Assembly: GCA_004356105.1 (NCBI GenBank)
Contig: SMYC01000069.1
Location: forward strand, 24,420-88,419
DNA from: Acidobacteriota bacterium
Lineage (GTDB): Bacteria > Acidobacteriota > Vicinamibacteria > Marinacidobacterales > SMYC01
Length of the DNA stretch: 64,000 nt
Direction: 5' to 3'
In this document: in pieces, positions 1 through 64,000 of the stretch
How the letters are laid out: each line of letters begins with the position of its first letter
Numbering within the stretch: the first letter of the stretch is position 1
The notes under the pieces: model-generated
Databases searched by the model: none
What the model saw: the letters and a program-made list of their open reading frames with translations, nothing else
Told to the model about the DNA's origin: nothing
Translations under genes and position numbers: made by a program

Positions 1-90
1 CGGATACAGAAACTTCTGGATCTCGTTCGTGACCGAACACCGCCGAAAACTGTTGAACCTCTCGCGCGGTTCACTCGTAGACCTAGCTGT

Positions 91-285
91 ATGACCAAAT
101 TCTTGCTTTGGTTGCTCTTATTCATCCTTTGCTGGCCGCTCGCGCTATTCGCGATCGTCCTTTACCCGATTGTGTGGCTGCTTACGCTACCGTTCAGGCT
201 CGTAGGTATTGCGGTCGGCGGGGTTTTCGAGCTGCTTCGTGCCATCGTGCTTCTCCCGGCACGCCTTCTCGGCGGCAAGGTCTGA
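91..285 (+). CDS. small membrane protein
   Basis: A 64-residue, almost entirely hydrophobic protein with two or three possible membrane-inserted stretches (roughly residues 4-30 and 38-58) and few charged residues, consistent with a small inner-membrane protein. No family is recognised. No clear Shine-Dalgarno motif precedes the ATG, so the start is uncertain. It ends 6 bp before the convergent histidine kinase gene. The strongly hydrophobic composition argues against a random frame. Confidence 0.5.
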   Translation: MTKFLLWLLLFILCWPLALFAIVLYPIVWLLTLPFRLVGIAVGGVFELLRAIVLLPARLLGGKV

Positions 286-291
286 TCCAGA

Positions 292-1869
292 CTAGCTGAG
301 GCGCAGACGCACTTCGAAACCGGCCCCGCCGAGAGACGACGCCTGGGTGCGGATGGACCCTCCGCGACGCTCCACAATGGCTTTGACGATCGCAAGGCCT
401 AGCCCTGTATGATCCCCACGGTGGCTCGCGTCCGTCCGATAGCTGAAGAAGCGGTCGAAGACGCGCTCCGCGTGCTCTTCCGGAATGCCCGGGCCGTCAT
501 CTTCCACGCGCACCACCGCCTCCCGACCGTTTGCTCTCGAGCTCACACGCACGTGGCCTTCGCTCGAAAAGTCGGCGGCGTTGTCAATGAGGTTCTCGAA
601 CACGCGCGCCATGCGATCGGGACCCGCGGCAACGTTGAGCTCCCCGTCGCTGAGCTCGAGCTCGAGCTCTAGGCTCTGGTAGCGCTCCCGTCCCGCCACG
701 CCGCGTAGAACAGCGTTAAGGTCTACCGGCCCCGGCTCTTCGTCTTCTTCATCGCTCGTCCCGTCGAGCAGGGTCACTTCGCGCACCTCGGAGAGGAGCT
801 TTTCGAGCCGTGCGATGTCGCTCTCGACGATGCGGGCAAAACGCGCGCGCTCTTCGGGGTCTTCGACTTCGGCGAGCATCTCCGCGGCGGAGCGCATCGA
901 CGCGAGAGGATTCCTGAACTCGTGGGAGACATCGGCCGCGAAGGACTCGATGAAACGCATGCGCTCTTCGAGCCGCGACGAGAGCTCTGAAAGAGCACGG
1001 CTCAAATCGCCGATCTCGTCGAGGCGCTCCAAGCCGCGAAAACGTCCTCTCAGCCGGCCGCGTCGATCGACGATCGCCTGCGCTTGTGCCCGCAGTCGCT
1101 TCAGCGGCCTCGAGATGGTCGTCGAGACGAGAAGGCTCAGCACGGCGGCGACGCCGACGGCGCCGAGCAGAAAGCGGAAGATCGCGAGCCGGACTTCGTA
1201 GAGGTCTTGAAGAATGTGAAAGGTCGAGCGCGAGACGAGCACCGCGCCCACGATCTCACCATCGTTCTCGATCGGAATCGCGCTGTAGAGCGTGACCGAG
1301 CGCTGGCCTCCCGTTGTTACACGGGTGGCGGCGCCGTATTGGCCTTTCAGAGCGAGCTCGACTTCCGCGCCGTCGAACGGGCGCTCAGCCGAGTAGAACT
1401 CTTCACCTATGGCTGGTCGGGGGCCGCTCACGACGTAGTCCACGAGGCGGAAGAGTGACGAGCCTAGCTGGTAGAGCCAGCTTGTGCGCAGGCTCTCGTC
1501 GTCGAGAGCGTCGTCGAGCCTGTCGGGCTCCCGCCGGGGCCCGAGCTGGCTCGTGTCTGAGACCAGCCGCCGGTCCGGACCGATCACGCGGAGGCGCGAT
1601 GTGGTGCGCTGCCGGAGGCGGATGAGGATGGGCTCCGAGAGCGCCGCGTGGAGCGCATCGCGCTCCGAGAGCGCCGCCGCGAGTACGCGGCCCTGCTGCA
1701 CCATCGATCGCTCCTGAGCTCTCAAGAGCTGCCGCTCGAAAATAGCGAGATAGGAAACCCCGGCAACTGGGAGAAACACGAGAAGGACGTTGAAGGCTAG
1801 AAGGCGTATCGAGATCCGCGAGAGAAAGCGGCGCAAGCTGGTCAAAGCACTTTCAGGATTCGCACTCAC
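292..1869 (-). CDS. sensor histidine kinase (ChvG-like)
   Basis: Membrane sensor kinase of a two-component system, 525 residues. A first membrane helix lies near residues 22-43, a periplasmic sensor region runs to about 225, a second helix spans about 230-250, and a HAMP linker follows. The HisKA phosphoacceptor is His316 in SHEFRNP. The HATPase domain has an N box (ENLIDNAADFS), a G1 box (DDGPGIP) and a G2 box (GLGLAIVKAI). The layout resembles the ChvG/ExoS envelope-stress sensors. The start overlaps the end of the response-regulator gene by 17 bp, so the two are co-transcribed and coupled. The signal sensed cannot be read from the sequence. Confidence 0.9.
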   Translation of the reverse strand: MSANPESALTSLRRFLSRISIRLLAFNVLLVFLPVAGVSYLAIFERQLLRAQERSMVQQGRVLAAALSERDALHAALSEPILIRLRQRTTSRLRVIGPDRRLVSDTSQLGPRREPDRLDDALDDESLRTSWLYQLGSSLFRLVDYVVSGPRPAIGEEFYSAERPFDGAEVELALKGQYGAATRVTTGGQRSVTLYSAIPIENDGEIVGAVLVSRSTFHILQDLYEVRLAIFRFLLGAVGVAAVLSLLVSTTISRPLKRLRAQAQAIVDRRGRLRGRFRGLERLDEIGDLSRALSELSSRLEERMRFIESFAADVSHEFRNPLASMRSAAEMLAEVEDPEERARFARIVESDIARLEKLLSEVREVTLLDGTSDEEDEEPGPVDLNAVLRGVAGRERYQSLELELELSDGELNVAAGPDRMARVFENLIDNAADFSSEGHVRVSSRANGREAVVRVEDDGPGIPEEHAERVFDRFFSYRTDASHRGDHTGLGLAIVKAIVERRGGSIRTQASSLGGAGFEVRLRLS

Positions 1870-2569
1870 GATAGCGGTAGCCTAGCCCGTAGATCGTGTC
1901 AATCTCACTGAAACCGTCGTCGATTTGGACGAACTTCTTGCGAAGTCTCTTCACGTGGCTGTCGATCGTCCGCTCGCTGACATAGGCGTCGTGCGGGTAG
2001 CACTCTTCCATGAGCCGGGCTCGAGACTTGACGTGGCCAGGCCGGCGCGCGAGGGCATGGAGCAGCATGAACTCGGTGACGGTGAGTGTGAGAGGCTCGC
2101 CTCTCCAGGTCGCTTGATAGCGCCCCATATCGAGCATGAGCGGCCCGAGGCTCAGACGTTCCTCGGGGGCGGTGGCGGCGCCGGCAGCCGAGAGCGCGAG
2201 CCGGCGGAAGAGGACTTTGATGCGCGCGACGAGCTCGCGCATCGCGAAAGGCTTGCACAAATAGTCGTCGGCGCCGAGCTCGAGCCCGAGCACGCGGTCG
2301 AACTCCTCGTCTTTCGAGGTCAAGAAGATGATGGGGAGCATCTCCGACTTGCCGCGCAGCTTGCGGCAGAGCTCGAGCCCGTCCATGCGCGGCATCAAAA
2401 TGTCGAGCACACAGAGATCGGGGAGCCCGTTCTCGAGCTGCTCCCACGCGTTCAGGCCATCCGTGTAGAGATCGACATGGTAGCCCTCTCGGCGGAGCGC
2501 ATAGGCGACCGTCTCGCGAATGTTCTCTTCGTCGTCGATGACGGCAACCGAGCCCGTGTTTTTGTTCAT
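1853..2569 (-). CDS. OmpR-family response regulator (ChvI-like)
   Basis: DNA-binding response regulator of 238 residues, partner of the overlapping kinase. The receiver domain (about 1-120) has the acidic pair DDE at 12-14 and the phosphoacceptor Asp56 in VLDILMP, with the conserved Lys in CKPFAMREL. The C-terminal half is a winged-helix OmpR/PhoB domain ending near a conserved TIYGLGYRY motif. The reading frame extends 33 codons further upstream. The ATG at 2569 is chosen because it begins the receiver domain directly (MNKNTGSVAVIDDEE); the longer N terminus is arginine-rich with no family match. Confidence 0.88.
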   Translation of the reverse strand: MNKNTGSVAVIDDEENIRETVAYALRREGYHVDLYTDGLNAWEQLENGLPDLCVLDILMPRMDGLELCRKLRGKSEMLPIIFLTSKDEEFDRVLGLELGADDYLCKPFAMRELVARIKVLFRRLALSAAGAATAPEERLSLGPLMLDMGRYQATWRGEPLTLTVTEFMLLHALARRPGHVKSRARLMEECYPHDAYVSERTIDSHVKRLRKKFVQIDDGFSEIDTIYGLGYRYRECES

Positions 2570-2716
2570 GTAACTCCAATGTAGCGCATGAGATCGACGG
2601 CGGCTACCCGCGACACAGGATTGCCACATTGTTTCACTGTATCGCCTCGATGCCGCCGCGAGCTCCACGCATCGAAACGCTCAAATAGAAGCATGAACCT
2701 GAGGGGGAGGACCACG

Positions 2717-4822
2717 ATGCTGAAGAGGACGAAATCTTGCCTGATCGTGCTGGCGTTTCTGGCGTTAGCTGCCGATGAAAGCCAAGCGTGGCGACCGCGA
2801 TCGCAAGTCGTCACTCCAGCCGATATGAAGATGGGGAGCCTCTTGCTGCGCTCGGATGTCGACCGGGGCTATGTCGAGGCCCCGACGGTCGAAACGAAGG
2901 TGCGGATACGCGTCACCGGGCTCGTGGGGCGCACCCGTGTGGTGCAGCTCTTTCGCAACCCGTCGGAAGAGTGGGTAGAGGGCGTCTACGTCTTTCCGCT
3001 ACCTGAACGGGCTGCCGTGGACACGATGCGCATGAAGGTTGGGGAGCGCGTCATCGAAGGTCAGATCCAGGAAAAAACCCAAGCGCGCCGGACCTATGAA
3101 AAGGCCAAACGGGAAGGGAAGAAAGCCTCTCTGCTCGAGCAAGAGAGGCCGAACATCTTCACGGTGTCGCTCGCCCATATCGGGCCTCTGGAGGAGGTTC
3201 GGATCGAGCTCGAATATCAGGAAGAAGTCCGCTACGAGGCCGGCCGCTTCGATCTTCGCTTCCCAATGGCGGTCGGCCCTCGTTACATTCCTGGAATTCC
3301 CGCGAAGACCGAAACCGTCTCCTTCACGGGAACGGGCTGGGCGCAGCCGACGCGCATCGTCACGGATGCCGACCGGATAACGCCACCGGTGCTGCCGCCG
3401 AATTCGCGTCGTGAGAACCCCGTCGAGCTCGACATCGAGCTGCATCTCGGGATGCCGCTCGTCAGCGTCGAGTCGTCCTCACACGCTGTGAAGGTGGAGC
3501 ACCAAGTCGCGTTCGGCTACCACGTGACGCTGCGGGAAGGGGCAGTGCCGGCAGATCGGGATTTCACCCTCAGCTGGGCTCCGGATGTCGGTGCCGCCCC
3601 AAGGGCCGCGCTCTTCAACGAAAGCGTCGACGGCGACAACTACGTGCTCTTGATGCTGATGCCGCCTTCGGACGGCCAGAAGACGGCGCGTCTTCCACGA
3701 GAGACGATCTTCGTCATCGACACCTCGGGCTCGATGAACGGCACTTCGATCGAGCAAGCGCGCGGCGCCCTACTGCACGCGCTCGATAAGCTGCAGCCGG
3801 ACGACACGTTCAACGTGATCCAGTTCAACTCGTCGACCTCGAAGCTCAACCATCAGCCCGTGCCCGCCACCGCCGCCGCGGTGGAGCGCGCACGCAGCTA
3901 CGTCCGAGGGCTCGCGGCAGGCGGCGGAACCGAGATGATGTCGGCTTTGACGGCAGCCTTCGGCCAACGAAGCCCGCCAGAGATCCATCGTGTCCGGCAG
4001 ATCATTTTTATAACGGATGGTAGCGTCGGGAACGAGGCGCAGCTCTTCGAGCATATCCAAGCTCATCTTGGAGAGCGGCGTCTGTTCACCGTCGGCATCG
4101 GCTCGGCGCCGAACGGGCACTTCATGACCCGCGCCGCGAAGTTCGGCCGTGGCACGTTCACCTATGTCGGCACCGCGGCCGAAGTGTCGATCAAGATGGA
4201 AGAGCTATTCGAAAAGATCGAGAGCCCTGTGCTGAGCCACATCGAGCTCGACTTCGAGGACCCGACGGCTGAAGTTTGGCCTCGGAACGTTCCCGATCTC
4301 TATGAGGGCGAGCCTATCGTGGTGGCGGCGAAGGTGCGTGGGGCTGCGAGCGGGCTCGACGTGCGCGGCCGGCGCGGAGAAGAGCCTTGGGGCGTCGGTT
4401 TTCAGCTGCGCGGCGGTCAAACACAATCCGGGGTCGCGAGACTCTGGGCCCGCCGCAAGATTGCCGACCTCATAGACACGATGACGGTTGCGAAAGAAGT
4501 CTCAGAGCGCGCCGCGGCGCGCACCGCCATCGTTGAGGTCGCCCTTCAACATCATCTCGTGTCACGCTTCACGAGTCTCGTGGCCGTCGACGTCACGCCC
4601 TCCGCCCCCTCCGGCACGATGGCGATGACAAAGGCCGTGCCCACGGCGCTTCCCGCCGGGTGGAGTTATCAGCATGTGGTGGGGACATTGCCTCAGGGAG
4701 CGACGGCCGCGGAGCTTCTGATGCTGCTCGGGTTTCTCGCCCTGACCGCGGGGCTTCTGATCTTTTGGAGCGGGGACGAGTCATGCAAAGAAAAGCCGTC
4801 GGTGTTCTCCTCTTCACCATAG
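2717..4822 (+). CDS. VIT and von Willebrand factor A domain protein, sortase target
   Basis: Exported surface-type protein of 701 residues. It has a signal peptide (about 1-24, cut near ESQA-W), a VIT domain (about 35-170) and a vWA domain (about 325-500) with a MIDAS motif DTSGSMNG. The C terminus has a sorting signal: LPQGAT, a hydrophobic stretch (ELLMLLGFLALTAGLLIFW) and a short polar tail. This matches the proteobacterial sortase-target family (TIGR03788-type). The ATG at 2717 is preceded at 7 nt by GGGGGAGG, a strong ribosome site, and gives a good signal peptide; earlier in-frame ATGs do not. It overlaps the sortase gene by 40 bp, which supports an enzyme-substrate pair. Confidence 0.9.
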   Translation: MLKRTKSCLIVLAFLALAADESQAWRPRSQVVTPADMKMGSLLLRSDVDRGYVEAPTVETKVRIRVTGLVGRTRVVQLFRNPSEEWVEGVYVFPLPERAAVDTMRMKVGERVIEGQIQEKTQARRTYEKAKREGKKASLLEQERPNIFTVSLAHIGPLEEVRIELEYQEEVRYEAGRFDLRFPMAVGPRYIPGIPAKTETVSFTGTGWAQPTRIVTDADRITPPVLPPNSRRENPVELDIELHLGMPLVSVESSSHAVKVEHQVAFGYHVTLREGAVPADRDFTLSWAPDVGAAPRAALFNESVDGDNYVLLMLMPPSDGQKTARLPRETIFVIDTSGSMNGTSIEQARGALLHALDKLQPDDTFNVIQFNSSTSKLNHQPVPATAAAVERARSYVRGLAAGGGTEMMSALTAAFGQRSPPEIHRVRQIIFITDGSVGNEAQLFEHIQAHLGERRLFTVGIGSAPNGHFMTRAAKFGRGTFTYVGTAAEVSIKMEELFEKIESPVLSHIELDFEDPTAEVWPRNVPDLYEGEPIVVAAKVRGAASGLDVRGRRGEEPWGVGFQLRGGQTQSGVARLWARRKIADLIDTMTVAKEVSERAAARTAIVEVALQHHLVSRFTSLVAVDVTPSAPSGTMAMTKAVPTALPAGWSYQHVVGTLPQGATAAELLMLLGFLALTAGLLIFWSGDESCKEKPSVFSSSP

Positions 4823-5403
4823 CCCTCGCCCTCATCGGCCAAAGTGTGTGGATGCAGGCGAAGGCACGGTTGGCTCAAGTGCTACTGGCACGGGCGTGGC
4901 AGGAGCGGGTCGCAGGCGCGCCCGAGCCGAAGCCCTGGCCTTGGGCCGACACCTGGCCGGTGGCGCTCTTGCGGGCGCCCCGGCTAGGTGAGCGCCAGAT
5001 AGTCCTCGCCGGCGCGAGCGGCCGGAACATGGCCTTCGGGCCGACCCATCTCTCGAGCTCCGCCCGTCCGGGAAGCGATACGAACGTCGTCCTGAGCGGC
5101 CATCGCGATACACACTTTGCGTTTCTCGAGCACCTCGAGCTGGGCGACGAGATCGTCATCGAGACTCCGGACGAGCGCGAACATCGCTACGCCGTAACGG
5201 GCGTCGCGGTCGTGGACGAACGCGACACATGGGTCGCGGAGCCAACGGACGACAAGACGCTCACCCTAGTGACTTGCTACCCGTTCGACGCGATCGTCCC
5301 GGGCGGGCCCAAGCGCTATGTTGTTCGGGCCACCGCCTATGTTTCGTCACAACGATACCCTCTGGCCCGACCTCGTCGAGAATTGCCAGACACCTCTCCT
5401 TGA
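4783..5403 (+). CDS. class GN sortase
   Basis: Transpeptidase of 206 residues that would process the adjacent VIT/vWA protein at its C-terminal LPQGAT signal. An N-terminal membrane anchor (about 5-25) is followed by the sortase barrel. The catalytic triad is visible as His107 in SGHRDTHF, Cys165 in LVTCYPF and Arg178 in KRYVV. The start codon lies inside the end of the target gene (40-bp overlap), so translation is probably coupled. Dedicated single-target sortases of this kind are known in Gram-negative bacteria (TIGR03784-type). The transfer acceptor in the envelope cannot be inferred. Confidence 0.9.
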   Translation: MQRKAVGVLLFTIALALIGQSVWMQAKARLAQVLLARAWQERVAGAPEPKPWPWADTWPVALLRAPRLGERQIVLAGASGRNMAFGPTHLSSSARPGSDTNVVLSGHRDTHFAFLEHLELGDEIVIETPDEREHRYAVTGVAVVDERDTWVAEPTDDKTLTLVTCYPFDAIVPGGPKRYVVRATAYVSSQRYPLARPRRELPDTSP

Positions 5404-5466
5404 ACTGAGCCGCTCCGATGGTCTTTGCAGTCATAGCACCAATCTATCATAAGTCATACTATATGG

Positions 5467-5487
5467 CTAGTCGTTATTTATGACTAG
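5467..5487. other. inverted repeat in the 5404-5603 intergenic region
   Basis: CTAGTC at 5467-5472 and GACTAG at 5482-5487 form a 6-bp stem with a 9-nt AT-rich loop, between the convergent sortase and DUF1330 genes. The surrounding 80 bp is unusually AT-rich for this genome. It has no T-tract in either direction, so a terminator role is only possible. The rest of the 200-bp gap shows nothing recognisable. Confidence 0.25.
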
Positions 5488-5603
5488 TTTGCCTCTCGAA
5501 GCCGCTTCTTTTCGACGGCTATTTATAATGTGGGAATACGTGCGCGCTCGGTGAAGAGAACCTCGGGGCAGGCTGAGCGCTAGTCCGCGGGCCGGCGTAG
5601 CCC

Positions 5604-5900
5604 TTACTCAGGAGCGACGCCTTCGACAACGACGAAGTGGCCGGTGGCGGCGCCTTCGCGCGCCGCTTTGGCCTCCTGATATTCGGGCGAGTCGTAGAAC
5701 TTCTTTGCCTGCTCGAGGGAGGGGAAGGCGACGATGACGACACGCGCCGTCTCTTCGTCGCCTTCGAGCGTTACCATACGTCCGCCGCGCGCGAGATAGC
5801 GGCCGTCATATTTGGCTATCGCCTCCGCGGCGAGCTTCTTGTAACCCTCGTACGCTTCCGGGTTCGTCACGTGAACGCGTGCGATGAGATAGGCGGCCAT
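5604..5900 (-). CDS. DUF1330 domain protein
   Basis: A 98-residue protein matching the DUF1330 ferredoxin-like alpha/beta barrel fold across its full length. It has the N-terminal strand AAYLIARVHV, the YDGRYLARGG segment and the FPSLEQAKKFYDSPEYQEAK motif typical of the family. These are small cytoplasmic dimeric barrel proteins without an assigned reaction. It lies 24 bp downstream of queF on the same strand and may be co-transcribed, but no functional link to queuosine is evident. Confidence 0.88.
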   Translation of the reverse strand: MAAYLIARVHVTNPEAYEGYKKLAAEAIAKYDGRYLARGGRMVTLEGDEETARVVIVAFPSLEQAKKFYDSPEYQEAKAAREGAATGHFVVVEGVAPE

Positions 5901-5924
5901 GTCGGAAATCTCCTCTTGGTCGAG

Positions 5925-6338
5925 TTACGGATAGCTCGCGGAAACCTCGATACTGATCCCGCCGCGTGGCGTGAAGCGTCCCGTGACGGTGGCTCGGCGC
6001 GGCGCGCAAGCCTCGACAATATCGTCGAGAATCAAGTTGACGATGGCTTCGCCGAAGCTTCCGTGGTTCCTGAAGGAAAACAGATAGAGCTTCAAAGACT
6101 TGCTCTCGATGCAGCGCTCATTCGGCACGTATTCGATCGTGATGTGGCCGAAATCCGGCTGTGCGGTGATGGGGCACACGGAGGTGAACTCGGGGCAATC
6201 GAAACGGATGACGTAGTCACGCTTCGGGTAGGCGTTCTCGAAAGTCTCGAGCTTGGCCTCATCGGGGGAGGCTGGGTAGGCCCGATCGTCGCTTCCGAGA
6301 AGCGTCAAGCCTTCGTAGACCTTCTTTTCGTCTTTCAT
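5925..6338 (-). CDS. queF: NADPH-dependent 7-cyano-7-deazaguanine reductase QueF
   Basis: Reduces preQ0 to preQ1 in queuosine biosynthesis. The short unimodular form is seen: the substrate-binding Cys lies in EFTSVCPITAQPDF and the QueF signature is CIESKSLKLYLFSFRN. The frame is open back to 6467, but the ATG at 6338 (MKDEKKVYEGLTLLGS) starts at the usual family N terminus and gives 137 residues; the extra upstream codons overlap the divergent radical SAM gene. No other queuosine gene is in the window. Confidence 0.93.
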   Translation of the reverse strand: MKDEKKVYEGLTLLGSDDRAYPASPDEAKLETFENAYPKRDYVIRFDCPEFTSVCPITAQPDFGHITIEYVPNERCIESKSLKLYLFSFRNHGSFGEAIVNLILDDIVEACAPRRATVTGRFTPRGGISIEVSASYP

Positions 6339-6455
6339 CGAGCCCGATCCTACCATCTCGCAAGACGTTGACACTGGCGCGGCGGTCCTATATCCTCCTT
6401 CTTCCTTCGCTGGATGGTTCCAGTCCGGTTTTTCAAACTTCATAACGGAGACCGC

Positions 6456-7982
6456 ATGAGCGTCCATTTGATAAACCCAAGCGACACCTCCTTTGGTATC
6501 GGCATCATCGTTCCGCGCTGGCTATACGTGCTCGCAACCGCGACACCGGCTCGTTTCGGAACGCCGAATATCGTGGATGAGACGCTCGACCCGATGGACT
6601 ATTCGCAGATCCAACCGGGCGACATCGTGGGCATCGGTATCCACACGTTGAACGCGCTGCGCGGCTACGAGGTCGGGCAAAAGGCGCGCGAGCGTGGTGC
6701 GCATGTTGTCTTTGGCGGCTCGCATGTGACGCTCTATCCGGAAGAAGCATTCGAGCATGGCGGCGCGACCGCGGTCGTAAAGGGCGACGGTGACAACATC
6801 TGGAGTCAGGTGCTCGATGATATCGAGAAGGGTAAGCCGGGACGGATCTATGACGGCGGTCGCATCGAAGGGGACGCCTTCCTCCCTGCGCGGTGGGATT
6901 TGATGCGGTCGGAGGACTACATGATCGCCTCGGTGCAGACCGTGCGCGGTTGCCCGAAACATTGCTCCTTTTGCTCGGTCTGGCGCACCGACGGCCAAAG
7001 GCCGCGGCAGCGTACCTCGGACATCGTTCTCCAAGAGGTGGTCGAGCTGCGAAGGAAAGGGTTTCGTTTCATACTTCTCGCCGACGACAACTTCTACCCG
7101 GTCACAAAGCAAGACGTCGAGCTCGAGGAGCGCCGGAACGGCGCGCGCGTGGACGAGCTGAAAGCCATCCGCGCGGAGCGTTTCGAGCTCTTGGATCGCC
7201 TCGCGGAGCTTCCGCACGACATGGTCTTTCTCACGCAGATCACAATGGAAGCCGCGGACGATGACGAATATCTAGACGCGATGAAACGCGCGAACGTGAA
7301 AGGCGCACTCGTCGGCGTCGAGTCGGTGACGGAAGAAGGTCTGAAGGCCGTAATGAAGGATTTCAACGTCGCGGGAGACGCTCTTGTCGAACGGCTCCGC
7401 AAGTTTGTCGACCACGACGTCCACATCCTTGGCTCGTTCATCTTTGGGCTTTCGACGGATCGTGACGACACGTTCGACGCGACTGCCGACCTCGCCGCCA
7501 AGGCAGGGGTCGATTTCGCCCAGTTCGTGACCCTGACGCCGTTTCCGGGTACCGTCGATTTCATCAAGTGGGAGCGCGAGATCGATCAAGCCAAAGAGAC
7601 GGTGGACGGGATCCCGCTGAACCGGTTCTGGCTCATCCCGCGCAGCAAACGTCCCAAGCTCTACCTCCCGCATCCAACGATGACGCCGCGTGAGATCCGG
7701 ACGAAAACCCAGGAGGTCTGGAAAAAATTCTATAGCTTCACGAACGTGTGGAAGCGTTCGCGGGTCACGAACAATTTGCGCGATCGGCTGAGCTACATTC
7801 TGATCTCCTTGCTTTTCCCCCAGATGTACGCGAATACAGGGCTCGCCACCGACAGCGCTCGCAGCCGCGCGCGCCAGTGGGCGAAGTTGATCGCGAAACC
7901 GTGCCGTCGTGTCTTTACCGCAAAGCCGATGCCCGAGCTTCAGGTCCCGCCGGCCAAGCCGCCGCGGCCTCAATACGTCTGA
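6456..7982 (+). CDS. B12-binding domain radical SAM protein
   Basis: A 508-residue radical SAM enzyme. An N-terminal cobalamin-binding-like Rossmann domain (about 1-140, with GDIVGIGIHT and FGGSHVTLYPEEA) precedes the radical SAM core, whose iron-sulfur motif CPKHCSFC lies near residue 170. A helical C-terminal region follows. The ATG at 6456 is preceded at 6 nt by CGGAG; an upstream in-frame ATG at 6414 has no ribosome site. The substrate is unknown: members of this class act on lipids, tetrapyrroles and peptides. The downstream region is decayed, so neighbours give no clue. Confidence 0.85.
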   Translation: MSVHLINPSDTSFGIGIIVPRWLYVLATATPARFGTPNIVDETLDPMDYSQIQPGDIVGIGIHTLNALRGYEVGQKARERGAHVVFGGSHVTLYPEEAFEHGGATAVVKGDGDNIWSQVLDDIEKGKPGRIYDGGRIEGDAFLPARWDLMRSEDYMIASVQTVRGCPKHCSFCSVWRTDGQRPRQRTSDIVLQEVVELRRKGFRFILLADDNFYPVTKQDVELEERRNGARVDELKAIRAERFELLDRLAELPHDMVFLTQITMEAADDDEYLDAMKRANVKGALVGVESVTEEGLKAVMKDFNVAGDALVERLRKFVDHDVHILGSFIFGLSTDRDDTFDATADLAAKAGVDFAQFVTLTPFPGTVDFIKWEREIDQAKETVDGIPLNRFWLIPRSKRPKLYLPHPTMTPREIRTKTQEVWKKFYSFTNVWKRSRVTNNLRDRLSYILISLLFPQMYANTGLATDSARSRARQWAKLIAKPCRRVFTAKPMPELQVPPAKPPRPQYV

Positions 7983-8162
7983 TTCGATCTCCGGGCCCAG
8001 TAAGTCGCGAGCGTTTTCGAGTGTGACGTGGCGAGGTTGTGCCATACGCTGAAGATCGCGCCGGGAACGACCCATTGCACGAAGAAACGTCCGGCGAGCT
8101 CGCCGACGGTCAACAATATCCGGAATGACCGCACGCGGCGATTGGTATGAGCCGTTATAGAC

Positions 8163-8330
8163 CTGCCGCCCGTCTTTGAAGAGCTCGATCTTGGCGATGG
8201 CCGCGGGGCCGGTCGCGTCGATGAGGGTAATCTTGTGATCCCACTTTTGGTCCGCGGGATCCAAATCAGCCTTCTTCTTCTTCCTCGCCTCGATCCAATC
8301 GTCGAATCGCTGACTCGTCGAGCCGCCCAT
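8163..8330 (-). pseudogene. lumazine-binding/NTF2-like protein, remnant
   Basis: About 56 codons resemble the C-terminal part of putative lumazine-binding (PF12893-type) proteins: a charged KKKKADLDPADQKWD stretch, then ITLIDATGPAAIAKIELF and GRQVY. The usual TDYLxLLK ending is replaced by unrelated sequence, so homology stops near 8163. The reading frame stays open antisense across the radical SAM gene, which is an artefact. The gap 7983-8162 has one open minus-strand stretch in another frame that I do not recognise. Confidence 0.4.
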
Positions 8331-8618
8331 CCTCGAGCGTTTCCTCTAGCCTAGCCTCTAACCCGTCAGAACCGAGGATTTTGTACCACGTTCTGAAGCA
8401 AATTCTTTCTTATCCCCACCTCTCCTTGCTTTTAGCGGCGTTTTTAAAGGCAAGGGGATGTGGGGATGAGAGTCAGCTGTGTGGTTTGGATTTAGAACGC
8501 TTTCAGGTTTACCTGGCTAGATCTAGATCTAGAAGGGCCTTGACTTCCCGTTTTTGGAAACGGCGAAGATCATCGTGCGCGTTCACGGCCAAGGCAAGCC
8601 GTTCCACCTTCGTCGTTG
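8331..8618. other. gene-free stretch with short ATCTAG tandem repeat
   Basis: No supportable gene. The block has locally lower GC and carries three overlapping CTAGAT units at 8517-8535. A 14-nt match to this repeat occurs inside the reverse-transcriptase fragment near 13519; coincidence is possible because the unit is palindromic. A short plus-strand open tail ending at 8608 has no recognisable homology. Confidence 0.4.
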
Positions 8619-9719
8619 TTAGCTGCGCCTAGCCTGTCTAGCCTTTCCCCTTTCATCAATCTTTCGCTGAATAAAGGCTGGCCCATAAACACGCTCCGCC
8701 TCCAGACCATTATGTGAGGCGCAGAGAAGTCTGAGTATTAGCTCCTCGTTGCTGTGAAAGATGCCAAACGGCTCCGAGTGGTCGATGTGGAGCCCTGCTC
8801 GCGCCGTACACCTCCTTCCGTCAGGAGCACGATAGGTGCATTGGTACCCACCACGTTCGTGAACGCGCTCGAGAACCTCGGCGGCAATGTATCGAGACTC
8901 GGCCGGCTCGTCCTCTCTCGCGATCTCGTTTGAACGAGATGGCGCCGTCGTAGCGGAGGCACGCTCTCGCTTTCTCCGCCGCTCGAGCTTCTTCTTCGGG
9001 TCTTTCTTCTCGAGCGCGATATCGAGCGCCTTCTCCAGGAGCGCGGCCATATTTTTCTGGGCATTCTCGACGCCCACGACTTCTGCGAGCCGGTCGAGCT
9101 TGTCCTTAAAATCCCGGTTGGCAGAAAAGCGAAAATTGAAAACCTCCGGTTGCGCAGGCTGCAGAATCGGCGGAGAGCTCTTCGGGGCCTCGACGGATGC
9201 CGCTGAAGGTGTGGATGAAGATGGGGGAAACGGAGACGGCGACTCCACCTGAACCGGAGGCGCAGGCCGCTTCCGGATCGACGGCTCGAAGACGGGCTTC
9301 GGCCTGAAGGCCACCATGTACTCCTCGGTCTCCTTCCGTTTCATCCCGGCGCAGTCCGAGATCACTTTGTCGACATTGTCCTTCGTAAGGTGGGGCGCCA
9401 GAAGGGCCGCGACCGTGAGACTGATGCGACTCTCCGCCAGCGCTACGAGTAGCTGCGGGAACCGCCGCGAGACGTTGGCTACATGAATACGAGTCGGTAC
9501 CGCGCCCTCGCTCAAGTTGAGGCCCGTAATGCAATATTCGTAGAGGCTCTTATACCCAAGTTTGAGCGCGGTCTTCCTGCTCGACATCTCGGCAAGGTGA
9601 GCAATGAGCTTGGCGAGCGTTGTGTTCTCTCCCAGAACCAACTTCTCAGCCGAGCGATGGAGCTCGTCGTTAGAAAGTCGCTCGAGCTTCGTAGAGTAAC
9701 TCGTAAACTGTTCGATCAT
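8619..9719 (-). CDS. HNH endonuclease
   Basis: A 366-residue nuclease-like protein. The N-terminal two thirds is helical (about 1-130, resembling DUF222/13E12-type regions) with a Pro/Ser-rich linker near 140-190. The C terminus (about 285-360) has the HNH signature: CTYRAPDGRRC, the HIDH metal-binding pair and a final CASHN. Cys pairs suggest a structural zinc site. Such genes are common accessory genes and often present in several copies. A decayed second copy lies upstream at 10110-10265. The ATG at 9719 follows GAGGGG at a short spacing. Confidence 0.85.
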   Translation of the reverse strand: MIEQFTSYSTKLERLSNDELHRSAEKLVLGENTTLAKLIAHLAEMSSRKTALKLGYKSLYEYCITGLNLSEGAVPTRIHVANVSRRFPQLLVALAESRISLTVAALLAPHLTKDNVDKVISDCAGMKRKETEEYMVAFRPKPVFEPSIRKRPAPPVQVESPSPFPPSSSTPSAASVEAPKSSPPILQPAQPEVFNFRFSANRDFKDKLDRLAEVVGVENAQKNMAALLEKALDIALEKKDPKKKLERRRKRERASATTAPSRSNEIAREDEPAESRYIAAEVLERVHERGGYQCTYRAPDGRRCTARAGLHIDHSEPFGIFHSNEELILRLLCASHNGLEAERVYGPAFIQRKIDERGKARQARRS

Positions 9720-9737
9720 CTATCCCCTCGATAATGG

Positions 9738-9743
9738 ATTATA
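9738..9743 (-). promoter_or_regulatory. candidate -10 box for the HNH gene
   Basis: A perfect TATAAT on the minus strand lies 19 nt before the HNH start codon. No good -35 hexamer is seen at the normal spacing, and the implied leader is only about a dozen bases. The remaining stretch 9744-10109 shows no gene I can support. Confidence 0.3.
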
Positions 9744-10109
9744 CTCCGATCTTTTTCTGCCCTCTGAGACGGTACGGAAGCATCGACGACAGGTAGAATC
9801 GAAACGGAAGTTACGATGACGGATAGGAACGCCTCGTTGACCCGTACTGCGCATGTGACGACCATTCTCAGATGCGCTGGCCAATCAAACAATTTAGTCG
9901 CGCGAAACCTGTCAAGCCTTTTTTCGACTTTTTTGCGCGCCATCGACTGACCGCTAATTGCGCACGTTCCTTATTCGTCGGTAGACGCGACGTCAGCTCC
10001 CGCACTGACCCATGGTTCTTTGTTCAGAGGCGGACGGATGCATTGGGCCGGATCGCCCCACGGAGATCTGAAGAATGGGAGTGTGACGGAACAAGCTACG
10101 GCCGCAACC

Positions 10110-10265
10110 GGTGACGCTCACGGAAAGTTTCGTTGCATTCCAGAGTCTGCTAGAGACCGTGACCTCGGTGCCACATATCGAGACTTGACCGGGCGGCCCT
10201 TCATCGAGACCTCGTTTGAACGAGATCTGGCGGTCGGGCGAAACCGCTTCTTTTTCTGCCGCTAG
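10110..10265 (-). pseudogene. HNH endonuclease remnant, second copy
   Basis: Translation of the minus strand gives SRSNEV, PVKSRYVAP and further scattered residues that align with SRSNEI, PAESRYIAA of the HNH gene at 8619-9719. The DNA shares the 16-nt block CTCGTTTGAACGAGAT with that gene. Frame breaks and stops follow immediately, and the HNH motif itself is lost. This looks like an old tandem duplicate of the central part of the HNH gene. Confidence 0.4.
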
Positions 10266-10430
10266 AGCATCACGTCAGTGAATCCGCTCGGCTCCGTTAT
10301 CATCCGGACAGACTGGGTACCGAAGTGCGTGAAGGAAGTGCGCGGTGCTTCTGGCGGCGGCTCAGAAAAACCGCCCTCCGGGTCCTGAGATTTCCGCAAA
10401 ACCGGAAGAAGTGTCGCTGTAACTAACTTC

Positions 10431-10467
10431 GCTCGCCGGGTTGGACTCGAACCAACAGCCTGCGGAT
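10431..10467 (-). other. 3' fragment of tRNA-Asn, probable attachment site
   Basis: On the minus strand this reads as the 3' half of a tRNA: the anticodon-stem 3' strand ATCCGCAG, variable bases GCT, a complete T arm (GTTGG TTCGAGT CCAAC), acceptor strand CCGGCGA and a discriminator G. The block matches the usual bacterial tRNA-Asn(GTT) 3' sequence. The 5' half is absent, since no TCGCCGG acceptor partner lies upstream. Isolated tRNA 3' ends of this length are the typical footprint of tyrosine-integrase insertion. No integrase gene remains in the window. Confidence 0.7.
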
Positions 10468-10609
10468 CGACGGCGCGTCCAAGGACGGGTTTACCTGAGG
10501 CTCCCCGACTACCCACTGCCGAAGACCAAAAACTTACGCTGTCTCAACGAGCGCCTTTTCGCTGCGGCTATTGTGGTAGCCTGTCTTTCCGAAGCCGGAG
10601 GATTCAACC

Positions 10610-11372
10610 ATGCCACACCCACGAATCCCGATCGTCCTGATGATTCTCGTCCTGATTTTTTGTGCACTGCCCACTGCGGCGCAAACGCCCAAGCCGAAGC
10701 CGAAACCTCCGCCGAGGCCTGCAGAGACCGTAAAAAAGGAGCCGCAGGGCCACCTCCTCATCTTTACGACGGCTGCGCTGGCGGTAAGTGTCGACGGCGA
10801 GGAAGTGGGGTCCTTACCAGAGAACGGGACGCAGAAGATTTCGGTGACCGTGGGGCAGCACCTCGTCCTGGCCAAGGACGCCGCGGGAGACGTCGTATGG
10901 CGTCAGGTCGTCGAGGCAAAAGCAGGCGAGCAGGTCGTGGTGAACATCGAAGTCGATCTAACGCCGCCGTCTAGGATGAAAGACAACAAGGACGGTACCG
11001 CGACGGATAACCACGGGAATGATGTGGACTATTCGGGATAACGGTGGGGATATCGATTGGCACGGGGCAAAAGCCTATTGTGAGAACCTTGGGCTCGCGG
11101 GCTACGGTGACTGGCTGCTGCCGGACATCGATAGCCTTGCAGCGCTCTACGACGAGAGCCGTTCCTTCGATTGCTTTCAGTGGGAGGGAAAGACGTATCA
11201 GTGCCACGTCTCTGCGCCTATCTTGTTGACTGGCCCTAACGCTTGGAGTTCCTCGATGAGGGGTTCCTCGTGTGCGTGGGGCTTCAACTTCGGCTATGGC
11301 CGGCGCCTCGATTTCCACCTCGGCACCGCCCGCTACGGTCGGGTGTTGTGTGTGCGTCGTTCCGGATCGTGA
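10610..11372 (+). pseudogene. DUF1566 (Lcl-type lectin fold) exported protein, frameshifted
   Basis: The N-terminal frame (10610-11041) has a signal peptide (about 1-25), a KPKPKPPPRP segment and a PEGA-like beta region. The DUF1566 domain starts at KDGTATDN and continues in another frame from about 11021 (MMWTIRDNGGDIDW, AYCENLGLAGYGDWLLPD) to 11372. Removing one A from GGGAATG near 11015 restores HGMMWT, the family motif, so this is a single-base lesion. GGAGGA precedes the ATG by 7 nt. The C-terminal tail has the codon pattern of a diversity-generating retroelement variable region; see the separate entry. Confidence 0.75.
11241..11366 (+). other. candidate DGR variable region (VR)
   Basis: From the Trp codon at 11241-11246 to the conserved VLCVRR end, most codons at exposed positions end in C or T and vary freely in the first two bases: GGC, TAT, GGC, CGC, CTC, GAT, CAC, CTC, GGC, ACC, GCC, CGC, TAC, GGT. 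This is what adenine mutagenesis of AAC/AAT template codons would produce. It is the last part of a DUF1566 domain, a known DGR target class. No template repeat was found by eye in the window. Confidence 0.45.
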
Positions 11373-11374
11373 TG

Positions 11375-11410
11375 TTTGGTCATTTGATGATTCGATCCTT
11401 TGGTCATTTG
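11375..11410 (+). repeat. TTTGGTCATTTG direct repeat
   Basis: TTTGGTCATTTG occurs at 11375-11386 and again at 11399-11410, directly after the DUF1566 stop codon. The pair marks the junction with the unrelated TIGR04255-like remnant. Confidence 0.6.
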
Positions 11411-11742
11411 TCTGTTTAGGACCTAACTCGTATCGTCTGCACGTCGAGAGCACAGGAAAGACGTCAGTCGGCGACGTGGACGGGACCATGGTCGTGCGTG
11501 TCGTCCAGAACGACCAGGGATTTTCTCTGCCCCCTGACCTCGTTGGCGGCGCGCCGAAGCACGCGGCGCGCGCGGAGGCCGGCGAGTTGATCACGCTGAT
11601 CGACATGGAACACTTCATCGAGGGAAACTTCGATCCCAACGCCGAGTGGGTCGTTGCGAGAGCATATGAGATGCATGACCACCTCGTCGAGACCTTTCAC
11701 GAGCACGTTGTGACCGAAGACGCGGTCGAGGTGTGGAAATGA
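11395..11742 (+). pseudogene. TIGR04255-like protein, C-terminal remnant
   Basis: The last 115 or so codons end in a pattern like the TIGR04255 family: an LIDMEHFIEGNF strand, a helix with EMHDHLVETFHEHV, then VTEDAVEVW. The family is normally about 250 residues, so the N-terminal half is missing. No start codon or ribosome site fits the surviving part. The stop overlaps the ATG of the next gene (ATGA), a layout kept from an intact operon. Function of the family is unknown. Confidence 0.45.
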
Positions 11743-12459
11743 CGACGCCGAACACCTACGCGAAGCATGAAGCCGCTAGACAGGCCCGCGTAAGATTAGC
11801 GAACGGCGTTGAGCAAGACGCTTGGGTCGCTTTACTGAAGCCCGCGTGCTCGGGTAGCTCCGGTGTCGTTACACTCGTCTCGGGATACGGGCCGATCCTA
11901 CTCCACGTGGGTTCGAGCTCATTCGTCGTCGACCGCAGACCTCTCAGGCAGGCCGGGACGATGAAGACGCCACGAGTCTCGGTTGGCTTCCACGAAGTCG
12001 TGGCGCTCCCGATCGTCGACCAGATGAAGGAGCTGCTTGCGTCCTGTCGCTGAACAAGTCCCAGCTCGCTCAGATTCTATGCGTGACGCGTCCCACCATG
12101 TATGACTGGTTTCAGGACACAGAGGGAACGCGGCCAACACGGAGCGCTTATATACTCTGTTACGCATCCTCGCACGGGCTGCTGTTTCCGGCGCGAACCC
12201 GCTCAACGTGCGGTTCGTCAGGCAATCGGTGGACCTCGACGAGCCGTCGCTCATCGACCTGCTCAGCGATGATTAGCTCGACGAAGATCGTGTCGTCCAC
12301 GCCCTCGAGCGGGCGCGGGCTCTCGCAGAATCAGCGTCGCGTAGAAGAACAACACGAGAAGAGCGGCTGCGCGCCCTCGGATTCGAAGATCCCAGCAACG
12401 AGCAACGCAAGGAGCAGCTCGCCAAAAACGTAGCACTGGAGGATTGGCCCAAGCGGTAG
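11739..12459 (+). pseudogene. helix-turn-helix regulator, three lesions
   Basis: One former gene is spread over three frames. Frame 1 (11739-12053) holds MTTPNTYAKHEAARQARV through VDQMKELLAS. Frame 2 from about 12041 holds the HTH: LNKSQLAQILCVTRPTMYDWFQ. Frame 3 from about 12135 holds NAANTERLYTLLRILARAAV and NVRFVRQSVDLDEPSLIDLL. An in-frame TAG at 12274 stands where the family-like continuation suggests GAG (Glu). The frame then runs to LEDWPKR and TAG at 12457. The HTH resembles those of XRE-type regulators. It probably controlled the neighbouring TIGR04255-like gene. Confidence 0.6.
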
Positions 12460-12462
12460 AAC

Positions 12463-13287
12463 ATGACCAAGCCGTTCGACAGCGACGCGATAGCGAAGCT
12501 GGGCTGGCGTCAGGGCGCGATCCTTGGGTCCAAGCTGGCGGAGCTCGCCTGCAAGCACGCCCCGGACACCGTGGCCGTCGACCGTGCGGACTGGCTCATC
12601 GTGACGAGTCACGACTGCGACATCGTCAACTTCAGCATCGACAAGGAGCCTGTGGTCGAAGTCCTGCGAGCGAGCGTCGGTGCGGGCAAGAAGGTGGACA
12701 AGCAGCAGTCGTGGGGGAGAAACCCGCGGACCCTGCAGCTCGCCGTTGACCTGAACGAAGACCCGGTCGTGCTGTCATGCACCGTTCACGACCGATGGAC
12801 CATCCCGCGAGGCCTTCTGCTGCAGGAGGCGCCGGCGGGATGCCTCCGGGACAAGGAGCGTCGCCTCATCGCCAAGCGGTACATCCGTGCGGCGTTCCCG
12901 ACAGCGTTCGACCTCCGATGGCGCACGAAGCTGAAGGACTGGCAGAAGCTCCTCAAGAAGAACAGCGAGTGGCTCCAGGATGTGTATCTGCGGATGAGCA
13001 CACTCGACGAGCTCCCCGAGGGCACGCCCTACAAGTGCCATCTCATCCTTGCGATCCCCCACGCGAAGCGCGGTGGCACCGTCTGGGCGCAGATGCGCAA
13101 CCAGCTCGGGCGGGAGTTCCAGGCCTTCTGGGACCAGTTCAAGCCCCCGGCATCGAATGTGCCGGCGTGGAGGTGCAGGCACCCACAAGGGGAGACTCTT
13201 GTCCATACTTGGCGATGGCCTCGGCCGAGAGAACCCGCCGTGGAGAGAGGAGCTCGATTGGCTTCTGAAGCGGGTCATCCTTCATGA
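12463..13287 (+). CDS. unrecognised protein, C terminus chimeric
   Basis: About 235 codons give a well-behaved soluble protein (start MTKPFDSDAIAKLGWRQG; motifs TSHDCDIVNF, AVDLNEDPVVLSC, RLIAKRYIRAAFPTAFD). After PPASNVPAW near 13170 the composition changes to Arg/Pro-rich nonsense because the frame runs over the reverse-transcriptase fragment. The real C terminus is therefore lost. It starts 3 bp after the HTH remnant and probably belonged to the same operon. I do not recognise a family; a role in mobile-element biology or defence is only suggested by location. Confidence 0.5.
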   Translation: MTKPFDSDAIAKLGWRQGAILGSKLAELACKHAPDTVAVDRADWLIVTSHDCDIVNFSIDKEPVVEVLRASVGAGKKVDKQQSWGRNPRTLQLAVDLNEDPVVLSCTVHDRWTIPRGLLLQEAPAGCLRDKERRLIAKRYIRAAFPTAFDLRWRTKLKDWQKLLKKNSEWLQDVYLRMSTLDELPEGTPYKCHLILAIPHAKRGGTVWAQMRNQLGREFQAFWDQFKPPASNVPAWRCRHPQGETLVHTWRWPRPREPAVERGARLASEAGHPS

Positions 13288-13738
13288 CCCGACCGTCGGC
13301 GCCATTCGCATTGGCCGCGGCTTCGAGCGCACTCCGGAGCACAAGTCGCTCTATCATACGGGCAACCGCACCGGTCTCCCCATCGGGAACTACACGAGCC
13401 AGTTCTTCGCGAACGTGTACCTCAACCCAGTGGATCAGTGGATCAAACGGACGCTGGGCGCTCGATTCTACTTGCGCTACCTGGACGATCTCGTTCTGCT
13501 GCACCGCGACAAGGCCACTCTAGATCTAGAAGCGTGGGAGAAACGTATCGACGCCTTTCTCCATGAGGAGCTCGAGCTTGCGTTGAACCCCGCCCGGAGA
13601 AAGCTGGCCACGGTAGCGACCGGGTGCGACTTCTTGGGTTATGTAGTGAGGCTGACCCACCGTCTCGTCCGGCGGAGGGTCGTCGCGAATTGTCGCCGAG
13701 AGCAGCAGACTTCCATCAAACGGGCCATCTGCAAGGTA
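13193..13738 (+). pseudogene. reverse transcriptase core fragment
   Basis: About 180 codons show the middle of a bacterial reverse transcriptase: PWREELDWLLKRVILHDP, the HKSLYHTGNRTGLPIGNYTSQ motif-B-like region, FFANVYLNPVDQW, the catalytic YLDD in RYLDDLVLLHRD, and GCDFLGYVVR. The GLPIGN-TSQ-FFANVYLN pattern is typical of DGR and related retroelement RTs rather than group II intron maturases. The N terminus with the first catalytic Asp (motif A) is missing, and homology stops near KRAICKV. It cannot be active. Confidence 0.7.
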
Positions 13739-13789
13739 ATGTACAGGAGCGAGTGGCGCGGGCGATCTGGATCCCGACGCCTGACCGAT

Positions 13790-14261
13790 AAGCTGGTGTC
13801 TTCCTGCGCCCGCGGAGTTATCTTGGAAGAGATCTCTCATCGCGACGAGATCGCTGATGTAGTGTCGGGAGAGCTGCTCTTCGATATCCGCCAGAAGCTC
13901 CTCTTGGAAGCCATCGGCGAGCGTCGTCACCGTCGATTTTGCCAGGTCCTCTCGTTCGAGCTCAGCGAGGCCCTCGACTTTGTCGTTCGTTTCTCGCCAA
14001 AACGTTCCGACCTGGGCCCGAGAAACTCCCGCAGCCTCTTTTCACACCTTTGTGAAAGTCCGAGAACTGTCGCTGTAGCCGCCCTCGGATCTCACTCACG
14101 ATGTCGGAGGAGCCCGACACCGACGGGCGTTGTTGAAACTGAGTGACCTTCTGCTGGGTCAGCCCTCGCTTGACCTTGAGTGCTCTCGATTCTTGCTCCA
14201 ACGCCAGAGCGAAGACCTTCGACAGCGCATCGAGGGCTCTTGCCGCCGAATGGGCCCGCAT
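13790..14261 (-). pseudogene. unrecognised protein, frameshifted and truncated
   Basis: The minus strand reads from ATG at 14261 through QESRALKVKRGLTQQKV, SGSSDIVSEIRGRLQRQFS, then changes frame near 14040 (in AAAAGAGG) to AAGVSRAQVGTFWRETND and LADGFQEELLADIEEQLSR. The two frames join smoothly if one base is removed. The sequence looks like a real alpha-helical protein; the opposite strand in the same place has no known domain. It breaks off against the RT fragment near 13790. No family recognised. Confidence 0.45.
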
Positions 14262-14297
14262 ATCTTAGCCGTCGGAGATAATTTGTCTCGCTAAGAT
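14262..14297. repeat. composite inverted repeat
   Basis: Outer arms ATCTTAGC (14262-14269) and GCTAAGAT (14290-14297) are perfect inverted repeats. Between them an inner pair GAGA/TCTC flanks TAATTTG. The element lies directly before the ATG of the minus-strand frameshifted gene and at the end of the DUF5615 gene. It could be an operator or a recombinase site; it also marks a block boundary in the mosaic. Confidence 0.5.
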
Positions 14298-14674
14298 GAC
14301 TCCTCCGTCTGCGCCGGGGCGGCTGGCAAGGCCCTCATGCGAATCCGGTCGTCTGTGACCACGGAGAAATGGCCAGCCCAGTCGGTTCGGCTCTGGCGCG
14401 CTTCGATCGCACGCCGATTGTCGCTGTCCGGATCGCTACCGGCGAGACGCTGCAGAACGACGCCGCCGGGCGCGGACAAGAAGAACCGAAAGACTAATTC
14501 CCCGAAGTCCTTGTCGTGCGTCAGGACTAGCCGCCGTTCTGCGCGGGCCCGAGCCAGGACCGCGTCGTTACTTTGCCCGCGCATCGATTCCCTGACGGAC
14601 AGGACATCGTCACCGGCCGCGCGCAGTCCTGCGATCACCGAGGCGGAAACGTTTTCGTTAGCGATGATCCGCAT
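14291..14674 (-). CDS. DUF5615 PIN-like toxin-type protein
   Basis: A 127-residue protein of the DUF5615 PIN-like family. It has the N-terminal strand RIIANENV, the DDVLSVRESMRGQSND helix region with acidic residues, and LVLTHDKDFGELVF, which carries the conserved acidic and Lys residues of PIN-like nucleases. These proteins are usually the toxin half of a pair with a DUF433 antitoxin, and a DUF433 tail lies 7 bp upstream here. The gene itself appears intact, while its partner is truncated. Confidence 0.8.
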   Translation of the reverse strand: MRIIANENVSASVIAGLRAAGDDVLSVRESMRGQSNDAVLARARAERRLVLTHDKDFGELVFRFFLSAPGGVVLQRLAGSDPDSDNRRAIEARQSRTDWAGHFSVVTDDRIRMRALPAAPAQTEESS

Positions 14675-14681
14675 TCGAGCC

Positions 14682-14815
14682 TCATGTAGGCAACAGGTAG
14701 ACCCGTTCGGCCTTCAGCACCTCGCTCGCGTAGGCGAGACATGCCTGGATGTCATCCGGCGTGAGGTGTTCGTGCTCCGTGACGATGGCGAGCACCAAGT
14801 TCCACTTCAGATGAA
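14682..14815 (-). pseudogene. DUF433 antitoxin, C-terminal remnant
   Basis: Only about 40 codons survive: EHLTPDDIQACLAYASEVL followed by KAERVYLLPT, which match the C-terminal helix and tail of DUF433 proteins. The N-terminal part with the conserved GTR motif is missing, replaced by the RND fragment. The open frame continues to 14909 but the extra codons are the RND gene in another frame. If not expressed, the toxin-like neighbour has no cognate antitoxin here. Confidence 0.55.
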
Positions 14816-15082
14816 CGTGAAGCACGCGACGACGGCGAGCCTGCGGGTCGTCGTGGCCATAATCCACGCGACCGTGGCGCCGACCCGTTTTACGAAAGCG
14901 GAAGCCCAACGGACGAGGCCCCAGAGATTCTGCGCGTTTCGGCGAGGGTCACTACCTTCGGGAGACGCCTTGGCGGTCCGCAAGATGCGAGCGGAGAGCG
15001 ACGGGATGACCGTCATCGAAACGATCAACGACAATAACACCGCGCAGCTGATGGTGATGGCGATATCGCCGAAAAGTTGCCC
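14807..15082 (-). pseudogene. RND efflux permease fragment
   Basis: About 90 codons match an AcrB-type inner-membrane pump. The conserved GQLFGDIAITISCAV and LSLIVSMTVIPSLSARIL transmembrane segment are seen, followed by a cytoplasmic loop and the beginning of another helix (RRLAVVACFTFI) at the junction. A complete RND pump has over 1000 residues. The stretch 15083-15176 seems to be the same gene in shifted frames. Confidence 0.65.
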
Positions 15083-15176
15083 ATTTCGCGACCAAGGAAG
15101 AGCTTCTGTAAGTCCTCGCGAGCACGCTTACGACCATCGCCGTCTTCGTCTTCATCCAAGAGGAAGTCGGGCCGGG

Positions 15177-15428
15177 CTGGGGGAACGTCAACTGGTAAAT
15201 CGGGTCATTCGGGATGTTGTTCCAATCAATGAGATCCTGGATGACGTAGTTGTTCACTCGGAATGGGAGCACGGCGGAAACTGCCTTCATGTCCACACGC
15301 TGCTCTTCGGAAAGGGTCTGAAGCTCCTGGATGTCGTCGATGTCCTTTCTCGTGTAGACCTTGAACCCTGTGCGGGTAGTCTCGTCCTCGAGGATCTCGA
15401 GATTGGTGGAAATTACCGCCACTAGCAC
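15177..15428 (-). pseudogene. lysine 2,3-aminomutase (KamA) family, N-terminal fragment
   Basis: About 80 codons match the N terminus of KamA-type radical SAM aminomutases: TRTGFKVYTRKDIDDI, LSEEQRVDMKAVSAVLPFR and VNNYVIQDLIDWNNIP, ending DPIYQLTFPQ. The radical SAM Cys motif would follow and is absent. Two GTG starts are possible (15428, 15422), the second with GGGAGG at good spacing, so the 5' end including its ribosome site is preserved. The frame then runs into RND sequence. Confidence 0.7.
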
Positions 15429-15457
15429 CTCCCGTCATTCGCGACCGCCCCCGCTCG

Positions 15458-15479
15458 ATTTGGGTTGTTCGACCCAAAT
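15458..15479. promoter_or_regulatory. 8-bp perfect dyad
   Basis: ATTTGGGT at 15458-15465 and ACCCAAAT at 15472-15479 form a perfect hairpin or operator dyad with a 6-nt spacer. It lies about 30 bp upstream of the truncated kamA start, in a position suited to a regulator site. No T-run follows in either direction. The rest of 15480-15660 shows nothing recognisable. Confidence 0.4.
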
Positions 15480-15660
15480 TAAGCTCGACCCACGGGCGTT
15501 GTTTATCATACGGTGTGGATCCCGGCAAAGTTGGGCCCCGCGCATTCCTGCTTTGGGGCTTGGCGAGCCTCTTTGGGAGCGAAATGCTTCGGGTGCCTAC
15601 CGTGGCCGGGTGAACTCTATCAGGGTGCCTGCGCGGTTACCAACCTCTGGTATTTGCTAT

Positions 15661-15828
15661 ATGAAATTAAACATGACGGATAGACGACGTATTGAACTAG
15701 AAGACTTGGATCCCGTTGATAAGAAGAAGCTTATAGACCGTTTTGAGGCTTTTCAAAACGGTGTTGCCGACCTCAAGAAAGCCGCGGTTGGAGAAGAGCC
15801 ACTGTTCTCTTTGGAGGACGAGCCGTGA
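15661..15828 (+). CDS. small charged protein coupled to amidase
   Basis: A 55-residue, highly charged, probably helical cytoplasmic protein (LDPVDKKKLIDRFEAFQNGVA, ending EEPLFSLEDEP). Its stop overlaps the GTG start of the amidase gene (GTGA). ATG at 15661 or 15673 may be used; no strong ribosome site is seen. It is not a recognisable GatC. The tight coupling to the amidase gene suggests it is real. Confidence 0.5.
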   Translation: MKLNMTDRRRIELEDLDPVDKKKLIDRFEAFQNGVADLKKAAVGEEPLFSLEDEP

Positions 15829-17165
15829 GCGGAGCCGAGACTCTCGTTTCCGTTCGTGACCGCCTCGAGCGCCGGGAGTTGAGCTCTGAAGAGCTCGTTC
15901 GCGCCCAAATCGACCGGGCCGAGAAGATTGATGCCCTGAACGCGTTCATTACGCTTCTCCCCGAACGCGCGATCGAGGCAGCTCGCCGGTCCGATGAAGA
16001 GCGAGCCCGCGGTGAGCTTCGCGGGCCGCTTCACGGCATCCCAATCACCGTTAAGGATTTGGTTCATTCGAGAGGCGTCCGCACCACCTCGGGCTCGAAA
16101 ATCTTTGCCGATCTTGTTCCCGAGGCGGACGCGCCCTGTCTTCGGTCGCTGCTCGACGCCGGCGCCGTGTTGATGGGGAAAACCAACTTGCACGAGCTTG
16201 CCTACGGAGTTACGAACGTGAATCCCCACTATGGAGCCGCGCGGAACCCGTGGGACACCGAGCGGGTAAGCGGTGGCTCGAGCGGCGGCTCGGCGGCGTC
16301 CTTGGCCGCGGGCGTCGGATTCGGCTCGATAGGCACAGATACTGGAGGTTCGATCCGTATTCCGTCGTCACTCTGCGGCACGGTCGGACTCAAACCTACC
16401 TACGGGCAGGTGAGTCGTGAGGGGGTCACCCCGCTTTCGTGGAGCCTCGACCACGTCGGGCCGATGGCGCGCACCGTCGACGACGTGGCTCTACTCTACG
16501 AAGTGCTTACGGGGGTCGCTGCGAGCTCAGACGCGCCCGGGCCGCTCGCGCTCGGGATCCACGAGCGCTACTTTTTCGACAACCTAGCCCCGGACGTCGA
16601 AGCTTCCGTGCGCACCGCCATTACGGAGCTCGAGCGCCTAGGGATGAAGCTCGTCGAAGTGGATATACCGGAGATCGAGCTCCAGACTACGTGTCGAAAC
16701 ACGATCGCGTTCTCAGAGGCGTCGTCCTTCCACGAAGACAACGTGCTCGCGCGTCCCGAGGATTATGGTGCGGACACTCTCGAGCTCTTGCGGCTCGGCC
16801 TTCTGATCCCTGCGACGGACTACCTTGCCGCGACGCGTGCGCGGCGCCCTATCGTGCGCGCTTTCCGGAAAGCCTTTCAGAAGATCGACATGCTCGTGAC
16901 GCCAGCGACCGTCGCGGCAGCGCCGCGCATCGGCGACAAAACGCTCGATAACGGCGAAGAGCTTCGCAGCGGTCTGCTGCGTCTTGCGAGTCCCTTCAAC
17001 ACAACGGGCTTTCCCGCGGTGTCGCTGCCCTGTGGTTTCACGGAGGATGGTCGCCCGATCGGTCTTCAGCTTGCGGCAGCGCCGAACGATGAGAAGCGGC
17101 TTCTCGAGCTCGCGCGCGCCTACGAACAGAGTCAAGACTGGTCGCGGCGCGCGCCAGTGATATAG
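15825..17165 (+). CDS. amidase signature family hydrolase
   Basis: A 446-residue amidase related to GatA. The Ser-cisSer-Lys catalytic set is visible: Lys in GIPITVKDL, the cis-Ser in GGSSGGSAAS and the nucleophile region GTDTGGSIRIPSSLCG. Length and the C-terminal FNTTGFPAVSLPCG motif fit the family. GTG start overlaps the preceding small gene. GatB and GatC are not nearby, so a free-standing amide hydrolase is more likely than the tRNA amidotransferase subunit, but this is not certain. fabI follows after 19 bp. Confidence 0.88.
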   Translation: MSGAETLVSVRDRLERRELSSEELVRAQIDRAEKIDALNAFITLLPERAIEAARRSDEERARGELRGPLHGIPITVKDLVHSRGVRTTSGSKIFADLVPEADAPCLRSLLDAGAVLMGKTNLHELAYGVTNVNPHYGAARNPWDTERVSGGSSGGSAASLAAGVGFGSIGTDTGGSIRIPSSLCGTVGLKPTYGQVSREGVTPLSWSLDHVGPMARTVDDVALLYEVLTGVAASSDAPGPLALGIHERYFFDNLAPDVEASVRTAITELERLGMKLVEVDIPEIELQTTCRNTIAFSEASSFHEDNVLARPEDYGADTLELLRLGLLIPATDYLAATRARRPIVRAFRKAFQKIDMLVTPATVAAAPRIGDKTLDNGEELRSGLLRLASPFNTTGFPAVSLPCGFTEDGRPIGLQLAAAPNDEKRLLELARAYEQSQDWSRRAPVI

Positions 17166-17184
17166 TCCGCCGTCGGAGGTTTGG

Positions 17185-17964
17185 ATGTTATTGGAATCAA
17201 AGCGTGGTCTCATCGTCGGCATCGCCAACAAGCGCTCGATCGCCTGGGGCATTGCGCAGTCGGTGGCGCGCGAAGGGGCGCGTCTCGCGGTTACTTATCA
17301 AGGAGAGCGGCTCGAGTCGCGTGTGCGCAACCTCGCGGAGGAGCTCACTGACCCAGTGATCTTGCCGCTCGATGTGACCAACGATGACGAGATGGACATG
17401 GCGGCGAAGACCATTCAAGAGCAGATGGGCGGGCTCGACTTCATGGTTCACGCGGTGGCTTTCGCGCTCCGTGAGGAGCTCGATGGCGCGTTCGTCGATA
17501 CGTCTCGCGAAGGTTTCCGGATCGCTCATGATATCTCTGCTTTCTCGTTGACCGCTTTGGCCAAACGCGTCGTGCCGCTGATGGGAGAGAGCGGCAGCAT
17601 CATCACGCTGAGTTATCTGGGCGGGGAGCGCGTCGTCCCGAACTACAACGTGATGGGCGTCGCGAAGGCCGCACTCGAAATGTCCGTGCGCTATCTAGCG
17701 GTCGACCTTGGGCCGAAGGGCATTCGCGTCAATGCGATCTCCGCAGGTCCGATCAAAACCTTGGCGTCGTCGGGAGTGCGCGGGATCTCGAAAATGCTCG
17801 CTTTCCATCGGACTCACGCGCCTCTGAGGCGCAACACTGATCAAGCGGAAGTCGGCGATACCGCAGCGTTTCTGGCCTCGGATCTCTCTCGCGGTATCAC
17901 GGGCGAAGTGATCTACGTGGATGGCGGCTACAACGTGCTCGGAACGGTCTTTCCCCCGTCATGA
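17185..17964 (+). CDS. fabI: enoyl-ACP reductase FabI
   Basis: NADH-dependent reduction of trans-2-enoyl-ACP, the last step of each fatty-acid elongation round. The protein has 259 residues and the divergent SDR layout of FabI: GIANKRSIAWGIA nucleotide motif, a Tyr-X6-Lys pair in NYNVMGVAKAALE preceded by SYLGGERVVP, and the C-terminal GITGEVIYVDGGYNVLG. GGAGG precedes the ATG. It overlaps the next gene by 4 bp (ATGA). Confidence 0.95.
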   Translation: MLLESKRGLIVGIANKRSIAWGIAQSVAREGARLAVTYQGERLESRVRNLAEELTDPVILPLDVTNDDEMDMAAKTIQEQMGGLDFMVHAVAFALREELDGAFVDTSREGFRIAHDISAFSLTALAKRVVPLMGESGSIITLSYLGGERVVPNYNVMGVAKAALEMSVRYLAVDLGPKGIRVNAISAGPIKTLASSGVRGISKMLAFHRTHAPLRRNTDQAEVGDTAAFLASDLSRGITGEVIYVDGGYNVLGTVFPPS

Positions 17965-18671
17965 GATTCGTCGTCACCGACGACATCTTCGAAGCCTTTC
18001 CCGATGTGCGTATCGGCGTTCTTGTAGCGCGCGAGATAAAAACCCCGCTCGGCATCGATCTGAGCGGCGCGCTCGAGGCGGCCCAGGAGAAAGTACGAGC
18101 GTCATTCGCGGGCACGAACGTAACCGACCATCCTCGCATCCACTGTTGGCGGGAGGCCTATCGAAGCTTTGGCGCGAAGCCAAAAAAATACCTATCCTCG
18201 ATCGAGAACCTGGTGCGCCGAACGCTCAAAGGAGAGCCCATCCGGCCGATCCTTCCTCTCGTCGATATCTACAACGCCGTATCCCTCGAGCATTTGCTAC
18301 CGGTGGGCGGCGAAGATCTCGACAGCATCGAAGGCGACATCCGTCTGACCCGCGCCTCGGACAGCGAGCCCCCCGTGCGCCTACTCGGCGAAGCCGATGA
18401 GCGTGCCCCGAAACCCGGCGAAGTTATCTATACCGATGACCGCGGCGCGATTTGTCGCCGGTGGAACTGGAAGGAAGCCGACCGCACGAAGCTCACCGAG
18501 TCGACGCGGAGCGCGGTGCTCGTCCTAGAAGCACTCCCCCCAATGACGGAGACCGACCTCCGCACCGCCATGGAAGCACTCGGAGCGCTAATTCGCAAAC
18601 ACACCAACGCCTCGCTAGCCGAGACCGTCCTCGACCAAAGAAAGAGGTACCATGCTTTTGTTCGTGAGTGA
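17961..18671 (+). CDS. B3/B4 tRNA-binding domain protein
   Basis: A 236-residue protein of the free-standing B3/4 domain family, the module also found in the phenylalanyl-tRNA synthetase beta chain. Typical segments are WREAYRSFGAKPKKYLSSIENLVRR, PLVDIYNAVSL and GEVIYTDDRGAICRRWNW. Such proteins are thought to act on tRNA or as editing-like domains. It is translationally coupled to fabI by an ATGA overlap, which is probably an operon arrangement rather than a functional link. Confidence 0.82.
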   Translation: MRFVVTDDIFEAFPDVRIGVLVAREIKTPLGIDLSGALEAAQEKVRASFAGTNVTDHPRIHCWREAYRSFGAKPKKYLSSIENLVRRTLKGEPIRPILPLVDIYNAVSLEHLLPVGGEDLDSIEGDIRLTRASDSEPPVRLLGEADERAPKPGEVIYTDDRGAICRRWNWKEADRTKLTESTRSAVLVLEALPPMTETDLRTAMEALGALIRKHTNASLAETVLDQRKRYHAFVRE

Positions 18672-18712
18672 AACAAACGGTTGGAACCTATTCTCGGGGC
18701 GGTGGAAGAGGG

Positions 18713-20437
18713 TCAATGCCTCTTGAAAACGAGTGCTCCGTAGAGGCGAGAGAGATGGGGGTCTCCCTCTACGCAGCGTGACTCGAAGAGGGTTCTCAGG
18801 TCCACGTCGCCGTGGGCCGGCGCGACGCTATCGAGCGGGGTGGTCTCACGCTCGATGCCGTTTGGAGTGGGCTGCTCTCGATAAAGCCGGTGGCCCAAGA
18901 TCACGCCGCGGGCTTTTACGCTCTCGACGAGACTCTCCATCTTTGCTCTCAGCACGCGCTCGCGAGTGGATGGGTCGATCTCGAGCAGGGTCGAGAGGTC
19001 CGGATAGGTCAGCCGTTTTCCCGCCAGGCCCTGCGGGCGATCGGGCCGCGACCACAAGCCGGTCTCGACGCAAATGGGCCGCGCTGTATCCACCTCGAAG
19101 AGCGAGCGGCCGTCTCCAAACGTCACGGGGCCTCCGAGCAGAGCGCGGATGGTGGCCGGCACATCGTAGAGGCGCACCTGGGCATCCGAGTGAAAGCCTT
19201 GCGGTACGCCTGGACCCCGAATCCATATCGGCGTACTCTGGCCAAGCCCGAGCCCCGGATCTTCAATCGCCTTGCCGTGGGCTCCCGTGATTAGGACCAA
19301 CGTGTTCTCACCGACGCCTTCCAGGAGACGGTCCGTGGCGCGGTCGATCGCCGAGAAGGTCGCATCGAAACGCGTGGCGGATGGCTCCTGCTCAGCGTTC
19401 GTCCCGAAATTCACGAGCCCGGCGAAAGGCCGATCCGAAGCTTCTCTCGAGCGGTGAAGCGCGTCGTCCACGACCCAGTCCGGGGCGACGAGCGAGGCGA
19501 TGTTTCGCCACGACGGGAGGAGCCTGCGAATGAGACCGAGACGCAAGAGCGCAAGGCTCCATATGTGGGCGCCGAGCGTCTCGCCGCGCGCGAGCGCATC
19601 GACCGTGGTCGACGGTGTATCGAGACGCTCGAAGCCAGAAGCGAAACCAGAGAAGCTCTCCCCGGCCGCGTCCGACACAACGAACGTGAAGTAGCCCTCG
19701 TCGCGTAGCTCGGTGAACAGCGTCGCTCCAATCTGCTGCCGGCTCTCGACCGTCGGAAACTGGTGGCGGATGTCGTGCGTTCGGGGCTCCGTTCCCGTCA
19801 GCGTCGAGACCCACGAAGGGTAAGCGCGGGCTATCGGGGTGAAAGCATTTCGGTAGAGCGCTCCGCTCGGAATCTGGGAGGCGGTGAACGGCATGACCTT
19901 TGGGTCTTCGAGCCGATCCGCGTCGAGAGACTCCGAGGCGATGATGAGAACGTTGGTGGGATCGGAAGGTTGAGCGTTCGGCGACCCGCCCATCGCGGCC
20001 CAGAAAAGGATCGCGGCGACGGTCGCGATGGCGGCTTTCTTTCGCGTGTGAGCATCGTTGCCGAAGCGCCTGAAAGCAACCACGGCGGCGGCTCCGAGCA
20101 GCAAAGCCAAACAGGCGAAGTCGAAAATGCCTGAGAGGTTTGGACCTTCGATGAGCCACCATCTATCCGCGAAAAGCTCTGGGTGGCGCGCCGCCATGCC
20201 GAGGAGTGCGAGAACGGAAACAGCCACCGTGTAGAAGGCGGAGACCGCAAGCTGCCGACGGAGCCCGGTGTTCTTACTCATGAGCCCGGTGCTTGCCGCT
20301 CCAAGGAGGCTGCCGGTTATGAGGTGAAGGCCCAGGAGCTCGACCTCTAGAACGAGCTCTGAGCTTTCGGTGCCCGCCCAATCGAAGAGCCACAAAAGGC
20401 CCGTGACGCTCGCACCGACAAAGATGGAAAGCGTCAT
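18713..20437 (-). CDS. membrane-anchored sulfatase/phosphatase-fold protein
   Basis: A 574-residue protein with about five N-terminal membrane helices (to about 180) followed by an alkaline-phosphatase-superfamily domain. NVLIIASESLDADRL carries the first metal-binding acid and a Ser at the nucleophile site, with PSWVSTLTGTEPRTH, LVLITGAHGKAIEDPG and STPIWIRGPG further on. The layout resembles phosphoethanolamine or LtaS-like transferases. The usual DHG is AHG here. The ATG at 20437 overlaps the stop of the upstream gene (ATGA); a longer open frame upstream is only its shadow. Confidence 0.75.
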   Translation of the reverse strand: MTLSIFVGASVTGLLWLFDWAGTESSELVLEVELLGLHLITGSLLGAASTGLMSKNTGLRRQLAVSAFYTVAVSVLALLGMAARHPELFADRWWLIEGPNLSGIFDFACLALLLGAAAVVAFRRFGNDAHTRKKAAIATVAAILFWAAMGGSPNAQPSDPTNVLIIASESLDADRLEDPKVMPFTASQIPSGALYRNAFTPIARAYPSWVSTLTGTEPRTHDIRHQFPTVESRQQIGATLFTELRDEGYFTFVVSDAAGESFSGFASGFERLDTPSTTVDALARGETLGAHIWSLALLRLGLIRRLLPSWRNIASLVAPDWVVDDALHRSREASDRPFAGLVNFGTNAEQEPSATRFDATFSAIDRATDRLLEGVGENTLVLITGAHGKAIEDPGLGLGQSTPIWIRGPGVPQGFHSDAQVRLYDVPATIRALLGGPVTFGDGRSLFEVDTARPICVETGLWSRPDRPQGLAGKRLTYPDLSTLLEIDPSTRERVLRAKMESLVESVKARGVILGHRLYREQPTPNGIERETTPLDSVAPAHGDVDLRTLFESRCVEGDPHLSRLYGALVFKRH

Positions 20438-23400
20438 GACGCTTCCACCCAGAGCTCGTGAAGAGCGACGCGCGCCGCAATGGTCTCGCCTTGGATCTCG
20501 ACGCGAAGCGTGGTGAGTGCGGGTACGTCCTCGCTCACGCGGACGCGGCGCACACCCATGCAAAGGACGTCCCCGCCACTCGCGAGCGGGTGCCACGCGC
20601 CGGAGCGGTCTCGGCCGAGAAGCCGAACACGGATGGCGGCTCCGTCGATCGCGCGCGCGACCACGTACACCGTGTGGAGCATCAGGGGCTTTTCGAGCGC
20701 CACGTCCAGGAACACCGCGCGCCCTTCCGGCCGCGCCGTCCATCCCTTGCCGAGGGCGGGATCGAAGATGCTGTCCAATGCACCGCGTGGCTGGGTGCCG
20801 TCGAGGCTTGCGCCCGAAGAGCCGATCACGGAAAGCGGCACGTGATCCGCGTGCGACACCAGGCGCGGGATCGGTTGGCACTGCGTGTCGCCATCCGCTC
20901 TCCCGAGGAGATCGCCGAGCGTGTCGAGCTCCGCGTGGAGCTCACGGACGGAGCTCGACAGCTCGTCCAAAAGCCAAAAACTTGCGGCGTCCGAGATCGT
21001 GGGCTCATCCGACCACAGTCGGGAGAGGCTAGGCACAGCTCTTGGATCGTCCCACCCGCGCGTGAACGCCGCTTGCGCGAGAGCCTTCTCGAAACGTGAC
21101 GGCTCGCCTCGGAAGGGGATGGGCCGGCTACTTCGAAATGGGCGAAACACCCGACGGCTCTGAACGTATGGGCCTGGCTCATCCGGCTCATGGGCGATGG
21201 GCCGGTCATCGCTTGCGAGCTCGGCCCGGCCTAAATGCGAAAGAGCGCTCAGCGCGTCGTCAAAGCGATCCATGTCGTCATCGGTCACTACGAGACCATC
21301 GAGTAGCTCGAGCGGTGAGCCGGAGGCGAGCTCGTCGAGATAAGGACCCATCTCGGCGCGAGCTCGATCCGAGCGCAACGCTTCGAGGTCCACGCGCAGC
21401 GGCTCGTTGCTCGACACGATGAATGCCTGGCCGTCCGCCATCCAAAGGCTGACGTGAGGAAAAACGGAGCGTGCTGTTCTCACGACGAGTAAAAGTTGGC
21501 GGGCCGAAGGCGCTTTGGCACTGAGAGGCGAAAGCAGCACGCCCTGTCGTCGCAAACGGCTCGCCGCGAGCGCGTAGAGCTCTCTTCGGTGAAAAAAGGA
21601 TCCGGCGGATCCGGCTTCGACGGCAATCACATCGTAGCGGTCTGCGCTTTCCATCAGAACGTTACGGGCGGTTTCCTTCAAGAGCACGAGCTCCGGCCGA
21701 TTCAAGACGTCACGATTCGCTTCCGCGAACGCGCCTCCTGCCGCCGCGATCCGCGCCGCGCTGGTCTCGGTGCAAACGATCTCCTCGAATCCGTGCGCGG
21801 CGAGTGCGTTGAGCATCACACCGCTGCCCACGCCGATGAGGAGCGCGCGCTCACGCCCGGCCGTCAGAAGTGTCGCTGTATGAGCCGCTCGATGTTTCCC
21901 GCGGCGAGCGCCCGCGTCGTCCCCGACGACCCTGTCGTTCGCGAAAATCGTCTTCACGCCGCGCGCCTCGATGACGCGGATGAGACCACCGTTCACGTCC
22001 TCCGCGCGAAAAAGCTCCTTGCTCGGCTCGCTGGCTGGATGCGGCACGGCCATTAATGCCGCGACGTTCTGTGTTTGGATCTCCCAGCTTGCCGGAAAGA
22101 GCGGCGCCCAAAAGACGCCCGAGAGCGCTACCGCGGCGAGGAGTCGGCGGCGCGGGATGTTCGCGAGCACGTAGATGCCGATGGCGCCTGCGAAGAGTAA
22201 CAAAGCGCCAAAGAGCTCGAGCGTCCGAACACTCCCGAGCTCCGGAATGAACAAAGACGGAAACGTCCATGCTCCCAAAGCCGCGCCCAGCGCGAGGGCG
22301 GCGTGAGCTTTACCCAGACGACCGACGTCCCACGAGCCTTGGGTGGCGGCGTGGAGCGTCAGGACGAGATGAAGGCCGAGCGAGACTGCGGGCAAGAGTA
22401 AAATCCCGAGGGCGATGATGTGGCGACCCAATTCGATAACGTCACGATCGGAAGACGCGGCTAGAAATGCCGGGATGCGGTCCCATGCGTCCATGCCGAG
22501 CAGCACGGAGATGCCCCCGAGGGCGAGTGCAAAGCCTATCCAGTATCGTGGTCGTCCGCTCGAGAACAGTAACGCTCCGCAGGCGACGGCGAGAAAGAGT
22601 GCGGCGAGCGCCGCGCCCCACATGGGGATCGGGCGCTCGCCAAAAACGGCGAAGAGATGTGTCCACACAAAGCCGAGGCCGCAAACGAGATAGCCGTTCA
22701 CGAAAGCCAGGAACAAGAAGAAGTGGAAGGAAGGGCGCAAGGATATGCCGCGACGAGCGAGGAGTAGCGCTCCGAGACTTGCACCGCTAACGAGCGCCAC
22801 CGTTGTCGGACGCTGAAGCACGAAAGCGAGCATCGATCGAAAGAACACGATCGTGAGAACGAGTCCCACGAGCCCGAAGACTGGCACCAACTTGTTCCAA
22901 GCGATCGGGGGAGCTTCGATCTCGGGCTCGTCGAAAGCTCGCCGAGCTTCGCCCTCGAGTCTTACGGGAGCGGCGTGGCGGTAGGCGAGAAAGGCGAGTA
23001 CAAGATGGATAAGAACGACGAGCCACATGCTCCCGAGAAGCCCGAGCGCGGGGACGAGCACATAGGCGGAGGTCCAAGCGCCGAGAGAGGCGCCGAGCGC
23101 GAGACGCGCAACGAGACCGCCGCGCTTGGCCCCGTGGAGTAACGTGGGCGTCGACACGCCCGTTAGGAATGCCGGCAAGCCGAGAGCGAGAAGGCCGAAG
23201 CCGAAACGTGCGGCGCCTCGTGCCGCTTGGGAGCTCTCATGGATCGACGGCGCGAGCCCGAGATAGAGCTCGCGAAACATCGGAAGAAGAAGAGGGAAGC
23301 TCGCCCCGTATAGGGCCAACGCTGTGATGGCTAACGCATAGAGGCGCAGCGGGCGCTCGGCCCGCGCCGACCAGATACTTGCACTCAGTGCGCCGGTCGC

Positions 23401-23580
23401 GTGCGCGAGGAAGAACGCGGCGAGCACGTTGGCCCGGGTCTCCGCGGTCGAGCCGAGCACGTGCTCGACATAGTAAATGGAGAGAGCGGTGAGAACGAAT
23501 GCGCCGAAGCCCGAGCCGAAGAACAGGAGGGGCGGGATGGAGAACGGTGCGCGATTTTGTGGGGATGTCACCGAGCGCAT
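20434..23580 (-). CDS. fused multi-pass membrane/spermidine synthase-like protein
   Basis: A 1048-residue protein. Residues about 15-490 contain some twelve or more membrane helices like an MFS-type transporter. Residues about 500-730 resemble the spermidine-synthase methyltransferase-like fold, with LLIGVGSGVMLNALAAHG as the nucleotide-type loop and YDVIAVEAGSAGSFFHRRELY. A C-terminal region (about 880-1048) is rich in beta strands and may be a discoidin-like domain. Fused transporter/SpeE proteins are common but their substrates are mostly unknown. The stop overlaps the start of the next gene. Confidence 0.75.
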   Translation of the reverse strand: MRSVTSPQNRAPFSIPPLLFFGSGFGAFVLTALSIYYVEHVLGSTAETRANVLAAFFLAHATGALSASIWSARAERPLRLYALAITALALYGASFPLLLPMFRELYLGLAPSIHESSQAARGAARFGFGLLALGLPAFLTGVSTPTLLHGAKRGGLVARLALGASLGAWTSAYVLVPALGLLGSMWLVVLIHLVLAFLAYRHAAPVRLEGEARRAFDEPEIEAPPIAWNKLVPVFGLVGLVLTIVFFRSMLAFVLQRPTTVALVSGASLGALLLARRGISLRPSFHFFLFLAFVNGYLVCGLGFVWTHLFAVFGERPIPMWGAALAALFLAVACGALLFSSGRPRYWIGFALALGGISVLLGMDAWDRIPAFLAASSDRDVIELGRHIIALGILLLPAVSLGLHLVLTLHAATQGSWDVGRLGKAHAALALGAALGAWTFPSLFIPELGSVRTLELFGALLLFAGAIGIYVLANIPRRRLLAAVALSGVFWAPLFPASWEIQTQNVAALMAVPHPASEPSKELFRAEDVNGGLIRVIEARGVKTIFANDRVVGDDAGARRGKHRAAHTATLLTAGRERALLIGVGSGVMLNALAAHGFEEIVCTETSAARIAAAGGAFAEANRDVLNRPELVLLKETARNVLMESADRYDVIAVEAGSAGSFFHRRELYALAASRLRRQGVLLSPLSAKAPSARQLLLVVRTARSVFPHVSLWMADGQAFIVSSNEPLRVDLEALRSDRARAEMGPYLDELASGSPLELLDGLVVTDDDMDRFDDALSALSHLGRAELASDDRPIAHEPDEPGPYVQSRRVFRPFRSSRPIPFRGEPSRFEKALAQAAFTRGWDDPRAVPSLSRLWSDEPTISDAASFWLLDELSSSVRELHAELDTLGDLLGRADGDTQCQPIPRLVSHADHVPLSVIGSSGASLDGTQPRGALDSIFDPALGKGWTARPEGRAVFLDVALEKPLMLHTVYVVARAIDGAAIRVRLLGRDRSGAWHPLASGGDVLCMGVRRVRVSEDVPALTTLRVEIQGETIAARVALHELWVEAS

Positions 23581-23650
23581 CCTCGGATCTTGTTATTATG
23601 CTTGGACTAATACTACCATAGCCGCGCGGGGGCGGAGCGATGCGCGAGCT

Positions 23651-25045
23651 CTAGCTCGCGGGCTCTATCGCGGCCACGCGACGAAAGTAGTCGGCGAAGG
23701 CGATCATCCCGCCTTCGGCCTGTTGCCAGTCGTAGTTCTCGTTCGGCGCGTGATAGCCGTGCTCCGGAAGCGACAACCCGAGAAAAAACACGGGCGCTTT
23801 GAGCACCTTCTCCATCGGCACGACGGCTCCAATCGAGCCACCTTCACGGACGAATACGGGCTCTTTGTCGAAGGCGAAGTTCATGGCCGCGCGGATGGCA
23901 TCTGGATGCGGGCCCACTGTGTGGCCCTGATAGGCAGGGAGCCCGTGCTCCGCTTGGACTTTCACATCGGGGTTTTTCTCTTTCACGAAAGCTCTGACGA
24001 GCTTCACGATCTTTCGGGCGTCCATGTTGGGCACGAGCCGACAGGACACAATGGCCGTGGCCCGTGGCGGTACGATGGTTTTGACCCCTGGCCCGTGATA
24101 GCCGCCTTCGATGCCGTGGACCTCGAAGGTCGGCATGCACCAAATGCGCTTCATGATCTCGACGGGGTCGGTCACCCTCAACGATTTGAACTGATGGTCT
24201 TTCTTGAACGTCGCCGTGCTGAAGCCGGACTTCTTCAAATCGGCGAGCTCGGCCTTCGTCGGTTCGACGACGTCGTCGTAAAAGCCCGGGATTTTCACGT
24301 CACCCGTCTTGGCATCGAAGCAATCTGCCACGAGCTGGCATATCTCCGCCACCGGGTTGCGGGCGGCGCCGCCCGACGTTCCGGAATGCTGATCGGTCTC
24401 GCCGGTCTCGAGAAAGAAGCGGAAGCCTTGAAGGCCCCGAAGCCCGGCCGGGCAGGCCGGTCGCGTGCGCGACACCCACACTGTATCGGACACGACGACC
24501 GAGTCCGTCTCGAGCAGCTCTTTGTGCCTCTTGACGGTCGACTCGAAATTGGGGCTTCCGATCTCCTCTTCCGCCTCCCAGAGAAAGTTCACATTGATTG
24601 GCGTTTGGTGAGCGAGGGCGTATTTGGCGCCCCAGAGCGCGGTGAGCGCGGGGCCTTTGTCGTCCGTCGTCCCGCGTCCCCAGTAGCGATCCTCTTTCTG
24701 GACGAATCGAAAAGGTTCGGTGTGCCAGCCGTCCGACATATCCGCCGGCTGGACATCGAGGTGGTTGTAGACAGTGACGGTCGGGTAGTCGGAGCTCTGC
24801 TCGAAACGGGCATGTAGCAGGGGATGGCCGCCCGTCTCGAGAACGCGGACCTCACCTCCCATCTGCTGCATCAAATCGGCCGCGCGCGAGACAACTTCCG
24901 CGACCTCGGGTTGGTGCCGTGGCTCCGCGGAGACGCTCGGGATTTCGACGAGCTCTTTCAACGTTTTCTCGAAGCTTCCGCGTTGCGAGGCTGTATAGTC
25001 GAGAAGTGATTTTTTCGAAAACCCGCTGGGCATCGATGTCGTCAT
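23651..25045 (-). CDS. M20-family metallopeptidase (dipeptidase)
   Basis: A zinc-dependent peptidase of about 464 residues. Metal and catalytic residues are seen in VYNHLDVQPA (first His and Asp), GRGTTDDKGP, LWEAEEEIGSP (Glu pair) and the final HGYHAPNE. A dimerisation domain sits between. The frame is open to 25078; the ATG at 25045 (MTTSMPSGF) or 25033 is more likely. No leader peptide is seen, so it is probably cytoplasmic, degrading dipeptides. It is divergent from the Ser/Thr kinase. Confidence 0.9.
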   Translation of the reverse strand: MTTSMPSGFSKKSLLDYTASQRGSFEKTLKELVEIPSVSAEPRHQPEVAEVVSRAADLMQQMGGEVRVLETGGHPLLHARFEQSSDYPTVTVYNHLDVQPADMSDGWHTEPFRFVQKEDRYWGRGTTDDKGPALTALWGAKYALAHQTPINVNFLWEAEEEIGSPNFESTVKRHKELLETDSVVVSDTVWVSRTRPACPAGLRGLQGFRFFLETGETDQHSGTSGGAARNPVAEICQLVADCFDAKTGDVKIPGFYDDVVEPTKAELADLKKSGFSTATFKKDHQFKSLRVTDPVEIMKRIWCMPTFEVHGIEGGYHGPGVKTIVPPRATAIVSCRLVPNMDARKIVKLVRAFVKEKNPDVKVQAEHGLPAYQGHTVGPHPDAIRAAMNFAFDKEPVFVREGGSIGAVVPMEKVLKAPVFFLGLSLPEHGYHAPNENYDWQQAEGGMIAFADYFRRVAAIEPAS

Positions 25046-25302
25046 GGATCTGCCTGTGCTCCTTGTAGGCGATAGCATAACGGCACCTATTGTCTTCAGT
25101 CAATGCCGGCGCTTACTTGGCGGAAAACCCCCTGTCGCGTAGGCGTTTCACTACGTCGGCATCCTTGATCCTTGCCCACGAACGGCCGAGAGCCGGTTGT
25201 ATGCGTCGTAACGCCTTGCAAACAAGGAGATTGGGCCGCACCCGCGAGCCCGAGGCGTCGGAACGGATCTTGCTTCGTTCTCTAGGGCATCACCTTGATG
25301 AG

Positions 25303-26208
25303 ATGATGAGTGCGGCAGAGAAGGACCCCTTAATCGGGAAGCGTTTGCGCGAATACGTGATCCTGGACCTGATCGGCAAGGGCGGGATGGCGAAAGTCTA
25401 CAAGGCGCGCCACGTTCTTCTCGACCAAATCCGAGCCATCAAATTCCTTCGGCCGGAGCTCCGCGAACGCCAAGAATACATCGCGCGCTTCCACCGCGAG
25501 GCTCGAGTCATGGTGCGGGTGAAGAACCGGCACGTCGTGACGCTTCACGAGTTCGGAACGGTGGGAGGCGAGCTCTTCTTCCTCGTGATGGAGTTTCTCG
25601 AGGGGGAAAGTCTCCGAAAGCGCCTCCGGCGTACCAGCTGGCTCCCGACCGCCGAGGCCGTGCGGATCGTACAGCAGATCGCACTCGGTCTCGTCGACGT
25701 GCACAAGCTCGGGATCGTGCATCGGGACATCTCTCCCGACAACATCCTCATCGTTCCCGAAGACGGCAAAGAGATCGTGAAGATCATCGATTTCGGTATC
25801 GCGAAAAACACCGCGCCCGGAACCGTCAAGATTACCCAAACGATGAAGTTGGTGGGTAAAGCGGAATATGTCGCACCCGAGCAGATCTACGGTCCCATGG
25901 GCGCTGACGACCATGGCGTGGATGGTCGTGCCGATATCTACTCGCTCGGCGTGACTTTCTACGAGCTGCTCGCCGGTGTGAAACCGTTCGAGGCGTCGAC
26001 CTCCAAAGCCTTGCTCGCCAAACACCTCACCGAGGAGCCGAAGGGTCTTTCGGAGGCAAACCCTCGCGTTCGTGTATCGCCTGCCATCGAGAGCATCGTC
26101 TTGCGCATGCTCGCAAAGAGTCCATCGGATCGACCGGCTTCGATGGACCGGTTGTACATGGAGCTCGCGGCGCTCGCGCATGACGCGCCGGTCTTGACGC
26201 CGGTTTAA
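25303..26208 (+). CDS. Ser/Thr protein kinase
   Basis: A 301-residue stand-alone Hanks-type kinase. It has the glycine loop GKGGMAKVY, the Lys in IRAIKFL, catalytic loop HRDISPDNIL, DFGIAKN activation start and an APEQ-type motif (YVAPEQIYG). The conserved HRDLKPxN is HRDISPDN, seen in some families. No transmembrane or PASTA region follows. The frame is open upstream to 25090, but the domain starts with PLIGKRLREYVI shortly after the ATG at 25303. A HlyD-like protein follows 45 bp downstream. Confidence 0.88.
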   Translation: MMSAAEKDPLIGKRLREYVILDLIGKGGMAKVYKARHVLLDQIRAIKFLRPELRERQEYIARFHREARVMVRVKNRHVVTLHEFGTVGGELFFLVMEFLEGESLRKRLRRTSWLPTAEAVRIVQQIALGLVDVHKLGIVHRDISPDNILIVPEDGKEIVKIIDFGIAKNTAPGTVKITQTMKLVGKAEYVAPEQIYGPMGADDHGVDGRADIYSLGVTFYELLAGVKPFEASTSKALLAKHLTEEPKGLSEANPRVRVSPAIESIVLRMLAKSPSDRPASMDRLYMELAALAHDAPVLTPV

Positions 26209-26253
26209 AAGAACGTAAGCCGGGCGACGGCGGGGTCTGATAACATCCCATCC

Positions 26254-27426
26254 GTGCCGACCAGTTTTTCGCGAACGCTCCGCTCTCTCGAGGCCGACCG
26301 CTTCAGGGGGAGCCTTCTCGGGATTGCCGTGGGACTTGCGCTCCTCTCGGGATGGCTCACGTGGTTCGTCTTTGCTCGCGTCGCACTCTACGAAGTTTCC
26401 GATGCCGCTCGGCTCGAAGTCGATGTCGAGCCGCACGAAGTGATGAGCCCCATATCCGGGCGCGTTATCCGCAATGAAATGGTGCTTGGGCGAGAGTTCC
26501 AAAAAGGAGAGCTTCTCATTGCGCTCGACGCGGTCGAGACACAATACGAGCTCGCAGAAACGACTGCCGAAGCGCGCGGGGGATTGGATCAGCTGGAGCG
26601 GCTCCGTCTCGAGATATCGGCGCAGAGTCAGGCGCTCGTTTCGTCCGAGCGCGCCTCCCGCTCGGCGCGCGCGGAAGCCCGGGCGCGTTACCAGGAGGCG
26701 CTCGAGTCCGCCAGTTTTGCCGCGCAATCAGCGGCGCGCCTAGCGAGACTCCACGACGAAGGCTTGCTCGCCAAAGCTGAGTCCGATGCGGCCGCGACGT
26801 CCCACATGCAACGCGTGAATGCCGCGCAAGCGCTCGCGAGCTCCGTCGAGCGGTTGAACCGCGAGTGGCAGATCGATTTGGCCGAAAAGCGCGCGGAGCT
26901 CGAGAGCCTCGAGCGGGAGCGCTCTCGACTCGAGTCGTCGGTCGAGAGCCTCGATGCCGTAGAAGACCGGCTCGAGCACACGCTCTCGTTGCATCAGCTG
27001 CGCGCTCCAGTGGCAGGCCGTATTGGCGACCTCGTGAGTCTCAAAGTTTCCGAGGTGGTCTCGGCGGGGCAGCACCTAGGTACGATCATCCCCCCTGGCG
27101 ACTTGCACGTTGTCGCCCAGTTTGCTCCCCACCGCGCGCTCGGACGTATTCGACCGGGTCAGAGCGCGAAGTTGCGTCTCCAGGGGTTCTCGTGGGTCCA
27201 GTATGGCGCCGTGCCGGCAACCGTGAGCCGCGTCGGTAGCGAGCCGAGCGGCGGCACCATCCGGGTCGAGCTCAGCCTCGATAATCCTGACGGGTTTCCC
27301 GTCGATCTCGCTCACGGACTCCCGGGTATCGTCGAAGTTGAGGTCGAGCGCATCTCGCCGGCCACGCTCGTTCTTCGAGCTGCCGGCAATACGTTGTCGA
27401 GACCCGTCTCTTCGGGGGTGCGATGA
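26254..27426 (+). CDS. HlyD-family membrane fusion protein
   Basis: A periplasmic adaptor of 390 residues (GTG start). It has one N-terminal membrane helix (about 22-45), a biotinyl-lipoyl half motif ISGRVIRNEMVLGREFQKGELL, a long coiled-coil hairpin (about 95-240) and the second half HQLRAPVAGRIGDLVSL. It ends with a beta-barrel domain. Such proteins join an inner-membrane exporter to an outer-membrane channel. No ABC exporter or TolC is nearby. Confidence 0.85.
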   Translation: MPTSFSRTLRSLEADRFRGSLLGIAVGLALLSGWLTWFVFARVALYEVSDAARLEVDVEPHEVMSPISGRVIRNEMVLGREFQKGELLIALDAVETQYELAETTAEARGGLDQLERLRLEISAQSQALVSSERASRSARAEARARYQEALESASFAAQSAARLARLHDEGLLAKAESDAAATSHMQRVNAAQALASSVERLNREWQIDLAEKRAELESLERERSRLESSVESLDAVEDRLEHTLSLHQLRAPVAGRIGDLVSLKVSEVVSAGQHLGTIIPPGDLHVVAQFAPHRALGRIRPGQSAKLRLQGFSWVQYGAVPATVSRVGSEPSGGTIRVELSLDNPDGFPVDLAHGLPGIVEVEVERISPATLVLRAAGNTLSRPVSSGVR

Positions 27427-27511
27427 CGGGCTTCTCGAATCGTATAATCTAACTGTATGACACAGCTCGTTGAACAGATAGGTGCAGCGGTGGCTTCGGG
27501 GAGGTAACGCG

Positions 27512-28753
27512 TTGTCGCGAGAACGCGATCTCATCTACGACTGGAATCGGGTCGATCCGTCGGTTTTGGAAGCGCTGCCGAAAGCGCTCGAGCTCAACGA
27601 CGAGACACTCCGAGACGGATTGCAAAGCCCGTCGGTCCTTTCCCCACCCATCGAGTCGAAGATCGAGATTCTGCACTTGATGGCTGCGCTCGGGATTCAC
27701 TCCGTGAATATCGGCCTGCCGGGTGCCGGGCCGCACGTACAGAAGCAAGTGCTACGCCTCGCGAAAGAGATCGTCGACCAAAAGCTCCCCCTCGTCCCCA
27801 ATTGTGCGGCACGCACTCTCGAGGCCGATATCCGCCCCATTGTCGAGATCTCGCAAAAAGTCGGGATCCCCATCGAAGCCGCAACGTTCATCGGCTCGAG
27901 TCCCATCCGCCAATATGTCGAGAACTGGGGACTCGACAAGCTCGTGAAACATACCGAGTCCGCGGTGCGCTACACGGTCGAGAACGGTCTTCCGAATATG
28001 TACGTCACCGAGGATACGATTCGCGCAACGCCCGAAACGATCCGCAAACTCTATACGACCGCAATCGAATGTGGCGCTCGGCGTGTCGTGCTCACCGATA
28101 CGGTTGGCCACGCTACTCCGCTAGGGGTGAAAGCGCTCGTGGCATTCATGCAGCAAGTCATTGCCGACAGCGGTGAAGACGTCAAGATCGACTGGCACGG
28201 GCACCGCGATCGCGGGCTGTCCGTCCCGAACAGTTTGGCGGCGATCGAGGCGGGTGTCGATCGCGTCCACGCTTGCGCGCTCGGCATCGGCGAGCGCTGC
28301 GGCAATACGCCGATGGACATCTTGCTGGTGAACTTGAAGCTCTTGGGCTGGATCGATAACGACTTGAGCCGTCTCGCCGAATATTGTCGCGTGGTCTCGG
28401 AGGCGGTGGGCGTTCCCATCCCCGCGAATTATCCGGTTGTGGGGGAAGACGCCTTCCGCACGGGGACCGGCGTGCATGCGGCCGCGGTGATCAAAGCTCT
28501 CAACAAACAAGATGCCTGGCTCGCCGACCGTGTCTATTCCGGCGTTCCCGCGGGCGAGTTCGGTCTCGAGCAAAAAATCGAGGTCGGCCCGATGAGTGGT
28601 CTGTCGAACGTGCACTATTGGCTGAGCTCGCGAGGATTGCCCGTCGAGGACGCTCTCGTCCAGGCGATTTTCGAAAAAGCGAAAACCTCGAACCACGTTC
28701 TCGACGACGCGGAGATCGAACAGGTTGTGCGCGAGCTCGGCGAGCGCGCCTGA
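27512..28753 (+). CDS. LeuA/HMG-CoA lyase-like enzyme
   Basis: A DRE-TIM metallolyase of 413 residues. The signature is LNDETLRDGLQSP (divalent metal and substrate loop), with DWHGHRDRGLSVPNSLAAIEAG as the metal-binding His pair and GIGERCGNTPMD as the second family motif. It resembles 2-isopropylmalate or homocitrate synthases but lacks the LeuA regulatory domain. The first in-frame ATG (27482) has no ribosome site; GGGGAGG precedes a TTG at 27512, which I take as start. lpxA follows with no gap. Confidence 0.8.
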   Translation: MSRERDLIYDWNRVDPSVLEALPKALELNDETLRDGLQSPSVLSPPIESKIEILHLMAALGIHSVNIGLPGAGPHVQKQVLRLAKEIVDQKLPLVPNCAARTLEADIRPIVEISQKVGIPIEAATFIGSSPIRQYVENWGLDKLVKHTESAVRYTVENGLPNMYVTEDTIRATPETIRKLYTTAIECGARRVVLTDTVGHATPLGVKALVAFMQQVIADSGEDVKIDWHGHRDRGLSVPNSLAAIEAGVDRVHACALGIGERCGNTPMDILLVNLKLLGWIDNDLSRLAEYCRVVSEAVGVPIPANYPVVGEDAFRTGTGVHAAAVIKALNKQDAWLADRVYSGVPAGEFGLEQKIEVGPMSGLSNVHYWLSSRGLPVEDALVQAIFEKAKTSNHVLDDAEIEQVVRELGERA

Positions 28754-29536
28754 ATGGCCATTCACCCGACCGCCATCATCGACAACGGAGCTCGCCTCGG
28801 CGAGAACGTCACGATTGGTCCTTACGCGGTCGTAGAGGCCGATGTCGAGGTTGGCGAAGGAACGGCGGTCGGCGCGCACGCGGTGTTGAAGACCGGACTA
28901 CGTCTCGGAAAGAACGTGACGGTCAACGAGGCGGCGGTGCTCGGCGGGCTCCCCCAGGACCTAAAATTCAGTGGCGCTCGAAGCTATGCGGTCGTGGAGG
29001 ACGGTGCGACGATCCGCGAGTTCGCCACGATCCATCGAAGCGCGCAAGAGGACGGCGTCACTCGGATCGGACGCAATTGTTTCATCATGAGCTACGGGCA
29101 CGTTGCTCATGATTGCGACATTGGGGAGGACACCATCATCGCTAGCTCTACGACGCTAGGCGGACACATCCGCATCGGACCGAAAGCCTTCATCTCGGGC
29201 GGCGTGGTGATTCACCAGTTCACGCGCGTCGGCGAGCTCGCAATGGTTGGTGGTGGCTCCAAAGTGAATCTCGACGTGCCGCCATTCGTGACCGTCGACG
29301 GCGTTCCGGCTAGAGTCATTGGGCTCAATACGGTCGGGCTTCGACGCGCCGGCGTTGCCGCGGAAGAGATCAAAACGTTGAAGGGCGCCTATCGAGCTCT
29401 CTTTCGTGAGAAGCGGTCATTGGAGCAAGCCCTTTCCCATTTGGATGGTTTGGAAGGCGAGCTCGCCGCGAAAATGGCGACGTTTTTCAGGGGGAGTGAG
29501 CGTGGAGTCTGTCGCGCCCGCGCCGCGAAACGTTGA
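28754..29536 (+). CDS. lpxA: UDP-N-acetylglucosamine acyltransferase LpxA
   Basis: First committed step of lipid A synthesis, transferring a hydroxyacyl chain from ACP to UDP-GlcNAc. The protein has 260 residues, with an N-terminal left-handed beta helix of hexapeptide repeats, the catalytic His in YGHVAHDCDIG, and a helical C-terminal domain ending in SERGVCR. It starts immediately after the stop of the LeuA-like gene. The other lpx genes are not in the window. This gene shows the organism makes lipopolysaccharide. Confidence 0.93.
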   Translation: MAIHPTAIIDNGARLGENVTIGPYAVVEADVEVGEGTAVGAHAVLKTGLRLGKNVTVNEAAVLGGLPQDLKFSGARSYAVVEDGATIREFATIHRSAQEDGVTRIGRNCFIMSYGHVAHDCDIGEDTIIASSTTLGGHIRIGPKAFISGGVVIHQFTRVGELAMVGGGSKVNLDVPPFVTVDGVPARVIGLNTVGLRRAGVAAEEIKTLKGAYRALFREKRSLEQALSHLDGLEGELAAKMATFFRGSERGVCRARAAKR

Positions 29537-29641
29537 CGCCCATATCAAGTACAGCTTGCCCGGCCCCGTTTATTCCGCGGCGGCCAAGTAGCTCGCTCTT
29601 CCAATCGTGCTATCCTTCGCTCCTTTCATCGGGGGCTGGCG

Positions 29642-30358
29642 ATGGACAATCTAGGCCTAGATGGGCTCAAGAAACACATCCCGAATATCGTTACCGTGAC
29701 GGGCATGGGATGCGGATTCTTTTCCATCCTCTCGAGCCAGCGCGGTGCGATAAGTACCGCACTACTTCTACTGTTATGTGCCGGCCTCTGCGACATTCTC
29801 GATGGAAAGCTCGCCCGAATCTTGGGAACGTCCTCGCGCTTCGGCGGGGAGCTCGATTCGCTCGCCGACGCTATTTCCTTTGGCGTGGCACCGAGCATCT
29901 TACTTTACGAGACATCGCTTTATCGGCTCGGATGGTTTGGTGGGGCCTGTGCCTTCTTCTTTACCGCGATGGCGGCCTTTCGTCTCGCCCGTTTCAACCT
30001 TCCCTCGGCTGAGCACGATCGCCGGGACGTGTTTCGAGGGTTTTCGACGCCTACTGCCGCTATCTATGTCGGCACCTTTGTCGTGATGAGTGACCGCCTG
30101 CCGAGCGAGCTCGGTGCCTTTTATGCCGTGGCACTTGGTGGGCTCATGGTCTCGCGCGTTCCTAGCCCAGCCTTCAAAGGTGCTGGCGTCTCGTCGATCT
30201 ATCTCGTCGTCGGCCTCCTCAATTCGCTAGCTCTTTTTCTTTGGCCCAGCTTCTGGACTTTTGCGTGGTGGAATCTCTATACGGGTTTCGTTCTTTGCCT
30301 GGCCTACAATATTTCATCGAAAATCCAAGCTCGGTCCGAATCTGCATCGCCGGGATAG
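29642..30358 (+). CDS. pssA: CDP-diacylglycerol-serine O-phosphatidyltransferase
   Basis: Makes phosphatidylserine, precursor of phosphatidylethanolamine. The protein has 238 residues and about seven membrane helices. The CDP-alcohol phosphotransferase signature D-G-x2-A-R-x8-G-x3-D-x3-D is complete in DILDGKLARILGTSSRFGG followed by ELDSLAD. The size and the N-terminal HIPNIVTVTGMGCGF fit PssA. A phosphatidylserine decarboxylase gene is not seen here. Confidence 0.9.
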   Translation: MDNLGLDGLKKHIPNIVTVTGMGCGFFSILSSQRGAISTALLLLLCAGLCDILDGKLARILGTSSRFGGELDSLADAISFGVAPSILLYETSLYRLGWFGGACAFFFTAMAAFRLARFNLPSAEHDRRDVFRGFSTPTAAIYVGTFVVMSDRLPSELGAFYAVALGGLMVSRVPSPAFKGAGVSSIYLVVGLLNSLALFLWPSFWTFAWWNLYTGFVLCLAYNISSKIQARSESASPG

Positions 30359-30410
30359 AAGAGAACGATCGCCGAACCGCTGAGCTCCGTGGCGGTCGGG
30401 GTTTCTGCAA

Positions 30411-30872
30411 TTAGAGCCAGCGCCGAACCTGGGACTTGTAGTGGCGATAGGTGTCACCGAAGGCGCGCTCCAGATAGGCTTCTCCGCGCGCGATGACTTG
30501 GCGGGTCATCACGAAGAGTAGTGGCACGAGCAGCAATATCACCCACAAGCTATTCATCCAGAGGCCAATCCCGACATAGAGCGTTGCGAGCGCCACATAG
30601 AGCGGGTTGCGCGTGAAGCGGTAGGGCCCGCTGTTCACAATCGTCGAGCTTGGCTGATCGGGTCGGATCGTCGTCTCGTGGCGGCGCAGCTCGCGGAAGC
30701 CGGAGACACTGATCGCGATCGCGATGACGATAAAAACGATCCCGAGCGCTGTCGCGTAAGAGTTCGGCACGACGGTGAGAGGGTGCATTCGGGAGAGCAG
30801 CAGCCCAGCGGCGAGAAAGCTCAAGTAAATGAACGGCGGCGGAAAGCGGATGCCCGCGTGATCTTCACTCAC
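30411..30872 (-). CDS. isoprenylcysteine carboxyl methyltransferase-like protein
   Basis: A 153-residue membrane methyltransferase with four or five helices. The ICMT/PEMT-type motif is seen: GPYRFTRNPLYVA, followed by a RGEAYLERAFGDTYRHYKSQVRRW tail that binds S-adenosylmethionine. In bacteria the substrate is usually unknown, with phospholipid or quinone-like molecules proposed. It is convergent with pssA; no operon partner. Confidence 0.85.
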   Translation of the reverse strand: MSEDHAGIRFPPPFIYLSFLAAGLLLSRMHPLTVVPNSYATALGIVFIVIAIAISVSGFRELRRHETTIRPDQPSSTIVNSGPYRFTRNPLYVALATLYVGIGLWMNSLWVILLLVPLLFVMTRQVIARGEAYLERAFGDTYRHYKSQVRRWL

Positions 30873-30984
30873 CCCTCACTCATACCGCAACGGGGCTTCT
30901 GGCGCAATCCACGTCGCGTTGACGTAGACGGGCGGGCGGCTGGCCGATACACTCGTTCCACAACCTTTGGGAACGGACGCATTG

Positions 30985-32550
30985 ATGCGGCTCGCTATCT
31001 TTCATGGCTTCGAGCTCACGGGCTCGGCAGCAACGAGTACACGCGCTATCTGTCGCGGGCGCTGGCCCGGCACGGCCATGACGTCCAAGTCCTGTGCCGC
31101 GAGCCCCATCCGGCGGATATCCCGCACGTGGCGCGCGCCTTTGCCTGGGATGCGTCGGGAAAGAGCCGACAGCTCTTCTCGCGTGACGTCGGAGACGAAG
31201 GCGTAACGCTGCACCAGCTTGCGAACGGAGCGGTGCGACCCGTTTACGTCACCGACAAACAACGCGCCGGAAACGTGAAAGCCTTCGAGTCGCTGACGGA
31301 TGACGAGCTCTCCGCCTATCACGCGGAGAGCGTGCGGCTCGTCGACCTCGTTTTGGGCGAGCACCCGTCGAGCTCGTGCACGCCAACCATCTCGTGTGGT
31401 AGCCCTGCGTTCTTGCCGACACGTCGCATCCGTTCATCGTGTTTCCTCACGGGAGCTCTATCGAGTACACCATTCGCAGAGACCACCGCTATCGTGGCCA
31501 CGCCGCGTTAGCACTGCGTGCGGCGAGGGGCATCATCACTGGGAACCAGGAAGTGCTCGATCGCATTCTCGACCTCTATCCCGACGAGCGTGACGCGCTA
31601 CAGGCGAAGAGCACCATCGTGGGTGTGGGCGTTGATACGTCGTTGTTTCGTCCCGTGACTCGCTCCGAGCGCAAGAAGACGGTGTCTCGGGTCCAGGGGC
31701 CTCGCGGCGGGAAGACGATCGCGCAATCTCGCGAGCTCGTCGAACGGCTCGAACGGGGAGAGCTCGATGCGATGACGCGTTACCACGGAACCTATGACCA
31801 GGCCGTGCCCGACGAGCAAGTGAAGGAGAAGATCGCGTGCATTCCCTGGGACGAAGGCCGGATACTGCTTTTCGTTGGTGCGCTTACGGCCGGGAAGGGA
31901 ATCCAAACGCTTTTGTGCGCACTACCGGCGATCCTGCGTGAACATTCGGATACCCATCTCGTCATTGTCGGGAGCGGCGCCTATCGCGAGGTTCTCGAGG
32001 CACTGGTCTATGCGAACGCGGCCGGCCGACAGAAACTGTTCGACTATCTCGTCGCCCATGGTTTCGACCTCGACCGCAGCGCGCTTACAGGTGGCTGGGA
32101 GGGGCTTTCGGGCGCGGTGCCCGCTTATCCCGGCCTCGAAGAACACGTACACTTTCTCGGCCGACTCCCACATGCGTTGTTGCAGTTCGTCGTGCCGTGC
32201 GTGGACCTTGCCATCTTTCCCTCCGTGGTGCCCGAAGCCTATCCTCTGGTTCTGATGGAATCGCTCGCAGCCGGCGTCCTCCCGCTCGTTTCTGATTTCA
32301 GCGGTTTCGCCGACGGACTAGATCAACTCGAGGTTTTCTTTGGAAGGGATCTGGTCGACCGGCTTCGCCTGCCATTCGCTCCGGCCGAGCGCGTGGAAGG
32401 TATGATCGACCGGGTTTGTGGCTTGTTGAGGGATTTCCCGACGAAGAGACCCACGAGCGATTGCGCGCCGTGGCGGTCGAGCACTTCGACTGGGACGTCC
32501 GCGCCCGCGAGATGGCGGCCGCCTATCGTCGCTTCGCTGCGCGAAGCTAG
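30985..32550 (+). pseudogene. GT4-type glycosyltransferase, multiply broken
   Basis: ATG at 30985 starts MRLAIFHGFELTGS, but the next residues SNEYTRYLSRALARHGHDVQVL are in another frame (break near 31030). A second break near 31370 joins to LVHANHLVW, which has an in-frame TAG at about 31401, then HPFIVFPHGSSIEYTI. The donor-binding half (LLFVGALTAGKGIQ, VIVGSGAYRE, PSVVPEAYPLVLMESLAAG) is intact in the 31439 frame. A third break near 32440 leads to the C terminus EHFDWDVRAREMA and a TAG at 32548. All pieces together make one retaining glycosyltransferase. Confidence 0.7.
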
Positions 32551-32559
32551 GGAGAGTTC

Positions 32560-32742
32560 TTACTCACGGCGCAACGCGGTCACCGGCGCGATCCGCGTCG
32601 CACGTCGGGCTGGTACATAGCTTGCTAGAAGCGCCACGATTCCGAGAAAGAGGGTGAAGGTGATGAGCGTTACCGGATCATTGGCGCGGACGCCGAAGAG
32701 AGGCCCCGTCATCACCCGTGCTGCCGCGAACGAAGGATTGCA
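32560..32742 (-). pseudogene. FtsX/MacB-type permease, C-terminal remnant
   Basis: The last 55-60 codons match ADOP/MacB permeases: GPLFGVRANDPVTL, a membrane helix TFTLFLGIVALLASYVPARR and the ending IAPVTALRRE. This corresponds closely to the C terminus of the ADOP protein at 49935-52603 (LLFGVGAEAF, GGYVPARRAAKLDPLVALRHD). The remaining several hundred codons are absent; sequence upstream of about 32742 is unrelated. Confidence 0.65.
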
Positions 32743-32797
32743 TGCTGCCTCCTGGTCTCATTAGACGAAAAGAGCAGGCGGGGAGTTTGCTCGAACG

Positions 32798-33817
32798 TCA
32801 GTCGGGCACGATCCCGAGAGGGTCTGGTGCGTCAGGGTCGACGCCGAGGGTCTCCGCCATCTCCTGCGCGCTGCGGTCGATGAGGAACTCGGCCCAGAGA
32901 GGGAAGTGGTCCGAAACGCGGTGGGTCATGGCGTTTGTCGAGAGCTCCGGAAACAGAGCCCCAACGAAATCGATGACCCCGGCGGCATTGTTAAACGTGA
33001 GCTTCATGTCGTCCCCCATGAACCACGCAATTTGATCGTAGAACTTGGGCTCGTTCCCCGCGGTGGTCTTGAGCCCGTGGAGCTGCGCTGGAACCACGAG
33101 CCCGGTCGACACGAAAGCTTGAAAGAGCGGGTTGTCCCCTCGGCGATCGATGTTGAAATCGCCAAGCACGATGACGCTCCCGATCTCGCGATCGTTCTGG
33201 CGGGCCCGATCGCGAAGGTCCTTCGCGACGACTTTAGCGAGCTTTTCGAGCTCCGGGATCCGGTTGGCAGGTATATCGCCGAACTTGATGTGCGTGGTCA
33301 CGAGTGAGAAACGCATGTGGCCCGCGTCGAACCCGACGATATACGGCGTTCGGTCGAACTGCTCGGCCGGATCGCCCGCATCCGTTTCTGGGAGAACGAT
33401 CTCTCCCGCTAGCCCAGACAGCTTGACTCGGCGGCGATCGAAAACGAAACCGAGACGCTCGGTGTTTCCGGCCGATCCGGCGCTGACGTCGGTGAGGATG
33501 AGGTCCCAGTCGGGCCCGAGAAACTCATCAACGAGCGCCCGCACCGCGACCGTGTCGCGTTTGATCTCCTGTATCGCGACGACGTCGAATCGCCGGAGAA
33601 TCTCTGCGATCGAGGCCAGCGCTCTCAGGTTTCTTTTCGGACTATCGTCGTTTTCGGTGAACTCTGGATGAAAGCGTCCGAGAGCTCGGATGTTCCAGGA
33701 ACCGATGACGAGATTTTCATCGCTACGCTTGCTAGGAATGCCCGATGCTGAGATGCGACGCCTGAGCCTCGCGATGTCCTCGACGACTTGGACGGGATAG
33801 TCCGCATGCGTCAACAC
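32798..33817 (-). CDS. endonuclease/exonuclease/phosphatase-family protein
   Basis: A 339-residue EEP-fold hydrolase. Motifs in order are IGSWNIRAL (Asn), VAIQEIK (Glu), VTTHIKFG, VLGDFNIDRRGDN (Asp-Asn) and the final SDHFPLWAEF (Asp-His). No signal peptide is visible, so it probably acts in the cytoplasm on nucleic acid or phosphoesters. The first 20 residues before the domain are not conserved; the ATG at 33817 was kept. It lies 9 bp downstream of the SnoaL-like gene. Confidence 0.87.
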   Translation of the reverse strand: MLTHADYPVQVVEDIARLRRRISASGIPSKRSDENLVIGSWNIRALGRFHPEFTENDDSPKRNLRALASIAEILRRFDVVAIQEIKRDTVAVRALVDEFLGPDWDLILTDVSAGSAGNTERLGFVFDRRRVKLSGLAGEIVLPETDAGDPAEQFDRTPYIVGFDAGHMRFSLVTTHIKFGDIPANRIPELEKLAKVVAKDLRDRARQNDREIGSVIVLGDFNIDRRGDNPLFQAFVSTGLVVPAQLHGLKTTAGNEPKFYDQIAWFMGDDMKLTFNNAAGVIDFVGALFPELSTNAMTHRVSDHFPLWAEFLIDRSAQEMAETLGVDPDAPDPLGIVPD

Positions 33818-33826
33818 GGACGATGT

Positions 33827-34210
33827 TTACCCCTTGGCGTTCCAGATATCGCGATGCATGAGCCACTGGCCGTCGACTTTCTTCCACACAACGATAAACT
33901 TCGCCACCATCTGCGTGGCCTCGCCTCCGGCGGGGGCAAAATCGAGCGTGGCTTCGCCGATCTCGCAGGCCGCGTCGTCTGAGATGAGCTCGAGATCCAC
34001 CGTCTCGAGCTTGACGGCTTTCAAGCCCATATCGTTGACGACCGAGCCCCAGAGACCACGCAGAGCCTCGTGCCCTTTGACCACGGGACCGTCCGGGGGA
34101 AGAGCGACGCCGTCCTCTGTATAGATGGCGGCCATCCCTTCGATATCGCCCTTCGCGGCCGCTTCCTCGAACCGACGGTTGACCCTTGCGATTTCTTCAC
34201 TGCTCATCAT
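33827..34210 (-). CDS. SnoaL/DUF4440-like protein
   Basis: A 127-residue NTF2-like fold protein of the SgcJ/EcaC type. It shows EIARVNRRFEEAAAKGDIEGMAAIYTEDGVALPP, a conserved Gly-His turn VKGHEALRGLW, and the C-terminal strands KFIVVWKKVDGQWLMHRDIWN. These small proteins bind or transform hydrophobic compounds, but the role is usually unknown. A GGAGGG ribosome site lies before the start on the minus strand. Confidence 0.87.
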   Translation of the reverse strand: MMSSEEIARVNRRFEEAAAKGDIEGMAAIYTEDGVALPPDGPVVKGHEALRGLWGSVVNDMGLKAVKLETVDLELISDDAACEIGEATLDFAPAGGEATQMVAKFIVVWKKVDGQWLMHRDIWNAKG

Positions 34211-34307
34211 GCCCTCCTTTAGACAGGAAGCCCGGAGAGTTTACGAAACGTGTATGGGGGTGTGCAAGTGACGGCAGGCTATCGACGATCAGCTATTATG
34301 GGGGAGC

Positions 34308-35357
34308 ATGAAAATCGCCGTCTTGCTATCCGGGGGTGTGGACAGCTCGGTGGCGCTGAGCCTTTTGAAAGAGGAGGGGCACGACCTCACAGCTTTCTAC
34401 CTCAAGGTGTGGCTCGAGGACGAGCTCGCTTATCTCGGCGAGTGCCCGTGGGAGGAAGACCTCGAGCTTGCCCGCGCGGTCTGCGATCGCTTCGATGTGG
34501 CGCTACAAGTGCGCTCGTTGCAAAAAGAATATTGGGATCGCGTCGTGCAGTACACGATTGACGAGCTGCGCGCCGGCCGCACGCCGAGCCCCGATATCTT
34601 CTGCAACCAGCGGATAAAGTTCGGCGCGTTCTACGACGAGATCGACACGAGCTTCGAGCGCGTGGCGACGGGCCACTATGCCCGGCTCGAGCCGGTGAAC
34701 GGTCTTGTCCTTCTCAAGAAGGGCGTCGACCAGGTCAAGGACCAAACGTATTTCTTGTCGCACATGTATCAAGAACAGCTCCAGCGTGCATCGTTTCCGA
34801 TTGGCGCGCTCCAAAAGTCTGAGGTGCGCCAGCGCGCCGCCGCGCTCGACCTGCCGAATCAGGCGCGTAAAGACAGCCAGGGCATCTGTTTCTTAGGGAA
34901 GATCAAATATAGCGCGTTCGTGCGCCATCATCTCGGAGAGCGAGAAGGCGATGTCGTCGAGCTCGGAACTGGAAAAGTCCTCGGCGCCCATCGAGGCTAC
35001 TGGTTCCACACGATCGGCCAGCGGCAGGGGCTCGGTCTTTCGCATGGCCCTTGGTTCGTGCAGAACAAAGACCTCGCGCGGAATATCGTCTATGTGACGC
35101 ACGCGGACAGGTTGGAGCAGTCGGCGAAGGACCGCTACTGTGTGGAGAAGCTCCATTGGATCGTGGGCCCGCCTTCGGCGCGCGAGCTGCAAGTGCGGAT
35201 CCGGCACGGACGCGCTCTCTTCGACGCGGACGTCGAGCTCACCGACGACGGAGCGCGTGTGCATCTCGATCGAGGCGAGACCGGAATTGCTCCCGGGCAG
35301 TTCACGGTTTTTTACGATGGAGACGTCTGTTTAGGCGGCGCGAGGATCGTCGGCTAG
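34308..35357 (+). CDS. mnmA: tRNA 2-thiouridylase MnmA
   Basis: Makes 2-thiouridine at tRNA position 34. The protein has 349 residues. The PP-loop ATP motif is LLSGGVDSSVALSLLK. The catalytic cysteines are Cys in SPDIFCNQRIKFG and the second in DSQGICFLGKI. The THYARL-type GHYARL and the C-terminal beta barrel are present. The sequence resembles the plastid/cyanobacterial-like subgroup by motifs such as EDELAYLGECPWEEDL. It stands alone in the window. Confidence 0.93.
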   Translation: MKIAVLLSGGVDSSVALSLLKEEGHDLTAFYLKVWLEDELAYLGECPWEEDLELARAVCDRFDVALQVRSLQKEYWDRVVQYTIDELRAGRTPSPDIFCNQRIKFGAFYDEIDTSFERVATGHYARLEPVNGLVLLKKGVDQVKDQTYFLSHMYQEQLQRASFPIGALQKSEVRQRAAALDLPNQARKDSQGICFLGKIKYSAFVRHHLGEREGDVVELGTGKVLGAHRGYWFHTIGQRQGLGLSHGPWFVQNKDLARNIVYVTHADRLEQSAKDRYCVEKLHWIVGPPSARELQVRIRHGRALFDADVELTDDGARVHLDRGETGIAPGQFTVFYDGDVCLGGARIVG

Positions 35358-35378
35358 AGACTCATGGTAATCTAGTCC

Positions 35379-35975
35379 ATGAGCTTCACGGTTCAGCGAA
35401 AGGCCGCTCAGTACGAGGATGTCTTGTCGGCGCCCGAACATCTCGTTGCCGAGATCCTGGACGGAGAGCTCTTTACTAGCCCGCGACCTGCCGTCCGACA
35501 TGCGCGCGCGGCCTCGATACTCGGGGCGGATCTCGTGAGCCAATTCGATGGTCCCGGCGGTGAAGGCGAGAGCCCCGGAGGGTTGTGGTTTCTGTACGAG
35601 CCCGAGCTTCACTTCGATGATGACGTGGTCGTGCCCGACATCGCGGGCTGGCGCCGTGAGTGTGTTCCCGAGCTGCCTGACGTGGCGTGGTTCGACGTCG
35701 CGCCGGACTGGCTGTGCGAAGTGATCTCGCCAAGCACTGAGTCCATCGACCGGGGACGCAAACTCCGCATCTACGCCAGGGAGGGCGTCTCGCACGTGTG
35801 GCTGTTGAATCCTGTAGTCAAGCTACTCGAGGTCTATCGCTTGACGGAAGGAAACTGGATCCTGGTGAAGACTGCTGTCGGAGACGATGCTGTTCGGGCC
35901 GAGCCGTTCGATGCTATCGAGATGGAAATGTCCCGTTGGTGGCTCCCCGAAGCTCTGCCATCCAGCGAAGCGTGA
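35379..35975 (+). CDS. Uma2-family (DUF820) endonuclease-like protein
   Basis: A 198-residue protein of the Uma2 family, PD-(D/E)xK-like. Motifs are HLVAEILDGELF, VVVPDIAGWRRE and WLCEVISPSTESIDRGRKL, with the conserved YAREGVSHVWLLNP. The family is very common in accessory parts of genomes and its biological role is unknown. The gene follows mnmA after 21 bp. Confidence 0.85.
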   Translation: MSFTVQRKAAQYEDVLSAPEHLVAEILDGELFTSPRPAVRHARAASILGADLVSQFDGPGGEGESPGGLWFLYEPELHFDDDVVVPDIAGWRRECVPELPDVAWFDVAPDWLCEVISPSTESIDRGRKLRIYAREGVSHVWLLNPVVKLLEVYRLTEGNWILVKTAVGDDAVRAEPFDAIEMEMSRWWLPEALPSSEA

Positions 35976-36150
35976 GAGCCGGGTCGCCGAAGACCTCGTA
36001 GTGGTCGGGAAGGCGAAGGTTAAAGTTAAACGATCCTAGAAAGTAGCCTGGCTTTCTTTCGAAAACCAGACCACACTGGGGGCACGATTTCGAAGGCCCC
36101 GAAATCCGTTCATAGACGGTGCCCTGGAGGCATTCCGCGGCCTCGCTCAG
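35976..36150 (-). pseudogene. DUF983-like zinc-ribbon protein remnant
   Basis: The minus strand reads CLQGTVYERISGPSKSCPQC and GLVFERKPGYFLGSFNFNL, close to the N-terminal zinc ribbon of DUF983 proteins. The first Cys pair is incomplete and a stop codon lies just upstream (36151-36153). The membrane helices that should follow are absent, replaced by the antisense of the Uma2 gene. Probably a decayed fragment. Confidence 0.45.
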
Positions 36151-36161
36151 TTATCGGTGGA

Positions 36162-36392
36162 TCAGGACGCAGCGCGGAGCTCTTGTTCGGCCTGAAGCCA
36201 GTCCGCATTCGGATTGCCCGAATTGCAGCCGCTCGTGTAGAGATCGAAAGCACGGAGCCGGATGGTGTCTTCAGCAACCTCTGTCGTTTTTACTTCCGTC
36301 ACGGTCGTTTCGGGTTTCTTGGTCGCCCGCCGCGGCTTGCGCGCCGTGGTCGTCTTCTTGATCGTGGATTTCTTCGTCACTTTCTTAGCCAT
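36162..36392 (-). CDS. DUF2934 domain protein
   Basis: A 76-residue protein. The N-terminal half is a Lys/Thr-rich tail (MAKKVTKKSTIKKTTTARK), resembling nucleic-acid-binding tails. The C-terminal half is a DUF2934 helix: IRLRAFDLYTSGCNSGNPN and DWLQAEQELR. The family is frequent in Acidobacteriota and plant-associated bacteria. An open frame continues upstream but the ATG at 36392 gives the family N terminus. Confidence 0.8.
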   Translation of the reverse strand: MAKKVTKKSTIKKTTTARKPRRATKKPETTVTEVKTTEVAEDTIRLRAFDLYTSGCNSGNPNADWLQAEQELRAAS

Positions 36393-36521
36393 GTTGGGTC
36401 TTGTTGCTCCTTTGTTGCAAACACACAGAAAGCTGCAAAGTCTGCAGCATCCGGTTTGGTTACCTTTTCGTGGGAGAGTTCCCAAGAAAGATTAGCAATA
36501 ACCCATCAGACTCGCAAGAAA

Positions 36522-37217
36522 TTAGTCCCGTCGCCACACTTTTTCGAGCCATCGGCCCGCTTCGTGTAGATATTCGGTGAATCCTGCGACATTGTAATGC
36601 GTCACATCGTCGACGACGGTGAGCTCGACATCCGCCGCGTTCCAGGCGCGCAGCTGCTCGATCGCCGTCTTGGTCGGCTCGAGGGCCACGACGCTATCGA
36701 TGCGCGAATGGATGGCATAGAGCGGCAGCTTCGTGAAGACGCGCAGCTTGTCTTCCGGGACGCCCCTCGGCGCTCCTGCCATCGGTACCACGCCGGTGAA
36801 GCGGTCGGGATGTCGGCTCGCGATGGTCCACGTACCCATGCCGCCCATGCTGTAACCTGTCAGGACGATCCGTTCTGGGTCGATGCGGTAGCTTTTCGTG
36901 AGGAAGTCGAGAAGGTCGAGAACCACCCTTTCGCTGTCCGGGTTGGTCCACCCCTGGCCCGGACTGTCCGGGGCTGCGATGATGGCACCGAGCTCGCGCA
37001 AGCCTGGCTCGACGAGGCTCGTCAAGATCCCGCGGCCGAAATGCGCGCGGTTCTTGCCGGCAAAGTGGAGGGCCACGACGAGCGGCCGAGCCTCGCCCGG
37101 GTCGAAGCCTTCGGGAATAGAGAGAGAGTAGACGACGGGGGCGGCTTTTTCCCGCTCTAGCGTGAGGTCGTAGATTCCGGGAGTCGTGGCGAGCTGCAAG
37201 GCCATCAAGAACCACAT
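36522..37217 (-). CDS. alpha/beta hydrolase (dienelactone hydrolase/PHB depolymerase-like)
   Basis: A 231-residue serine hydrolase with a hydrophobic N terminus (MWFLMALQLATTPGIYDL) that may be a short signal peptide. The nucleophile elbow is GYSMGGMG, the oxyanion strand PLVVALHFAGKN, and the catalytic Asp and His follow near HSRIDSVV and VTHYNV. Its ATG overlaps the stop of the CoA-binding gene by 1 bp, so it is the last gene of the metX operon. The substrate is unknown. Confidence 0.85.
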   Translation of the reverse strand: MWFLMALQLATTPGIYDLTLEREKAAPVVYSLSIPEGFDPGEARPLVVALHFAGKNRAHFGRGILTSLVEPGLRELGAIIAAPDSPGQGWTNPDSERVVLDLLDFLTKSYRIDPERIVLTGYSMGGMGTWTIASRHPDRFTGVVPMAGAPRGVPEDKLRVFTKLPLYAIHSRIDSVVALEPTKTAIEQLRAWNAADVELTVVDDVTHYNVAGFTEYLHEAGRWLEKVWRRD

Positions 37218-37705
37218 TACTGCAAGCCGCCGCGAACCGACGTGATCCGGTTCGTGTTGAACCCGAGCCAATGCATGCGGCCCACGTAGCGCGCGTGCTC
37301 GACCTTGATACAGCGGTCCATGATCACACAAACACCGCCGTCCTCGGCTATGCGCGCGCCTTCCTCGTTGATCACGCTGAACTGGCACCAGAGAGTCTTT
37401 GCCTTCACGGCCACGGCTTCTTCCGCGATAGCCGGAAGAGCCGCCGGAGCGCGGAAAACGTTGACGATATCGATCGGGACGGGCACGTCCTTCAGGCTCG
37501 GATAGCTCGTCTCGCCGAGGATTTCCGACTCCCGCGGGTTCACCGGGATGACGGTGTATCCGTGGCGTTTGAGATAGAAGCCGACGAAGAAGCTTGCGCG
37601 CAGAATGTTGGCCGAGAGCCCGACAACGGCCACCGTCTTCGAATTGTGAATAACGTTCTGGATCGTTTCGGTGTTTTGGTAACGGGTGATATCGAAGCCG
37701 CTCAT
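37217..37705 (-). CDS. CoA-binding domain protein
   Basis: A 162-residue Rossmann-fold protein of the CoA-binding family. It has TVAVVGLSANILRASFFVG, GYTVIPVNPRESEILGE and VDIVNVFRAP-like DIVNVFRAPAALPAIA, with the final MDRCIKVEHARY. Genes of this family often sit beside O-acetylhomoserine sulfhydrylase genes, as here, where the start overlaps the metY stop by 4 bp. A role in CoA-persulfide or methionine metabolism is only suggested. Confidence 0.88.
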   Translation of the reverse strand: MSGFDITRYQNTETIQNVIHNSKTVAVVGLSANILRASFFVGFYLKRHGYTVIPVNPRESEILGETSYPSLKDVPVPIDIVNVFRAPAALPAIAEEAVAVKAKTLWCQFSVINEEGARIAEDGGVCVIMDRCIKVEHARYVGRMHWLGFNTNRITSVRGGLQ

Positions 37706-39018
37706 GCGCCGACAACCTCCTTCGCCCCGGCTTTTTTCGCCGCTTCGAAGCCTTGGTCGAGGTCCCAGAGCAAGTCGTCGAGACTCTCCGTGCCCACCGA
37801 GAGCCTCACGGTGCCGGCGCGCACGCCCGCGGCCTCGAGCTCTTCGTCGTTGAGCTGCCGGTGGGTCGTGCTCCCCGGGTGAATGATCAAGCTTTTGGAA
37901 TCGCCGACATTGGCGAGGTGCGACCAGAGCGTGACGCCGCGGATGAACCCTTGGCCCTCGACACGTCCGCCTTTCAAATCGAACGAGAAGACCGCGCCGG
38001 CGCCTTTCGGGAGATATTTGTCGACGAGCGGCTTGTAGCGGCTCCCCTCGAGCCCCGGAAAGGTGACGCGCTCGACCATCGGGTGAGCCTCCAAATATTT
38101 TGCGACCGCGAGCGCGTTCTCGACGTGCCGCTCCATCCGAAGGGACAAAGTCTCGAGACCTTGCAGAAACAAAAAGGCGTTGAAGGGGCTCATCGCCGCG
38201 CCGAGATCGCGCAGTGTTTCGGCGCGGAGCTTCATGCAATATCCGTAGGTGCCGAAGGTCTCGTGAAAGGCGAGCCCGTGATAGGCGGGCGAAGGATCGG
38301 CCACCACGGGGTAGCGGCCGTTCGACCAGTTGAACTCGCCGGAATCCACGACAACGCCGCCGATGCTCGTGCCGTGGCCGCCGATGAACTTCGTTGCCGA
38401 ATGGACGATGATGTCGGCGCCCCATTCGAATGGGCAGCACAAATAAGGGGTCGCGAAGGTGCTGTCCACCATGAGCGGCATGTCGTGCTCGTGAGCGATG
38501 TGCGCGATGGCTTCGATGTCGAGCACATTCCCGCCGGGGTTGCCGATCGTCTCGCCGTAGAGAAGCTTCGTGTTGTCCTTGACGGCGCCTTTCCACGCGT
38601 CGAGATCGTCGGGGTTGACCCAGCTGAGATCGACGGACATCTTGCGGAAATAGTGCTTGAGCTGATTGACGGTGCCGCCGTAGAGTGCTCTCGACGCGAC
38701 GACGTGGTCGCCGGGCTCGAGCATCGTGAACAGCGCGGCCGCTTGAGCTGCGATGCCGCTAGCGAAGGCCACCGCACCGCAGCCGCCTTCGAGATTGGCG
38801 ATGCGCTCTTCGAAAGCCGCGACCGTCGGGTTCATGATGCGGGAATAGGTGTTCCCGTATTCTTTGAGATTGAAATAAGCGGCCGCGGATTCCGGATCTT
38901 CGAAGACGTAGCTCGTTGTCTGAAAGATCGGAACGGCACGGGCGCCGGTATTGGGGTCCGGCCGTTGACCCGCATGGACTTGTCGGGTCTCGAAGCCGAA
39001 AGCGCGAGGTACTTCCAT
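37702..39018 (-). CDS. metY: O-acetylhomoserine sulfhydrylase
   Basis: A PLP-dependent enzyme of 438 residues that joins O-acetylhomoserine and sulfide to homocysteine. The cofactor Lys is in HSATKFIGGHGT. The N terminus FETRQVHAGQRPDPNTGARAVPIFQ and C-terminal TVRLSVGTESLDDL are characteristic. Length near 430 residues favours MetY over shorter MetB/MetZ forms. metX, which supplies the substrate, lies 13 bp upstream, so the pair forms the direct-sulfhydrylation methionine route. Confidence 0.93.
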   Translation of the reverse strand: MEVPRAFGFETRQVHAGQRPDPNTGARAVPIFQTTSYVFEDPESAAAYFNLKEYGNTYSRIMNPTVAAFEERIANLEGGCGAVAFASGIAAQAAALFTMLEPGDHVVASRALYGGTVNQLKHYFRKMSVDLSWVNPDDLDAWKGAVKDNTKLLYGETIGNPGGNVLDIEAIAHIAHEHDMPLMVDSTFATPYLCCPFEWGADIIVHSATKFIGGHGTSIGGVVVDSGEFNWSNGRYPVVADPSPAYHGLAFHETFGTYGYCMKLRAETLRDLGAAMSPFNAFLFLQGLETLSLRMERHVENALAVAKYLEAHPMVERVTFPGLEGSRYKPLVDKYLPKGAGAVFSFDLKGGRVEGQGFIRGVTLWSHLANVGDSKSLIIHPGSTTHRQLNDEELEAAGVRAGTVRLSVGTESLDDLLWDLDQGFEAAKKAGAKEVVGA

Positions 39019-39031
39019 GGTGATACGCCTC

Positions 39032-40243
39032 CTATTGGCGAGCGAGAAAATCTCGAATCATCGGTGTCTGCCGCGCCTCTTCGAGCAGGAAGCAATCGTG
39101 CCCATACGGTGCGTCGATGACGTGTAGCTCGACGTCTTTGTCGTTTGCCGTGAGAGCGGCGGCGAGTACCTCCGAGTTCTCGGGCGGGTAGAGCCAATCC
39201 GAGCTGAAGCAGATGAGAAGTGTCTTGGCCTGAACCCCGGCTAGGGCACGTTCGAGGCTGCCGTCGCCGTACTGGCGTGTCAGATCGAAATAGGTCAGGG
39301 CGCGAGACGTGTAGATGTAGGTATTGGCGTCGAACCTCTTGACGAACTTGTCGGCTTGGTAGTGAAGATAGCTCTCCACCTCGAAGTCGTGGGACGTCAA
39401 GCTATAGGAAACGTCGTCCTTGTTCTGGAGGCGTCGCCCGAACTTCTCCTTCATGGAGGCCGCGGAGAGATAAGTAATGTGGCCCACCATCCGCGCCAAA
39501 GCCATACCGGTTCGGGGCTCCCGGCCGGTCCTATAATAATGACCGTCTTGCCAGTCGGGGTCGGTGATGATGGCGTTGCGGGCGATGGCGTTCCACGCGA
39601 CACCCTGGGCGTTGAGCGCGTGCGTGCTCGCGATGGGGATGATGGCGGAAACGGCATCGGGATATAGAATGGCCCACTCGAGGGCTTGCATCCCGCCGAG
39701 CGAGCCGCCCGCGACGGCGAAAAGCTCGTGGATATCGAGCTCTTTCAAAAAAAACCGTTCTGCCCGGACCATATCGGCAACGGTGATGACGGGGAAGTCG
39801 GATCCGTAGGGCTGGCCGGTGGCGGGGTTTTCGGATGAAGGCCCCGTCGAGCCGCGGCAACCGGCGATGAGATTCGTGCTCACGACGTAGTATTTGTCGG
39901 TATCGAACGCTTTCCCGGGACCGATCATGCCGTCCCACCAGCCCAAACCCGCCTGTTTCGAAGCGTCCCGCTCGTCGGCGCGAAAGCCGTCGCGAGTACT
40001 CTCGCCTGTAGGGTGCGCGGAATAGCCAGCTGCGTGGGCGTCGCCGCTCAGGGCATGGCAAACGAGGATGACGTTGTCTTTGCTTGGCGAAAGGGCGCCG
40101 TAGGTTTCATAAGCGATCCGGACCGGGGAGAGCTCTTTCCCGCAATCCAGTGCGAGGGGTTCGCGTAGGTCGAGATATCGGGGCTCGGTCACACCGACGG
40201 CGCCGTCCTCCGGCCTCACCGAGGGCTTCGTCATGGGCTGCAT
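39032..40243 (-). CDS. metX: homoserine O-acetyltransferase MetX
   Basis: Acetylates homoserine with acetyl-CoA in methionine synthesis. The protein has 403 residues and the alpha/beta-hydrolase fold. It shows NVILVCHALSGDAHAAG, the nucleophile Ser in VAGGSLGGMQALEW, FDTDKYYVVSTNLIAGC, and the catalytic Asp/His near SSDWLYPP and APYGHDCFLLE. The last motif fits MetX rather than the succinyl-type enzyme, though specificity is hard to fix by eye. First gene of a four-gene operon. Confidence 0.92.
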   Translation of the reverse strand: MQPMTKPSVRPEDGAVGVTEPRYLDLREPLALDCGKELSPVRIAYETYGALSPSKDNVILVCHALSGDAHAAGYSAHPTGESTRDGFRADERDASKQAGLGWWDGMIGPGKAFDTDKYYVVSTNLIAGCRGSTGPSSENPATGQPYGSDFPVITVADMVRAERFFLKELDIHELFAVAGGSLGGMQALEWAILYPDAVSAIIPIASTHALNAQGVAWNAIARNAIITDPDWQDGHYYRTGREPRTGMALARMVGHITYLSAASMKEKFGRRLQNKDDVSYSLTSHDFEVESYLHYQADKFVKRFDANTYIYTSRALTYFDLTRQYGDGSLERALAGVQAKTLLICFSSDWLYPPENSEVLAAALTANDKDVELHVIDAPYGHDCFLLEEARQTPMIRDFLARQ

Positions 40244-40272
40244 GATACCGCGATCTGACCCCGGCAGAGGTC

Positions 40273-40301
40273 TTGACGAATCTCTTTGAGATCGTTAGCG
40301 T
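40273..40301 (+). promoter_or_regulatory. candidate promoter with internal dyad
   Basis: TTGACG at 40273-40278 and TAGCGT at 40296-40301 are separated by 17 bp, upstream of the SDR gene. Between them ATCTC TTT GAGAT (40280-40292) is a perfect dyad that could be an operator. The -10 is weak, so this is tentative. No S-adenosylmethionine riboswitch fold is seen before metX in the same 67-bp region. Confidence 0.3.
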
Positions 40302-40310
40302 TGAGGCCTC

Positions 40311-41084
40311 ATGCGTCTCGAAAGGGAAGTTGCCATCATCACCGGTGGAAACTCGGGCATCGGCCGAGCTACGGCTGAGGCTATGGCGCGCGAAGGAGCG
40401 ACGGTCGTCGTCGCAGCGCGGAACAAGAAGCTCGGCGAGGAGACCGTCGCGTCCATCCGCGCTTCCGGCGGTAAGGCGATGTTCGTCGCGACGGACGTGA
40501 CACGCGAGCCGCAAGTTCGCCGCATGGTGGCAAAGACGATCGAGGCCTACGGCAAGCTCACCGTGCTCTTCAATAATGCCGGCATCTTTCTCAAAGGCAC
40601 CGTCGTCGACATCCCGCTTGCGGATTGGGATCGCGTGATGGACGTTAACGTGCGGGGCACGTTTCTTTGCTCGCGCCACGTGATTCCGAAGATGATCGAT
40701 TCCGGCGGTGGGAGCATCATTAATTGCAGCTCGGTCTCGGCCGTTGTCGGGAATGTGGGAGGCTCCGCATACAACGCTTCGAAGGGCGCCATCCAGAACC
40801 TCACCCGCAACATGGCGCTCGATTTCGTCGGGGACGGCATTCGTGTCAACAATATCTGCCCAGGAGTCATCGAGACACCGATGCTCGTGGGAGACATCAC
40901 CAACGAAAAAGAGCTCAGGAAAGTGCGGCGCCGCTCGGGCAAAAAGCAAGTGATGGGACGATGGGGCAGGCCGGAAGAGATCGCGGAAGCCGCAGTCTTC
41001 CTCGCTTCGCCCGAGGCGTCCTATGTGAACGGGACGTCGCTTTTCGTCGACGGCGGCCTTCTGGCGCGATGGGGCACGCAATGA
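40311..41084 (+). CDS. SDR-family oxidoreductase
   Basis: A 257-residue classical short-chain dehydrogenase. The NAD(P)-binding motif is TGGNSGIGRA, with NNAG in LFNNAGIF, the Ser in INCSSVSAV and the Tyr-X3-Lys pair in YNASKGAIQNL. The Arg residues after the second strand (AARNKK) suggest NADP preference. The stop overlaps the start of the transporter substrate-binding gene (ATGA), an unusual pairing. Substrate unknown. Confidence 0.88.
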   Translation: MRLEREVAIITGGNSGIGRATAEAMAREGATVVVAARNKKLGEETVASIRASGGKAMFVATDVTREPQVRRMVAKTIEAYGKLTVLFNNAGIFLKGTVVDIPLADWDRVMDVNVRGTFLCSRHVIPKMIDSGGGSIINCSSVSAVVGNVGGSAYNASKGAIQNLTRNMALDFVGDGIRVNNICPGVIETPMLVGDITNEKELRKVRRRSGKKQVMGRWGRPEEIAEAAVFLASPEASYVNGTSLFVDGGLLARWGTQ

Positions 41085-42682
41085 AAATGACCGGATGCTG
41101 CGTCACCACGGCGCTTGCTGTTCTCTCGTGGGCGTGCTTGACGTCGCAGACGGCGCCACCACCGACGAACGACCTTATCATCGTTGGCTACGACCGCGAG
41201 CCCGACACCTTGAACCGCTTTGCCACCCACATTCTCGAAGACACGATGATCTGTATCGTCGAAGGCCTCACCGTGTGGAACGAGAAGATGGAAGTCGTGC
41301 CCGTTCTCGCCGAAGTCGTGCCGAGCCCCGAGAATGGGCTCGTGCAAGTGAACCCCGACGGCACCATGGACGTCACGTGGAAGCTCCGCGAGGGCATTCT
41401 GTGGCACGACGGCACGCCACACACCTCCGCTGACGTCGCCTTCACCGTCAAAGCCATCAACGACCCGAGCTACAACCCGGAATCGACCGAAGGTTTCGAT
41501 CTCATCGAATCCGTTGCGACCCCGGACCCGCACACGGCCATCGTCAAATATCGCGAGATTTATGCCGCCTATCAGGACCAGTTCTGGCGCGGCACGCTTC
41601 CGAAGCACGTTCTCGACGGGAAGGACCTGAACGCATTTCCCGAATATGACCGCAACCCGCTCGGAACGGGCCCGTATCGCGTGAAAGAGTGGAAGACGGG
41701 AGAATATCTGCTGCTCGAGCGTCACGAAGACTATTGGCGCGGGCCGGCTGCGATCAAAGAGATCTTGTTTCGGTTTCTTTCGAGCAGCAATACGCGCGTC
41801 AACCAGCTCCGCTCGGGCGAGGTGCATGTTGTCGACAACGTGCCGCTCGACAAGCTCGATGAGCTCGAATCCCTCGTAGGCGTGACGCTCACGCGCACGA
41901 TGGCGAACTCCTACGCACATGTCGCGCTGAACTTGAGGGAGGTCCCGGCGTTTCGCGACCTCCGCGTCCGCCAGGCGGTCGCGCACGCCATCGATCGGGC
42001 GTCGATCGCGAACGATGTGCTCGAAGGCGTCGTGACGGTTGTCGACTCCGTGATCCAGCCGATGTCGTGGGCGCATAACAACGCGGTGAAGTTCTACGAT
42101 TACGACCCCGAGCGCGCTCGATCGCTCCTGCGCGAGGCAGGTTTCGAGGACACGGACGGAGATGGCATCGTCGAGAAAGATGGCGAGCCGCTCCGGTTCA
42201 AGGGCACGACCCGCTCGGGCCATGCCGAGTGGGAGATGGTGCTCCAAGTCGTGCAGGCCCAGCTCAAGGATGTCGGGATTGGGCTCGAGATCCAGAACTA
42301 TGAGCCCACCCTTCTCGGGGAGCTCTGGTTTTCTGGGAAGCTCCCTTTTTTTCTCTCCGCCTGGACGCTCCCAGCCGATCCAGAAATCACACGCTTTTTC
42401 GCCTCGGACCGCACGCCGCCGCGCGGACGCAACATCTATTATTACGAGAACGAAGAGCTCACCGAGCTTCTCTACGCCTCGGACCAGGTCATCGACCGCG
42501 ACAAGCGCAAAGAGCTTCTGTTTCGCGCCCAGGAGATGGTCGCCCGTGAAGTGCCTGTCATTCCGCTCTATAACCGCACGATCGTGAGCGCTTATCCGGA
42601 CGTGCTCCGTAACGTCAAGCCCAACCCGACCAATGCAGGCCTGTTCTGGAACGTGCACGAATGGTCCGTCTCGGCTCCTTGA
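41081..42682 (+). CDS. peptide ABC transporter substrate-binding protein
   Basis: A family-5 solute-binding protein of 533 residues. A signal peptide with a possible lipobox (VLSWAC near residue 19) indicates a lipoprotein anchored in the envelope. Typical segments are LIIVGYDREPDTLNRF, LREGILWHDGTPHTSADV, GTGPYRVKEWKTGEYLLLER and RVRQAVAHAIDRASI-like motifs. It starts within the stop of the SDR gene. Followed by two matching permeases. Confidence 0.9.
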   Translation: MKMTGCCVTTALAVLSWACLTSQTAPPPTNDLIIVGYDREPDTLNRFATHILEDTMICIVEGLTVWNEKMEVVPVLAEVVPSPENGLVQVNPDGTMDVTWKLREGILWHDGTPHTSADVAFTVKAINDPSYNPESTEGFDLIESVATPDPHTAIVKYREIYAAYQDQFWRGTLPKHVLDGKDLNAFPEYDRNPLGTGPYRVKEWKTGEYLLLERHEDYWRGPAAIKEILFRFLSSSNTRVNQLRSGEVHVVDNVPLDKLDELESLVGVTLTRTMANSYAHVALNLREVPAFRDLRVRQAVAHAIDRASIANDVLEGVVTVVDSVIQPMSWAHNNAVKFYDYDPERARSLLREAGFEDTDGDGIVEKDGEPLRFKGTTRSGHAEWEMVLQVVQAQLKDVGIGLEIQNYEPTLLGELWFSGKLPFFLSAWTLPADPEITRFFASDRTPPRGRNIYYYENEELTELLYASDQVIDRDKRKELLFRAQEMVAREVPVIPLYNRTIVSAYPDVLRNVKPNPTNAGLFWNVHEWSVSAP

Positions 42683-42688
42683 GCGTTC

Positions 42689-43648
42689 ATGGGCGCCTAC
42701 ATTCTCGGTAGGCTTCTGCGAGCCATCCCGCTCTTTCTCGGGCTCTCGCTCATCATCTTCGCACTCATTCACGCGGCGCCGGGCGGCCCTCTCACGGTCT
42801 ATCTGTCGAACCCGAACGTGACGCCCGAGGACATCGCGCGTCTCGAGCGCAACCTCGGGCTCGACCGCCCGTTGCCCCTGCAATATGTCAGCTGGCTCAC
42901 CGGGTTCATGAAAGGAGATTGGGGCTACAGCTATGTCGACGGGCGGCCGGTGCTCGACCGCATTCTCGAAAGAGCGCCCGCGACGCTCGAGCTCATGGTG
43001 AGTGCTTTCGTGCTCGCGCTCTTCGTGGCGCTTCTTTTCGGAAGCCTCGCCGCCTTGTGGCAGGGAAGCTGGCTCGACCGTTTGGTCTCGAGCGCGTCGA
43101 TCGTGGGTATCTCGATACCGACCTTCTGGCTCGGGCTCATCCTGCAGCTCGTCTTTGCCGTCGAGCTCCGTTGGCTCCCAACGGCGGGCCGCATGGGGCC
43201 TGTGAGCGGCGGCGATCGCATCGCCTACCTCGTCTTGCCGGTGCTGACGCTCGGTCTCTTCTACGCGGCTTCTTGGATCCGCTACATCCGCGCGTCTTTA
43301 TGCGAGACCCTCGGCAAGAACTTCGTGCGCGCGGGACGGGCGCGCGGCCTCTCGGAATCGGGTGTTTTGATCGGACACGCCTTTCCGAGCGCGCTCTTTC
43401 CGCTCATCACCGTGCTCGCGCTCGACTTCGCTTTGCTGTTCAGCGGCGCGGTCGTCACCGAGACGGTATTCGCCTGGCCGGGCATGGGGACGCTTCTTGT
43501 CGACTCGGTGTTCCGGCGTGACTACTCGGTGCTGATGGGGATCTTGATGGCGGGATCGGCGCTCATCGTCATCTCGAACCTTCTCGCCGACATCGCTTAT
43601 GGCGCGGCAGACCCGCGCGTGCGTTTGGTGCAGGGGCGGACCAGATGA
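42689..43648 (+). CDS. peptide ABC transporter permease, DppB-like
   Basis: A 319-residue inner-membrane permease with six helices. It begins MGAYILGRLLRAIPLFLGLS and has the HAAPGGPL region after the first helix, and the cytoplasmic EAA loop (YIRASLCETLGKNFVRAGRARG). The last segment is FAWPGMGTLLVDSVFRRDY, typical of DppB/OppB. It pairs with the next permease. Confidence 0.92.
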   Translation: MGAYILGRLLRAIPLFLGLSLIIFALIHAAPGGPLTVYLSNPNVTPEDIARLERNLGLDRPLPLQYVSWLTGFMKGDWGYSYVDGRPVLDRILERAPATLELMVSAFVLALFVALLFGSLAALWQGSWLDRLVSSASIVGISIPTFWLGLILQLVFAVELRWLPTAGRMGPVSGGDRIAYLVLPVLTLGLFYAASWIRYIRASLCETLGKNFVRAGRARGLSESGVLIGHAFPSALFPLITVLALDFALLFSGAVVTETVFAWPGMGTLLVDSVFRRDYSVLMGILMAGSALIVISNLLADIAYGAADPRVRLVQGRTR

Positions 43649-43652
43649 AACG

Positions 43653-44426
43653 ATGACGACGCGATACGGCGCGCTTGCTTTGGCGCTCGTGACGGCGCTC
43701 GCGCTCGTTGTGCCGTGGCTGTCGCCCTATCGTCACGACGCGATCGATCTCTCGTCGATCAAAGACCCTCCGGGCGCGACGCATTGGATGGGAACCGACG
43801 AGCTCGGGCGCGACGTGGCGACGCGTGTTCTTACTGGAACACGTCTCTCTCTCGTGATCGGGCTATTGGGCGCGCTCGTGGCCACGAGCATCGGGGCCGG
43901 GCTCGGGGCGCTCGCGGGCTATTACGGTGGTCTCGTCGACGCGATGTTGATGCGGCTCGTCGACCTTCAGCTTTCGGTGCCGCTCTTGCCAATCTTGATC
44001 GTGGCGTCCGCGCTCATGCGCCCTTCGGTCGCTCTCCTCGTCTTGATGGTGGCGGCTTTCGCGTGGATGGAGCCGGCGCGCATCACCCGCGGCGAGCTCT
44101 TACGACTCAAGGAGCAGGACTTCACCGAAGCCGCGCGCGCCATTGGCGCGTCGGACGCACGCGTCATTATCAAGCACCTTCTTCCCAACGCCCTCGGCCC
44201 TTTGAGCGTTGCCGCGACGATTCTCGTGGGCCGCGTGATTGTGATGGAGTCGGTGTTGAGCTTTCTCGGGCTCGGGGTGCAACCGCCCGAGCCGAGCCTG
44301 GGGAACTTGCTCTATGGCGCCCAAGCCTCACTGGCCACCGAGCCCTGGCTCGCGATCTTCCCGGGAATGTTCATTTTCTGGATCGTGCTCTCGGTGAACT
44401 TGCTCGGCGACGAGCTACGGCAGTGA
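43653..44426 (+). CDS. peptide ABC transporter permease, DppC-like
   Basis: A 257-residue permease, second half of the channel. Family features are [21 protein letters not shown], the EAA loop ([21 protein letters not shown]) and the [18 protein letters not shown] ending. The ATG at 43653 lies 4 bp after the previous stop; the frame is open further upstream but only in overlap. No ATPase gene follows: the next sequence is a remnant on the other strand. Confidence 0.92.
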
Positions 44427-44560
44427 GTCTTTCTTCTTGTCTTGGGGCTTCTTGTCTTTGGGCATCGGCTTTCTTGGCAGCTTTTCATCCCTCATCGCCG
44501 CGTGATAGAGAAACGACGCCATGATCACCGATGCCTGCTTGAGATCGTCCTCGCGAGATG
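44415..44560 (-). pseudogene. M28-type peptidase, C-terminal remnant
   Basis: The minus strand gives [20 protein letters not shown] followed by [14 protein letters not shown] and ends at a stop at 44415. This is the usual C-terminal helix and LPRKP tail of M28 zinc peptidases. Nothing upstream matches. It overlaps the end of the permease gene by 12 bp. The stretch 44561-44670 holds nothing recognisable. Confidence 0.45.
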
Positions 44561-44670
44561 GACTTACTCGGCAGGACCCATTGCTTTACAGAACAACGGT
44601 GGCCTCATTCGATTCCGCGCCGTGCAAGTGAAGCCGCTTTGACACTTGCGCGCTGTGGCGGAACGACAGC

Positions 44671-46182
44671 TCAGCGTGAGCGTGGCTCGAGCAGGATCTC
44701 TCCGAGGATGAGCGCTTCAGCATAGTTCTGACGTGTCCATCCCTTGGACCGCTTCGTCGTTGCAACGGCGCGCTTGGTCCGCGGCTTCGGGGCGCTTTTC
44801 TCCCTCAGCGATTCGTAGAGGCTCGCGTGGATTGTGGCGAGGGCGTCGGGAGATTCGATAGCTGCGTCGATGGCGCCCGCGACGAGCGCTCGCGCGGAGC
44901 CTCGTGCGCGCTCACCGGCCGGAAGCGCCACCCTTGCGTCGTGCGCGTCGTGTGCCTGGCTGCTCCAATCGGAAAGCCCTGGCGCGTATTCGAGCCGCGT
45001 GCCGGAAAGTGAGGCGAGCGGGGCTTGGAACATTTGGTCGACGAGGCTCGCGGCTGCCTCGAGAACGTCCGCGGCCGGTAGGCGTGACATGGAGCCCACG
45101 AAGCCGAGCATGGACGGCTCGCCGTGGGTCGCGTCCCACGCGTTGCGGACCTCCGCGGCTTCGGAGTCGTAGCCCATGCGCGTGAGCCATTGTGCCGTCA
45201 TGTGGATGCGCAGGTGGAGTGGAGGCTCATCGTGGATGCTGCCATCCGTGTTGAGTTTTATGGAGGTCACGTTGGCTGGGGCATCGGGTTGGGCGTAGAG
45301 CCGCGCGAGAGCGCGGAGATAGGCGGGGCCGAAGAAAAGAGCGCCGACCGCGTCGGCGAGGATACGATGGAGCCAGGACGCGAAGAGAACACGCGTGATC
45401 GCGGTAGCGTCGGCGCCGATCCGTGCTTCGTTAGCGCCGAGTCCGAGCTCATCGTGGATTTCCTGGTGCAGCTCCGGAGCGCTACTCTCGATGTAGCGTG
45501 TGAGAGGGTCGGCGAAGAGCGACCAGTGAGAAGGATCCGACATCGCTGAGCGCGGAACGAACAGGGTAAACGGGGCGAGCGGGGAGGTGCGCAGCCGATC
45601 GTCTCCTGCAACGTCCCAGACGATGGCGACCGGCGGGGCGAGACTACCGTCCGCTTTCTCGGCCTTGTAGAAATCCGCGACGAGACGATCGGCGATGAGG
45701 CCCGGCCCTTGAATCTCGGGCCGGGCCCGGATCGTCGAATGCATCCGCCCTGCTTGTATTACGTTGCGATGGAACGCGATCGAAGTATCTGCTTGCCGCA
45801 AGACGTCCGTTTGGTTCTCCGACCTCTCGCCGACATTTGGGGCGAGCTCGCGCCGAAACGCCACGGCCTCGTTGCGAAACCGCTCGTGGTGAAACGCGAC
45901 TTGAGCCCGGACTTTCTCGTCGAGCTCGAGAAGGGCCGCCTCGCTCTCCTTTTCCATCTGTCCGAGCGCTTCGATCGCATCCTTGGCCGGGTCCGGGTCG
46001 GCTGTCCGCACGGGGAGCTGGGGTGGGACCTTCGGGAGCTCGGTGCGCTCGCGCAGGGGCTGACGTGTCGGCGGCCGCGGCGGCGGTTTGGCTTTCGCCT
46101 TCCTTTTCTTGGCGGCACCTAGCGCTGTCGAGACGAGCCAATAGAGGGCGAGCGCGATGTAGAAATAGTCTCCGGAATCCAT
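44671..46182 (-). CDS. unrecognised membrane-anchored protein
   Basis: A 503-residue protein in the FloA/NfeD operon. One N-terminal membrane helix (about 5-24, YFYIALALYWLVSTALGAA) is followed by a basic Pro-rich segment (about 25-60), a possible coiled coil (about 68-115), and a large soluble domain with no family I know. HQEIHDELGLGANEAR in the middle looks partly like a metal-binding helix, but does not fit HExxH. The start is the first ATG in frame. Its position suggests a role in membrane microdomains, which is inference only. Confidence 0.7.
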   Translation of the reverse strand: MDSGDYFYIALALYWLVSTALGAAKKRKAKAKPPPRPPTRQPLRERTELPKVPPQLPVRTADPDPAKDAIEALGQMEKESEAALLELDEKVRAQVAFHHERFRNEAVAFRRELAPNVGERSENQTDVLRQADTSIAFHRNVIQAGRMHSTIRARPEIQGPGLIADRLVADFYKAEKADGSLAPPVAIVWDVAGDDRLRTSPLAPFTLFVPRSAMSDPSHWSLFADPLTRYIESSAPELHQEIHDELGLGANEARIGADATAITRVLFASWLHRILADAVGALFFGPAYLRALARLYAQPDAPANVTSIKLNTDGSIHDEPPLHLRIHMTAQWLTRMGYDSEAAEVRNAWDATHGEPSMLGFVGSMSRLPAADVLEAAASLVDQMFQAPLASLSGTRLEYAPGLSDWSSQAHDAHDARVALPAGERARGSARALVAGAIDAAIESPDALATIHASLYESLREKSAPKPRTKRAVATTKRSKGWTRQNYAEALILGEILLEPRSR

Positions 46183-46188
46183 CGGTAC

Positions 46189-46320
46189 CTATCTCTTCGA
46201 ACGCGCGGACTTCCGCCCCTTCGGCGGAGCGAGTGCGATGGCAAGAACGAGCCGCTCGCGGAGCCGCTTCCGTTTCCGAAACAGCTCCGCGATACGGATC
46301 TTCTTACGTTTCGTCGCCAC
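46189..46320 (-). CDS. possible small basic protein
   Basis: A possible 43-residue, very Lys/Arg-rich peptide ([21 protein letters not shown]) starting at GTG 46320 inside the end of floA and ending 7 bp before the next gene. The composition and overlap with floA suggest translational coupling, but there is no homology to support it. It could be a chance open frame. Confidence 0.3.
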
Positions 46321-47290
46321 CCGATCCCTCGTCTTCCGAATCGGCGGAGCGCGAGATAGCGTCGCGCATCTTGGTGTCGGAGACGACATTCTTCATGTTG
46401 TAGTAGTCCATGACCCCGAGATTGCCGTCGCGAAAAGCTTGCGCCATCGCGAGTGGCACTTCCGCTTCGGCCTCGACAACTTTGGCGCGCATCTCGTGGA
46501 CGCGCGCTTTCATCTCTTGCTCCTGCGCGACCGCCATCGCGCGGCGGCCCTCCGCCTTGGCTTGCGCGATCTGCTTGTCGGCTTCGGCCTGTTCGGTCTG
46601 GAGCTTGGCGCCGATATTGGCTCCGACGTCGACATCGGCGATGTCGATGGAGAGGATCTCGAACGCGGTTCCGGCGTCGAGACCCTTCGCCAACACGGTC
46701 TTCGAGATCGCGTCGGGGTTCTCGAGCACCGATTTGTGGCTATCCGACGAGCCGATGGTCGAGACGATGCCCTCCCCGACGCGTGCGATGATGGTCTCTT
46801 CACCGGCGCCGCCGACGAGGCGATCGATGTCGGCGCGCACGGTGACGCGGCTCAAAGCGGTGAGCTGAATGCCGTCTTTCGCAACGGCGGCGACTTTGGG
46901 CGTCGTGATGACTTTCGGGTTGACGCTCATCTGAACGGCTTCGAGCACGTCGCGTCCCGCGAGATCGATCGCGGTGGCTTGCGTGAACGAGAGCTTGATG
47001 TTGGCTTTGTCGGCGGAAATAAGCGCGTTCACGACGCGCGCGACATTTCCGCCCGCAAGGAAGTGCGCTTCGAGCTCATCCACGGTTACGTTGAGGCCCG
47101 CTTTGACGGCGCTGATGCGCGGTTTGACGATCATGGATGGAGGCACGCGGCGGAGCCGCATCGCGATGAGCGTAAAGATGCTGACCGACGCGCCGGAAGA
47201 AAAGGCCGCAATCCACAGCCCGAGCGGCACGAAGTAAGAAAGTATCGCCAGGCCGACGAGAACCAACAGAGCAAGGGCAGAGAGTCCCAT
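46304..47290 (-). CDS. floA: flotillin-like protein FloA
   Basis: A 328-residue scaffold of membrane microdomains. Two N-terminal hydrophobic segments (about 4-22 and 25-45) are followed by a PHB/SPFH domain ([52 protein letters not shown] region) and a coiled region rich in Glu/Ala/Gln ([20 protein letters not shown]). The order with two NfeD-type genes upstream is the classical arrangement. Confidence 0.92.
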
Positions 47291-47309
47291 GAACTAAACC
47301 TCCTTCTAA

Positions 47310-47792
47310 TTAATCTTCGTTTTCCGTGGCAGCCGCTTCGACCACGACGCGGGAGCCTCGGACTTCGGTAACGACAACACGCGTCTGCGTGTCGATGAAC
47401 TCGCCTTCGGTGACGACGCTTTGGCGGAGCTCGCCAAAGCGGGCTAAGCCAGCCGGTCTCAGATCGGATTCCGTGACACCGAGCTCTCCGGGCTCGAGCG
47501 CTGTCTCCGCCGCTTTGGCGGTCGCGAGCGTCGACGAGTGTACGACATTTCGGCCGAAGCGTGTTTTCGGAAGCCACCACATCGCGGCCGTGATGGAGCC
47601 GAGTACGAGCACGATGGTGAACGTTCCCAACGCGGGGCCGAACTCCTGATAGGCGAGATAGCAACCTGCCCCGAGGCTGAGAAGCCCGGCAATCCCCGGG
47701 ACCCCGAAGCCGGGGATGACGAACGCCTCGACCGCCAGCAAGAGATAGCCCGCGACGAGAAGTGCTACGACGGTCAGGGTCGGCTCGCTCAA
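47310..47792 (-). CDS. NfeD-like protein, short form
   Basis: A 160-residue protein with three or four membrane helices (about 5-30, 30-50, 55-75) including the VIPGFGVPGIAGLLSL motif, and a C-terminal OB-fold NfeD domain (GELGVTESDLRPAGLARFGE, VVTEGEFIDTQTRVVVTEVRG). A TTG start at 47792 overlaps the stop of the larger NfeD gene (TTGA). The upstream ATG in frame extends into that gene and is less likely. It is the usual partner of flotillins. Confidence 0.82.
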   Translation of the reverse strand: MSEPTLTVVALLVAGYLLLAVEAFVIPGFGVPGIAGLLSLGAGCYLAYQEFGPALGTFTIVLVLGSITAAMWWLPKTRFGRNVVHSSTLATAKAAETALEPGELGVTESDLRPAGLARFGELRQSVVTEGEFIDTQTRVVVTEVRGSRVVVEAAATENED

Positions 47793-49171
47793 GTGTCCTC
47801 GCGCACGATAGCATTTCCGGAACGCCAAGCGACGATCGTCACTCGCGCGCCGATGCCGATGAAATCACCTTCGGAGACGGCGTCGATGCGCGCGCCGTCG
47901 ATCTTGACCTTGCCCGCGGGGCGCAAGTCCGTAATGGCTTCGCCCGCGGTTCCGAGCGGAAAGCTTTCTTTCTCGCCTTCGTCATGCGAGCTGAACCCGT
48001 CTTCGGCTTTGAGCGTTTCGCTCAACACCAAGCGACGCGCGGTACGCGACGATGGCAGGAATCGCAGCAGGAGAACGCCGGCGACTCCCGCGCCGACGAT
48101 TGCGGTCGACACCGTGAAGAGCGCTTCGTTGAGAAATCCCAGATCCCAAGATACGCGGAGATCGAGTGCGAGAAGCGACATGACGACGCCGGCGAACATC
48201 AATGCCGCCCCGCTGACGCCGGCAATGCCGAAGCCGGGGATGACGAGAAGCTCGATGAGTACGAGCACGCCGCCGAGCGCGAAGAGAAGAAGCTCCTCCC
48301 AGCCCGCGAGCTGCGCGACATGGTGGCCGAAGAAAAACGTGGCGAGCGACAAAACGCCAAGAGCGCCGGGAAGCCCGAACCCGGGATGCTGGATCTCGAC
48401 ATAGATCCCGAGCATTCCGAGCATGAGCAAGATGGAGGTCACCTGGGGGTCCGAGACGACCCGGGCTAGCGACTCGGCCCATGAGAGCGAGCGATCGAGA
48501 ACGGTTGCGCCCGACAAGCCCAAAACTTCGAGCACTTCGTCCACCGTGGCAGCTTCGTGGTCGGCGATCTCGAGTGCTAACGCCTCTACGGTGCTGAGCG
48601 TGAGCACTTTGCCTTTCTCGACGACCCCCTCGATCTCGATCTCACGGTCCACCATGGCCTCGGCGATGTCGCCGCGACGCCCGCGCGTCTCCGCGGTGGT
48701 GCGCATCTCGGTACGCATGTAGGACATCATTTTTTCATCGACCGCGGTTGGCTCTTCCGATCCGCCTCCCGCGTAAATAGGTGTCGCGGCGCCTATGGAG
48801 CCGCCGGGAGCGATGACGATGTCTTCGCAAGCAAGAGATATGAGAGCGCCCGCCGAGATGGCGCGCGGGTGGATGAACGCAACAGTGCGCACGGGCGATT
48901 CGAGAAGCACGTCGCGGATGAGCACCGCCGCGTCCACGCGCCCACCGAAAGTGTCGATGTCGAGGAGCACGACTGAGCCTTCGATCGCCGAGGCCTCCTC
49001 GACGACGCGCGCAACGAACGGTGCGAGCCCGTGATCGATCGTGCCTTCGATGGGGACCCGAAACACCGTCGGCGTTTCATCGCTTTGGACACCGAGAGCA
49101 CGGCCGAGCAAAGCTGTGAGAACGAGAAGCAGCCAAGCAGCTTTGATGTGCGATCGAGGTTTCTTTGTCAC
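47789..49171 (-). CDS. NfeD protease-type protein, long form (ClpP-fold plus NfeD)
   Basis: About 460 residues. A signal peptide or anchor (about 8-28) is followed by a ClpP-like serine protease domain, with VVLLDIDTFGGRVDAA, the Ser-containing AISAGALISLACEDIV and an ATPIYAGG-type region. Then come four or more membrane helices (HPGFGLPGALG, VIPGFGIAGVSG) and a C-terminal NfeD OB domain. The catalytic Ser is in ISAGAL. A GTG start at 49171 with AAGGA 5 nt before it is preferred over upstream ATGs, which lack a leader-like sequence. Confidence 0.87.
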   Translation of the reverse strand: MTKKPRSHIKAAWLLLVLTALLGRALGVQSDETPTVFRVPIEGTIDHGLAPFVARVVEEASAIEGSVVLLDIDTFGGRVDAAVLIRDVLLESPVRTVAFIHPRAISAGALISLACEDIVIAPGGSIGAATPIYAGGGSEEPTAVDEKMMSYMRTEMRTTAETRGRRGDIAEAMVDREIEIEGVVEKGKVLTLSTVEALALEIADHEAATVDEVLEVLGLSGATVLDRSLSWAESLARVVSDPQVTSILLMLGMLGIYVEIQHPGFGLPGALGVLSLATFFFGHHVAQLAGWEELLLFALGGVLVLIELLVIPGFGIAGVSGAALMFAGVVMSLLALDLRVSWDLGFLNEALFTVSTAIVGAGVAGVLLLRFLPSSRTARRLVLSETLKAEDGFSSHDEGEKESFPLGTAGEAITDLRPAGKVKIDGARIDAVSEGDFIGIGARVTIVAWRSGNAIVREDT

Positions 49172-49563
49172 GTCATCCTTCGGATGGAGCCCAGCGCTGT
49201 CGTTGTGGTGGTTCTGAAATCGGCTGTCCACATTGTATAACAGCGTCCGAGCGGTGGGGAAAGGCGGCAGGGGTGTTTGCCTTGACTTGACGGGTAGACC
49301 GGCCCAATGTCGCTGTTTTCTTTGGTGCGCACCGCGCTGTCTTGCCGTTGTGTGCGTTTCGTCGGCGCTCGGTCGGCCTATTTCCGAATATGCCCCGCAA
49401 TCGCTCGCCACGCTCGCCTACGACGCTTTGGCCGAAGAGATCGAGACGGGCATCGCGAAGCGCCGATTGAAGTTTCGGCCCAGCGACCTCCCTCACGCCG
49501 CGTCCTACGGTTCGTCGCTCCCCCGCTCCGATGAGATGCGCTCCGCCATCGGGCGTCGAGTGA
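49172..49563. other. region without recognisable genes
   Basis: About 390 bp between the divergent NfeD and PadR genes. Open frames exist on both strands but none has family similarity. It presumably holds the promoters of both operons, but I see no clear -35/-10 pair for either. Confidence 0.4.
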
Positions 49564-49618
49564 AAATACCTCTCGGCACGCTATATCGCGCTATGATACA
49601 TCTGATTGAGAGGTATTT
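49564..49618. promoter_or_regulatory. perfect 11-bp inverted repeat before padR, operator candidate
   Basis: AAATACCTCTC at 49564-49574 and GAGAGGTATTT at 49608-49618 are perfect inverted repeats separated by 33 bp. The enclosed sequence contains a TATGAT -10-like element. The right arm includes the GAGAGG ribosome site 7 nt before the padR start codon. PadR dimers typically bind dyads over their own promoters, so autorepression is likely. Confidence 0.6.
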
Positions 49619-49620
49619 CG

Positions 49621-49938
49621 ATGTCGCTGAGCTTGCCCATGCTCCAAATCCTGCTATCCCTTGTCGACGAAGACCGTCATGGCTACGGAATCTTACTCGA
49701 GATCGAGAGCCGTACTGGTGAGACGCGCCTCGGAACGGGGACGCTCTACACGGCGCTCAAGCGCTTGCTCGGAAAAGGGCTCATCGAAGAAGCTCTCGAC
49801 CGGCCGGTCACGGAGCTCGACGATCCTCGACGCCGCTACTATCGGATGACCGCCGCGGGTCGCGAAGCAGCCGAGCACGAAGCCGCGCGGCTAGCACGTG
49901 TTGTCGGCATGGCGCGCGAGAAAGAGCTCTTGTCATGA
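49621..49938 (+). CDS. PadR-family transcriptional regulator
   Basis: A 105-residue winged-helix repressor. The PadR core is present: MLQILLSLVDEDRHGYGILLE, the recognition region TGTLYTALKRLLGKGLIEE, and the wing RRRYYRMTAAGREAAEHEA. The ATG at 49621 is chosen because GAGAGG lies 7 nt upstream. The stop overlaps the start of the ADOP permease gene (ATGA). This PadR-ADOP pairing is typical of Acidobacteriota. Confidence 0.9.
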   Translation: MSLSLPMLQILLSLVDEDRHGYGILLEIESRTGETRLGTGTLYTALKRLLGKGLIEEALDRPVTELDDPRRRYYRMTAAGREAAEHEAARLARVVGMAREKELLS

Positions 49939-52603
49939 AATGCCTGGCGCGTGCGTGCTACCGGCTGTGCCTTCTTGTCTACCCGGAGGATTTCAGGCGG
50001 CAGTTCGAGAGCTCGATGGTCGCGACTTTCGACGAGCTCGTCCGAAGCCGCGGGACCATCAGCGTCCTATCGCGCGAAGTGCTCGACGTGCTCGTGCAAG
50101 GTTTGCGCGAGCGGGCCGCCCGCGGCCGCCGAAGCCGTCCCAACAAAACAGCGTCCACCGCCGAGCTATGGCTCAAAGACCTTCGCTATGCGGCGAGGAC
50201 GCTCGTAAGAAGCCCGTCTTTCGCTCTCGTTGTCGTTGTCTCGCTCGCGCTCGGCATCGGCGCCAACACCGCGATCTTCACTCTCGTCAACGCCATGCTC
50301 TTGAAGCCGATGCCCGTCAAAGCGCCCGAAGAGCTCGTCGCGGTCTATGCGATGCGGCCCACCCATCGTTTCCCGAGCAACTTCAGCTACCAGAACTATC
50401 TCGACCTTCGCGAGGAAAAGAAGATCTTCAGAGACCTCGTCGGGTTCTACGGCTCTCCCGTGAGCTTGCACGCTTCGAGCGAGCCCGAGCTCGTTTGGAG
50501 CGAGTTGGTCACCGAGAACTACTTCGAGGGCCTGGGCGTTTCGGCGGCATCGGGGCGGCTCTTCGAAAGCACGGACGTCGAGGCGCCCGTCGTGGTGTTG
50601 AGCTACGAGTTTTGGAGGCGACGTTTTCTCGGCGCCGTGGATGTCGTGGGCCGCGTGGTGCGCTTGAACGGTCATGCCTTCACTGTCCTAGGCGTCGCGG
50701 CGCCCGGCTTTACCGGAGCCAAGATGCTCGGCTTCAATCCCGACTTGTGGGTGCCCCTCACGTGGCATCGGCAGATTCATCCCGGCGATGATGGGCTTCT
50801 CGAGAGGCGCCATGGAGGTTGGCTGAACGTGCGCGGCCGCTTGGCGCCAGGCGTCACGCTCGCCGAGGCCCAAGCAGCGCTTGGAACCATCGCCGCGCGC
50901 CTCGAAGCTGCGTACCCCGAAGCGAACAAGGACTGGCAGCTCCACGTTTACAAATCCCCGCGCAAGACCGAGCCGTTTCTCGAGGTCATGACGGGCGGTG
51001 CTATTCCTGTTGCGGCGGGTGCGCTTCTCGCGATCGTTCTGATCGTCCTTCTCGTCGCTTGCGCGAACGTCGCCAGCCTGCAGCTCGCGCGCTCGATGGG
51101 GCGCGAGAAAGAAATGGCGCTGCGAATCTCGCTGGGCGCGTCGAGGCGACAGATCCTCCGCCAGCTCTTGCTCGAAAGCCTGTTGCTGTGCACTGCGGCG
51201 GGCTTATTAGGCCTATGGCTCGGCGGCCGGCTCTTGAACCTGGCTCTGCGGATGAACCCCGTGCTCGACTTCTCTGTGGATTTCGGCGCGACGACGGTTG
51301 CTGACGCGCGGGTCCTCGGCTTTACGCTGGTTGTCTCTGTTTTGGCCGGGCTCGTGTCGGGACTCTTGCCGGCTGCAAGAGCGTCGCGCCGTGACGTAGC
51401 GGCGACGCTTGCGGAGCGTGGCTCGAGCGGTCGCGGCGCCGGGCGGCGCTTCATCGTGATCCCTCAGCTTGCATTGTCGCTCGTGGCCCTCGTCGTCGCG
51501 GGATTGCTCATCCGGAGCTTCGACAACATGAAGGCGGCGAGCCCAGGATTCGATACGGAGTCCATAGCGCTCGCCTCGTTCAATCTCGAGTTACAGGGTT
51601 ACGACAAAGCCGAGGCCCGCGAGCTCGGCCGCCAGTTGCTCGACCGTATGCGAGGACTTCCGGAAATCTCCGCCGCGAGCTTGGCCTTTCCGCTGCCGCT
51701 CGATGCGTACCAAGAATCTGCGGTCGTCGTGCCGATGGACGCCGCTCTCGGCCAGGAAGAAGAAGAGCTCTGGCTCTCATACAGCGCGGTTAGCGAGGAT
51801 TACTTCGAGACGATAGGAACGCCGCTCTTGGCGGGACGAGGATTTCGACGAGAAGACAGCGAGGAGCGCCCGCTCGTGGCGGTGGTCAACGAGACCATGC
51901 GCGCAAGATGTGGCCGGAAGAGAGCGCGCTCGGCGGGCAATTTCGGCTCGGCCGCGAGGGCGACGTTGTTGAAGTTGTCGGCGTAGCACGCGACGGAAAG
52001 TACATGACGCTCGGCGAAGCGCCGCAGCCCTACATGTACCTCGCGCTCTCGCAATTCCATCACACGCCGGTGACGCTGGTGATGCGCTCGGACGCCTCTT
52101 TGCCCGAGCTCGAATCGCGGCTGCGCGGCGAGCTCCGTGCTCTCGATGAGACGTTGCCTATCTTCGGCGTGAAGACCATCGAGCAGTTTCTCGAGCGCAC
52201 CCTCGCGGGCCCTCGAGCGATGGCCTACAGTGTTGCGTTCTTCGCGCTTCTCGCCATCACCCTTGCGATCGTGGGCATTTACGGGCTCATGAGCTTCACC
52301 GTTTCCCAGAAAAGTCGCGAGCTCGGCATCCGCATGGCGCTCGGCGCACAAAAACGCGACGTCGTCGCTCTCTTCGTGCGTCAGACGGCGAGCATCGTCG
52401 CGCTCGGCGTTGTCTTTGGCTTGGTCTTGGCGTGGATGTCGAGCCGTGTTTTGACGAGCTTGCTCTTCGGTGTCGGCGCAGAGGCTTTTGCGATTTTTGC
52501 GGCCGCGGCCTTACTACTCACCGTTGTCGGTTTGGCGGGCGGCTATGTGCCGGCTCGCCGAGCCGCGAAGCTCGACCCGCTCGTCGCATTGCGCCACGAC
52601 TGA
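49935..52603 (+). pseudogene. ADOP-type MacB/FtsX permease, one frameshift
   Basis: An 880-codon permease. A leader domain (MKCLARACYRLCLLVYPEDF RRQ type) and helix precede a MacB periplasmic domain, then an FtsX domain, a second periplasmic domain and a second FtsX domain. The frame breaks near 51900 in ATGCGCGCAAG: adding one G restores ETMARKMWPEE and the frame then runs 51908-52603 (GEAPQPYMYLALSQFHH, ending ALRHD). Everything else is intact, so this is either a very recent mutation or a sequence error. Confidence 0.8.
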
Positions 52604-52642
52604 GAGCACGTGTCGCGGTGGCGAGATCTTGTTGGAACGAGG

Positions 52643-52826
52643 TCATCCGTCTACGGAAATCATGAGCTGAAACTCGGGAGCTCGCTCAATCTGCTCGAGC
52701 CGTGAATCCATATCGGCATATAGCTGAATGGCTTCACGTATGATGACGCTAAGATTTCAGGGCACGGTGGGCGGCCAGTTCCTCGAGCAGCTCATTATCG
52801 TGTTCCCGGTCGTCTAGCGGGAGAAG
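52643..52826 (-). pseudogene. ribbon-helix-helix antitoxin-like remnant
   Basis: The minus strand reads NELLEELAAHRAL, then changes frame to LSVIIREAIQLYADMDSRLEQ and ends at ISVDG plus a stop. The second part has the look of a CopG/RHH dimer helix. No start codon or toxin gene is seen. The rest of 52604-52903 contains nothing else recognisable. Confidence 0.35.
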
Positions 52827-52903
52827 GTAGCGTAGTCAACACTATTCATGAATGATGTGTAACTAGCGAGCCCGACTCCCGAAGTATAGACTTTGCATGA
52901 GCC

Positions 52904-53890
52904 ATGTCGAGTGCTGAAATTCGCCGTCGTGTGAGCCTTCTGAGGCAGCTCCTTCGCTCCGGCGCTCTTGATAAGGCGGCGGGAGAAGCGGAGGACGCGA
53001 TGGCGCTATATCCGGATAGCGTCGAGCTCCTCGCCGTGTACGCCGATATTCACCGGCGCGCGGAAAAGCTCGACGAGGCGAAAGCGCTGCTCGAGCGGGC
53101 GCGCGCCATCGAGCCCATGCACCCCGCCGTCCTCGCTTCTTCCGCGGACCTCGCCTACGACCGCGGGCGGTACGAAGATGCGGCCGCCCTCTACTTGGAG
53201 CTCGTGGACCGGCGCCCGAGCAGCTATCACTACTCGCGTCTCGTGGCGGCCAAAAATCGGATCGGCGCGCACGAGGAAGCGGCTGCGATTGCGCGGCGTG
53301 CGCTCGAGCGTTTTCCCGGCGACCCGTGGAACCTCCGCGGCCTCGCCACCGCTGAGAGCAAGCTCGGACGACGGGAAGAAGCCGTTGCCGTCTACGAGGA
53401 GCTTCTGTCAGTCGAGCCCAATGACCGCTTCGCTTACAAAGAGCTCATGCGCCTCAAGACCGAGGAGAGCTCTCCCGAAGAAGCGGCGTCCGCTCTCAAA
53501 GGGCTCATGCGGAGCGGTGGTCGCAGCCGAAACCCCCACCTCAAGACCTTGGCCGCTGACCGGCTCCGCAAGGCAGGGAAGCTCGAAGACGCGGTCTCCG
53601 AGTACGAAGACGCTCTCGCTCTCGAGCCCGGAAGTCCCTATATCCTGGCCCAGCTCGGCTTCACCCAAAAGAAACTCGGTCGCGACCAAGACGCGCTCGA
53701 AAGCCTCTCCAAAGCCTTCCTGGCAAAGCCTTCCGACCCCTACGTTCGCAAGAGCCTCGAGTCTCTCTTGAAAAAGCGCTTCGAGCTCGCGCGTTTCGTC
53801 GAGCTCATCGACGAAGCGCTGACGCTGCATCCCTCGGTGAAGGCCCTCCATGGCATTCGCAAGCGCGTCGCCCGCCTCGCTGGCCTGTAA
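52904..53890 (+). CDS. TPR-repeat protein
   Basis: A 328-residue protein consisting of about eight tetratricopeptide repeats (for example AKALLERARAIEPMHPAVLA, EEAVAVYEELLSVEPNDRF, DAVSEYEDALALEPGSPYI). No signal peptide or membrane segment, so it is cytoplasmic and probably mediates protein contacts. It lies 15 bp before the ATPase-PglZ fusion gene on the same strand, and the two are likely one operon; the TPR protein may be a partner of the fusion. Confidence 0.85.
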   Translation: MSSAEIRRRVSLLRQLLRSGALDKAAGEAEDAMALYPDSVELLAVYADIHRRAEKLDEAKALLERARAIEPMHPAVLASSADLAYDRGRYEDAAALYLELVDRRPSSYHYSRLVAAKNRIGAHEEAAAIARRALERFPGDPWNLRGLATAESKLGRREEAVAVYEELLSVEPNDRFAYKELMRLKTEESSPEEAASALKGLMRSGGRSRNPHLKTLAADRLRKAGKLEDAVSEYEDALALEPGSPYILAQLGFTQKKLGRDQDALESLSKAFLAKPSDPYVRKSLESLLKKRFELARFVELIDEALTLHPSVKALHGIRKRVARLAGL

Positions 53891-53905
53891 GGTACACTTC
53901 TCGCG

Positions 53906-56900
53906 ATGGCCATGGTCCGTATCGGCGAGCTCGTGGAGCTTCCACGTGTCCGCACCGTCATCCAACTCGCCGACGTCTCGGACGAGACGTTAGCCCGCGG
54001 GATCCTCGAGGACTTCGTCCTCACGGCTGATTGCGACTTCGCCTTGAGCGCGCTGCTCGACGCGATGACGCATGACGAAGGCCAGGGTTTTTTCCTTCAA
54101 GGAAACTTCGGATCGGGTAAATCCCATCTTCTCGCGCTCGTGGAGCTCCTGTTCCGACCTGACATTGACCTCAACCTTAATAAAGATAGCGGTTGGGGAA
54201 CGCTCATCCGGCAAAACCGGCGCTATGAGACGCTGCGAAAAAAGCTCTCGCCCCACGCTGGAGCAAGCGTGGTCGGCGCGGTTTCTCTCGTCGCCCACGC
54301 GGGCTCGGAAAGACTCGAAGACATCTGCATCGCGGCGCTCGAAAAGACGTTCGAAGGGCCGCTCGGTTTCGCGCCGAGCTTCACTGCGGAGACCGCGGCG
54401 GTGGGAGAAATCCGGGCCGCTCTCGAGTCGCGACATCGGGAGGCGCTCGAGAGCTTCCAGAGCCGGCGCTCTGTAACCGCCGAGCGCTTGTTCGACCCCG
54501 CCCGGCCCGATCTGCTCGACGATCTTGTGCGCGAGCTCGACCTTCCGTTCCGCGTCCGTCGTCAGCGAGCCGCGTTCTTCGATGCTCTCGAGGCACAGCT
54601 CGGAAAAGACAGCGCGCCGAAACGCGCTCTCCTCATCGTCGACGAGCTCTCGGAATTTCTGCGCTCGAAGCCCGATGCCCGCGCGTTCAACGAGGACATT
54701 CGCTTCCTCCAGTTTCTCGGCGAAGCGACCCGCCGCATGCCCTTCTTCATCGTCGCTTCGCTTCAGGACCAGATCGAGACGACGGGCGAGATCGATCAGT
54801 CGACATTCAGCAAGATCAAAGACCGCTTCCCTTCGCGACTCGCGCTGACCGGAAGCCATCTCCGCGAGATTGCAAGCACACGTCTCATCCGGCAAAAGCC
54901 AGGTGCTGAAGCGCAGATCGCAGATCTTTATCGGAAATTCCGCATCGCTTTCGAAGGCTTCGCCGTATCCGAGGCAGACTTCACGGCACTCTATCCGGTC
55001 CACCCGGCGACCGTGGATCTTCTCGACGACTTGCTGCCGCTCTTCAGTCGCCATCGGGGGGCGGTAGACTTTCTCCATTATCAGCTTGCCGGCGATCCTT
55101 CGCGACACATCGTCGGGCTCCTGGACGCCCCAGCCGAGTCTCTTCTCGGACCCGACACCATCCTCGACCATTTCCGGATTCGCATAAAAGAAACACTAGA
55201 GACCAGCCCCTACATCACCGTGGTGCTCGCTTTCTACGAGAAGGAGCTCTCGCGTCTGTTCGCCGAGCCCGAAGATCGAGAGACGGCGCTCCGTCTCGTC
55301 AAGATGCTCATCCTTTTCGCGATCTCTCCCATTCCCCGGCGCCGCACGGTCGCCGAGCTCGCCGAGATGCTGCTGAAGAGCATCACCACGCTCGAATCCG
55401 GAGCCAACTACGACCACGTTCACGATCTCCTCGAAAAGATGCACCTCGAGGGCGCCTATTTGTCCCGCTCCCCGGGCAAAGAACCCCACGAGGATGTGTA
55501 CTCCCTCGACCTTGCCGCCGACGTCCAGCTCATCATCCAGAGACGGATGGAGACTTTATTGAAGGATCCGGGCTTCACCGTCTCTCGAGCCGTGGGGAGA
55601 CTTCTCCCGTACTTCAATAGTCCCGACCTTCCGCTCGCGTCGCTGGCTAAATCGCCGATCACGGAGAGGCGCGTCCCCTGGCAAAAGACCTACCGCGAGG
55701 GAAACCTTCTGTTTTGTCGCGATGCAGACGACCCCGTGATTTCGGATGCGCATCTCGACGAGCTGGTGGAAAAACTCTGGACCACGGAGCTCGACTTCTG
55801 TGTCATCCTCATGGCTCCGGGTGGAGGGATTGAAGAAGCGGCGCTCGACCGGCTCATCGCGCGACTCGAAGAGCGCGCACCCGAGCCCTTTCTTCTCTGG
55901 GTGCCGGCGCCGCTCGAAGAAGGTGACGAGAAGCCCGGCCAACTCATCCGCCGAGCGGCGGCGCGGCTCGCGATCCGCGAGCACTTTCATCAGGAAGGCT
56001 CGGACGTGGCGAAGCGCGTGCTCGCGGCCCTCGAGCCTCTGATCCGGGAAGACCTGGAGCTCAGCGAGAGCGTTGTTCAAAAAACCTATCGAAGCGGGCG
56101 CTTCCTGGCACCGTCGGGGAGCCCTACGTTGACGCCGGCCGAGCTTCCATCGATCGGCTTCGACCGCATCGTGACACGTCTGGCGGAATTTCCTCTCACG
56201 CGACGCTTTCCCAGCCACTCCGACATCGCGCCCTCGCTCGAAGCGTCGGCGACCGACGTGGCCGCACCGATTCTGCGCGAGTTTTTCCGCGCCGGCGAGG
56301 TCGCGAGACAAAACACCTCCGAGATGCTTCGCACGATGCTCGAGTCGAGGCTGCGTGCCCTCGGACTCGTCCGCCGCACCGCGACCGGGTACCGCTTGCA
56401 ACCCGACCCCTCGGAGAGCGCGCTCGTGCGCCGCGTGCTCGAGCGCGTCGGAGAAAAGCACGTTGTTTCGGAAGTGCTGTACCAGGAGCTTCGAAAGGGC
56501 ACGTTTGGTCTCACGCGACCGTCCTTCGATCTCGTCGTGCAGGCATTGTTGTATTCGGGCCAGCTGACGGCCTACGCTTCGGGTCGAAAGCTTTCACTCG
56601 ACGCGCTCGAGACCCGCTCCGTGAGCCGCATCCAGGAGTTGGGTGCGGGCGAGATGCTTTCGCGCGACCTGCAAGCCGTGCTGGCCGGACTTCCTTTCGT
56701 GCCGCCACGGCTCCAACAGGGAGCGTTCGGCTTCGCGCAACAACGTGAGCTTTGGGACTGCGTCGTCAAATGGAAGACGGAGCTCGAGCGCAGCGTTGCC
56801 GATTTGAAGGCGGAGATCGAGCGGTCGCGCAGCTACCGCTCGGTGGCACACCTCGATCTCGACGGGCTGGCCTCGCGCATCGAGCGACTCGAATCGCTGG

Positions 56901-59281
56901 GCAAAGAGGTCAAGGTCTCCTACACGGCAAGAGAAGGACTCGAACGCTTCGCGCGCCGCGCCCGCGAAGAGCCCGACCTCACCCGGGACTTCGAGGCTTT
57001 TCAAGAACTCTCGCGCTTTTTTCGAGAGGACTGGGAGCGCTATCTCTTCGTTCATCGCTACTTGAGTGATGCGGCGATGGCGCTTCCCAGCAAGGACGAA
57101 GAGCACAAGGAGCTCGCCGCAAGCCGACTTCGCCTTCGGGAGCTTGCTTCGCGCCCCGACTTGCCCTTTTCCCCCGAGCTGACGCGGCGGCTCAACGATG
57201 AAATGCAGGCTTTCATATCCACCTACGGCGCTCTGTACGAGAGCGCACATCGCACGCAAAAATCTCGCGAGCGAGTGAAGCGCCTTCTCTCGCTCCGGGA
57301 CGAGAAGAGCTATCGCTTGCTCGGGCGTCTCGCGGCGCTCGAGCTCATCTCGGTCGACGACGATCGGGTGAAGGTGGACCGCCTTTTGGACGAAGCGCTG
57401 GCGAAAACTTGCGACAGGCTCTCCCCAGAGCTTCTGCGCGCGAAGCCCACATGCGACTGCGGCTTCGAGCTCGGAGACGTGCTCGAGCTTCCCGCACCGT
57501 CCGAAGTTCAGGCCGTCATCGATCGCGGCATCGTCCAATACTTGGAAAGACTTCGCGAGCCGACCTATCTCGAGCCGATCGAGAGCGCACTCCACGGGCT
57601 TTCGGAAGTGGGCAAAGGCTCTCTCGTGTCGAAAATCCGCAAGCTCGTGGAGCTCGACCTCGAAGCGCCCGATCTTCTCAATCGCGTCGACAAGCTTGCC
57701 GCGAGGGAGGTCATCGACGCGGTGAACGATGCGCTCACCGGCCACGCGGTTCTCGTCGAGAGAAGCCTCGAGGATCTCGCTGAGCGCATTGCTGAGAGGA
57801 GCTTTACTCGAAAGGCGCTCCTCGACATCGTGGCGCGATGGATCGATGGCGACGCGGCGCTCTCAGCGGAGGACTACGTCAAAGTGGTCTCTCAAGGCAA
57901 GCTCGCGGCCGAGCCAAGCGTGCTCGCGTCTTTCGTCCGCGAGCGTTTCTCGGAGCTTTGGCCTTGGTGGGAGAAGCTTGGTGAGCGCAAAGCTTCCCGG
58001 CTCATGGTGCTGGCGTTTCGCGCCGGAGCAGAGACGCCGGTCGAAGACGTCGAGCCACGGATTGCGGAGCGTCTTCGTGACGCCTTCGAAGCGTTTACCC
58101 GCGAGGCACCCGACGAGGTGCTTTCTGTTGTCGAGCGCGTCGAGAGCGAGCTGACGGATGAAGAGCGGCGCGCGATCCTCTCACAGGATGACGCCGCCGA
58201 CGCGGAGACGCTGACTCGTCTCGCTTATGGGGAAGCGTCGTTTCGCTTCGCGGTCAGGGATCGAGCCAGAAAGCTCATCCGGATGATTCTTGCGGGCTCG
58301 CTGACGAGTGTACCGGCGGGCGCGCGTTCGTCGGATCCGGATGGCGGGGACGTTCAGCGCGAGCAGCTAGGCCTCGAGGCACTCACCCGAGCGCTCGAGT
58401 CGGGCGTGAGCTTGTACGGCGGGATGCGCTATATGGACGGGCTAGAAAAGTCTCCCGATACCCCGGAGGGCTGGGAGACGCTCTACCGTGAGCACATGGC
58501 ACCGATGCCCGCGGCGCTCTGCCATCTGAAAGAATCACTCGACGAGCTCAAGCTCGCGGAGGAGATAGACCTGAAAGGCGCCACGCAAAACGCACGACGC
58601 CTTCTCGAAGCGCGGGCGTCCGACTTCGAGACGTTCTTTCTCGCGCAGGCCCCCGCCGAGGGCCCGAGGACACTCCGCTACCTCTTCGAAGAGCTCGCCG
58701 AAAAATACCGAACAAAGCTCGACCCAGCCAGCGAGAAATTCGTGTTCCTCGACGGCATGCGCTGGGACGTGTGGAGTCATTTACGAGTGACGCTCCTGCC
58801 TCGACTCCGGGCCGTGTACCGCGTCGTCGACGAAATTCCGCTCTGGTCCATCCATCCCACGACGACCCAAGCTCAGCTCGAGGCCGCCGGCATCGGCGTT
58901 CCCCAGCTCGAGCTCGCCGCGGAGTCCCGGCCGAGCTACGGCCGGGAGGCGGAGACTTCGGTACTGCCTGGTTTCCAGCGTCTCTCAGGACCGGGCGGTG
59001 AGCCGATCGAGCGACTGAACCTAGTGGACGACAAGATCCACGAGTCGTCGATGCCCCTATGCGACGTACTCCGCGAGATCGAGCTACACGCGCGAAGAAC
59101 GCTCGGGGCATTGCTCGAAGAGGCGCCGCGCCGAACGCTCGTGTTTCTCTTCTCCGACCACGGCTTTCGCGAAGATCCCCACTGGAGCGAGACCTCCCGA
59201 CATCGAAAGCCGCGCTACCGGCACGGTGGCGCGAGCCCATGGGAGGTCATCACACCGCTCGTGATCTTGTCTCGAAGCTGA
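53906..59281 (+). CDS. BrxC/PglY-like ATPase fused to PglZ-like domain
   Basis: A 1791-residue protein. An N-terminal P-loop ATPase of the DUF6079/BrxC/PglY kind has Walker A QGNFGSGKSHLL (about 65-76), Walker B ALLIVDELSEFL (241-252), a sensor strand FIVASLQD (281-288) and Arg residues in RFPSRLAL. A long alpha-helical middle follows, with a coiled coil (about 950-1010) and a CDCG motif near 1181. The C terminus (about 1600-1790) is PglZ-like: FLDGMRWDVW and LVFLFSDHGF, then RHGGASPWEVITPLVIL. In BREX these functions are separate genes. No brxX/pglX methylase, brxL, brxA or brxB lies nearby. Confidence 0.8.
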   Translation: MAMVRIGELVELPRVRTVIQLADVSDETLARGILEDFVLTADCDFALSALLDAMTHDEGQGFFLQGNFGSGKSHLLALVELLFRPDIDLNLNKDSGWGTLIRQNRRYETLRKKLSPHAGASVVGAVSLVAHAGSERLEDICIAALEKTFEGPLGFAPSFTAETAAVGEIRAALESRHREALESFQSRRSVTAERLFDPARPDLLDDLVRELDLPFRVRRQRAAFFDALEAQLGKDSAPKRALLIVDELSEFLRSKPDARAFNEDIRFLQFLGEATRRMPFFIVASLQDQIETTGEIDQSTFSKIKDRFPSRLALTGSHLREIASTRLIRQKPGAEAQIADLYRKFRIAFEGFAVSEADFTALYPVHPATVDLLDDLLPLFSRHRGAVDFLHYQLAGDPSRHIVGLLDAPAESLLGPDTILDHFRIRIKETLETSPYITVVLAFYEKELSRLFAEPEDRETALRLVKMLILFAISPIPRRRTVAELAEMLLKSITTLESGANYDHVHDLLEKMHLEGAYLSRSPGKEPHEDVYSLDLAADVQLIIQRRMETLLKDPGFTVSRAVGRLLPYFNSPDLPLASLAKSPITERRVPWQKTYREGNLLFCRDADDPVISDAHLDELVEKLWTTELDFCVILMAPGGGIEEAALDRLIARLEERAPEPFLLWVPAPLEEGDEKPGQLIRRAAARLAIREHFHQEGSDVAKRVLAALEPLIREDLELSESVVQKTYRSGRFLAPSGSPTLTPAELPSIGFDRIVTRLAEFPLTRRFPSHSDIAPSLEASATDVAAPILREFFRAGEVARQNTSEMLRTMLESRLRALGLVRRTATGYRLQPDPSESALVRRVLERVGEKHVVSEVLYQELRKGTFGLTRPSFDLVVQALLYSGQLTAYASGRKLSLDALETRSVSRIQELGAGEMLSRDLQAVLAGLPFVPPRLQQGAFGFAQQRELWDCVVKWKTELERSVADLKAEIERSRSYRSVAHLDLDGLASRIERLESLGKEVKVSYTAREGLERFARRAREEPDLTRDFEAFQELSRFFREDWERYLFVHRYLSDAAMALPSKDEEHKELAASRLRLRELASRPDLPFSPELTRRLNDEMQAFISTYGALYESAHRTQKSRERVKRLLSLRDEKSYRLLGRLAALELISVDDDRVKVDRLLDEALAKTCDRLSPELLRAKPTCDCGFELGDVLELPAPSEVQAVIDRGIVQYLERLREPTYLEPIESALHGLSEVGKGSLVSKIRKLVELDLEAPDLLNRVDKLAAREVIDAVNDALTGHAVLVERSLEDLAERIAERSFTRKALLDIVARWIDGDAALSAEDYVKVVSQGKLAAEPSVLASFVRERFSELWPWWEKLGERKASRLMVLAFRAGAETPVEDVEPRIAERLRDAFEAFTREAPDEVLSVVERVESELTDEERRAILSQDDAADAETLTRLAYGEASFRFAVRDRARKLIRMILAGSLTSVPAGARSSDPDGGDVQREQLGLEALTRALESGVSLYGGMRYMDGLEKSPDTPEGWETLYREHMAPMPAALCHLKESLDELKLAEEIDLKGATQNARRLLEARASDFETFFLAQAPAEGPRTLRYLFEELAEKYRTKLDPASEKFVFLDGMRWDVWSHLRVTLLPRLRAVYRVVDEIPLWSIHPTTTQAQLEAAGIGVPQLELAAESRPSYGREAETSVLPGFQRLSGPGGEPIERLNLVDDKIHESSMPLCDVLREIELHARRTLGALLEEAPRRTLVFLFSDHGFREDPHWSETSRHRKPRYRHGGASPWEVITPLVILSRS

Positions 59282-59358
59282 TCGCCCGCGCCAAGCGCAT
59301 CATCGAGCCCACCGCTTGCCGTCTCGGAGTGTTCTCCCTTCACGATGCGACCGGCAGC

Positions 59359-59390
59359 GGAGCTTACTCTGTCCAGAACGAGTAGATGGC
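59359..59390 (+). repeat. 32-bp direct repeat, copy 1
   Basis: A 32-nt block starting GGAGCTTACT and ending CGAGTAGATGGC. A second copy with 3 mismatches lies at 63791-63822 in the same orientation. The two flank the HicB/TolB/kinase segment. Confidence 0.6.
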
Positions 59391-59426
59391 AAGAGTAAGG
59401 TAAAAATAGGATGACGAGGTATAGAA

Positions 59427-59642
59427 ATGAAACAGTTTACGGCGGTGATCGAAAAGTGCTCCGATACGGGCCTTTACGTAGGATACGTCCCAGGTTTCTC
59501 TGGCGCTCACTCACAAGCCGAGTCCCTCGATGAGCTCCACGAAAACCTGAAGGAGGTCGTCGCCATGTTGATGGAGGACGGAGAGCCCAATCTCGAGTCC
59601 GAATTTGTCGGAACGCAGACTCTATCGACGGACAACGAATAG
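59427..59642 (+). CDS. HicB-family antitoxin-like protein, orphan
   Basis: A 71-residue protein with the partial RNase H fold of HicB: FTAVIEKCSDTGLYVGYVPG and the AHSQAESLDELHENLKEVV helix. It lacks the C-terminal DNA-binding domain of longer HicB forms. No HicA toxin lies on either side. GAGG precedes the ATG. It may be a degraded toxin-antitoxin pair or a stand-alone regulator. Confidence 0.82.
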   Translation: MKQFTAVIEKCSDTGLYVGYVPGFSGAHSQAESLDELHENLKEVVAMLMEDGEPNLESEFVGTQTLSTDNE

Positions 59643-59767
59643 TCGATGGGTAAGACCCCGACCCTGAGTGCGGCGTAGCCTCGAGCGGTGGTTTCCGCAT
59701 CGTCAACTTTTGAGCTCGAACGATGCCGGCGAAGAGGACGCTTGAGCGCGGAGAAGCACCGTGACGC

Positions 59768-60051
59768 TTAAGGATCGACTGGAACGAGGGCCTTCAACTC
59801 ATCGAACCAGTTCACAAAGAACGTGAGAGGCGTGCGGTTCGTGTTTTCTCGCCGGAGCATCACGAAGCGTTCGCCGTCCGGGGAGACGTCGTACTCCGCG
59901 CGTGGCCCCAAGGCGAAGGGGCCTCTGAAAAGCTCGCGCGGCTTTCCGGGCGAATCGTGTCGCCGTCGATGCGGTACTCGGCCGCCATCAGCCGGACGTC
60001 TCCATCCGTCTCGGCCTCGACTTGATAGAAGATCTCGCGGCCCGCCGGGTT
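59768..60051 (-). pseudogene. TolB/PD40 propeller C-terminal fragment (partial duplicate)
   Basis: About 95 codons almost match the C-terminal blade of the propeller gene at 60757-62229: NPAGREIFYQVE, TDGDVRLMAAEYRIDGD, PRELFRGPFALGPRAEYDVS and PLTFFVNWFDELKALVP. A single-base shift near 59950 breaks the frame. Only this tail is present, and it directly follows the 3' end of the secreted-protein gene. It is a partial tandem duplicate. Confidence 0.75.
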
Positions 60052-60185
60052 CGGACTCGAAGCGCGCAACGACGAGACCGAAGGCGAAATTGAGGGCCGG
60101 ACGTCTCTCGAGTCGACCGCGGGAACAACACGAGTGCATGTCGGTCGCGGCTGTTGCGACACTCCGGTTCGGCCGCGGCGATCCA

Positions 60186-60680
60186 TCAACGCGTGCCCGA
60201 GACGAAGGCCAATAAGGCCGACCGGATCGCGGAGCGTTGCGAAGACGGTTCGTACTCATCGACATCACAACGATAATCAACATGCTGCAGATTCTTGTAA
60301 TAAAAACGGAACAGGAATATGGTGTTGTCGGGAATGAACCGCGTTCCCTCGAAAGTCCAGTACTGCTTTTCAACCAGGTCTCGAAGGAGCATACGAACCT
60401 CATCGTCTGTCACGGTCCACTCGTCATGCTGCTCTGGTGAGCCAGGCGAATCCCATTCCCGCTTGACGATCTTCCCATCGGCAATGAGATAGCTTCGATG
60501 CGCTACCATGCTGCCGTCCATCAGCTCGATGCGGAGATCCGCCACCGGAGCCTCTCCCTGGCTCAAGGCGATCAACCGCTCTCTCATGAGTAGCTCGTCT
60601 TCAGACAACTCTCTGGCAGCCATCTGTGGCTGGATGAGTCCAACGCCCAACGTCAACAAGACCAACAGTCGCCCGATCAT
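60186..60680 (-). CDS. secreted protein of unknown function
   Basis: A 164-residue protein with a signal peptide (about 1-20, MIGRLLVLLTLGVGLIQPQMA). The mature part is mixed alpha/beta with charged residues (LSEDELLMRERLIALSQG, RFIPDNTIFLFRFYYKNLQ). No family recognised. A strong AAGGAGGT ribosome site lies just before the ATG, so it is a real gene. It probably acts in the periplasm. Confidence 0.7.
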   Translation of the reverse strand: MIGRLLVLLTLGVGLIQPQMAARELSEDELLMRERLIALSQGEAPVADLRIELMDGSMVAHRSYLIADGKIVKREWDSPGSPEQHDEWTVTDDEVRMLLRDLVEKQYWTFEGTRFIPDNTIFLFRFYYKNLQHVDYRCDVDEYEPSSQRSAIRSALLAFVSGTR

Positions 60681-60756
60681 TTACGACCTCCTTCCGATTG
60701 CCCGCTGCCCCGTTTCGTCATGAACGAGCCCTGGGGTCAGAGTCGCCCCATCGGCC

Positions 60757-63414
60757 TTATTGAATCGGAACCAATCGCTTTAGCTCATCGAACCAGTTCA
60801 CAACGAACGTGAGAGGCGTACGGTTCGTCTTGCGGCGGAGCATCACGAAGCGTTCGCCGTCCGGGGAGACGTCGTACTCGGCGCGTGGCCCCATGGCGAA
60901 GGGGCCGCGGAAAAGCTCCCTTGGCCTTTCGGGGTTTAACGTGTCGCCGTCGATGCGGTACTCGACCGCCATCAGTCGGACGTCACCATCGGTCTCGTCT
61001 TCGACTTGGTAGAAGATCTCGCGGCCCGCTGGATTCCATATAGGGTACTGGCCGCCTTCGGTGGAAACCTGAGTCTTGGCGCCGGGCCCCGGATAGGGCC
61101 GCACGTAGACCTCGTAGCGTCCCGACTCGTCGGACATGTAGGCGAGAAAGTGGCCATCGGGAGAAAAGGTCGGGTCGCTTTCGAAAAAAGCGGTTGCGAG
61201 AAAAGGCGCGGGCTCGCCGTCCCCGTCGACGGCCAGCACGTATACATCGGTGCCGGTGCTGGTCCCATCGTCATGGGTGAACGCGATGTGCTTACCATCC
61301 GGCGACCAGTCGCCGCCGTACTGACCGTTCTGACCAGAACTCAGTTTCTCCGCATCGCCAGAACCGTCGGCGCGTCTCCGGTGGAGGTTGAAGGGCAGAT
61401 TATCTCGGTTCGATGCGAACGCGACGAAGACGCCGTCGGGAGACCAGGCAGGCGTGATGTCGGCCGCCTTCGCGTAGGTGAGTCGGCTCATGACACCGCG
61501 CGCCGGTTCATAAAGCCAAACATCGCTGTTACCGGTCGAGCTCTTGAGTAGAGCTAATCGTTTTCCATCTGGCGAAAAGCGCGGCTGCATGTAACGCACG
61601 CGCTCTGCCACCAGCGGCGAAGAGACGCCCTGACGATCGACGCTCAGAAGCGCGAAGTTATCTCGTCCTCCCTCTCGATAGACGAGCGTCCCCGTGTCAG
61701 CGACATCGAATTGTCCTGCGCTGTCGCTAACCAGGTTGGCCGTCTGGACACCCTCGACCACGACCACCGGTGGGCCGTTCGTCACGAGCCGGACCGGGTC
61801 GAACGGTATCGAATATAAGCTGCCGTCCCGCAGAAAGACCAAGTGCCCCGTGGGTAGGTAGCGCGCATCGGCGGCGCCTTGGATCAACCCTTGTCTCTTG
61901 CCCGTCGACACCGAAAGGACGTGAACACTGAGGTCGTTGTTCGCTTCCATAACGGTAAATACGACGTCTCCAGTCGGCAAGTATCGCGGCCAGCGGTGAG
62001 AGCGCTCCTCGAGCTCCAACATGGTCAAGCGTTCCGGTGTGCCTCCGCTCGATGGCACGCTAAACAGCCCGTCACCAACACTACCGAATACGACGGAGTC
62101 ATCGGTTCCCCAGCTCGCGCCGAGTATTTGCGAGGCGTCGCAAACGACTTCCGGCGTGCCGCCCGTCAAGGGGACTTTCTTCAGTTGCCCGTCGGCGGAA
62201 AAGCCCAGCCACTCGCCGTCCGGTGACAAGAAGGGTTGCCGCCCGTTCTGCGTGCCGTTAACCGGGGCTCCCGAAAGTTCTTCGAGAACGCGTAGCTAAA
62301 TGCTGCGCCCGTTGGGGTCGGTTCCTTGTCGGACGACGTAAGCAAGATATTTGCCGTCGCGCGACAGTGATAAGGCCGTGCCGCCGATCAGGTTAAGAAT
62401 ATCCTCGGGATCCTGCCGGAACCGCAAGGTCGGTTGGTCAGGCGGCCCCGATCGCCTCCAAGGCGCCCACGCCAACGCGAGAGCGATGAGCGTCATCGCC
62501 GCGAACGCCCACCACGCTTTCGTCGCTTGCACAGAGGGAGCCGCGGGAGCGGAACGCTCCGGCCCGCTCTTCGCTTCCTCGATATGGATACGTGCATCCC
62601 CGATATCGCGCAGCCGAGACGTCGGATCCTTCCGAAGGCAACGTGCAAGAAGCTCGCGTATAGCGACCGGCGTTTCCCGAGGAAGCTCCTCGAGATCCGG
62701 CTCCGTCATGAGCACGGCCGCCATCGTTTCCGACACCGTCTCCCGGCGAAAAATGGAACGACCGGTAAGCAGCTCGAGCAACACGACCCCGAAAGCCCAG
62801 ATATCCGCTCTACGATCGACCTCTTTTCCCTTCGCTTGTTCCGGACTCATGTAGGCCGCCGTCCCGAGAATCACCCCCGCGCGAGTCGCCGTGGGGCTCA
62901 ACGTCGCGAGCTCGGAATCCGTCGTCGCCGTGTCGTCCGCCAAAGCTTTGGCCAGCCCGAAGTCGAGAACTTTAATGCCGCCATCGGCGCCCACGATGAC
63001 ATTCGCCGGCTTCAAATCACGATGGATGATCCCTTTCTCGTGCGCACACTCGAGCGCCCGCGCGATCTGAACAACGATTTTGAGCGCTTCGTCCACCGGA
63101 ATGGCCCCCCGCTCCAGCAGGGATGCGAGCGTTTCTCCTTCCACGAGCTCTAAAACGAGGCAGCGGACGTCGCCCGTATCTTCGACGCCGTGAATGGCGG
63201 CGATGTTCGGATGATTCAGATTCAGAGACGCGAGAATCTGGGCTTCGCGCTTGAAGCGTGCCATCCGCTGCGGGTCGGCCGCGAAGGCATCGGGCAGGAC
63301 TTTCAAGGCCACGTCGCGCCCGAGCTTGTTGTCGCGCGCTCGATACACGTCGCCCATGCCACCAGCACCGATCTTCTCCGTGATCGTGTAATGCGCGACC
63401 TGTTTTCCAATCAT
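60757..63414 (-). pseudogene. Ser/Thr kinase fused to TolB-like propeller, split by one amber codon
   Basis: An 885-codon gene. The kinase domain (residues 1-280) has GAGGMGDVY, VALKVLP, HRDLKPANVI, DFGLAKA and AYMSPEQAKG. A membrane helix (about 310-330, WWAFAAMTLIALALAW) leads to a WD40/PD40 propeller with repeated SPDG blades, ending LTFVVNWFDELKRLVP. The frame is continuous except for TAG at 62296-62298, where NGRSI and LRVLEELSG should be joined by a Tyr-like residue. Start chosen at 63414 (MIGKQVAHYTITEKIG). Whether it is expressed as two parts is unknown. Confidence 0.75.
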
Positions 63415-63512
63415 GTCCACATCGCAGAGATTAGAATGGCACAAGCGAAGTTGCAACGTGCCGGTCCTCGTGTGTGCGCCGTCGCCGTTGGCCGGCAGCA
63501 CGGTAGCTTGAG

Positions 63513-63670
63513 CTATGGCTCTTTCAACAAGGCGCGATATTCGACCGCCAATTCGGGTTTGCCCCAAGATTCGTACACGACGCCCATCCCGCCTTCACCG
63601 ATTTGCCGCAGCAGGCGGTACGGGCCAACTCGATCCACCGATATCCCGCAGCTGACTGCCGCTTCGGCTG
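63513..63670 (-). pseudogene. collapsed Ser/Thr kinase gene
   Basis: The minus strand has VGPYRLLRQIGEGGMGVVYE, the first part of a kinase, joined in frame to SWGKPELAVEYRALLKEP and a stop. The last part looks like the C terminus of TPR-kinases. The whole catalytic domain between is deleted. It lies next to the intact kinase upstream region. Confidence 0.5.
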
Positions 63671-63790
63671 ATGACGCGTTCCGGACCGAGCTGGCGTTTC
63701 CGCGGAAACGTCAAGCTGTGGAAAACTCCCGCGAGGGGTGTGGAAAACCTGTGGAAAGTATGCCTCACGTGAGTCATAACGACCTGCGGG

Positions 63791-63822
63791 GGAGCTTACT
63801 GCGTCCAGACCGAGTAGATGGC
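63791..63822 (+). repeat. 32-bp direct repeat, copy 2
   Basis: 29 of 32 positions match the copy at 59359-59390, same orientation. It lies just before a PIN-domain gene, while copy 1 lies just before a HicB gene. Confidence 0.6.
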
Positions 63823-63834
63823 CGCGATGGCCCT

Positions 63835-64000
63835 TCACTCCACGAGCTTATAGGCGACGCCAATCGTCTCATAGACGCGAATCGCGCGCCGGTCTCGGGT
63901 CAACAAGGTTGCACCAGCGTGGCGTGCGGTCGCGCCGACGAGCGCGTCGTATATGGCGCCTCCAATGATGCCCTCGTCGATGGCATGGGTGAGTAGAGAT
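63835..64000 (-). CDS. PIN-domain (VapC-like) protein, partial
   Basis: The last 54 codons of a minus-strand gene that continues beyond the window. IGGAIYDALVGATARHAGAT and LLTRDRRAIRVYETIGVAY carry the conserved Asp residues of the PIN active site. Probably the RNase toxin of a VapBC pair; the antitoxin would lie outside the window. Confidence 0.75.
   Translation of the reverse strand, partial: SLLTHAIDEGIIGGAIYDALVGATARHAGATLLTRDRRAIRVYETIGVAYKLVE

Follow-up and report, generated by a model that had tools for sequence, protein, structure and literature searches.

A single-chain BrxC–PglZ fusion with a TPR partner gene, a candidate methylase-free derivative of BREX

Architecture and active sites of the fusion protein

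The locus lies in a 64-kb window (the whole stretch of DNA that we analysed, 64,000 nucleotides) and consists of two genes on the + strand: one for a 328-aa TPR protein (52904..53890), which ends 15 nt before the ATG of the second, and one encoding BrxC and PglZ as a single-chain fusion (53906..59281, ATG to stop, 1,791 aa). The 1791-residue frame given in the original prediction exists as such, and the parts of the protein given below are all on the + strand. The fusion protein is matched by Pfam DUF6079 (E 2.9e-41), PADLOC BrxC (E 5.2e-30) and, under its curated cut-off, NCBIfam BrxC (E 1.8e-24), and profile matches connect it to solved BrxC (4.5e-17) and to the PglZ domains of PorX (5.4e-12). 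Given the E-values of the Pfam, PADLOC, solved-BrxC and PorX matches, the resemblance to BrxC and PglZ is not due to chance. Pfam, PADLOC, profile and fold comparison agree that the N-terminal half is BrxC-like, as had been predicted. PADLOC also returned SspC and mad8 for the protein, both of which we dropped as weak AAA+ cross-matches. Our protein search scored 7,991 candidates and yielded 155 relatives at E ≤ 1e-3, 120 of which are listed; the PglZ domain, detected with a profile made from the family’s own C terminus, is present in 107 of these 120.

The BrxC-like N terminus (residues 1-536, 53906..55513) combines an AAA+ module of the ORC/Cdc6 type with a winged helix. Its Walker A (GNFGSGKSH, residues 66-74, 54101..54127) and Walker B (LLIVDELSEFL, residues 242-252, 54629..54661) motifs are covered by an alignment of 47 homologues, in all of which G66, G71, K72, S73, D246 and E247 are unchanged, in line with the initial reading of the two motifs. 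The middle of BrxC (residues 537-1145, 55514..57340) is mixed alpha/beta followed by long helices, an assignment based on the profile range and the secondary structure of the model; the fold comparison hardly covers these residues. Type-3 and archaeal BrxC align to the fusion-family profile up to position 1170-1260. H1115, C1169, C1183 and C1185 (residues 1115-1185, 57248..57460) are invariant in 47/47 homologues and likely form a metal site. The C.CG motif is found in 117 of the 120 listed homologues and in the BrxC of an archaeal locus (L099), and is absent from four Type-3 BrxC proteins; one of 48 Type-1 BrxC proteins has one, as judged by the last 500 residues. A helical linker (residues 1191-1489, 57476..58372), which from residue 1335 onward can be aligned to the helical portion of BREX PglZ, leads to the PglZ domain (residues 1490-1791, 58373..59278).

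The active site of this domain is preserved throughout the family: D1616, T1654 (a serine in two cases), D1708, H1712, D1751, H1752 and H1773 are kept in 107/107 of the listed PglZ-bearing relatives. Three C-terminal motifs singled out at the outset prove to carry these residues, with D1616 in FLDGMRWDVW, D1751 and H1752 in FSDHGF, and H1773 in RHGG, all unchanged across the 107 homologues. In the alignment to PorX, the counterpart of T1654 is the second threonine of PTAT, and that of H1773 is the HGG histidine (T272 and H500 in a chain count that includes a five-residue tag); PorX structures mutated at that threonine are labelled null mutants or hold bound pGpG. Through PorX T272 and H500, by alignment and residue count, the two residues also match T538 and H741 of Escherichia fergusonii PglZ. 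As described in the available part of PMC12205998, the T538A substitution in that protein abolished oligonucleotide cleavage and reduced phage defence by about 3 logs, the strain still being active, and the effects of H741A were milder. From these alignments, T1654 is the predicted nucleophile and the fusion protein is predicted to be catalytically active.

While Pfam PglZ (PF08665) is listed for a number of the fusion’s relatives, it has no match in the fusion’s own genome, not even at the fusion. As this HMM is too narrow here, we used profile and fold comparison to settle the identity of the domain. In fold and profile comparison alike the C terminus matches PorX best, the PorX/PglZ fold is present together with the threonine in the nucleophile position and the metal ligands, and fold likeness to BREX PglZ reaches past the PglZ domain into its helical part. 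A C terminus unrelated to PglZ had been set in advance as the outcome that would count against the fusion; the profile, fold and active-site comparisons all give PglZ.

The TPR partner and the genes around the module

The product of the upstream gene matches 24 Pfam families, mostly TPR, with TPR_19 at the top (3.9e-28). The proposal that this gene is the operon partner of the fusion generalises far past the present locus: among 36 loci, taken from named genomes and from the phylum draw, 31 have a TPR gene upstream of the fusion-family gene at a distance of no more than 400 nt (L008 and L095 being set aside for want of usable upstream DNA). In 21 of the 31 it is on the same strand, nine of these overlapping by profile estimate, and in 10 it is divergent; apart from L028, which is outside the ATPase tree, the divergent arrangements fall within one clade of that tree. 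Twenty of the 36 testable loci served to build the TPR profile, and among the 16 loci outside this training set the gene is present in 11. It is further away in L014 (795 nt) and L019 (3.9 kb), has no match in L024, L025 and L083 (3/36), and is matched in 0/49 BREX control loci. Distances between TPR proteins correlate with those between ATPases (Mantel r 0.84, p 2e-4, 28 loci, with L005, L012, L019, L030 and short duplicates left out), a correlation that fits co-evolution, shared inheritance or joint transfer alike. The TPR proteins diverge faster than the ATPase by a factor of about 1.5, a ratio low enough to give no sign of a hard arms race.

Beyond the two genes, little recurs. Flank clustering over 35 loci returned the fusion and the TPR gene as the only general members; the remaining clusters consisted of frames lying over these two, shifted or on the opposite strand, of response-regulator-type genes (five loci), of one unnamed family (five loci) and of sets found in two to four loci, such as those of near-identical Halanaerobiales loci. 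Among 160 neighbours from 27 loci, 146 were scanned with PADLOC, and 8 of the 14 that were too long for this were scanned with Pfam. At 1e-10, PADLOC gave at most two members per family among the matches listed for the 146 neighbours (the best 25 of 54 families), and the Pfam matches were to transporters, metabolic enzymes and regulators. As the neighbours are mostly ordinary genes, no defence-island signal is seen. Nor is the module found on mobile elements: in none of 72,556 plasmid records does the match cover more than 22% of the protein, none of 50,697 phage records matches it, and 14 viral contigs match its N-terminal part only, at 21-33% identity, with no full copy. The 64-kb window contains no tRNA, no tandem repeats were found around the module, and its G+C content resembles that of the surroundings. 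Promoter and terminator scans were uninformative.

In G001, a genome of the same family as the host, the left flank is shared (FloA, NfeD, PadR and ADOP permease) to the end of the permease (46341-52347), and at the module’s place (L119, about 4730-5423) stands a PIN-domain gene; the module itself has no match in the G001 genome. This contrast reflects either gain of the module in the window’s genome or its loss in G001. The flank shared with a second genome, G002, is limited to the NfeD end. The neighbouring serine/threonine-kinase gene has too many paralogues to anchor synteny; the G000 genome contains a very large set of them (60 matches to the window’s kinase at E ≤ 1e-60). Three further observations concern this region. 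The PIN-domain gene of G001 is preceded by a small frame that reads as Phd-like. The MacB/ADOP-type permease of the window (49935-52603) is broken into overlapping frames (49935-51986 and 51908-52603), while its homologue in G001 (L119 5477-8128) is a single 883-aa frame, and the split is either a frameshift or an assembly error. Finally, on the − strand of the gap before the TPR gene (52640-52840) lies a short peptide stretch, REAIQLYADMDSRLEQIE..., which may be an antitoxin remnant.

Relation to BREX and distribution of the family

The family was delineated in a genome scan keyed to N-terminal motifs, from which the best 80 of 197 relatives were taken; 38 loci carry a fusion-family ATPase of more than 200 bits once six short duplicates (L084-L089) and L036 are excluded, and a 234-aa fragment at a contig end (L031, 177 bits) falls under the cut. 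PglZ is in frame in 30 of the 38, in another frame in three (L028, L030, L095), cut by the contig end in three (L015, L020, L091) and not found in two (L010, L025).

We searched these loci for the remaining BREX genes with profiles of clusters recurring in 49 control BREX loci, namely BrxB, BrxA, PglX, PglZ and BrxL; Pfam was used to check one member per cluster (that of PglX matches the Eco57I methylase). In the controls the profiles recovered BrxB in 46, BrxA in 43, PglX in 41, PglZ in 28 and BrxL in 12 of the 49 loci. The Type-1 BrxB, BrxA, PglX and BrxL profiles matched in none of the fusion-family loci, and the control PglZ profile gave one weak match there, to a fusion itself. Profiles for Type-3 BREX were made from L036 together with three loci on plasmids and one on an archaeal plasmid, BrxA being assigned in part by its position among the genes; those for BrxF, methylase and BrxA matched in 0/38 loci, the flanks scanned reaching at most 10 kb per side and often less. 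BREX methylase, BrxA, BrxB/BrxF and BrxL are therefore undetected in the loci scanned, and the homologues do not lie in BREX clusters; their constant presence in full clusters had been named beforehand as an outcome that would speak against the prediction. The claim that neither a methylase nor BrxL lies nearby extends to the whole window, a six-frame search of which returned none of BrxA, BrxB, PglX, PglZ, BrxL, BrxF and the Type-3 methylase, helicase and BrxA at E ≤ 1e-3, and Pfam BrxB and BrxL_ATPase have no match in the genome (93% complete). Two small unnamed control clusters (from 5 and 3 control loci) match genes in L003, L012, L013, L014 and L027.

Type-3 BREX usually consists of brxF, brxC/DUF6079, a methylase, the BrxHII helicase and pglZ. 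Its BrxC fits the fusion-family profile over most of its length, far above Type-1 BrxC, its PglZ matches the fusion family too, and brxF occupies the spot directly upstream of the ATPase that the TPR gene holds here. Unlike the fusion, however, it has BrxC and PglZ as separate genes, along with a methylase and BrxF. The BrxHII helicase, of which there is none in the window, has a counterpart in just two of the 38 loci: SNF2 helicases with 39% mutual identity lie beside the module in L007 (6924-9575) and L019 (6103-8562), in the latter between the TPR gene and the fusion. Of the features of BREX, the BrxC/PglY-type AAA+ ATPase and a PglZ with intact active site are present as fusion domains; the PglX/BrxX methylase, BrxA, BrxB (or BrxF) and BrxL (Types 1 and 4) were not found in the locus. 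Because methylase, BrxA and BrxB/F are missing from this set, the system is by its features not BREX, although its parts are BREX-built.

In the ATPase tree a single clade (SH-aLRT 99) that spans phyla holds the fusion-family proteins (34 rows), with four Type-3 BREX BrxC and one archaeal BrxC as neighbours and six Type-1 BrxC outside; L036 was counted with Type-3 BREX, and L025, L028 and L030 were omitted. In an earlier AAA-only tree, two loci labelled canonical, L028 (frameshifted) and L036 (Type-3 BREX), fell among the fusions. The PglZ-only tree, which has long branches, is compatible with the fusion having arisen once, though at the cost of two changes. Scores against the fusion-family profile are 269.5 bits for the archaeal BrxC (the top-scoring unfused BrxC compared), 139-217 for Type-3 and 50-90 for 48 Type-1 proteins. 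Among BREX BrxC proteins, those of Type-3 and archaeal systems, rather than of Type-1, are closest to the ATPase half, and the fusion represents a single old clade instead of a local event. The archaeal protein is from the BREX-like locus L099, on a plasmid of Halorarius halobius, where pglZ starts 2 nt past brxC, so that this adjoining order is likely the pre-fusion one. While L099 shares the C.CG motif with the fusion, it comprises two genes, together with a methylase and a BrxA-family protein, with no TPR gene annotated.

As L010 is nested within the fusion clade, its PglZ was likely lost; it retains the TPR gene. Other PglZ-less members, of about 1,300-1,470 aa like L010 (7907-11953), are P0044 (partial in the source), P0061, P0063 and P0071-P0073, and they may be a branch with the ATPase alone, have lost PglZ secondarily or be genes cut short. 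In L022, a second C-terminal PglZ fragment (16791-17156, 64 bits) follows the fusion about 2.5 kb further downstream, perhaps through partial duplication. As some loci are without one or the other (L010 and L025 lack PglZ; L024, L025 and L083 give no TPR match), neither the TPR nor the PglZ part is strictly obligatory. Fusions with in-frame PglZ occur in at least nine phyla (Bacillota, Acidobacteriota, Pseudomonadota, Planctomycetota, Myxococcota, Thermodesulfobacteriota, Nitrospirota, Spirochaetota and Actinomycetota), names that carry a binning risk because most loci come from metagenome-assembled genomes. The distribution is patchy: in the phylum draw, 7/396 genomes, the fusion’s own included, match at 1e-20, and of 60 near relatives two match, namely its own genome and one with a weak N-terminal match.

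Possible function and its alternatives

What we observe is a fused architecture with intact ATPase and PglZ active-site residues and a conserved, co-diverging TPR partner. We lean towards reading it as a two-gene, methylase-free BREX derivative (TPR protein plus BrxC–PglZ fusion) that likely acts as an ATP-gated DNA-binding machine and would cut invading nucleic acid with the tethered PglZ. In Type-1 BREX, the BrxC AAA+ domain binds BrxB:PglZ (PMC13326643, in the part available), so that both of the halves fused here work in one complex there. In the B:C:Z complexes of Acinetobacter, Salmonella and E. fergusonii, unlike in the fusion, BrxB bridges separate chains, and the N-terminal (with the BrxB-binding segment) and C-terminal parts of Type-1 PglZ fall outside the range aligned to the fusion. 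The AAA+ part would assemble on DNA in the BrxC manner, and the covalent link would take over the BrxB bridge between BrxC and PglZ, an idea that fits the apparent absence of the BrxB-binding segment. Being coded where brxF sits in Type-3 BREX, the TPR protein may dock on the ATPase instead of BrxB/BrxF and serve as sensor or adaptor. BREX self/non-self discrimination cannot apply without a methylase, and the natural candidate for sensing or docking is the conserved TPR protein; self would carry no methylation marks, invaders would have to be told apart in their absence, and activation would come from a TPR-sensed trigger or from the state of the DNA. The output would be metal-dependent cleavage of DNA or oligonucleotides, probably directed against phage or other invading DNA.

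We give a defence role a little over one half of our confidence, and signal regulation one fifth. The ordinary neighbours, the lack of plasmid and phage copies, the modest lead of TPR over ATPase divergence and the likeness to PorX all stand against defence. The PglZ domain of the fusion resembles that of PorX, with matching nucleophile and HGG histidine, and cyclic as well as linear oligonucleotides are substrates of the PorX domain (PMC12839542, in the part available). Together with PorX being the top fold and profile match of the C terminus, the unseen defence-island signal and the lack of a methylase in the loci, this is what would be expected of a regulatory phosphodiesterase whose PglZ part hydrolyses nucleotide signals under the gating of the ATPase and TPR protein, in a housekeeping or stress pathway. 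Such a role nevertheless seems unlikely: where PorX has a response-regulator receiver domain, the fusion has the BrxC ATPase (no Pfam Response_reg match at E ≤ 1), which the PMC literature, as far as available, places in defence complexes; the patchy cross-phylum spread suits a conserved regulator poorly; and the likeness to the BREX PglZ fold continues into the helical part beyond the domain.

The lack of a methylase is in keeping with a DNA-maintenance or plasmid-exclusion machine that functions without self-marking. In a manner comparable to Wadjet, the ATPase would sense a DNA state such as topology or ends and PglZ would nick that DNA, without phage specificity; the long helical region and winged helices within the BrxC frame are suggestive of this, and we consider it less likely again than regulation. 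Were the locus a decaying, functionless BREX remnant, the failure to find methylase, BrxA, BrxB/F and BrxL in the scanned loci and window would be readily explained, but the seven active-site residues kept in every listed PglZ-bearing relative, the Walker residues kept in every aligned homologue, and the retention of a single clade with its TPR partner despite great divergence and a change of gene orientation make decay very improbable, and we disfavour it.

As described in the available part of PMC12839542, BrxC and PglZ homologues co-occur outside BREX as separate genes. BREX-Related (BR) Type-3 and BREX-Related Capture (BRC) systems pair a BrxC/DUF499-like ATPase with PglZ outside classical BREX, the separate PglZ being accompanied in BR-3 by a methylase and a helicase, and in BRC by HerA/FtsK and DUF4007 (PMC12839542, same part). 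Its BR and BRC accounts, to that extent, describe neither an ATPase–PglZ fusion nor a TPR partner, and ‘BrxC-PglZ’, ‘PglZ fusion’, ‘single polypeptide’ and ‘TPR’ do not occur in the main text as available. We found no description of the fusion or its TPR pairing in the accessible open-licence PMC literature. The pairing appears to be an undescribed variant built from BREX parts.

The mechanism of phage restriction by BREX is still unresolved, in part because some six proteins are involved and because its two arms, methylation and restriction, have components in common. A single-chain ATPase–PglZ core of natural origin, with a single partner and lacking a methylase, would allow the restriction arm to be studied alone, in a simplified set of one large protein and one TPR protein with two active sites open to knock-out. 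More tentatively, and short of an even chance, the locus may be an immune system of two genes in which ATPase and nuclease are fused, self-marking by methylation has been dropped and recognition has passed to a TPR sensor, that is, BREX restriction without DNA modification. If the system is defensive, PglZ cleavage would be controllable without methylation, which raises the question of what the TPR protein senses; if it is not, the family would show BREX parts put to a second use, in regulation.
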